The translations under genes were made by a program, and so were the position numbers. A stretch of DNA of 24,790 bases, taken from a virus. The stretch's first letter is position 1, and each line of letters begins with the position of its first letter. The notes beneath the pieces are model-generated. The model was not told the DNA's origin. It ran no database searches and worked only from the letters and a program-made list of their open reading frames with translations. Positions 1 through 24,790 of this stretch are shown in pieces. The stretch lies in IMG/VR virus record IMGVR_UViG_3300038954_000171, positions 1 through 24,790 of that record; one strand, 5' to 3'.

Positions 1-619
1 GATAGAGCCCCGCCCAGATTGCATCACTCGTCACGCGATGCAGCTCCAGCCACTCTATTGCGAGCTCGAGCGTGATGATCGCGTTGTCGCTCACCACGTA
101 GTCGCGACGCAGCGAATCCCCTATCCGCGAGTCGACCTCCCGCACGCGGGCGGCGACGTACGCCGATCGCTCGGCCTCCTGGTCGAGCTCGTCAAACCCG
201 TTCTTCTCACAGTGGGTCATGATCGTCCCGACGAGCTCCTGAGCGATGATGTCCATGACGCTCATCAGGTAGCGGTAGATCGGGTTCCGGTAGAGGCCGT
301 CGATGTGACTGCCGCGCTCCTCGAGAGCATCGCGTACGTAGGTTGCGACGCTGTTGCGCCACTGTCGGATCGCCTGCTTGATGATCCGCCGCCGGCGGTC
401 GCGCAGATCCTCTCTCCCCTTGAGGATCGCCGCAACCTCGATGATCAACTCGATGACGTAGCCGGCCGAAATACCGGCCCTGTCGCCCAGGTCCGCGGAG
501 AGCCACTTGGTGTTCACTCGGCGCAGCCGCTTCCGGAAGAACAGCACGACCACGATCAGCGCGATTGCCAGGACCAGAGACGGCGCGGCGCTGGTGAGTA
601 TCTGCGTCCAATCAATCAT
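1..619 (-). CDS. Membrane-anchored protein of unknown function, cut by left edge
   Basis: An open frame starts at ATG 619 behind a GGGAGGAGG ribosome binding site and runs off the left edge without a stop (206 whole codons visible). Residues about 11-28 form one hydrophobic helix (LVLAIALIVVVLFF), followed by the basic stretch RKRLRR, so the protein probably has a short N-terminus outside and a long cytoplasmic part. That part is rich in Arg and Glu and predicted mainly helical. It follows the tail-tip gene by 18 nt and is probably co-transcribed with it. In siphoviruses this position often holds holins, lysis genes or superinfection-exclusion membrane proteins, but one helix with a long helical domain is not a typical holin. 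I do not recognise the family. The gene is convincing; its role is unknown. Confidence 0.8.
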   Translation of the reverse strand, partial: MIDWTQILTSAAPSLVLAIALIVVVLFFRKRLRRVNTKWLSADLGDRAGISAGYVIELIIEVAAILKGREDLRDRRRRIIKQAIRQWRNSVATYVRDALEERGSHIDGLYRNPIYRYLMSVMDIIAQELVGTIMTHCEKNGFDELDQEAERSAYVAARVREVDSRIGDSLRRDYVVSDNAIITLELAIEWLELHRVTSDAIWAGLY

Positions 620-637
620 CGGGTGCCTCCTCCCGGG

Positions 638-3600
638 TCATGCATACACCGCCAATGCCGCGTGATTGTTTCCGCCACTTCCGTGCCAAAACGTGAGCGT
701 TTTTATTGCCGGGCCGAGCCCACTGTGTTCCCAGCCGTAGAAAACCAGCGAGGTCACGGTATCTCGCTCTACCCATCCGACAACAAGATCCTCGACCCCT
801 CCGCTTGCAAATGCCTTGTCACCAACGAGTGGAACAGCTGAGCTGAACGCATCGAAGATCTCGCCGCTTGACACACTCGACCCGTAGATCGTGTAGAGCG
901 TCTCGCCGCCCCCGCCGCCGATGTAGACTTTGTCCCCGTTGGCAAACTCCAGATACGTGCCGTCTCCGTCCGATCCCCGGTCGGCCACCCATGTCTGCAT
1001 CGGGTGTAGCGCCCCCGCCGTATCCGCGATCCTCACCACACCACCAGACTCAGGCACGAGTAGCACGTCCTCAATCGCGTACTCAGCGGTCCACGGCCTG
1101 CCTCGCTCGTAGTGCTGCCGCAAACGGTCTGCGGTCGTGGCGTAGCTCGGGGAGATCAGGAGATCGTCCATGTAACGCTCGTAGGTGCTGCCGCCGAAGG
1201 TGCCGCCCACGAGCTCTAGGAACACGGGAGCCGAGACAGCCGAGCCCCAGGCCCCAGACGGCGTTGCAGAGAACACCTGGTCATCAACTCGCAGATAGGC
1301 CAGATTGGAGGTGCTGTTGTAGAAGAAGCCGACGAAGTGCCAGACCGATTTCGATAGGATCTGCGACCGGAACGTGGTCACGGTCCCGGACTTGCTCACG
1401 GTCACTTCAATGCGGTGGCCGCCATTGTAGTACTCGTACCTGATCGTGATGTAATCGTTGTAGAGGACGTAATCGTGCAGAAGCACGAGACCGGAGTTCG
1501 TGATGTCCGAATCGTCCACCCGAAGACGGAATGCCACGGTGGCGTCGCTTCCAACGGTCCACCCGTTGGAATACTGCGCATTGAGTAGCGAATCCACCGG
1601 AGCGAGACAGTGCGTCCCCTCCCACTCAAGCGCCGAGTTATACCCGGCAGTGCCGAGATTGATCGTCCACGGGTCAACGCCATCCTGGTCCTGCATGTTC
1701 CCATCGAACTTGAAGAGCCTCAGAGAACTGTCGGCGGGGACCGGATCATCAGTGGGTGCATCATCGAGGTCGGAGAGCAGGCCCCCGCAGCTCAAAAAGG
1801 GAATGAAATTACCGTTAGCGTCAGCACCGCCAATACGGATACGACGCTCAGTGCTCCATGCGGAGTTCGTGTAGATTTCATATCTGATCTCATCTCCATC
1901 GAGGTAGATCCTCACGTCGCCTTCTTGCGGGGAGGACTCCGTGCCCGTGCCGTAGTACCCGATCGTGAGCTGGTAGCTGATTTTCGCGAAGAGCGCCTGA
2001 AGCGCGGCGGCAACGATGTTGTTGGCGTGGACGATATTCGCCCCGAGCGAACCGTCTGGAACCGATCCTGCGTAGACGGTGACCGGATCACTCCACGCCG
2101 ATCTATCGAGGTCGCTCGTGACGCGACGCGTTCTGTAGGTGAACGGCTTGTCCTGGGGATCGTCAGTCGTGCCGTCGAGCGGAAGTTTCCCGTGGACAAA
2201 CTCCTCGACGTACCACTCCCGGTAGACCGAGTCGTCTCCCGGGTCCTGCGCACCGAGGCCGGTCCCTCCGTCGTCCGGGTAGTACCAGGTCGTGCCCGAG
2301 TCCGGGGACACTTGAATCTCGTAGCGCTGAAAGTTGGTGAGCGACTTCTGCCGATCCCACGCGAGGCGCGTGTACTGGAATCCACCGACTCCGACGAGCG
2401 TCGGCTTGCTCGGCGTGGTCGTCCCCCCGCTCGGCGCGGTGTATCCGTTGTCCAGGTCGTCAAAGGTCGGCGTGGTGGTTCGCACAGCCTCGCTCAGAGC
2501 CTCGCGTGCGGCCTCGCTGGGGACGCCGATGCCGACCTTGAGCGCTGCTTCCGCGGAGTACGCGGTGATCGCCTGCGCCTGGTAACGCCGCATGGGGCGC
2601 TGTGGATTCTTCCGACGGCTGAGGATCACCACCGTTGTGTCAAGCGTAGTGAAATCCGGATGCTCTTGGTGGATCGTCACGATGTCGCCGGGCGAATAAT
2701 CGACCCTGTCTTCGAACTCGTAGCGGTAGTTTCCGAAGCGCAGCACTCGTGAGCGAGCCGTCGCGAGGCGCGTGGCGCGCGCATCGTTGAAAACGAAGCG
2801 AGTCGTGCGTTTTTCCGGATTCGTGGCGGTGCTCGGGACGGTCGTCTTCCTGATCGCCGACCGGTAGAGCGCATCGCCCAGGATGTCCCAGGTGTAAATG
2901 CTCGCTGTCGCGCCTGAACCGTTGTAGAAGTTCACCCGCGATCGGGTCGGCTCGTACTCCTCGGTCGAGACGGCAACGCCGGCATCCGCGGTAAACTCCA
3001 CGTGATGACCGCTCGTGTTCACGAGCGAGAGATCCCTATTGCGTAGCCGTGTGTCCCGGGCAAGATATGGCACGTCGAGCCACTTCTCACGAAACCGCTG
3101 ATAGATGTCTTCGATGTCGGAGTCCGCGGGAAAGTAATCGCCGGCTGCTATCGGCTCGCCCGGGAACCCGAGCTCCCCGGCGGTCGTGCTGATCGGCAGA
3201 TTATGCCGATACAGGAGCGCATCCTGCATGACGTCGAGCTCCGCCCAGGTGAGCTCAACTCCGTCATACTCTCGCTCGAGCTTGCTCACATGGAGACCGC
3301 TCTGGATCCCGACGAACGATATGGTCGCGCTTGATACCACGGTGTCACGATCCCACTGGTGCAGCGAGAACTGGCCGCCCGCCGTGTAGGTCAGGACGTA
3401 CCCGTGCTCGCTGAGGAGCGTGTCGAGTATCTCGCGCGGCGTCTCCGATCCCTTTTCCCCCGTGACAGAGTCCACGGTGATCAGGACCTCGGGGCAGCCC
3501 GGATCGATGTCGGTCGCGGTGTTGTAGCCTGCGACCGTGAGCAACTGGTGAACGATGGATGTGCTCGGGTTGGCCGAGTCGAAGATTTTCCAGCCACTGT

Positions 3601-3991
3601 CAGTGACGAGCGCCGGATACTGTATGCTCTCGGCAAGCGGCTCGTCCAGGAGATAGCTCATGTCGTATGCATCGACGCGCCGCGGGCCGATGCGGCTGGT
3701 CTTCCCCTGGCCTATCGTGAACGCATCTGTCGGAGCGATCCACCCGGTAAACACCCGGGCCCCTCCGTACTCATCCACGGTGCAGAAAATCTTCGCGGAG
3801 GCGTTCGCAAATGCGTCGGTGATGTCCTGGTCGTGGAGGAGCATAAAAGAGTAGGAGTCAACGACGCTGCGTCGCTCCTCGTTCATCATCCGCAGGTCTT
3901 CTTCTTGGCTCCCATTCACGACCAAATGCGAGACGTCCGTCCACGTGACGTCTCCAGGGAACATGAGTTGGATCGTGCGCACCGGATTCAT
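638..3991 (-). CDS. Tail-tip / receptor-binding protein with FN3-like and LamG-like parts
   Basis: A 1117-residue late tail protein directly downstream of the tape measure gene, whose stop it overlaps (ATGA at 3988-3991). The N-terminal ~520 residues resemble tail hub or baseplate proteins in position and style but carry no motif I can name. About residues 527-640 look like a fibronectin type III segment (start SKPTLVGVGGFQYTRLAWD). About residues 756-967 look like a LamG/concanavalin-type jelly-roll (LRLFKFDGNMQDQDG at the start, then YMDDLLISPSYATTADRLRQ), a fold phages use to bind glycans. A Gly-run hinge (IGGGGGE) precedes the last ~60 residues. By order and domains it should form the tip that touches the host cell. 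No separate distal tail or tail-associated lysin gene is visible, so several roles may be merged here. Tail-tip role is likely; exact homology is uncertain. Confidence 0.8.
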   Translation of the reverse strand: MNPVRTIQLMFPGDVTWTDVSHLVVNGSQEEDLRMMNEERRSVVDSYSFMLLHDQDITDAFANASAKIFCTVDEYGGARVFTGWIAPTDAFTIGQGKTSRIGPRRVDAYDMSYLLDEPLAESIQYPALVTDSGWKIFDSANPSTSIVHQLLTVAGYNTATDIDPGCPEVLITVDSVTGEKGSETPREILDTLLSEHGYVLTYTAGGQFSLHQWDRDTVVSSATISFVGIQSGLHVSKLEREYDGVELTWAELDVMQDALLYRHNLPISTTAGELGFPGEPIAAGDYFPADSDIEDIYQRFREKWLDVPYLARDTRLRNRDLSLVNTSGHHVEFTADAGVAVSTEEYEPTRSRVNFYNGSGATASIYTWDILGDALYRSAIRKTTVPSTATNPEKRTTRFVFNDARATRLATARSRVLRFGNYRYEFEDRVDYSPGDIVTIHQEHPDFTTLDTTVVILSRRKNPQRPMRRYQAQAITAYSAEAALKVGIGVPSEAAREALSEAVRTTTPTFDDLDNGYTAPSGGTTTPSKPTLVGVGGFQYTRLAWDRQKSLTNFQRYEIQVSPDSGTTWYYPDDGGTGLGAQDPGDDSVYREWYVEEFVHGKLPLDGTTDDPQDKPFTYRTRRVTSDLDRSAWSDPVTVYAGSVPDGSLGANIVHANNIVAAALQALFAKISYQLTIGYYGTGTESSPQEGDVRIYLDGDEIRYEIYTNSAWSTERRIRIGGADANGNFIPFLSCGGLLSDLDDAPTDDPVPADSSLRLFKFDGNMQDQDGVDPWTINLGTAGYNSALEWEGTHCLAPVDSLLNAQYSNGWTVGSDATVAFRLRVDDSDITNSGLVLLHDYVLYNDYITIRYEYYNGGHRIEVTVSKSGTVTTFRSQILSKSVWHFVGFFYNSTSNLAYLRVDDQVFSATPSGAWGSAVSAPVFLELVGGTFGGSTYERYMDDLLISPSYATTADRLRQHYERGRPWTAEYAIEDVLLVPESGGVVRIADTAGALHPMQTWVADRGSDGDGTYLEFANGDKVYIGGGGGETLYTIYGSSVSSGEIFDAFSSAVPLVGDKAFASGGVEDLVVGWVERDTVTSLVFYGWEHSGLGPAIKTLTFWHGSGGNNHAALAVYA

Positions 3992-6600
3992 GCAACGATC
4001 CCCCTGCGCTGCAGCCGCTGTTCCGCCGCCGAGAGCTTTTCGTAGAGGTCGTCCACGCCGTAGACGGGCGCATTGATGTTGATCGTCAGCCCACCGGCGC
4101 CGGTTGGAGCGGGATCCACAACAACGTGTTCGCGCCCACCCGGGTTGTCACCGACGAGCAACAGCTCGGGACCGTTCGTCACGAAGTTTGCTCCACGGGC
4201 TGCCGACTGCACGCCCTGTAGAGTCGTAGCCTGCTCGGCCGCCGCGATCCGCGCATCGTAGACATCGATGGCAGCCTGGAGCTCCTCATCGCGACCACTC
4301 CACAATCGGCCCCACCAGCCCATCGCGTCCCACTCCTCCTGGAGCTTCTCGCGCGCCGCCTCGAGCGCGGCAATCTTGTCGGCGCGAGCGTCCTCGAGAT
4401 CCTGCTTCGCTTCCTCTGCCGCTTTCGCCTCCGCGGTGTCCTCTGCCTCTCCGTAGTCCTCATTGAGATCTTCCATCCCGGAGACAAACTCCTCGGTTGA
4501 GATGCGGTTTCGCTCCCATTGGTCTCGCAGGACGTCGAACTCCAGGTCGAAGATGTCTTGCAGCTCATCCAGGTAGTCGTTTCTGATTTCGATCTCTGAG
4601 CGGTACGCGTCGTCGAGTTCGACGGTGAAACCGCGCGCTTGCGCGGCGGCCGCTTCGAGCGCCTCCTGGGACGGACCGAACAGCCAATCGTAGATGCCTG
4701 CCAGTAGATCAAACCCGGCACCGGCTACCGTTCCCAAGCCCGGGACGCCACTCGATTGTCCGGCAGCCTCCACGCCGATCACGACGAGACTGCGCACGAT
4801 TTCCCGCGCTTGAATCTCCGCCCCACTTAGAGCGGCTCCAATCTGACTAGACAGCGTGGCCGCGATATCCATCGCCGCTTCCACCCACTCATCACGGACG
4901 GTTTCTGCTGCCTCCACGCCGGCGGCCTCTGTCTCCTCCATGACCTCTGTCATGTATTCGTAGGCGGCCACGATTGCCTGGACCTCAGCCTCCTGGATGC
5001 GCGCATTCTCAAGGGAGTCGCTTTGGCTTTGCTCGTACTCCTGCTGTGCTCGCGTCATCGCCTCGATCGCCGCGACAATCGCGTCAACTTCCGCCTTCTC
5101 CATACGACGCTTCTGGAGCAGCTTCTCGTACCTGGAATCCAAGCGCGCCTGAATCTTGTCGTAGGTGCCGACGAGGGAGAGCCTCGTCTCGAGTTCCTCG
5201 GCGAACCCTGTCAGGTCGAGCTGCTGGGTCTCCGAAAGCTCTTCGAGCCTGAGCTGGAGGAGCTCGATTGCCTCGAGCCGTCGCTCCTCAGGCAGCGACC
5301 CGGCCGCCCACTGAAAACGGTTCAGGTACTCGATCTGGTCGAGAATCTTCTCGCGCTCGCTCTTCTCGGACTCCAAGAGGCGCAACACCTCCTGATACGC
5401 CTCCTTGTACTCGCCCTCAATGCGCAGGCGCTCTTTTTCTTCTTGCCGGCGCTTCTCCGCGGCCGCGGCCGCCTGACGCTCGAGCTCCGCTTGGGCCTCA
5501 GCCTCCTCGGCGAGTGATTGCTGGACACTGTAGAGGTAGTCGTACGCGGCCTGCTGTTCGGAAAGGAGCTGGATCAGCTGCGCTCGCTGATTGCGCTCCA
5601 TCACGATGTGCTCGTCCAGCGCCCACTCGTCGGCGCTCATTTCCTTGATGCGCTCACCGCTATCGGCGATGAGTTGACGCGTCTCGTCGAGCTTCGCCTC
5701 TTGGAGCTCGAGTGCACGGGTGTAATCCTCGAGATCACCGAAGCCGGAGAACGCGTCATCGAGGACAGAAGCATCCTCGCGCCGTTGGCGCAGATTCGAG
5801 AACAAGTCGTTCGCCTTCTCGGCGAGTGTCGTGAACGCCTCGATCGCCGGATCAATGGCCTCCAGGACGAGGAACCCGAAGTTTTCGCGGAGGTCGCCGA
5901 CGATGTTGTTGAGCTGCTCCAGCCCGCCGGTTTTCGTCTCCGCCATCGTCCGCGCGACACCGCCGACCTGCTCCTCGAGCGTGTCAAGTATCTCGGCCTG
6001 GGCTGCGGCAACGTCGCCCGCCTCTACCATTGCCTTGATCATGTCGGTCTGCGCCTGAGTGAACGAGACGCCGACACGCCGCAACGCGGTCAGTCCGATA
6101 GTCGGATCCTCGAGCGCCTTGCCGAGCTGCAGCGCCGAGCTCTTCAGGTCTTGGTCGAAAGCCGCCGAGAGATCCAGCGCGAGCTCGGTCGTCCGCTCGA
6201 GCGCTTCTCCTTGGATGCTCTTGAACGTCAACAGTACCGACTGGAGATTGAGTATCGCCTCGTCGCCGAACGTGGTCACGCTCTGGAGGCTAGACGCCAT
6301 AGCCTCGAGCTGCCGCGCGTTGTAGCCGGCCGCTTGCCCGGTTGCCTTCAAAACGCCGGCAAGCTTGGCCTCGGCGCGCTCTTGGGTCGCGTACGCGTCA
6401 ATGAGCTCCCGGCTCGCGTTGACTACCCCCCGGATGACGAGCGCGGCCGCCCCGACGGCCGCGGCCATCTTCCCAAACCCGACCGCGGCGTTCGACGCGG
6501 CTTTGCTGGTGCCCTGCATCGATGAGTCGACGCGCTGAAGATCTCGTACGGCTCTGTCCACCTCGGCCCTGACGCGGACCTTCAGCTCATCGTTCGCCAC
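3988..6600 (-). CDS. Phage tail tape measure protein
   Basis: An 870-residue protein placed after the tail assembly chaperone pair and before the tail tip, the classic place of the tape measure protein that sets tail length and is released during DNA injection. The N-terminus (ELKVRVRAEVDRAVRDLQRV) and the following small-residue helix (GKMAAAVGAAALVIRGVV, about residues 44-61) are typical of the family. The middle (about 330-560) is charged and Ala/Glu/Arg-rich, predicted coiled coil. The C-terminal ~50 residues contain GPELLLVGDNPGGREHVV and a beta-rich TININAPVYG segment, also common in tape measure proteins. At roughly 0.15 nm per residue, a general rule for the family, the tail would be about 130 nm long; this is inference. 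It overlaps the chaperone frame by 14 nt and the tail-tip gene by 4 nt. Confidence 0.92.
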   Translation of the reverse strand: MANDELKVRVRAEVDRAVRDLQRVDSSMQGTSKAASNAAVGFGKMAAAVGAAALVIRGVVNASRELIDAYATQERAEAKLAGVLKATGQAAGYNARQLEAMASSLQSVTTFGDEAILNLQSVLLTFKSIQGEALERTTELALDLSAAFDQDLKSSALQLGKALEDPTIGLTALRRVGVSFTQAQTDMIKAMVEAGDVAAAQAEILDTLEEQVGGVARTMAETKTGGLEQLNNIVGDLRENFGFLVLEAIDPAIEAFTTLAEKANDLFSNLRQRREDASVLDDAFSGFGDLEDYTRALELQEAKLDETRQLIADSGERIKEMSADEWALDEHIVMERNQRAQLIQLLSEQQAAYDYLYSVQQSLAEEAEAQAELERQAAAAAEKRRQEEKERLRIEGEYKEAYQEVLRLLESEKSEREKILDQIEYLNRFQWAAGSLPEERRLEAIELLQLRLEELSETQQLDLTGFAEELETRLSLVGTYDKIQARLDSRYEKLLQKRRMEKAEVDAIVAAIEAMTRAQQEYEQSQSDSLENARIQEAEVQAIVAAYEYMTEVMEETEAAGVEAAETVRDEWVEAAMDIAATLSSQIGAALSGAEIQAREIVRSLVVIGVEAAGQSSGVPGLGTVAGAGFDLLAGIYDWLFGPSQEALEAAAAQARGFTVELDDAYRSEIEIRNDYLDELQDIFDLEFDVLRDQWERNRISTEEFVSGMEDLNEDYGEAEDTAEAKAAEEAKQDLEDARADKIAALEAAREKLQEEWDAMGWWGRLWSGRDEELQAAIDVYDARIAAAEQATTLQGVQSAARGANFVTNGPELLLVGDNPGGREHVVVDPAPTGAGGLTININAPVYGVDDLYEKLSAAEQRLQRRGIVA

Positions 6601-6910
6601 CGGATTTCTCCCTCATCATCTCGCGCGCGTGCTGGTACTCCTGTTCGCAAACCTCCAACACTCTCACGTACAGCATGCGCTCCTGCTTCCATCCGGCGCC
6701 GTGCGCCAATCCAAACCGCCGGTATCGGTTCCAGTCCGCGAGAGCGTCTCTCGTGAACTCGTCCTCCATGATCCGCGGGACGTCGCCGCGTCGGACCAGC
6801 GTTTTGCCGTCCTCCTCGGTGCTGAGGTACACGATGTCCTCTTCGTCCGCAGCAAAACTGTAGTCATCGTAGGCCACGCCCATGGCGATCAGCGACGTGG
6901 CCAGTCTCAG
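6587..6910 (-). CDS. Tail assembly chaperone, frameshift-encoded C-terminal part (gpT-like)
   Basis: This reading frame has no good start of its own: the only early ATG (6883) has no ribosome binding site and lies in the loop of the hairpin described separately. The frame is open from 6910, exactly where a -1 slip on A AAA AAC would deliver ribosomes, giving LRLATSLIAMGVAYDDYS and on to a stop at 6587 (107 residues). Joined to the upstream 111-residue protein it makes a 218-residue fusion, as in the lambda G/GT pair, where the fusion recruits tape measure and tail tube subunits. The segment is acidic at first and then helical (EFTRDALADWNRYRRFG). It ends 14 nt inside the tape measure gene. 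Its role rests on position and the frameshift signal rather than on sequence similarity. Confidence 0.85.
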   Translation of the reverse strand: MRLATSLIAMGVAYDDYSFAADEEDIVYLSTEEDGKTLVRRGDVPRIMEDEFTRDALADWNRYRRFGLAHGAGWKQERMLYVRVLEVCEQEYQHAREMMREKSGGER

Positions 6911-6930
6911 TTTTTTTCACGCTCCTCCCC
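6872..6930 (-). promoter_or_regulatory. Programmed -1 ribosomal frameshift signal (SD + A AAA AAC + hairpin)
   Basis: Three elements lie in order on the minus strand. GGGGAGGAG (6930-6922) is a Shine-Dalgarno-like stretch inside the coding sequence. The heptamer A AAA AAC (6916-6910) is in the correct phase (GAA AAA AAC) and is followed at once by the zero-frame stop TGA (6909-6907). After a 7-nt spacer comes a perfect 7-bp stem, GGCCACG (6902-6896) pairing with CGTGGCC (6878-6872), with a 17-nt loop. This matches the known dnaX-type arrangement in bacteria, where an upstream SD and a downstream stem both raise -1 slippage. A slip opens the frame ending at 6587. Confidence 0.9.
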
Positions 6931-7242
6931 GAGCGCGACCCCGCGCCATATGTAGAGGAAAATCTCCGTCACCAGGCCGTAGACGACGACCGCCTCGCAC
7001 TCGCACAACTCTCGCCCGTTCGTGATTGGGCGGCCGTTGTGCTCGTAGTTGTCAATCCGCGTGACGAACGCCTCAACCAGCGCTGTCTGCTTCGGGATCC
7101 TTCCTGGTCCGAGATCGTACGGTTCGTACTCCTTTCCGGTCGGAAACGTCACCGTAACCTTGATCTGCTGGTCCTTCGGCAGATCCTGATTCCCGTTCCA
7201 CTTTGGAACGAACGTCTCGGGGGTTGTGCTGCTCGTTTTCAT
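6907..7242 (-). CDS. Tail assembly chaperone, zero-frame product (gpG-like)
   Basis: A 111-residue protein between the major tail gene and the tape measure gene, the standard place of the tail assembly chaperone. It starts at ATG 7242, about 9 nt after an AGAGG element; an in-frame TAA lies just upstream, so no longer form exists in this frame. It ends EEREKN followed by TGA at 6907-6909, and the stop directly follows the heptamer A AAA AAC. Most ribosomes should make this short form and a minority the 218-residue fusion. The N-terminal half overlaps an open 106-residue frame (7073-7393), which is unusual and discussed in the findings. The sequence has beta-type stretches (QQIKVTVTFPTGKEYEPYDLG) and a helical end. 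I know no catalytic role for the family; it acts in tail assembly in the cytoplasm. Confidence 0.82.
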   Translation of the reverse strand: MKTSSTTPETFVPKWNGNQDLPKDQQIKVTVTFPTGKEYEPYDLGPGRIPKQTALVEAFVTRIDNYEHNGRPITNGRELCECEAVVVYGLVTEIFLYIWRGVALGEEREKN

Positions 7243-7393
7243 CCCAGATTACCTCTACGATCGCCCGGCGCTTACCCATGTCGTTGTACGACTCGAGGAA
7301 TCGGGCATTCTCAATGCGGTCACCGGACTCGGTCTCGAGCCGGTAGGTCGAAAGCTGCCCGGGCACGTTGCCCGGGCGTATTCGCAGTAACAT
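7073..7393 (-). CDS. Small protein after major tail gene, overlapping the chaperone gene
   Basis: A 106-codon frame starts at ATG 7393, 11 nt after the major tail stop, with a weak AGGTG element about 7 nt before it. The first ~57 residues look like real protein (LSTYRLETESGDRIENARFL, then IVEVIWDENEQHN). The last ~49 residues lie entirely within the chaperone gene in another frame and have the Arg/Ser/Gly-rich look of a shadow. Either a short N-terminal domain is made with a useless tail, or ribosomes shift +1 near CCC CGA (about 7218-7223) into the chaperone frame, or a base is missing from the sequence. The start is also crossed by a strong hairpin (7357-7377). I do not recognise a family. 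That the first part is translated is likely; its end is uncertain. Confidence 0.5.
   Translation of the reverse strand: MLLRIRPGNVPGQLSTYRLETESGDRIENARFLESYNDMGKRRAIVEVIWDENEQHNPRDVRSKVERESGSAEGPADQGYGDVSDRKGVRTVRSRTRKDPEADSAG
7357..7377 (-). terminator. Perfect GC hairpin just after the major tail gene
   Basis: GCCCGGGC occurs at 7370-7377 and again at 7357-7364, giving a perfect 8-bp stem with a 5-nt loop, 26 nt after the major tail protein stop. No U-run follows, so it is not a standard intrinsic terminator. It could pause polymerase, protect the abundant tail mRNA from 3' exonucleases, or lower translation of the next frame, in whose first codons it lies. The unit is itself a palindrome. 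Confidence 0.5.
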
Positions 7394-7403
7394 CCGGAGG
7401 CAC

Positions 7404-8069
7404 CTACGCGACGGTGCGGATGTAGAAGTTCGGACGCTCCGATCCAACGGCGGTGTAGTTGACATTGAACGTCTGTTTCCCCTGCATCGGCTTGTCGCCC
7501 TGCCAGTTGTCCAGAATGACCGGCAGGTACTGCATGATGTTTTTCTCGCCGACCGTCGTCACTTCGTTCCTGCCGAGGAACGCGTGGATCACTCCAGTCG
7601 TCGGTGCGGTGATCGTGATCGTCCCGCCGCCGTCGTCCTCGATGACCGTGAAGAACCGCTTGAGAATCGTGAGCACGTCCGCGTCGTCCGCGAAGAAATA
7701 GCCGTCCCACGTACCACTGATCTCCGGCTTGTCGCCCTCTTCGTACGACATCGCGTTGTCGATCTGGGTTGTCTCGTCGAACTTCTGCTTGCTCGCGGAG
7801 TTCGGGATATCTTTGACCCAGGCCACTTTCGTCATGGGCAGCGGCTTTGCGTTGTCGCCCGTGGCCGGGGTGATCTCGGCAGCGCCGGATCCGTTGTAGA
7901 CGACGTCTCCGACCACTGCGTTCGTTGGCCACGCGCTTCCGGACGCGGCGACGGCGGTGATCTTGTAGAATCCAACGGTTGCGAGCGGTGTCGTACCGTC
8001 GCCAACCTCTTCTGTCCCAGGCGTGGCGAAGTACAGGTAGTTCTTCGTCCCGCTTAGTCGTTTCGACAT
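7404..8069 (-). CDS. Major tail (tube) protein
   Basis: A 221-residue protein that begins MSKRLSGTKNYLYF and is rich in Gly, Thr and Val, with alternating beta-strand patterns such as GGGTITITAPTTGVIHAF and KQTFNVNYTAVGSERPNF. Size, composition and position (after the tail terminator, before the chaperone) fit the major tail tube subunit of siphoviruses, which stacks in rings to form the tail. It starts at ATG 8069 with GGAGGAG about 8 nt upstream, inside the end of the preceding gene, so translation is probably coupled and strong. A GC hairpin follows the stop at 7404, consistent with a need for higher expression than the genes downstream. The repeated acidic and Gly-rich loop (VIEDDGGG) is typical of tube proteins. 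Confidence rests on context and style rather than a single motif. Confidence 0.85.
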   Translation of the reverse strand: MSKRLSGTKNYLYFATPGTEEVGDGTTPLATVGFYKITAVAASGSAWPTNAVVGDVVYNGSGAAEITPATGDNAKPLPMTKVAWVKDIPNSASKQKFDETTQIDNAMSYEEGDKPEISGTWDGYFFADDADVLTILKRFFTVIEDDGGGTITITAPTTGVIHAFLGRNEVTTVGEKNIMQYLPVILDNWQGDKPMQGKQTFNVNYTAVGSERPNFYIRTVA

Positions 8070-8070
8070 G

Positions 8071-8514
8071 TTAGTCTCCTCCCAGTGTGTCGAGCTCAGC
8101 TCGAATCGTAGCTACCGCGGCGCCCAGGCTCTGGACACCGCTCTGTGGATCGATGTAGTCAACGTCCGCAACCTCGGAGACAAACACGTTGCCGCCGAGG
8201 CTGTCGTCATCTCGTACGCTCTCGATCAGCGCATCGAGGTACCCAATGAGCCGTTCCGCCAACTCGTCGAGGTCATTCGACCGGGCCGCGAAGTACGCCT
8301 CGATTTGCTTCACAGTCGTGGCCTCCTCCACGTTGTCTTCCGGCGCCAACGGCACGAGCACGAGGGCGTCGTAGCCAGTCAGTTTGTACGGATTGCGCCA
8401 CCCAACGAGCCACTTCTCGATCGAGCTCGTCTTTCCAATCTCGGTGAGCGCGGCGGGGATCGCCGTCTGCAGATAGCTGGTGACGCCACTCAGGATGGCG
8501 TAGGTGTCAAACAC
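8071..8514 (-). CDS. Tail terminator / minor tail protein
   Basis: A 147-residue protein between the connector genes and the major tail protein. Its start is GTG 8514, 4 nt behind GAGGAGG, overlapping the end of the preceding gene by 8 nt. It opens with a helix (ILSGVTSYLQTAIPAALTEI), continues with strands (LTGYDALVLVPLAP) and a long helix (FAARSNDLDELAERLIGYLDALIESV), and ends with a short strand and helix (VQSLGAAVATIRAELDTL). This pattern and place match the lambda gpU / HK97 tail terminator group, which caps the finished tail tube and joins it to the head. No catalytic residues are expected. It could be another connector of similar size; position makes the terminator the best call. Confidence 0.65.
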   Translation of the reverse strand: MFDTYAILSGVTSYLQTAIPAALTEIGKTSSIEKWLVGWRNPYKLTGYDALVLVPLAPEDNVEEATTVKQIEAYFAARSNDLDELAERLIGYLDALIESVRDDDSLGGNVFVSEVADVDYIDPQSGVQSLGAAVATIRAELDTLGGD

Positions 8515-8887
8515 GCATCCTCCTCAACACGCCTGCAATCGCCTTGCCGGCGATCCGCTTGTGACGCTTCTGGCGGCGGAACGCTCTGAGCGACGGTCCC
8601 ATGAAAGCCCGCCGACCGCGCTCGTAGCGCAGCAGGTAGTTCAATCTCCCGCGTACGCCCGAACCGGGTCGCACCCCGAACACGCCGTTCTTCTGCTTGA
8701 AGAACTTCGTGGATCGCCTGGTGACGCCGCTGCGTACCCCCAGCTTCTGGCCGGACAGATACTGCTCCCGGACAAACCGCGCATACTCCTCGGCGACCTG
8801 GTTCGCGATGTAGTTCGCAACATTCGGAAAACTCTTCCTGAGCCTGGTCACCCCGTACCCGCGGCGGGACGTCTCCATGCGGATCAC
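8507..8887 (-). CDS. HK97-gp10-like head-tail connection protein
   Basis: A 126-residue, very basic protein (many Arg and Lys, for example LRAFRRQKRHKRIAGKAIAG near the C-terminus). It begins at GTG 8887, sharing GTGA with the stop of the upstream gene; AGGAGG lies 5 nt before this GTG and 14 nt before the alternative ATG at 8878, so the GTG is preferred. Siphoviruses with HK97-type heads usually have one basic 100-150 residue protein of the gp10 / virion morphogenesis group between the adaptor and the tail terminator. Its role is in the neck, where head and tail join. No separate head-closure gene is visible here, so this protein may cover that task. The family assignment is from size, charge and context. 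Confidence 0.6.
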   Translation of the reverse strand: MIRMETSRRGYGVTRLRKSFPNVANYIANQVAEEYARFVREQYLSGQKLGVRSGVTRRSTKFFKQKNGVFGVRPGSGVRGRLNYLLRYERGRRAFMGPSLRAFRRQKRHKRIAGKAIAGVLRRMRV

Positions 8888-9444
8888 AGGATCCTCCTGT
8901 AGCCTTCAATCGTTCGCCTCGCCTGAAGCGGGATCGTGAGCTCATGCTCCGTCCGCGTCCCGTCGAGCCCCTCGGTTGTCCGCACCGCGATGTTGTTGCT
9001 GCGCTGACGAGTCCAGAGCCACGAGACCAGCTCTACCGCGGCTTCCTTCAGGTCACTCGGCACCTCAGATAACCCGCCGGTGTAGACAACACGAACCGAC
9101 TGGCGCTGCTTTCCGAATCCACCGTCGTAGTACAGAACCCCTGATCCACCTTCGTAGTAGTACGCGGAAATCTCGGTCTCCGGCCCCCAGGCACGCTCGC
9201 CGTCAATGTGCACCGACGAGACTGATACGATAGGCCACTGCTTCAGCAGCAACGCGTTCCCGCCAGGACCATCGTGGATCTCTGTCACTTCCCGGGCGAC
9301 GAGGTTGCGGTCGGCGATCCCTTCAGCCAGCGCGCTCGCCTGATTGATGAGCTCTTCGGCAAAACCGATATCGTCGAACGAGACGTCTTGCCACATCTGC
9401 TCCAGGTACGGCTGGTCAATCAGGGCGTTGGCTGCCAGTGCCAC
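8884..9444 (-). CDS. Head-tail connector (gp6-like adaptor)
   Basis: A 186-residue protein with the pattern of gp6-like adaptors: a helical N-terminal half (ELINQASALAEGIADRNLV), a central beta part (QWPIVSVSSVHIDGERAWG, then a Tyr/Gly-rich hairpin VLYYDGGFG), and a C-terminal helix (PSDLKEAAVELVSWLWTRQR). The phrases RVVYTGGLSEVPSDLKEA and ELVSWLW are characteristic of this group. Adaptor proteins form a ring below the portal and receive the tail. The start is ATG 9444, 3 nt after the stop of the small gene before it. It is followed directly by the gp10-like gene through a GTGA overlap, so the whole connector block is translated as a chain. Confidence 0.82.
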   Translation of the reverse strand: MALAANALIDQPYLEQMWQDVSFDDIGFAEELINQASALAEGIADRNLVAREVTEIHDGPGGNALLLKQWPIVSVSSVHIDGERAWGPETEISAYYYEGGSGVLYYDGGFGKQRQSVRVVYTGGLSEVPSDLKEAAVELVSWLWTRQRSNNIAVRTTEGLDGTRTEHELTIPLQARRTIEGYRRIL

Positions 9445-9447
9445 GTG

Positions 9448-9648
9448 CTAACTCTCCCGGGTCTCCGGTTCGATCACTGCCGTTTCGGTCTCCGCCTTCC
9501 CGCCGAGGACGCGCACGACACCGCTCTTCGAAAGCTGCGCCGCCCATTCCGCGTCAATGCGGCACTTCTGACCCTTCCGGAAGGAAAAGTCAGCGCCTAC
9601 CAGAGCGCGCGTGAATATGACCTCTGCAGTGCCTTTTCTCTTTGCCAT
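9448..9648 (-). CDS. Small protein between capsid and connector genes
   Basis: A 66-residue protein starting at ATG 9648, about 6 nt behind GAGGAGG. A longer frame back to 9705 exists, but the extension would run through a strong hairpin and lacks a binding site. The sequence is MAKRKGTAEVIFTRALVGAD, then a strand-rich middle (SFRKGQKCRIDAEWAAQLSK) and GVVRVLGGKAETE at the end. The pattern suggests a small SH3-like or beta-barrel fold. Genes of this size directly after the major capsid gene are frequent in HK97-like phages and are sometimes head decoration or connector accessory proteins. I do not recognise the family firmly. Confidence 0.7.
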   Translation of the reverse strand: MAKRKGTAEVIFTRALVGADFSFRKGQKCRIDAEWAAQLSKSGVVRVLGGKAETETAVIEPETRES

Positions 9649-9674
9649 GCTTGTCCTCCTCGCTCGTGAGAGCG

Positions 9675-9697
9675 CGGCGGGGCACGCGGCCCCGCCG
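9675..9697 (-). terminator. Perfect GC hairpin just after the major capsid gene
   Basis: CGGCGGGGC (read 9697-9689) pairs perfectly with GCCCCGCCG (9683-9675): a 9-bp stem with a 5-nt loop, 7 nt after the capsid stop. No U-run follows. The layout (GC stem of 8-9 bp, 5-nt loop, directly behind a major virion gene) is the same as at 7357-7377 behind the major tail gene, which suggests shared control of transcript level or stability. Confidence 0.55.
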
Positions 9698-9704
9698 GCA
9701 ATCA

Positions 9705-10955
9705 TCAGGTCGCAGCGTTCTGGTAGTACTTAACCGGGTTCGACCCCGCGTCCACCAACGCGCCGTCGTGGCGGCTGAATGCCAGGAAGCCCACCTGGAG
9801 GTAGTCGGCGTACCGCTCCTCGAGGCGCAGCATCTGCATTCCAAGAACGTCGCGGATCTTGTAGTTCGAGAAGTCGCCGAACAGCACGCTGACCGCGCTC
9901 GCCGCCATCTGAGCCATGTCCTGGTTCACGATGTAGGGATAGCCGAGGATCGTGTCCGGCTGGCGGAACGCGATACCGGGAAGCCACAGCGGCCGGCCCT
10001 GCGAGTCCTCGAGCTTCTTCAGCGCCTTGAGAGTCTGATCGTGCATCATGATCTCGGCGTTCGCACGGTAGATCGGATCCACCGAGTGCTCGAGGTCGAC
10101 CAGGTCCTCGTAGGTGATGCTGTCGGTCTGGCCCCCTGCCCCGGTCTTTCCGAGAGCGGCTCCGGTGACGATGCCCTCCGGCTCGGTGGTTCCGGCTCCG
10201 GTGGTAAAGTGGGCGTTCGTGCCCCGGACAAACCGCATCGCGAACTTCCGCGCGACGTACGCCTGAATGTCGAAGGCGCTGTCCTGCAGGAGCTGGTAGC
10301 TCACGCGGATGATGTTCGAGGAGTACGTGAACGATCCGAGCACCTTCTGCCCGAACGTTGTGTCCTGCTCACCAGCCTGCGTGTTCTCCGAGAGAATGAC
10401 CGCGGCGTTCGCCGTGTCGTCGTCGGTCGGGATCGGGAGATCGGCGCCCGATGCAGAACGAATGATCTCCGCTCGAGAGGCGCGCATGCCTCCGGCCGCT
10501 TCCATCGCCTCGACGATCGAGTTGTAGAAGTCCTCCGGAACGGTATACCCGCCGGCTGATCCGGTCCCGACGGCGAGCGCGCGAGCTTCGCCAGGAAGCG
10601 TCTGGAAGCTCTGCTGCATGATGGCGCGCTCCTCTCGAGAGAGGCCCTCGCGGCCTTCACGCATCCACCGACTGAACACGGTTCGGAACTCGGGCTCTTC
10701 GTCGTCGCGGTCCTCCTCATCCTCAGCGGCACGATCGCCGGCGGCGCTGACGGCCTCTTCGACTGCGAGCAACCGCTCTTCGTCGTTGATAACCTTGGTG
10801 AGCTCGTCGATGTCGGCCATGATGCGGTCGAACTTCTCCTGCTCTTCGGCGCTGACCTTGCGCTTCTCCTCGCGAGCTGTATCACGGACCGCTCGCGCCT
10901 GGTCATAGAGCGCCTTGCGCTGCTTCCTCTTTTCGAGAATCTCAGTAAGGGTCAT
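9705..10955 (-). CDS. Major capsid protein, HK97 family
   Basis: A 416-residue HK97-type coat protein. Residues 1 to about 115 are charged and predicted coiled coil (EEKRKVSAEEQEKFDRIMAD), the delta/scaffold region that the prohead protease normally removes. After a linker, the mature coat starts near residues 120-130, followed by TGSAGGYTVPEDFYNSIVEA, a phrase typical of the family N-arm. Later hallmarks are ENTQAGEQDTTFG (E-loop area), LLQDSAFDIQAYVARKFA (spine helix side), LDHSVDP-like LVDLEHSVDPIYRANAEIMM, and GRPLWLP before the C-terminal P and A domain strands. It begins at ATG 10955, about 7 nt after GAGGAGG, 11 nt downstream of the protease gene. A GC hairpin behind its stop may isolate it from the following genes. 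Confidence 0.97.
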   Translation of the reverse strand: MTLTEILEKRKQRKALYDQARAVRDTAREEKRKVSAEEQEKFDRIMADIDELTKVINDEERLLAVEEAVSAAGDRAAEDEEDRDDEEPEFRTVFSRWMREGREGLSREERAIMQQSFQTLPGEARALAVGTGSAGGYTVPEDFYNSIVEAMEAAGGMRASRAEIIRSASGADLPIPTDDDTANAAVILSENTQAGEQDTTFGQKVLGSFTYSSNIIRVSYQLLQDSAFDIQAYVARKFAMRFVRGTNAHFTTGAGTTEPEGIVTGAALGKTGAGGQTDSITYEDLVDLEHSVDPIYRANAEIMMHDQTLKALKKLEDSQGRPLWLPGIAFRQPDTILGYPYIVNQDMAQMAASAVSVLFGDFSNYKIRDVLGMQMLRLEERYADYLQVGFLAFSRHDGALVDAGSNPVKYYQNAAT

Positions 10956-10966
10956 GCCCTACCTCC

Positions 10967-11653
10967 TCACAGTTCGATTTCTATCGCCTCGAGGCGGCGG
11001 TCGAGCTCGACCAGATCTTCCGAGTGCGGCTCCTGCTGCGGCTCGTCGTCCTGTTCGTGCTCTCGCTCTTCCTCGTTCGGCTCTGCTTCTCGTCGCTCTG
11101 CCATCGCGGCGCTGCGGACCTCAGCGGCATCCCACTGTTCGCCTATCACCCGGACACCGACCTCGGTCTGGGGATACGCCGGAAAGGTGACCGCGGAGAC
11201 GTCGAACAGCTGGACCTCCAGGAGCTCTCTTTCCGTGTAGTCCTCGTTCCACTCGTCCTTAACCGAGCGGAACCCGAACGACATCTGATCGATGTCGCCG
11301 CGCTCGATCGGAGAGATCACCAGGTCCCGGACCATCTGTGTGTCCGGGAGGTCGCCCTCGATACGCAGGCCCCTCTCGTCCTCTTCGAGGCGCAGCGTCC
11401 CGCTCTTGGTCCGGCCGAGAACGAAGTTCGGGTCGTGGTTGAAGAGCGCCCGCACGTCGGCGCCGTCGCTGAGAGTCTTGCGAAAGGCGCCGGCGCGAAT
11501 GATCTCCCGGAAGAACCCGAGGTCCTCGCTCCAGCGGTCGAATACCGCGGCGTAGCCTACGAGCGTCTTGCCCCCGGCGTCGTTGTCCTGGATGCGGAGC
11601 TCGGTCGCGGCCACTACCCAGTGCTGCTTGCCCTCTCGCTTTCTCTTTTCCAT
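10967..11653 (-). CDS. Prohead protease, HK97 U35 type
   Basis: A 228-residue serine protease that cleaves the coat protein delta domain during head maturation. Family signs are GKTLVGYAAVFDRWS near residues 28-42, GAFRKTL at 55-61, the catalytic His in ALFNHDPNFVLGRT (H73) and the catalytic Ser in DQMSFGFRS (S125), then ELLEVQLFDVSAVTFPAYPQT, where the DVS-V--PA pattern is typical. The last ~50 residues are acidic and Gln-rich (EEEREHEQDDEPQQ) and probably disordered, perhaps a tail removed by self-cleavage. It lies between portal and capsid genes, the usual order. The start is ATG 11653 with GAGGAGA upstream, 12 nt after the portal stop. Confidence 0.96.
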   Translation of the reverse strand: MEKRKREGKQHWVVAATELRIQDNDAGGKTLVGYAAVFDRWSEDLGFFREIIRAGAFRKTLSDGADVRALFNHDPNFVLGRTKSGTLRLEEDERGLRIEGDLPDTQMVRDLVISPIERGDIDQMSFGFRSVKDEWNEDYTERELLEVQLFDVSAVTFPAYPQTEVGVRVIGEQWDAAEVRSAAMAERREAEPNEEEREHEQDDEPQQEPHSEDLVELDRRLEAIEIEL

Positions 11654-11665
11654 CGCCTCGTCTCC

Positions 11666-13702
11666 TCAGAGCGAATGCTCTATCCCACAGTCACAGCCGC
11701 GGTGCGCCGGCGGATGACCAACGTTCGTGCTCGGTCTCAGCGGCTCGGAGTCCTCGGTCGGCCGGTATTCCTCGCCCGCGCTGATGAAGTTTTCGACTAC
11801 GCCAATTCGTTTTCCGTTCAACCCGAGGCAGTATTCGCACGAGTCGCCGCGCGTTCTCCAGACGATGTAGGTGACGCCTGCCGCGGCGTAGGCCGCCTTG
11901 GCGAACGCATTCTCGCTGCGAGTGACCTCCCAATCGGTGTCTCCGCTGACGCGGTCCTCTTCGTAGGTCTCGAAGTGCGCCTCAAGCGCCTCGAGGGGGT
12001 CGGTCTCGGCTTCGAGCGCTCGGCGCAACGCCTGGAGTACATCCGCCTCCGACACCCTCACATGCCTCGCCGCGAACGCATTGACGTAGTCCTCGAGGAA
12101 GACCTCGAGGTCCTGCACGCCGGAGAAGTCTGCGTCGAGCTGCTCGCCGACCGATCCGATGATCGCGGCATGAATCGATCGGTACACGGGCTCGGTCTGA
12201 CGGGCGACGAACTCTACGTGATCACGGAAGAACTCTGTTATCCACCGCTGCAGCTGCGCAGCGTCGCGCCGATCGAGCATCTTTCGCGCGGAGGCGAGAA
12301 TGTCGTTCCGCTCCCGGCGCACGACTCGAGCGAGAGCGTCGGCGAGAACCGGCCTGAACGATTGCGCGAGCTGCTTGCGCGAGTCGAGATGAGCGCTCCG
12401 GCGCTCCGGCGCTTCTATCCGGCGCGGCTCGGGAGGCGCGGGCGGTTCCTGCGGCTGCCCCGCCTGGTCCGCTGTCACCATGTTAAGCGGCACCAGATAC
12501 GTGTCGCCTTGCGTTTCGTCGAGCGGATTCATATTCTCGATCGCGCGCCATTCGTTCGCGCTGATGATGCCCCACTGCCGCTGAATCGCTAGCGCTTCGT
12601 TGCGGCTCTTCGCGTCGCCACGGAGTAGTCCGTCGACGTTGTGCTCAACGAAGTAGCGCCCTCGCTCACGCGGCAGGAACAGACGGTAGTTGCAGGTCTG
12701 CTCGATTCGCACCAACCATGGCCGCAGCGTGAAGGTTACGAGCCCGATGTTCTGCTGCTCGATTCCGGTTCCCCAGCTTGTGCTTTTCTCCACATCAGCA
12801 ATCAGGTGCGGCGGAACACGGAACAACCGCGCGATCTCGGAGACCTGGAACTTCCGAGTCTCCAATGCCTGGGCATCGTCCGGAGAGATGCCGGTCTGCT
12901 GCCACTTCAGCCCGTCCTCGAGGACCGCGACCCGATGAGCGCGGTCGAGCCCTCCGTGAGAAAACTCCCAGGCGGTCTTCAGCCGCTTCCGTGCGTCATC
13001 CTTGAGCGGCTTCTCGCTCGTGATGACGCCGCCTGGGTTTGCGTTGTTTCCGAACAGCCGTGCGCCGAACTCCTCGGCTGCAAGCGATAGCGAGATTGCT
13101 TCTTTGCCCCACTTGATGACCGACTTCCCCGTCAGCCCGTCAAAGCCAAGCCCGGGTACGTGGAATACGCGCTCCGCGCTGAGCACGCGACTGCTGCCAT
13201 CCGGCAGGGGCACGAGATACCAGAGACGGCCGCGCTCGACGAATGGTTTCGTCGATGTCGGAATCGGCCACAGCGCACGGATCTCCCCGTCGCCTCCCCA
13301 CTGGATCTCAGAGTAGTGATTGCCTGTGAGAAGCACATTCGCCACGGCGAGCTCGCGCCAGGTGAATGACGTCATGAACTCGTTCGGCCGGTCGTGAAGC
13401 AGGAAGTACAGCGGGTTCCTTCGAGCCTTGAATCTCGCCCCGCCCTCGCCCCGTTCATAGACGTGAAGCGGAAGACTGGCGATCGCTTCGGCGATCACGC
13501 GGACGCACGCGAGCACGACCGTACTGCGCAGCGCCGTGGTTTCGGTGATCTTCACGCCGGACGCGCTCGGCGTCCCTTGGAAGATGTCAGCCAGCTGTTC
13601 GGAGGTGATTGGCGTAGCAGGGTTCTCAGCGCTGCGTAGGTCTGTCGAGAAGAAGCGGTTGATACCGACCTGTAGGTTCTTCGCCGCCTGCAGAAGGCTC
13701 AT
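11666..13702 (-). CDS. Portal protein fused to a Mu-F/SPP1-gp7-like head morphogenesis domain
   Basis: A 678-residue protein, much longer than a plain HK97 portal (about 400-430). Residues 1 to about 410 are portal: ALRSTVVLACVRVIAEAIAS, PLYFLLHDRPNEFMT, VFHVPGLGFDGLTGKSVI, GNNANPGGVITSEKPLK and VSEIARLFRVPPHLIAD are all typical. After a Pro-rich linker (QEPPAPPEPRR) comes a helical part and then, in the last ~100 residues, VWRTRGDSCEYCLGLNGK and GHPPAHRGCDC, the Cys/His pattern of the Mu F / SPP1 gp7 minor head family, usually a separate gene directly after the portal. The portal forms the ring for DNA entry; gp7/F-type proteins enter the prohead and may travel with DNA. The start ATG 13702 overlaps the large terminase stop (ATGA). 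No stop or frameshift interrupts the join. Confidence 0.93.
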   Translation of the reverse strand: MSLLQAAKNLQVGINRFFSTDLRSAENPATPITSEQLADIFQGTPSASGVKITETTALRSTVVLACVRVIAEAIASLPLHVYERGEGGARFKARRNPLYFLLHDRPNEFMTSFTWRELAVANVLLTGNHYSEIQWGGDGEIRALWPIPTSTKPFVERGRLWYLVPLPDGSSRVLSAERVFHVPGLGFDGLTGKSVIKWGKEAISLSLAAEEFGARLFGNNANPGGVITSEKPLKDDARKRLKTAWEFSHGGLDRAHRVAVLEDGLKWQQTGISPDDAQALETRKFQVSEIARLFRVPPHLIADVEKSTSWGTGIEQQNIGLVTFTLRPWLVRIEQTCNYRLFLPRERGRYFVEHNVDGLLRGDAKSRNEALAIQRQWGIISANEWRAIENMNPLDETQGDTYLVPLNMVTADQAGQPQEPPAPPEPRRIEAPERRSAHLDSRKQLAQSFRPVLADALARVVRRERNDILASARKMLDRRDAAQLQRWITEFFRDHVEFVARQTEPVYRSIHAAIIGSVGEQLDADFSGVQDLEVFLEDYVNAFAARHVRVSEADVLQALRRALEAETDPLEALEAHFETYEEDRVSGDTDWEVTRSENAFAKAAYAAAGVTYIVWRTRGDSCEYCLGLNGKRIGVVENFISAGEEYRPTEDSEPLRPSTNVGHPPAHRGCDCGIEHSL

Positions 13703-15489
13703 AGGATCAGCACCTCCCGGCCGTCGCCGTACGCTGTACCATCATCACCGGTACTGAGCACCGCTCGGTACAGCCCCATGATCGAGGCGACGATGCCGTC
13801 GATCCGCTTCCCGCTTTTGTCTCGCTGCGGCTTCATCGGCATGATATTGCCTTGCCGATCGCTCTTCACCTCGGTGCAGCTCATGTTCCACCGCAGCACT
13901 GGGTTCGCGCCGTGCGCGATCTGCTGCGCGAGCACCATCTTCTCGAAGGTGTCTGAGGCCGCGGCCATACCGCTGTATCGCTGGTAGATCGGGACCATCG
14001 TGAAGCCGGCCTCGGTGAAGTGGTTCACGATCTCCTGGGCCTTCCACGGGTCGTAGGCGATCTCCTGGATGTCGAACACCTCAGCATCCTCGAGGAGCAT
14101 CTGCTCGATGAAATCGTAGTCGATAACGTCTCCAGGGGTGGCATGGATGAGCCCCTGTTCCACCCAATAGGTGTAGGGGACCTTGTCGCGGCGCTCGCGG
14201 TCGATGATGTTGTCGCCGGGGATAAAGAATCGCGGGATGAGCGTGAACTTCTCGAGCTCCTCCTTCGGTGGAATGACCAGGACGTAGGAAGACAGGTCGA
14301 TGGATGCGGAGAGGTCGAGTCCGACGAACGCCGGCCGGTGCGCGAAGTCCGGTGGTCGCACCGTGAACGCGGTGCGCATCCACTTTTCGTCGGTGATCCA
14401 CCGCGTCTCGGCCTGGGTCCAGACGTTGAAGTGCTTCGTCTTCACGTCGTTCTGCTTGTGGGGAGACTCGAGAGCGATCTTCACCTGCTCCCGAAGCCGG
14501 TCCGGAAACGCCGAGACTCCGAGGTTTGGGTTTGCCTTCACCCACACCGACTCGTCGGTCCAGTCGTCGCCGTCGTCGAGGGTGTAGATGATCCCGAATG
14601 TGTTCTCGTCAATAGGGTCGTCCTCGCTGCGTTTGACCGCGCGCTCGAGCGTCGTAATGACGCGCTCGCGCTCGGCGAAGCAGGGTCCGTTCAGATTGAA
14701 ACCGGCGGTGGTGATGATGTAGGTCAGCGGCTGCGGCCGTGCGACGGTCGAGTCGACGAGCACCTGCAGCATCGCATCGGTTTCGTGCGCGTGGTACTCG
14801 TCGATCAGGATGAAGTGGGCATTGAGGCCGTCGAGCGACTTCGAGTCACGGCTAAGCGGCCGGAAGATAGCCGCGGTACCCGGCATCGTGATGGTGTTCG
14901 AGCTTCGGTAGGTCTTCACGAGCTTCCGCAACACCGGATGCCGGTCGACCTGACGGTGGGCCTCATCCCACGCCTTCTTTGCCTGGTCGCGCGCGGTAGC
15001 GACCGCATAGACCTCCGGGCCCTCTTCGTGAGGTCGATCGGCGAAGTAGCAGTAGTTTGCCGTGGCCGCGGCGTTCGTCGTCTTCCCGTTCTTCCGTGCG
15101 ACTTCGATGTAGACCCGCGTGAACCGCCTCATGTCGTTCTCGCGGCGCCAGCCGAATACGGTCCAGTCGATGAACTGCTGCCATGGCTCGAGTCGGATCC
15201 GCGTGTCATAGAGTCGCGGGTTCGCCCAAGGGCCTTGGGTGTGGCGCAATTGCTGCTTGAAGTCGATCACCCTCTGCGCCTGGTGCTCGTCGAAATGGTA
15301 GGGAAACTCCGCCGATCCGACGCGCTCGAGGTCGCCAACGTGCCGCTCTACCGCGAGGCGCACGTAGCGGCACACCGGGATCCGATCGTTGAGGACGTCG
15401 TTGATGTAGGACTCGGCGGTGTAGGCCGCCGCGGGCGAGCTCGCCATGATTGCGAGAACCGCTACCGTGAGGAGGAGCCTACGCACCAT
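13699..15489 (-). CDS. Terminase large subunit (ATPase-nuclease)
   Basis: A 596-residue packaging motor, HK97/P27-partner type. Residue numbers are from ATG 15489. The ATPase has Walker A EVARKNGKTTNA (129-140) and Walker B FILIDEYHAH (226-235). The nuclease has acidic residues at VGLDLSAS (D392), IAYDPWKA (D480) and RIDGIVASI (D564). It moves DNA into the prohead and cuts it. ATG 15489 is chosen because GGAGG lies about 9 nt upstream and the ORF overlaps the small terminase stop; longer forms in the frame would run far into the small subunit gene. The first ~22 residues (MVRRLLLTVAVLAIMASSPA) look like a secretion signal, odd for a cytoplasmic motor; ATG 15447 is the alternative but has no clear binding site. 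Confidence 0.95.
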   Translation of the reverse strand: MVRRLLLTVAVLAIMASSPAAAYTAESYINDVLNDRIPVCRYVRLAVERHVGDLERVGSAEFPYHFDEHQAQRVIDFKQQLRHTQGPWANPRLYDTRIRLEPWQQFIDWTVFGWRRENDMRRFTRVYIEVARKNGKTTNAAATANYCYFADRPHEEGPEVYAVATARDQAKKAWDEAHRQVDRHPVLRKLVKTYRSSNTITMPGTAAIFRPLSRDSKSLDGLNAHFILIDEYHAHETDAMLQVLVDSTVARPQPLTYIITTAGFNLNGPCFAERERVITTLERAVKRSEDDPIDENTFGIIYTLDDGDDWTDESVWVKANPNLGVSAFPDRLREQVKIALESPHKQNDVKTKHFNVWTQAETRWITDEKWMRTAFTVRPPDFAHRPAFVGLDLSASIDLSSYVLVIPPKEELEKFTLIPRFFIPGDNIIDRERRDKVPYTYWVEQGLIHATPGDVIDYDFIEQMLLEDAEVFDIQEIAYDPWKAQEIVNHFTEAGFTMVPIYQRYSGMAAASDTFEKMVLAQQIAHGANPVLRWNMSCTEVKSDRQGNIMPMKPQRDKSGKRIDGIVASIMGLYRAVLSTGDDGTAYGDGREVLIL

Positions 15490-16003
15490 TGAGAAGCGCC
15501 TCCATCGGGTCTTGCTTGTCCTCCCCTCCTTTCGATAGGTCGATTCGACTGCGACTGGCAGGCGACAGACCGAACTGCTCGAGGTACGCTTTGAACTGTG
15601 CCCACGCCTGACGCATCGCGGTGAACTCAGGCATCGTCTGCGAGTTCCTCCCGTAGAGGTAGTCGGCGAGGGACTGTTTCTGGATCCGGACAACCTCTCC
15701 AGTCTCGCGATCGATGACCGGCCAGTGCGTGATGCGGTACTCGAGCTCCTTCGCGATGCCGTACTGGATGCAGCACGCCTCGAACGCCAGGAGGTCGAGG
15801 TCCGAGAGCACCCCGTTGTCCACGAGGTACGGGGCGAGCGCCCTCCATGCCTTGCGGGCCCACCGGTTCAGACCGGTCGGCGGCTTCGGTATTTCGGTCA
15901 GCGCCGGCGCCTCTGGCTCGTTTTCCGGCAGCCGGTCCTTTCGAGCGGTGCCCTGGACGATCTTGAGAGCGGTTGGCTTGCGGTTGTGGCCACCCTTCGG
16001 CAC
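15479..16003 (-). CDS. Terminase small subunit, P27 family
   Basis: A 174-residue protein that recognises phage DNA and hands it to the large terminase. The start is GTG 16003, with AAGGGG some 6-8 nt upstream; the N-terminus is PKGGHNRKPTALKIVQGTAR, typical of the P27 family, where this basic N-terminal patch is followed by a Pro-rich loop (PENEPEAPALTEIPKPPTGL). The central helices (ARKAWRALAPYLVDNGVLSD, then LDLLAFEACCIQYGIAKELE) and the C-terminal VEQFG-LSP-like phrase YLEQFGLSPASRSRI are also diagnostic. It sits between the HNH endonuclease and the large subunit and overlaps the latter by 11 nt, so the two are translated together. Confidence 0.94.
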   Translation of the reverse strand: MPKGGHNRKPTALKIVQGTARKDRLPENEPEAPALTEIPKPPTGLNRWARKAWRALAPYLVDNGVLSDLDLLAFEACCIQYGIAKELEYRITHWPVIDRETGEVVRIQKQSLADYLYGRNSQTMPEFTAMRQAWAQFKAYLEQFGLSPASRSRIDLSKGGEDKQDPMEALLNGA

Positions 16004-16006
16004 CGG

Positions 16007-16447
16007 CTACCCCTTATGCCCTTTGCTGACATTGTCAGAAGAAGCCTCCCCGCCGCGGTCTACGCGCGTTCCGGCCAGAGATTTGACCCGCCCCTCCCCC
16101 CGCGGCGGATTGCCGAACCCACCGTTCTCTCGCGCGGTTTTCCGGCTGTGCTCGGCTCTGAGCATCGGGACGAGCTCGTACTTGCTGTGATCAGGCTCGA
16201 GCTCCGGGTCGTATGGAGGTCTGTGGTCTACGTCATACAGCGGCCAGTCTCGTTGCGGGATGCCGGCGGCGGCGAGTACTCGTGCACGGATCCGTTGCCA
16301 GCGACGGTTGTATCCGCGTCGAGCTGCAGACTGTCGTGGGGCAGAAACAGAGACCGGCTCTGCGGGCGCATGACGATCGCAGTAGCCGGTGTAGGAGAGT
16401 TGGGAGCACCCAGGGTGCTTGCACGGTCGCGGTGGTCGCTTCGGCAC
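16007..16447 (-). CDS. HNH endonuclease next to terminase genes
   Basis: A 146-residue protein starting at GTG 16447, 6 nt after AAGGAG. The N-terminus has a zinc-type knuckle (CKHPGCSQLSYTGYCDRH). It is followed by the HNH core: RRGYNRRWQRIRARVLAA (the usual W-ir-RVL helix), YDVDHRPPYD (the histidine pair region around DVDH), LVPMLRAEHSRKTARENGGF (final H of the motif with the SRKTA helix). HNH enzymes coded beside the small terminase are a known feature of HK97-like phages and help terminase cut at cos, which suggests cohesive-end packaging here. The last ~35 residues are Gly/Arg/Ser-rich and probably unstructured. It ends 3 nt before the small terminase start. Confidence 0.93.
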   Translation of the reverse strand: MPKRPPRPCKHPGCSQLSYTGYCDRHAPAEPVSVSAPRQSAARRGYNRRWQRIRARVLAAAGIPQRDWPLYDVDHRPPYDPELEPDHSKYELVPMLRAEHSRKTARENGGFGNPPRGEGRVKSLAGTRVDRGGEASSDNVSKGHKG

Positions 16448-16552
16448 CGACGCTCCTTGAAGGTTGCCCTTCCGGGCGTTCCGCTGTCCACCTCTCGGCG
16501 GAGCACTATGGTTGATGCAAGCGTACGGTGTTCGAGCGGCGAAACAGCGCCG
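16448..16552 (-). promoter_or_regulatory. Gap between regulator and late genes: hairpin and weak promoter-like sequence
   Basis: This 105-nt gap is one of the few sizeable ones in the window. A perfect 7-bp stem with 6-nt loop (AGCGGCG at 16535-16541, CGCCGCT at 16548-16554) overlaps the stop of the Mor-like gene; no U-run follows. Just beyond it, CGAACA (16534-16529) and CATAGT (16510-16505), 18 nt apart, are a weak match to a sigma-70 type promoter (3 and 4 of 6 positions). This would be a sensible place for a late promoter under the control of the adjacent regulator, but the match is poor. Confidence 0.25.
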
Positions 16553-16918
16553 CTATTGGACCTTTTCTCTTCGGGCTATGATCTTCCGGATATGATCGGG
16601 TGTGAGCCGGTACTTGATCGCCAGGGCGTTGTAGACGCCTGTCGTGGTGTCCCTTGCTTTTACGGTCATCAGGAGGTCAAACTCCTGGCGGATCCGCTCA
16701 TTGCGGAGCTCTTTCGGAGGATGGAGAGGGACACTCCACCTAGTGCCTCCCAGCGTCGCGCATATCTCATCGAGCCGTTCGTAGCCGATCAGGTCGCAGA
16801 TGACCTGCGTGATCGTGATGTCCTCTGCCGGATCTGCTCCCACTCCGCTCTCCCAGTTTCGCCGGCACTGCTCAGCGCCCAACGTCAGCGTCAATTCATC
16901 GATATCGATACCCACCAT
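16553..16918 (-). CDS. Mor-like helix-turn-helix transcription regulator
   Basis: A 121-residue protein if started at ATG 16918; a GTG 15 nt upstream is also possible, and the binding site is weak for both, so it may depend on coupling to the 52-codon ORF it overlaps. The second half fits the Mu Mor/C family: a central helix (ITQVICDLIGYERLDEICAT), the LGGTRWSVPLHPPKELRNER stretch (GG-R--VP, then RN--I--EF), and the HTH VYNALAIKYRLTPDHIRKII (LA-KY-L-----R-II). Mor and C activate middle and late promoters in phage Mu. The gene lies directly before the HNH-terminase block, so late-gene activation is a reasonable inference. The N-terminal ~35 residues are not conserved-looking. Less likely alternatives are a replication or terminase accessory HTH protein. 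Confidence 0.6.
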   Translation of the reverse strand: MVGIDIDELTLTLGAEQCRRNWESGVGADPAEDITITQVICDLIGYERLDEICATLGGTRWSVPLHPPKELRNERIRQEFDLLMTVKARDTTTGVYNALAIKYRLTPDHIRKIIARREKVQ

Positions 16919-17049
16919 CGCCGCCGCATCCACACGCGGATCACGAACCGCGCTGCTGCAGGCGACATCACCCCGCTTTTTCGACGCAGACTCTGCGTAT
17001 AGTCGCGCAACCCTCTGGCCAGGTGCCACAGGCTGTACTGCCAGCTCAT
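16891..17049 (-). CDS. 52-residue basic, Trp-rich small protein
   Basis: Starts at ATG 17049, which overlaps the stop of the replication gene (ATGA) and has GGGAGG about 5 nt upstream, one of the better binding sites in the region. It ends at 16891, 27 nt inside the Mor-like gene. The sequence has many Arg and Trp (YSLWHLARGLRDYTQSLRRK, then VWMRRRWWV). It may be a real small protein or mainly a translational bridge that brings ribosomes to the poorly supported start of the Mor-like gene. No family recognised. Confidence 0.5.
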   Translation of the reverse strand: MSWQYSLWHLARGLRDYTQSLRRKSGVMSPAAARFVIRVWMRRRWWVSISMN

Positions 17050-17897
17050 TGCGCCTCCCGTAGCCCGCAATCGTCCTCGAAGTCCTCCACCACATCCGGA
17101 GCCGGCCGCTTCCCGGTCTCCGGATCAGCCACCCACACATCCCCCTCGATCTCGAAGTGCCGCCCGCAATCGCGGCACTCGCAGACTCCGGTCGTCTCGC
17201 GCAGGGTCGTAGAGCCGCACACGTCGCAGCGCTCCGGAGGTGGCGGTTTCGAGGGAGGTGGCGAGGCTCTTGCCGGTTGCTCCTCCTCGAACTGCTCGAG
17301 GAGGTCCGGATACCTTCCGGGCTCCGCAAGCACTTTCCGCACGAACGCGGGGGCGTTGCGGATCCTGGGATTCGTCCGTGCCCACTCCTGAAGCCATGGT
17401 TGAAAACCAGCGCCAGCCGCTGCTTGTTCTGTACTGTGCTGTGCTGTGCTGTGCTGTGTTACCTCGTCACGCGTGACTTCAGTGCTACTCTGCGGTTCTT
17501 CGCCGTTACTCGCGTCCTGTTCGGCGTTACGTAGTCGTTTCTGCCGTTCTCGGCCGGCACGCCGCGTCGCCCGAGCTCGTTCGAGATCATCGTGCGTTCG
17601 ATCTGTCCACAGAATATCCCCATCGTTATGCACAAGGCCGCACTCGTCCGGGTCCGCCAGGAAGGCGAGAAACTCTCGTAACTCGTCCGGCTTCATCCTC
17701 AGTTTGCCCGCGATCTGGTTGAAAAAGACCCTCCGGCGCAGATCCAGGCGACAGCCATCAGCTCGCCCGATCAGCTCGTTTAGGCGCAGGAACCGGCCGT
17801 ATCCCTCGTATCCGTAGGTTGCGATCAGGGCCTCGCACTTCGGGTGCTCGCCCATGTCGGTGTCGTGCGATGTCCACGGTAGGTTGTCCTTCGCCAC
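17046..17897 (-). CDS. Replication-initiator-like protein (DUF4373-type N-terminus, C-terminal zinc ribbon)
   Basis: A 283-residue protein beginning at GTG 17897 behind GGGAGGGAG. The first ~110 residues (FYFS-like WTSHDTDMGEHPKCEALIAT, then YGYEGYGRFLRLNELIG and VFFNQIAGKLRMKPDELREF) match the Lin1244/DUF4373 winged-helix type found at the N-terminus of phage replisome organisers. A charged linker follows (ERARATRRAGRERQKRLRNA), then a run coded by a 5-nt tandem repeat (TQHSTAQHSTEQ). A C-terminal zinc ribbon has CDVC and CECRDC. Such proteins bind origin DNA, often inside their own gene, and load the replicative helicase. No helicase gene is visible in the window. Linker repeat and ribbon are unusual additions. 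Function is inferred from domain style. Confidence 0.7.
   Translation of the reverse strand: MAKDNLPWTSHDTDMGEHPKCEALIATYGYEGYGRFLRLNELIGRADGCRLDLRRRVFFNQIAGKLRMKPDELREFLAFLADPDECGLVHNDGDILWTDRTHDDLERARATRRAGRERQKRLRNAEQDASNGEEPQSSTEVTRDEVTQHSTAQHSTEQAAAGAGFQPWLQEWARTNPRIRNAPAFVRKVLAEPGRYPDLLEQFEEEQPARASPPPSKPPPPERCDVCGSTTLRETTGVCECRDCGRHFEIEGDVWVADPETGKRPAPDVVEDFEDDCGLREAQ
17431..17460. repeat. Pentanucleotide tandem repeat inside the replication gene
   Basis: Six 5-nt units on the plus strand: GTACT, four GTGCT and GTGTT. The four central units are identical. On the coding strand they give the QHSTAQHST segment. As 5 is not a multiple of 3, gain or loss of one unit would shift the reading frame. 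Confidence 0.9.
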
Positions 17898-17917
17898 AGT
17901 GCTGCTCCCTCCCAGTC

Positions 17918-18289
17918 CTATAGTGCCAACTCGAGTTGTCGCTCGGCTCGTTCTAGCTGCACCTCTTCAATCCGTCTCGCCAGCTTCACCCAATCTCGAC
18001 GCTCGCCGGCGGACATGCAGCTGTTCGTGCTCTCTGATCTCTGCAAAGCTTCAGCAAGCACGCGCGCCAGCCCGACATCCACAGCCTGCCCCATCGTTTC
18101 ATACGACCGACCTCCGAGACTCGGGTAGTGACTACCGCCGCAGGTTGGCCCCTGGTAGCACGTCGCAAGCGCCCACGCGCCGTTCGGTCGCTGTGCAACG
18201 AGAACAGAGACGCTGCAGCGGCCAGCCGATATATCAGCCCTCTCTGGATTCGTCGCTACGTTCCACTGGTTCCAACCGTAGTCACGCAC
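17918..18289 (-). CDS. Hypothetical phage protein, 123 residues
   Basis: GTG 18289 is the best start: it overlaps the end of the upstream HTH gene (GTGCGTGA) with GGAGGG 5-7 nt before it, while a longer frame back to 18361 has no binding site. The first part looks like beta strands with Trp and Cys (RDYGWNQWNVATNPERADIS, SVSVLVAQRPNGAWALATC) and a Gly-rich turn (GPTCGGSHYPSLGGRSYET). The second part is helical (AVDVGLARVLAEALQRSE, then VKLARRIEEVQLERAERQLE). No family or active site is recognised. It belongs to the run of overlapping small genes and ends 20 nt before the replication gene. Confidence 0.65.
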   Translation of the reverse strand: MRDYGWNQWNVATNPERADISAGRCSVSVLVAQRPNGAWALATCYQGPTCGGSHYPSLGGRSYETMGQAVDVGLARVLAEALQRSESTNSCMSAGERRDWVKLARRIEEVQLERAERQLELAL

Positions 18290-18491
18290 GAGGACCCTCC
18301 GCGCCCCCGAATACCTCAACCAGCAACCGCTGCGCCCGGTCCCGCGGCGGTGCCACGCCACGAGAGCGCAGCACGTACCACACCCGATACTCGTTGCATC
18401 CGACGCGCTCAGCGATCTGCCGGCACTTCATGCCGCTCGCCCGCAGGGTGACGATCTCATCCGCCTGGCGAGCTCGCTCGTCACCGGTCAT
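18282..18491 (-). CDS. Small helix-turn-helix DNA-binding protein
   Basis: A 69-residue protein starting at ATG 18491, inside the end of the 36-codon membrane peptide gene. Residues about 10-45 (ADEIVTLRASGMKCRQIAER, VGCNEYRVWYVLRSRGV) form a clear helix-turn-helix of resolvase/Hin C-terminal or homeodomain-like type: a first helix, a G-MK-RQIAE second helix and a recognition helix N-YRVWYVL. No other domain is present. It could be a regulator or a replication accessory factor; many phages code such lone HTH proteins among the early genes. The last 20 residues (RAQRLLVEVFGGAEGPRA) appear flexible. Confidence 0.7.
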   Translation of the reverse strand: MTGDERARQADEIVTLRASGMKCRQIAERVGCNEYRVWYVLRSRGVAPPRDRAQRLLVEVFGGAEGPRA

Positions 18492-18591
18492 TCGGTGCCT
18501 CGTCTCCTGGAGCTTTCGGATCCCCGGCTCCTGCAGCGACGAACCCGAGCACCAGCGCTACCCCGATTACCCAACCGATCAACCACACCAT
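18481..18591 (-). CDS. 36-residue single-span membrane peptide
   Basis: ATG 18591 with GGAGGGG about 9 nt upstream begins a short frame: MVWLIGWVIGVALVLGFVAA, one hydrophobic helix, then a charged polar tail (GDPKAPGDEAPNDR). The stop at 18481 overlaps the start of the next gene by 11 nt. The clear transmembrane pattern, binding site and tight fit between neighbours argue that it is translated. Role unknown; such peptides may be small holin-like or regulatory membrane proteins. Confidence 0.6.
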   Translation of the reverse strand: MVWLIGWVIGVALVLGFVAAGAGDPKAPGDEAPNDR

Positions 18592-18592
18592 C

Positions 18593-18877
18593 TCAACTCA
18601 CCCCTCCCACAATGCGGATCGGCTTGGCGCAGTAGGGGCAGTAGGTCCATGCCTGGATCATGTGCACGTACCCGCCGGTCGCTGAACCGGCATGATCGTG
18701 CGGTGTGATTTCAAAACCATCAGCGCTGAGAATCCACTCACAAACCGTCTCGCGACGGTACTCGGCTTGCTGCTCGGTGGCTTCGAGGGCGGTGATGGCG
18801 TCCTCTACAAGCTGATGCGTCTGTAACTCGTCCCCCCACACCTCGTCGAGCCGCTCCCGCAGATCCTTACTGGTCAT
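18593..18877 (-). CDS. Hypothetical protein with a CPYC zinc knuckle
   Basis: A 94-residue protein started at ATG 18877 after GAAGGAGGAG; the longer frame to 19018 would add a shadow of the neighbour gene. The N-terminal half is helical and acidic (KDLRERLDEVWGDELQTHQL, VEDAITALEATEQQAEYRRE). The C-terminal half has VCEW near the start of a strand region, HDHAG, and WTYCPYCAKPIRIV. Cys residues spaced widely with a final CPYC-x-KP are typical of small phage zinc proteins, some of which act in restriction alleviation or as transcription modifiers. No firm family. It overlaps the upstream gene by 11 nt and ends 1 nt before the membrane peptide gene. Confidence 0.7.
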   Translation of the reverse strand: MTSKDLRERLDEVWGDELQTHQLVEDAITALEATEQQAEYRRETVCEWILSADGFEITPHDHAGSATGGYVHMIQAWTYCPYCAKPIRIVGGVS

Positions 18878-19094
18878 GCTCTCCTCCTTCGGTGTACTCG
18901 AATAACTCCAGCGCGTGCTCCGGAGGATATTCCCGCGACCACTCTCCGTCATCCCGAGACGACTTATGGTAACCCTCCACGTTCGACAAAAGCCAACAGA
19001 CCGCAACCACATGGTCACTCGTCACGATCCACGCCGTGCCGTACTCGTCGCGCTCGATGGTCGTGGTGCTACTGAGTCTTGCTGTTTCGGTCAT
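18867..19094 (-). CDS. Hypothetical protein, 75 residues, acidic
   Basis: ATG 19094 overlaps the stop of the upstream gene (ATGA) with GAGGAGG about 5 nt before it. The protein has an N-terminal beta part (TTTIERDEYGTAWIVTSDHV, VAVCWLLSN) and an acidic C-terminal half (SSRDDGEWSREYPPEHALEL). No motif recognised. It belongs to the chain of start/stop-overlapping small genes. Confidence 0.68.
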   Translation of the reverse strand: MTETARLSSTTTIERDEYGTAWIVTSDHVVAVCWLLSNVEGYHKSSRDDGEWSREYPPEHALELFEYTEGGEHDQ

Positions 19095-19282
19095 ACGTCC
19101 TCCTCACTCTGGCGGGCGGATAGCATGGATTCAAGGAGTGAGCCAGCCTTGCGCCACACCTTGTTCGCCTCGTACATTCGCGGCGTACCTGACCATCGCC
19201 GCGAGAGTTCTGCGGCGCGAAACATGATCCCATTCAGCAGTTGCTCCGAATCAACGTCTCGAATATCCACCCGCTCACTCAT
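19091..19282 (-). CDS. Hypothetical protein, 63 residues, helical
   Basis: Starts at ATG 19282 inside the end of the DUF551 gene, with AAGGAGGAGAGG upstream. The sequence is mostly helical (DSEQLLNGIMFRAAELSRRW, then ANKVWRKAGSLLESMLSARQ). It carries no recognised domain. Overlaps at both ends show it belongs to the same translated chain as its neighbours. Confidence 0.65.
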   Translation of the reverse strand: MSERVDIRDVDSEQLLNGIMFRAAELSRRWSGTPRMYEANKVWRKAGSLLESMLSARQSEEDV

Positions 19283-19958
19283 CCTCTCCTCCTTGCTCGT
19301 GGGCTATCTCGATGGGTGGTTTTGGAGCTGGCATCCAATGAGAGGCTCGCCATCCCACCCCCGGTGTGCTGAAGTCCGTTCGCTCTGCGCGTGAGACGAG
19401 CGGCGTGAAGCGGCCACCGAGGATACGTCCGTGGTCTGCTGTATCAGGTTCATCGACCACGAAAATGACTTCCTGTCCCGCGTCTGGTAGACGCTGTTTG
19501 GCATCTATCCATCCGTCGCGGCATGTCTCCCGCTCGCCCTGCTCCGGGGTGTCGGGGTGGAGGGCTCTGTTGATTTCATCACGGGTTGTTGACCCACCCG
19601 TAAAGTGCGTGTCTCTCACGTGTAGCAACGCCGTGCGCAGCCTGTCCCGCTCCTTGCGGAGCTTGTCACAGTCCAGGCACACTTCCTCAGAGCTGGCGAC
19701 ATCTTGTGGTGCGTCTTGCAGGACGGCGAGGTACTCCGAAAGCTCTTCTCTCGCGGTATTGATTTGCTGAAGCCGGTAAAGGTGCGTTGAGCCGTCTGGG
19801 TGGCACACGCGATTGGCGTATTTAACCAGCCCGTCCAGCTCTGCGATGCGTTCTTCGAGGTGTTTGCAGTAGCTCTCCATCTGAGCCATGTACTCTACGG
19901 CGTGAATTGGCCCGGTCCACCGTCCATCGTTCGGGTCCGGCCGCTTCGGTTCACTCAT
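19275..19958 (-). CDS. DUF551-containing phage protein
   Basis: A 227-residue protein from ATG 19958, overlapping the previous gene by 8 nt; the longer frame to 20084 would be a shadow of that neighbour. The N-terminal part (EYMAQMESYCKHLEERIAEL, LVKYANRVCHPDG) is helical and may form a coiled coil with the middle (CLDCDKLRKERDRLRTALLH). The C-terminal ~70 residues match the DUF551 pattern: DGWIDAKQRLPDAGQEVIFV, a Gly-containing strand (HGRILGGRF), then GVGWRASHWMPAPKPP, where W----RLP--G--V and HWMP-P-PP are the hallmarks. DUF551 is common in phages and its biochemical role is unknown. A fusion of a coiled-coil part with DUF551 is also seen in other phages. Confidence 0.8.
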   Translation of the reverse strand: MSEPKRPDPNDGRWTGPIHAVEYMAQMESYCKHLEERIAELDGLVKYANRVCHPDGSTHLYRLQQINTAREELSEYLAVLQDAPQDVASSEEVCLDCDKLRKERDRLRTALLHVRDTHFTGGSTTRDEINRALHPDTPEQGERETCRDGWIDAKQRLPDAGQEVIFVVDEPDTADHGRILGGRFTPLVSRAERTDFSTPGVGWRASHWMPAPKPPIEIAHEQGGEDE

Positions 19959-20208
19959 GATTGGCCTCTTGTCGGGCGAGGAATGCGTTATCCTCGATGA
20001 GCTGGTCGACCATATCCATGCGCTCCAACCCGCTCTCCGGTAGCTCCTGCAACAGGGCTTCAACCATCGCTGCCGTTCTTCCAAGCAACCGCACCGCCTC
20101 GGCGTTCTCGTCGCGGTACTCTCGGGTGAGGGCGAGGAGGTCGTCGGCTTGCTTCACCGATCCAAAGTACCGCTGCTCGATCTCTGCCAGTCGTTCGTCA
20201 AGCGTCAT
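19951..20208 (-). CDS. Hypothetical helical protein, 85 residues
   Basis: ATG 20208 with GAGGAGG about 4 nt upstream. The protein is predicted almost wholly helical with heptad-like spacing (ERLAEIEQRYFGSVKQADDL, LALTREYRDENAEAVRLLGR, then AAMVEALLQELPE), so a coiled coil is likely. Similar short coiled-coil proteins before DUF551 genes are frequent in phages and have no known function. Its end overlaps the DUF551 gene start by 8 nt. Confidence 0.7.
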   Translation of the reverse strand: MTLDERLAEIEQRYFGSVKQADDLLALTREYRDENAEAVRLLGRTAAMVEALLQELPESGLERMDMVDQLIEDNAFLARQEANHE

Positions 20209-20342
20209 ACCGCCTCCTCATCGCATAGCCCCAATGAGCCGTGCGCTTCATGTCGCGTAGGTCCATGCTCTCTCGATCGAATGCGGGGCGCCCCCTGCCT
20301 ACGAGAACGCCCCGCTCGGAGTCAAAGCACTGAGCGATGAAA
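20209..20342 (-). other. 134-nt gap with an inverted repeat and a 22-codon frame
   Basis: The gap holds a perfect 8-bp inverted repeat, GCGGGGCG (20283-20290) and CGCCCCGC (20308-20315), with a 17-nt spacer, about 28 nt after the stop of the membrane protein gene. It may be an mRNA hairpin or a protein-binding site. A 22-codon frame (ATG 20266 to stop 20198) runs into the next gene; its binding site is weak, so I do not call it a gene. No convincing promoter is seen. Confidence 0.4.
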
Positions 20343-20543
20343 CTACCCAGTGCCGCCGGTCATGCTCGACGGCCGGCGTTCCGCGATGGTCGGCCTGACG
20401 AACGTCTGCGACGCCGCCAGGAGAACCCCGATCACTGCGAAGGTGACGAGCGTCTCAGGAACCAACGCCCAGCCGACCCCTGTCAGCCAGGCGATCGTGA
20501 AGACGACCGCCACAATCAGCAGCAGCGCGATCACCGTTCGCAT
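20343..20543 (-). CDS. Small two-helix membrane protein
   Basis: ATG 20543 is preferred over ATG 20549, because AAAGGAGGG is 6-7 nt from the former and would be only 1 nt from the latter. The 66-residue protein has two hydrophobic segments, MRTVIALLLIVAVVFTIAWL and VPETLVTFAVIGVLLAAS, with a short turn between, then a basic tail. This shape fits a small class II holin or another phage membrane protein, but no lysin gene is adjacent. It overlaps the preceding membrane protein gene by 89 nt. Confidence 0.65.
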   Translation of the reverse strand: MRTVIALLLIVAVVFTIAWLTGVGWALVPETLVTFAVIGVLLAASQTFVRPTIAERRPSSMTGGTG

Positions 20544-20676
20544 AAGCATCCCTCCTTTCCGCGTTGGAGCCGCGGCCCTCGGATTGCGGATCCGCAGGCG
20601 GCGGAGGATCGCCGCTCCCGACGCAGTTCACCGCCAGGAGGCCGACCACCAGCGCCACCAGAATCAACCACCACAT
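20455..20676 (-). CDS. Small membrane protein with one N-terminal helix
   Basis: ATG 20676 shares a base with the stop of the upstream 52-codon frame (TGATG) and has GGAGGAGGAG about 8-10 nt upstream. The start MWWLILVALVVGLLAVNCVG is one hydrophobic helix followed by GDPPPPADPQ. A Cys sits near the helix end, but LAVNC is a poor lipobox. The last 30 residues overlap the next gene in another frame and look like a shadow, so the real functional part is the N-terminal ~45 residues. A Pro-rich stretch after the helix recalls outer spanins such as Rz1, yet there is no matching inner spanin, so I leave the function open. Confidence 0.55.
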   Translation of the reverse strand: MWWLILVALVVGLLAVNCVGSGDPPPPADPQSEGRGSNAERRDAYANGDRAAADCGGRLHDRLADRGRLGVGS

Positions 20677-20834
20677 CACGCCGTCTCCTCCTCCGCGAAC
20701 CTTCTTCTCAGTCGATCGAGGAATGTGATGCTGATGTAGGCGAACCACAGCTTCTGATGGATCAGAACCTGCCTACCGTACAGCGTCACCCAACGATACG
20801 CAGTACTGGTGTGCGGCACTCTATTGGTACACAT
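20676..20834 (-). CDS. 52-residue basic small protein
   Basis: A frame from ATG 20834 to a stop at 20676 fills the gap between parB and the membrane protein gene. No clear ribosome binding site precedes it, but its stop is coupled to the next start (TGATG). The sequence (RWVTLYGRQVLIHQKLWFAY, ISITFLDRLRRRF) is aromatic and basic, plausible as a small protein. No family recognised. It fits the tiling of overlapping genes but could be untranslated. Confidence 0.42.
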   Translation of the reverse strand: MCTNRVPHTSTAYRWVTLYGRQVLIHQKLWFAYISITFLDRLRRRFAEEETA

Positions 20835-20855
20835 AGGCTGATCTGGCAATGCTGC

Positions 20856-21533
20856 TCACGCAGATGCCTCCTTCCTAATCTCGTCGCGAAGCGCGTCGAG
20901 CCACTCGAGCACGCGCGCGAGCGTCGCCGCGTCTCGGCAGCGGACGTTGAGCGTAGTCGAGTTGATCGCAGCGACCGAAATGTCGTCGGCGGACCGACGC
21001 CCCGTCACGGTCATCCCGTGTTTCTGGGCCCTTCCGATGAGCTGCCCCGCGGTCATCCCCTTCGCGTCCATCGCTCTGACGACGCCCTCGCTCACGAGCG
21101 CGCCGGAGAGTTTCACCGCATCGTACTGATGCTGCACCCAAGTAGACGAGCGTCCGATGAGCCTTGCGATCTTCGCTCGCGACATTGACCGGTCCGCCCT
21201 GCGCAACTGCTCGAACGCCTCGACGTATTCAACGGCGCTAAGCTGTTTTCGCTGCGCATTCTCGACAATCTGCACGATTGCGCGCGAATCCGGCGTGATT
21301 TCGTCGTTTATCACGCACGGAACAGTCACTTCCTTCCTGGCTCGCATCGCCGCCAGGCGCCGGTGTCCAGCGACCACCTCGTATTCCTTCAAGGTCTTGT
21401 GCCGCACTACGATTGGCTGGAGCAGACCGTGCTTCTCGATCGAGTCCATGAGATCGCCGAGTTCCTCGTCTGCCTCGAGGCGGACGTTGCCGGAGCTCTT
21501 GATCTGCTCGATCGGGATTTCTTTGATTCTCAT
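20856..21533 (-). CDS. ParB-like protein without visible ParA
   Basis: A 225-residue protein from ATG 21533 with GGAGGAG about 5 nt upstream; the longer frame back to 21806 belongs to the broken gene before it. The N-terminal ParB/sulfiredoxin fold is clear: IPIEQIKSSGNVRL, LGDLMDSIEKHGLLQPIVVR, YEVVAGHRRLAAMRA with the GHRR nucleotide-binding motif (56-59) and VENAQRKQLSAVEYVEAFEQ. A helix-turn-helix follows (SRAKIARLIGRSSTWVQHQY, about 118-137). ParB proteins bind parS-like sites and CTP; phage orphans of this type are often regulators or nucleases rather than partition factors. The C-terminal ~60 residues (LNVRCRDAATLARVLEWLDA) are not a usual ParB dimer domain. No ParA gene is visible. 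Confidence 0.88.
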   Translation of the reverse strand: MRIKEIPIEQIKSSGNVRLEADEELGDLMDSIEKHGLLQPIVVRHKTLKEYEVVAGHRRLAAMRARKEVTVPCVINDEITPDSRAIVQIVENAQRKQLSAVEYVEAFEQLRRADRSMSRAKIARLIGRSSTWVQHQYDAVKLSGALVSEGVVRAMDAKGMTAGQLIGRAQKHGMTVTGRRSADDISVAAINSTTLNVRCRDAATLARVLEWLDALRDEIRKEASA

Positions 21534-21544
21534 GGGCTCCTCCC

Positions 21545-21895
21545 TCAGTACCCGGGCAGCAACGGGACACTGCTCCCCGTCTCGTACGCTGATCGAACCG
21601 CGGGGACCGCCGTCTCCGCGACCGTCTTTCCGTTCGGCATCACGATGTGCGCGAGGAACTCCTCGTCGAACTCCGTTTCGCCGGCGACCGGTCGGCGTCG
21701 TGACAAACTCCTCGGCGTCAGGATCCGGCATGGGAAGCAGGAACCGGACGTGGCGACCGTTGGCCTCGAACGCGACGACCGCCCGGTCAGGGCGCACGCC
21801 GTACATGAACCCTTCCGCACCGTAGCGGCTGGCGTTCGCTCGATCTCCGCCTTGCTCCGATCAACAGGAACGCTCGTGTTCTCCGCGTAGCTCAT
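21545..21895 (-). pseudogene. Broken phage gene of a conserved unknown family
   Basis: Three protein-like pieces lie in two frames. ATG 21895 (overlapping the peptidase stop, ATGA) starts MSYAENTSVPVDRSKAEIER, in frame to about 21833. The next piece RYGAEGFMYGVRPDRAVVAF continues in another frame from 21827 to about 21678 and ends FVTTPTGRRR. The last piece (TEFDEEFLAHIVMPNGKTVA and on to SSVPLLPGY) returns to the first frame and ends at 21545. From memory, intact family members keep this same order, with about 40 more residues between the second and third pieces. The data fit a single-base deletion near 21828-21832 plus an internal deletion near 21680. The first frame is open throughout, so a scrambled 116-residue product could still be made. 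Function of the family is unknown. Confidence 0.8.
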
Positions 21896-22539
21896 GACCG
21901 CTCCTTCGGCGCCACGTACAGAAGCGGGTTGAGGGCCTCGCCGGCGGCATCCTGAATCTCGAAGTGAAGATGAGCCCCGCGGCTTCGCCCGGTGCTCCCG
22001 ACCCGCCCGATCACCTCGCCGGCGCGGATCGTCCAGCCGGTGTGCACCCGGGTCTCTGAGAGGTGCGCGTAGAGCGTCCTCCATCCGTTCGAGTGCTCGA
22101 GGATCACCAGGCCGCCGTAGACCTCGTGCCCTCGATAGTAGCCGTCAGGCGGCGGCCAGTGCTCCACCACGACGCCGTCGGCTGAGGCTACGACCTGTGC
22201 GCGCCAGGTCGCCGCGACGTCGATCCCCTGGTGATACCGCTCGACCTCGAGGATCGGGCTCACCCGGTACCCGTAGGGACTGGTGAGCGTGAGGTAGTCG
22301 GTCTCCGCGATCGGGAACGTGTACGGCGAGCTCACCGCCTGGGTCGGCGGAGGATCGGTCTCCGCACCGCCCTCACGGATCCCGGCGTCGGACTCCGCGG
22401 ATACCGCGGCGAGCTCGGCCTCGAGGCGATCGATCTCCGCGCGCTGCCCGTTCGCTCGGTCGTACAGCACCATGGTGATGAGGAGGAGAACGATGCACAG
22501 CAGCAGGACCGCGGCGGTCAGTGGTACGTCGCGCCTCAT
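21892..22539 (-). CDS. Membrane-anchored M23 peptidase (LytM-type)
   Basis: A 215-residue protein from ATG 22539, overlapping the stop of the two-helix membrane gene (ATGA). One hydrophobic helix at the N-terminus (LTAAVLLLCIVLLLITMVLY) is followed by a coiled coil (RAEIDRLEAELAAVSAES), a Pro-rich linker and the M23 domain from about residue 85. Zinc ligands are seen in RYHQGIDV (H103, D107) and GAHLHFE (H192); AHLSE supplies the further catalytic His (H159) and SPYGYRVSP is the usual start of the domain. Such enzymes cut peptidoglycan cross-bridges or stem peptides; a membrane anchor places it facing the wall. It may serve lysis together with the preceding membrane protein. It lies near the integrase, not after the tail genes. 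Confidence 0.9.
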   Translation of the reverse strand: MRRDVPLTAAVLLLCIVLLLITMVLYDRANGQRAEIDRLEAELAAVSAESDAGIREGGAETDPPPTQAVSSPYTFPIAETDYLTLTSPYGYRVSPILEVERYHQGIDVAATWRAQVVASADGVVVEHWPPPDGYYRGHEVYGGLVILEHSNGWRTLYAHLSETRVHTGWTIRAGEVIGRVGSTGRSRGAHLHFEIQDAAGEALNPLLYVAPKERS

Positions 22540-22736
22540 CGGACATCCTCCAGTCCCCAACAGACCAGGAACGTCCCGACCGTGGCCGCAACGACGAGGC
22601 CGAGCGCCGCCCACGCCGAGAGCGTCTGGACGCCGGCGGCAATAGTTGCGATCAGGCCGACGATCGTCAGTCCGACCAGGAGAAGCCCGACCGATGCCCG
22701 GCGAGCTCCCGGGTTGCGCTTCCATTCATCTCGCAT
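22536..22736 (-). CDS. Small two-helix membrane protein, possible holin
   Basis: A 66-residue protein from ATG 22736, after GGAGGGAGG. After a basic start (RDEWKRNPGARRAS) it has two hydrophobic helices, VGLLLVGLTIVGLIATIA and WAALGLVVAATVGTFLVCW, linked by a short turn, and ends in LEDVR. Size, topology and the adjacent M23 peptidase fit a class II holin, which would form lesions at lysis. Positive charges at the start suggest the N-terminus stays inside. No holin family is certain by sequence, so the role is an inference from context. Confidence 0.7.
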   Translation of the reverse strand: MRDEWKRNPGARRASVGLLLVGLTIVGLIATIAAGVQTLSAWAALGLVVAATVGTFLVCWGLEDVR

Positions 22737-22941
22737 CCGATCCTCCCTCCGGAGCGTTGAGCACTCCGTCGAATCGCTGAAAAAGGAGCTCGAGCTCGCG
22801 GTTGCGGCGCTCGAGCTTCGTCACGTGCAGCGCGATCGTCTCCACCGCGCCGTCGACCAGGAGATCGTTGACCGCCCGGAGGGCGCTCTCGACAGCGGGA
22901 TCCTCGATCTCGTTCAACAGCGCGCGCAGCTTTAGCGTCAC
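22726..22941 (-). CDS. Helical protein, 71 residues, after integrase
   Basis: GTG 22941 shares GTGA with the integrase stop and has GGGGGG about 6 nt upstream. The protein is helical (KLRALLNEIEDPAVESALRA, VNDLLVDGAVETIALHVTKL, then ERRNRELELLFQRFDG), the last part with coiled-coil spacing. It overlaps the possible holin gene. No function is known to me; coupling to both neighbours suggests it belongs to the same transcript. Confidence 0.65.
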   Translation of the reverse strand: MTLKLRALLNEIEDPAVESALRAVNDLLVDGAVETIALHVTKLERRNRELELLFQRFDGVLNAPEGGSDAR

Positions 22942-23792
22942 AGTTCACCCCCCAGAATCACGTCCATGACCGTCTCGAACTCGAGCTCGTCGTGCACGTA
23001 CATGTCGAGCGTGGTCGCCGCTGAGGCGTGACCGAGCTGGTCCTTCACCGCCGCAACAGTCGTCTTGTTGGACTTCGTCATCAGAGTGCCGAACGTGTGG
23101 CGAAACATGTGCGGAGTGACCTTCCTTCCGACGATTGGCGTGCAGGTGTCCTTGATGAGCTTCGTGAGCCCGTCTGGATCTCGGCGCCCTCCCTCGCGAG
23201 TTTCGAACAACCAGGTTGTGCCGGCGAACACTCTGCGGATGTCAGCCACCAGGCTCCGCGGCATATCGACATGTCGCTCCTTCCCGCCCTTCCCGAATAC
23301 ACGAACTCGATACTTACCGCCGATGCCTACCTGCACGTCGCTCAGGCGTATTCCGCACAACTCAGCCCTCCGGATACCCGTGACCAAGAGGGTCTTCACG
23401 ATCAGTTGCGTCCGCTCGCTGAGGCAGTCGCTCGTGAGAAGCGCAACCATCTCCTCGCGCGTGAGGCTGCGCTCTGCGGGAACGGCGCGGCTCTTTCGCG
23501 CGCCGCGGACCTCGGATAGCCGACGTTCGAACTCAGCGTACGCGCTGCGATCCCTCGACTCCTCGCTCTGCACGAAAATGAACCGGAGGAGCTTCTTCGC
23601 GCCGGTCAGTCGCTTATTGATCGTCCCGGCTTTGTAGGCCGAGCCCTTCAGACTCGTCGCGTACGCTTCGATCGCCGAAACCGACATCTCCAGCCCGTTC
23701 TCCGAGACGAATCGCACGAACGCCTTGAAGTCCGGCCGATAGTCCTTGTACCGGGAGCTGACGTCCTGGAGTATGTCGGGCGTGCATTTCAT
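22938..23792 (-). CDS. int: Tyrosine recombinase (phage integrase)
   Basis: A 284-residue site-specific recombinase of the lambda Int/XerC-D class. The N-terminal ~100 residues (YRPDFKAFVRFVSENGLEMS, INKRLTGAKKLLRFIFVQSE) form the core-binding SAM-like domain. The catalytic residues are all present: R141 in VTGIRRAELCG, K171 in FGKGGKERHVDMP, H228 and R231 in TPHMFRHTFG, H255 in LGHASAATT and Y265 in LDMYVHDE. It should integrate the phage into and excise it from the host chromosome. It starts at ATG 23792, overlapping the gene before it (ATGA); a GGAG element is about 10 nt upstream. It is followed by three overlapping genes, so it shares their transcript. No arm-type amino-terminal domain is evident. 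Confidence 0.96.
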   Translation of the reverse strand: MKCTPDILQDVSSRYKDYRPDFKAFVRFVSENGLEMSVSAIEAYATSLKGSAYKAGTINKRLTGAKKLLRFIFVQSEESRDRSAYAEFERRLSEVRGARKSRAVPAERSLTREEMVALLTSDCLSERTQLIVKTLLVTGIRRAELCGIRLSDVQVGIGGKYRVRVFGKGGKERHVDMPRSLVADIRRVFAGTTWLFETREGGRRDPDGLTKLIKDTCTPIVGRKVTPHMFRHTFGTLMTKSNKTTVAAVKDQLGHASAATTLDMYVHDELEFETVMDVILGGEL

Positions 23793-24106
23793 GCGCCGGA
23801 ATCTCCATTCCTCACCCCCTGATAACTGTTCTTATCTGGGGGTGTCTCAACCGCCGGCGTGTCCGCGGCTTCCGGCATCAGGTGCCCCTGGCAACCCTTC
23901 GTGTAGTCGAAGTTGTCGCACTGACCGATGGGCAGCACCTCGTGCCCCTGGGCGAGCTCGTCGAACAGGGCGTTGCGAGCCTCGTGCTCGGTCATTGGAC
24001 GCCCGTCGTCGTGCTGCAGCATGGGAACGATCTTCCGCTGAAAGTCGCGCAGCGGCCACGACAACGCGCCACGAATGCTCAGGCATAAATGAAACTGGTG
24101 GGTCAT
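23789..24106 (-). CDS. Hypothetical phage protein, 105 residues
   Basis: ATG 24106 shares ATGA with the preceding stop. The protein has SLPLRDFQ-like SIRGALSWPLRDFQRKIVP, EHEARNALFDELAQGHEVLP, then GQCDNFDYTKGCQGHLMPEA, with Cys residues spaced C-x8-C and a His nearby that may bind metal. The last 30 residues are Pro/Asp-rich and probably loose. I recognise the EARNALFDELA...GxCDNFDY-KGC-GH pattern as one seen in phage and mobile-element genes but know no function. It precedes and overlaps the integrase gene. Confidence 0.68.
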   Translation of the reverse strand: MTHQFHLCLSIRGALSWPLRDFQRKIVPMLQHDDGRPMTEHEARNALFDELAQGHEVLPIGQCDNFDYTKGCQGHLMPEAADTPAVETPPDKNSYQGVRNGDSGA

Positions 24107-24351
24107 GGCGCAGACCCCTCAAAATGTTCGAGCTGCTCGCGCAGCAGCCGGACAACGTCCTCCCGATCCGCGTTGCTCATGTAGTTGCACCTGCCCTGCT
24201 GATCCCTAAACGGGAAGACAAGCAGCACGAATCCGTTCCGCCGTTCTGCTCGCAGATTCAGAAAGCTATCGATGTACTGCGCGAGCGCGGTCATCCTGGC
24301 CTGATAGATAGGCTCGACAGGTCCGTCTCCAAGCTTGGAGTCACTAACCAT
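24103..24351 (-). CDS. Hypothetical protein, 82 residues
   Basis: ATG 24351 overlaps the end of the preceding gene; the upstream GGCGTGGTGG is a weak binding site, so coupling is probable. The middle has NGFVLLVFPFRDQQGRCNYM, a strand-turn-strand, followed by a helix (ADREDVVRLLREQLEHFEG). The N-terminus is helical (QARMTALAQYIDSFLNLRAE). The NYMSNADREDVVRLLREQ phrase recalls small phage proteins of unknown function in early gene blocks. No catalytic residues seen. Confidence 0.68.
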   Translation of the reverse strand: MVSDSKLGDGPVEPIYQARMTALAQYIDSFLNLRAERRNGFVLLVFPFRDQQGRCNYMSNADREDVVRLLREQLEHFEGSAP

Positions 24352-24553
24352 ACGCCACCACGCCTGGGTTCTGGATCTGCCACGCCACGATGATCGCGGC
24401 GATCGCCTGGCGCGACGTCAGTTGTCCGCCGCCGCGTCGCACAAGACGCTCCGCCTCGGAGATCCGGTCGTAGAGCTCCGCGTTCAACGCCTGGTCCCAT
24501 GCGTCGACGCCGGCCAGCATCTCGGCGGCGATCTGGTGTGGCGACTTCTGCAT
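24344..24553 (-). CDS. Hypothetical helical protein, 69 residues
   Basis: ATG 24553 is chosen because GAGGAAGG lies about 4-5 nt upstream; a TTG at 24580 with GGAGGG about 7 nt before it is a fair alternative and would add 9 residues. The protein is helical (PHQIAAEMLAGVDAWDQALN, AELYDRISEAERLVRRGGG, then SRQAIAAIIVAWQIQNPG). No motif recognised. Its stop overlaps the next gene start by 8 nt. Confidence 0.65.
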   Translation of the reverse strand: MQKSPHQIAAEMLAGVDAWDQALNAELYDRISEAERLVRRGGGQLTSRQAIAAIIVAWQIQNPGVVAYG

Positions 24554-24563
24554 CGGGCCTTCC

Positions 24564-24755
24564 TCAATGTTGCCGTTCAATGTTACGCCCTCCGTTTCGA
24601 CGCACCGCGGCAGTGGCGAACTTCACCATCTCGAGCGTCGGCTCGATCTCAACGCCGTCGACGTAGAACGCCGCCGGCAGTCCCGCGCGGACCTCCACCT
24701 CCATGTACTGTCCCTCGTAGTGGAACCCGATGCGCTCAGTTACCCGCCGTGGCAC
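24564..24755 (-). CDS. Hypothetical protein, 63 residues
   Basis: GTG 24755 with AAGGAG about 8 nt upstream begins PRRVTERIGFHYEGQYMEVE, two short strands, then VRAGLPAAFYVDGVEIEPTL and a helix (EMVKFATAAVRRNGG). The pattern suggests a small beta-hairpin plus helix fold. It overlaps both neighbours. Family unknown. Confidence 0.62.
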   Translation of the reverse strand: MPRRVTERIGFHYEGQYMEVEVRAGLPAAFYVDGVEIEPTLEMVKFATAAVRRNGGRNIERQH

Positions 24756-24789
24756 GCTTAGGCTCCTTGTGGATGCCGTCCTTCACCTC
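24736..24789 (-). CDS. C-terminal end of a gene cut by the right edge
   Basis: An open frame enters from the right edge and ends at TGA 24738-24736: EVKDGIHKEPKRATAGN. It overlaps the next start by 20 nt, in line with the overlapping style of the region. Only 17 residues are visible, so nothing can be said of function, and it could also be a very short frame starting at GTG 24786. Confidence 0.4.
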   Translation of the reverse strand, partial: EVKDGIHKEPKRATAGN

Positions 24790-24790
24790 C

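Follow-up and report, generated by a model that had tools for sequence, protein, structure and literature searches.

We analyzed a 24.8-kb virus contig (the whole stretch, referred to here as the window; GC content 62%) whose minus strand carries, in order, genes for a terminase, portal, protease, HK97-type capsid protein, head-tail adaptor and probable major tail protein, followed by a pair of ORFs and the tape measure gene. The probable major tail protein was assigned by position, and an HMM search with it gave no match; the tape measure product matches both the PHROG tail length tape measure family (E = 2e-45) and annotated tape measures. Two ORFs, the second in the -1 frame, lie between the probable major tail protein and tape measure genes, and this pair occupies the place of lambda G and T in the gene order. 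No tRNA genes were found in the 24.8-kb window. We refer to the zero-frame ORF as G and to its predicted -1 fusion as GT; the features of the region are as follows.

7404 to 8069, minus strand: probable major tail protein gene (product 81% identical in the related contig L035)
7242 to 6907, minus strand: G, putative zero-frame tail assembly chaperone ORF (111 codons, 111 residues; ATG start)
6930 to 6922, minus strand: internal Shine-Dalgarno (SD)-like sequence GGGGAGGAG, with its GGAGG core at 6928 to 6924
6916 to 6910, minus strand: candidate slippery heptamer A AAA AAC, in X XXY YYZ phase with G and at its end
6909 to 6907, minus strand: zero-frame stop TGA, abutting the heptamer
6902 to 6896, minus strand: 5' arm of the stem, GGCCACG (GGCGACG in L035)
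6878 to 6872, minus strand: 3' arm of the stem, CGTGGCC (CGTCGCC in L035)
6587 to 6916, minus strand: GT extension in the -1 frame (109 codons counting the slipped AAA)
3988 to 6600, minus strand: tape measure gene, adjoining and overlapping the end of GT

G is preceded by GAGG at 7255-7252, 9 nt before its ATG, and at its other end the minus strand reads GGGGAGGAGCGTGAAAAAAACTGAGACTGGCCACGTCGCTGATCGCCATGGGCGTGGCC. Here the GGAGG core is separated from the heptamer by 7 nt (8 nt when counted from GGAG), and the heptamer is followed, after a 7-nt spacer, by a stem of 7 perfect base pairs closing a 17-nt loop; folding extends the stem by two inner pairs, to 9 bp counting G·U. The initial annotation had described the SD, the in-phase heptamer with its adjoining stop and the 7-bp stem at 7 nt, and all of its coordinates are correct. 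In the -1 frame, a TGA at 6919-6917 lies immediately 5' of the shifted codons, and the frame stays open from there to 6587, such that slippage would yield a product of 111 + 107 = 218 residues beside the 111-residue form, as had been proposed and as we confirmed base for base. UGA readthrough was rejected, with the zero frame reaching a second stop five codons on.

We asked how unusual each element is within the window. The A7 run at 6917-6911 is the sole run of six or more A residues on either strand, and any further XXXYYYZ heptamers that fall in phase in the listed window genes lie deep inside them and are of GGG- or CCC-containing types. In-phase GGAGG occurs once per ~180 codons of window genes. 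A comparable stem at offset 4-10 arose in 0.8% of codon-shuffled -1 ORFs (p = 0.008; p = 0.003 in the same test on L035), and the 91-nt region taken by itself has a modest minimum free energy z-score of -1.9. The heptamer, SD and stem are thus weak singly and strong combined, and they are decisive given their conservation in relatives.

Two relatives of the pair were identified. The first, IMGVR_UViG_3300040801_001541 (a single contig recovered as L035, L036 and L133), was located by using the probable major tail protein as the scan query, and its whole site therefore counts as independent evidence. This contig is collinear with the window, with 69% identity in the fusion, 70% in G and 69% in GT. 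At its site, GGGGAGGAGCGCGAAAAAAACTGAGAC precedes GGCGACG...CGTCGCC; over the 14 stem positions, the sole differences from the window are a C to G change and the matching G to C change. This compensatory swap of a C-G for a G-C pair leaves the -1-frame residues unchanged (GCC/GCG, both Ala; GTG/GTC, both Val). A single such exchange, seen in one pair of genomes, suggests a functional stem but falls short of proof. The second relative, L087, comes from the same sample and is more divergent (fusion 36% identical; GT 39%, 1e-27; G 35-37%, 2e-14). Its site has GGAGG at 7 nt plus GAAAAAAACTGAGAC, with a strong predicted hairpin starting 6 nt past the heptamer. Since L087 was fetched by its SD and heptamer pattern, its independent evidence is limited to the hairpin and the protein similarity, and its stem sequence is too divergent for base-pair counting. 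In an alignment the GGAGG core, A AAA AAC and TGA are identical in L035 and L087; the ORF pair is likewise retained in both contigs, as is a hairpin that begins 6-7 nt past the heptamer. The conservation across related phages that had been proposed as a check is therefore present. Relatives were not found in viral scans with single-protein G, GT or tape measure queries; bacterial genome contig scans gave none that was confirmed, and tblastn against annotated phages returned no homolog of G or of the L087 GT.

Comparison of the window with L035 shows that the -1 ORF is genuinely protein-coding, because differences are biased toward third codon positions in both frames: 21/20/42 by codon position in G (p = 9e-4) and 29/17/51 in GT (p = 7e-5). 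Both G and the -1 frame are therefore coding and under purifying selection. In addition, the -1-frame residues EKKLR.A, which lie ahead of any start codon, are kept in the window, L035 and L087.

Pfam and PHROG profile searches gave no family match for G or GT. AlphaFold modeling of G from three sequences reached a mean pLDDT of 82 (a two-sequence model was poor, at 54), and in the three-sequence model the final helix is predicted to reach the slip site, extending through residue 110. This model had no match in the PDB; against a viral structure library, seven of the ten specifically named rows were tail or tape-measure chaperones, all of them weak matches (E > 0.5). We assign G and GT as putative chaperones from their position, their relatives and the layout of the site.

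The closest parallels to the site lie in known phages. Klebsiella phage phiKO2 gp13/gp14 has the arrangement seen in the window, GGAGG-7-A AAA AAC followed at once by a stop, with a GC-rich stem (CTCGCCC...GGGCGAG) 7 nt past the heptamer, and the phiKO2 record annotates the site as a putative programmed frameshift. Yersinia phage PY54 and Escherichia phage Fostie likewise combine A AAA AAC with an adjacent stop and a GC-rich stem ~7 nt on; in both, a GAGG ends 7 nt upstream, making the PY54 SD weaker than GGAGG. All three sites lie directly before the tape measure gene, as in the window, but they differ from it in their TAA stop, far longer stem loop and proteins without recognizable relation. 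The records of Fostie (L195; PP925832.1) and PY54 (L196; NC_005069.1) annotate only the short chaperone; the -1 extension is absent from both, despite the A AAA AAC-TAA and stem that they carry.

The lambda G/GT slip site is GGGAAAG, as opposed to A AAA AAC in the window. G/GT frameshifting in phage tails is long known (reviewed in PMC5009743), and the window shares with lambda the gene position, a short form plus a -1 fusion, and a presumed role in tail assembly (PMC5009743); in contrast, we found no sequence similarity between the window pair and Phage_tail_T. The site had also been likened to that of E. coli dnaX (tau/gamma). The likeness holds for the presence of three parts, an SD-like element, an A-rich heptamer and a stem (PMC5009743, PMC3711429), and fails in their details. 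The dnaX heptamer is A AAA AAG, its SD lies 9-14 nt from the shift site (PMC5009743) as opposed to 7-8 nt in the window, and ~50% shifting there yields the shorter product whereas a shift in the window would give the longer one. Given that heptamer, SD distance and direction of product size all differ, the window site cannot strictly be called a dnaX signal. The SD distance does fall inside the interval of 6-17 nt quoted as tested (PMC4066793).

According to published accounts (PMC5009743, PMC4066793), A AAA AAC slips poorly in E. coli, in agreement with the initial annotation. It is nonetheless used in IS1 insA-insB' despite this low efficiency (PMC4066793), a case unlike the window in encoding a transposase and having no established stimulator. 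Among tail chaperones, published descriptions give AAAAAAC as the slip site in phages of the Caulobacter phage phiCbK type (PMC3556154) and in Acinetobacter phage Loki, where it abuts the G stop (PMC5313236), and it is possibly the slip site of Paenibacillus phage Dragolir (PMC6003738). Since AAAAAAC is a published slip site of several other phages, unusual host tRNAs are not needed to explain the site.

We next examined how widely this layout occurs. A DNA scan of IMG/VR with the pattern GGAGG-N5-GAAAAAAACTGA matched at least 120 contigs. In all 120 matches listed, the GGAGG-N7-A AAA AAC-TGA layout fits the end of a tail-chaperone ORF, with the heptamer in phase at the ORF end and a -1 ORF continuing beyond it; a long ORF further on is present in every contig among them that reaches that far. 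Separately, 34 loci were fetched by capsid similarity, ignoring the site. Four of these have an in-phase A-rich heptamer followed by an extended -1 ORF that precedes the tape measure gene (A AAA AAC in L002, L003 and L034; A AAA AAG in L006); heptamers in L011, L012, L027 and L032 were judged spurious and left out of the evidence. Products of the -1 frame match Pfam Phage_tail_T in L034, L137, L154 and the capsid-fetched L002, and Phage_TAC_18 in L115. We pooled the sites from all fetched loci and grouped them at 50% GT identity, because single-linkage clustering with a cutoff of E < 1e-3 let weak links join most of the sites together. Of the resulting 53 groups, a few (L185, L193) are probably not tail chaperones. 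The SD-heptamer-stop layout is common to about 50 divergent groups, and the initial description of such a site as rarely this complete does not hold: the layout is found in at least 120 viral contigs as well as in phiKO2 and, with the weaker GAGG, in PY54. In L042, L046, L049, L082 and L103, the -1-frame domains contain several cysteines with CxxC-like spacing and are unlike the window GT.

To define the SD spacing, we ran a second pattern scan that permitted GGAGG 2-16 nt upstream of the heptamer and again obtained at least 120 matches. Among the 120 matches listed, the spacing is exactly 7 nt in 83, and the remaining 37, many of which are not tail genes, are scattered over other distances. 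Counted by group, the 7-nt spacing is found in 44 of 53, as against 1, 2, 1 and 2 groups at the same-codon-phase spacings of 4, 10, 13 and 16 nt; the group figure is biased by the part of the set that came from the first scan, fixed at 7 nt, and 83/120 is the cleaner figure. Conservation of Glu at the protein level could contribute to the 7-nt excess, because the phase forces a GAG codon there. In 18 tail-chaperone sites picked by neither SD nor stop (a set not fully independent, as it includes two Streptomyces phages and other related records), GAGG lies at exactly 7 nt in seven and the stop abuts the heptamer in 12, while several have no SD-like tetramer. An SD at tail-chaperone slip sites is thus frequent, not universal. 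An adjacent stop is also not restricted to A AAA AAC sites. GGGAAAC followed at once by TGA occurs in the tail chaperones of Dinoroseobacter phage vB_DshS-R4C (L197), Rhodobacter phage RcCronus (L198) and Streptomyces phages phiSASD1 (L201) and Dubu (L203), with GAGG 7 nt before GGGAAAC in phiSASD1 and DshS-R4C.

The 53 groups were chosen without regard to stems, and their stems are likewise positioned. Stem scores are on average highest at offsets 6-10, reaching 12.5 at offset 7 over a background of 7.1 (s.d. 0.5). Of the 53 groups, 26 have a strong stem at offsets 4-10 as opposed to 3.1 expected, an approximately eight-fold enrichment. In 45-nt windows, the mean folding energy drops from ~-10.5 to -17.7 kcal/mol just past the heptamer.

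Taken together, we consider it highly probable that the site directs programmed -1 ribosomal frameshifting in a tail assembly chaperone gene of the lambda G/GT type, as the initial annotation had proposed. This reading is favored because A AAA AAC-TGA is in phase, the -1 frame is coding, all three elements are kept in relatives, and the tape measure gene lies directly downstream; elsewhere, the same layout precedes Phage_tail_T or Phage_TAC_18 products, the phiKO2 site is annotated, and stems are enriched across groups. We infer the slippage itself, its rate, the role of each helper and the chaperone function along the following lines. Most ribosomes would read A AAA AAC and terminate at the adjacent TGA to give the 111-residue G. 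A pause with tRNA-Lys and tRNA-Asn on AAA AAC may be promoted by pairing of GGAGG with the 16S rRNA tail and by the hairpin at the mRNA entrance. Some ribosomes would then re-pair on AAA AAA, presumably by tandem slippage in competition with termination at the TGA, and read the -1 frame to 6587 to give the 218-residue GT. By analogy with lambda, G may coat the tape measure protein and GT may recruit the major tail protein, with the slip rate setting the G:GT ratio.

We weighed three alternatives to this model. The main mechanistic rival is transcriptional slippage, in which the polymerase would add one A at the A7 run and the resulting A8 transcript would be translated normally into the fusion. 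The run is present, and poly-A runs are known polymerase slip sites, yet seven A residues are short for efficient slippage, for which n > 7 is quoted for A runs (PMC3711429). Transcriptional slippage would also leave the SD and the fixed-distance stem, both enriched at such sites, without a role, and a related -1 chaperone family (phiSASD1, Dubu) has at this place GGGAAAC, which polymerase slippage cannot use; we therefore disfavor it as very improbable. Even harder to sustain is the proposal that the A-run is incidental and that GT arises as a distinct protein, through termination-reinitiation or initiation at a start codon of its own. The first ATG of the -1 frame, at 6883, and the SD-like sequence near the G stop, which could serve coupling, would both fit such a scheme. 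This ATG, however, has no SD before it and lies inside the hairpin loop, and the GGAGG 7 nt before the heptamer is at an unsuitable distance for a GT start. In L087 the first ATG is GT codon 102, with only a GTG at codon 9 earlier, and the conserved EKKLR.A residues precede any start in all three sequences. A search for a separate start of the second frame, envisaged in the initial annotation, thus did not yield a convincing one, and we regard this proposal as scarcely credible.

The third alternative accepts the heptamer and the -1 ORF and treats the SD and stem as passengers, with the heptamer and adjacent stop sufficing. The sites not chosen by SD speak for it in part, with GAGG at 7 nt in only seven of 18 and several lacking an SD-like tetramer. 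Against this stand the spacing of exactly 7 nt in 83 of the 120 matches listed and in 44 of 53 groups, which holds even against same-phase spacings, and the enrichment of stems at offsets 6-10; a passenger role for both elements is in our view unlikely.

The site is therefore a fresh example of a known device, G/GT frameshifting, with the same layout in many phages. It extends the long list of phages that use this device by an unannotated putative chaperone family, of which three members were seen. We tentatively propose, as a plausible generalization somewhat short of probable, that these sites form a class of fixed geometry, GGAGG - 7 nt - A AAA AAC - stop - 6 to 8 nt - stem, across dozens of divergent tail chaperone families. 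In such a class the SD would be held more tightly than the 9-14 nt of dnaX, the stop would be part of the signal, and a heptamer with poor activity in E. coli would become effective through the fixed positions of the helper elements. The recurring geometry is more useful than the single site, as it provides a large natural set with the same SD-heptamer-stop-stem spacing, in which it becomes testable whether the 7-nt SD, adjacent stop and stem compensate for the weak A AAA AAC. The motif is also precise for locating tail-chaperone fusions in unannotated viral contigs (all 120 matches listed fitted).

Two further observations concern the surroundings of the pair. A conserved small ORF at 7393-7073 on the minus strand (MLLRIRPGNVPGQLSTYRLE...) begins upstream of G and overlaps it by 170 nt in G's -1 frame; only its first ~50 codons look constrained, because substitutions relative to L035 within the overlap favor G-frame third positions (6/8/22). 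Gordonia phage BetterKatz has a small gene of unknown function at the matching place. Farther along the minus strand, ORFs read as ParB-like (20856-21806), M23-type peptidase-like (21892-22725) and tyrosine recombinase-like (22938-23792), and these predicted functions suggest a temperate phage.
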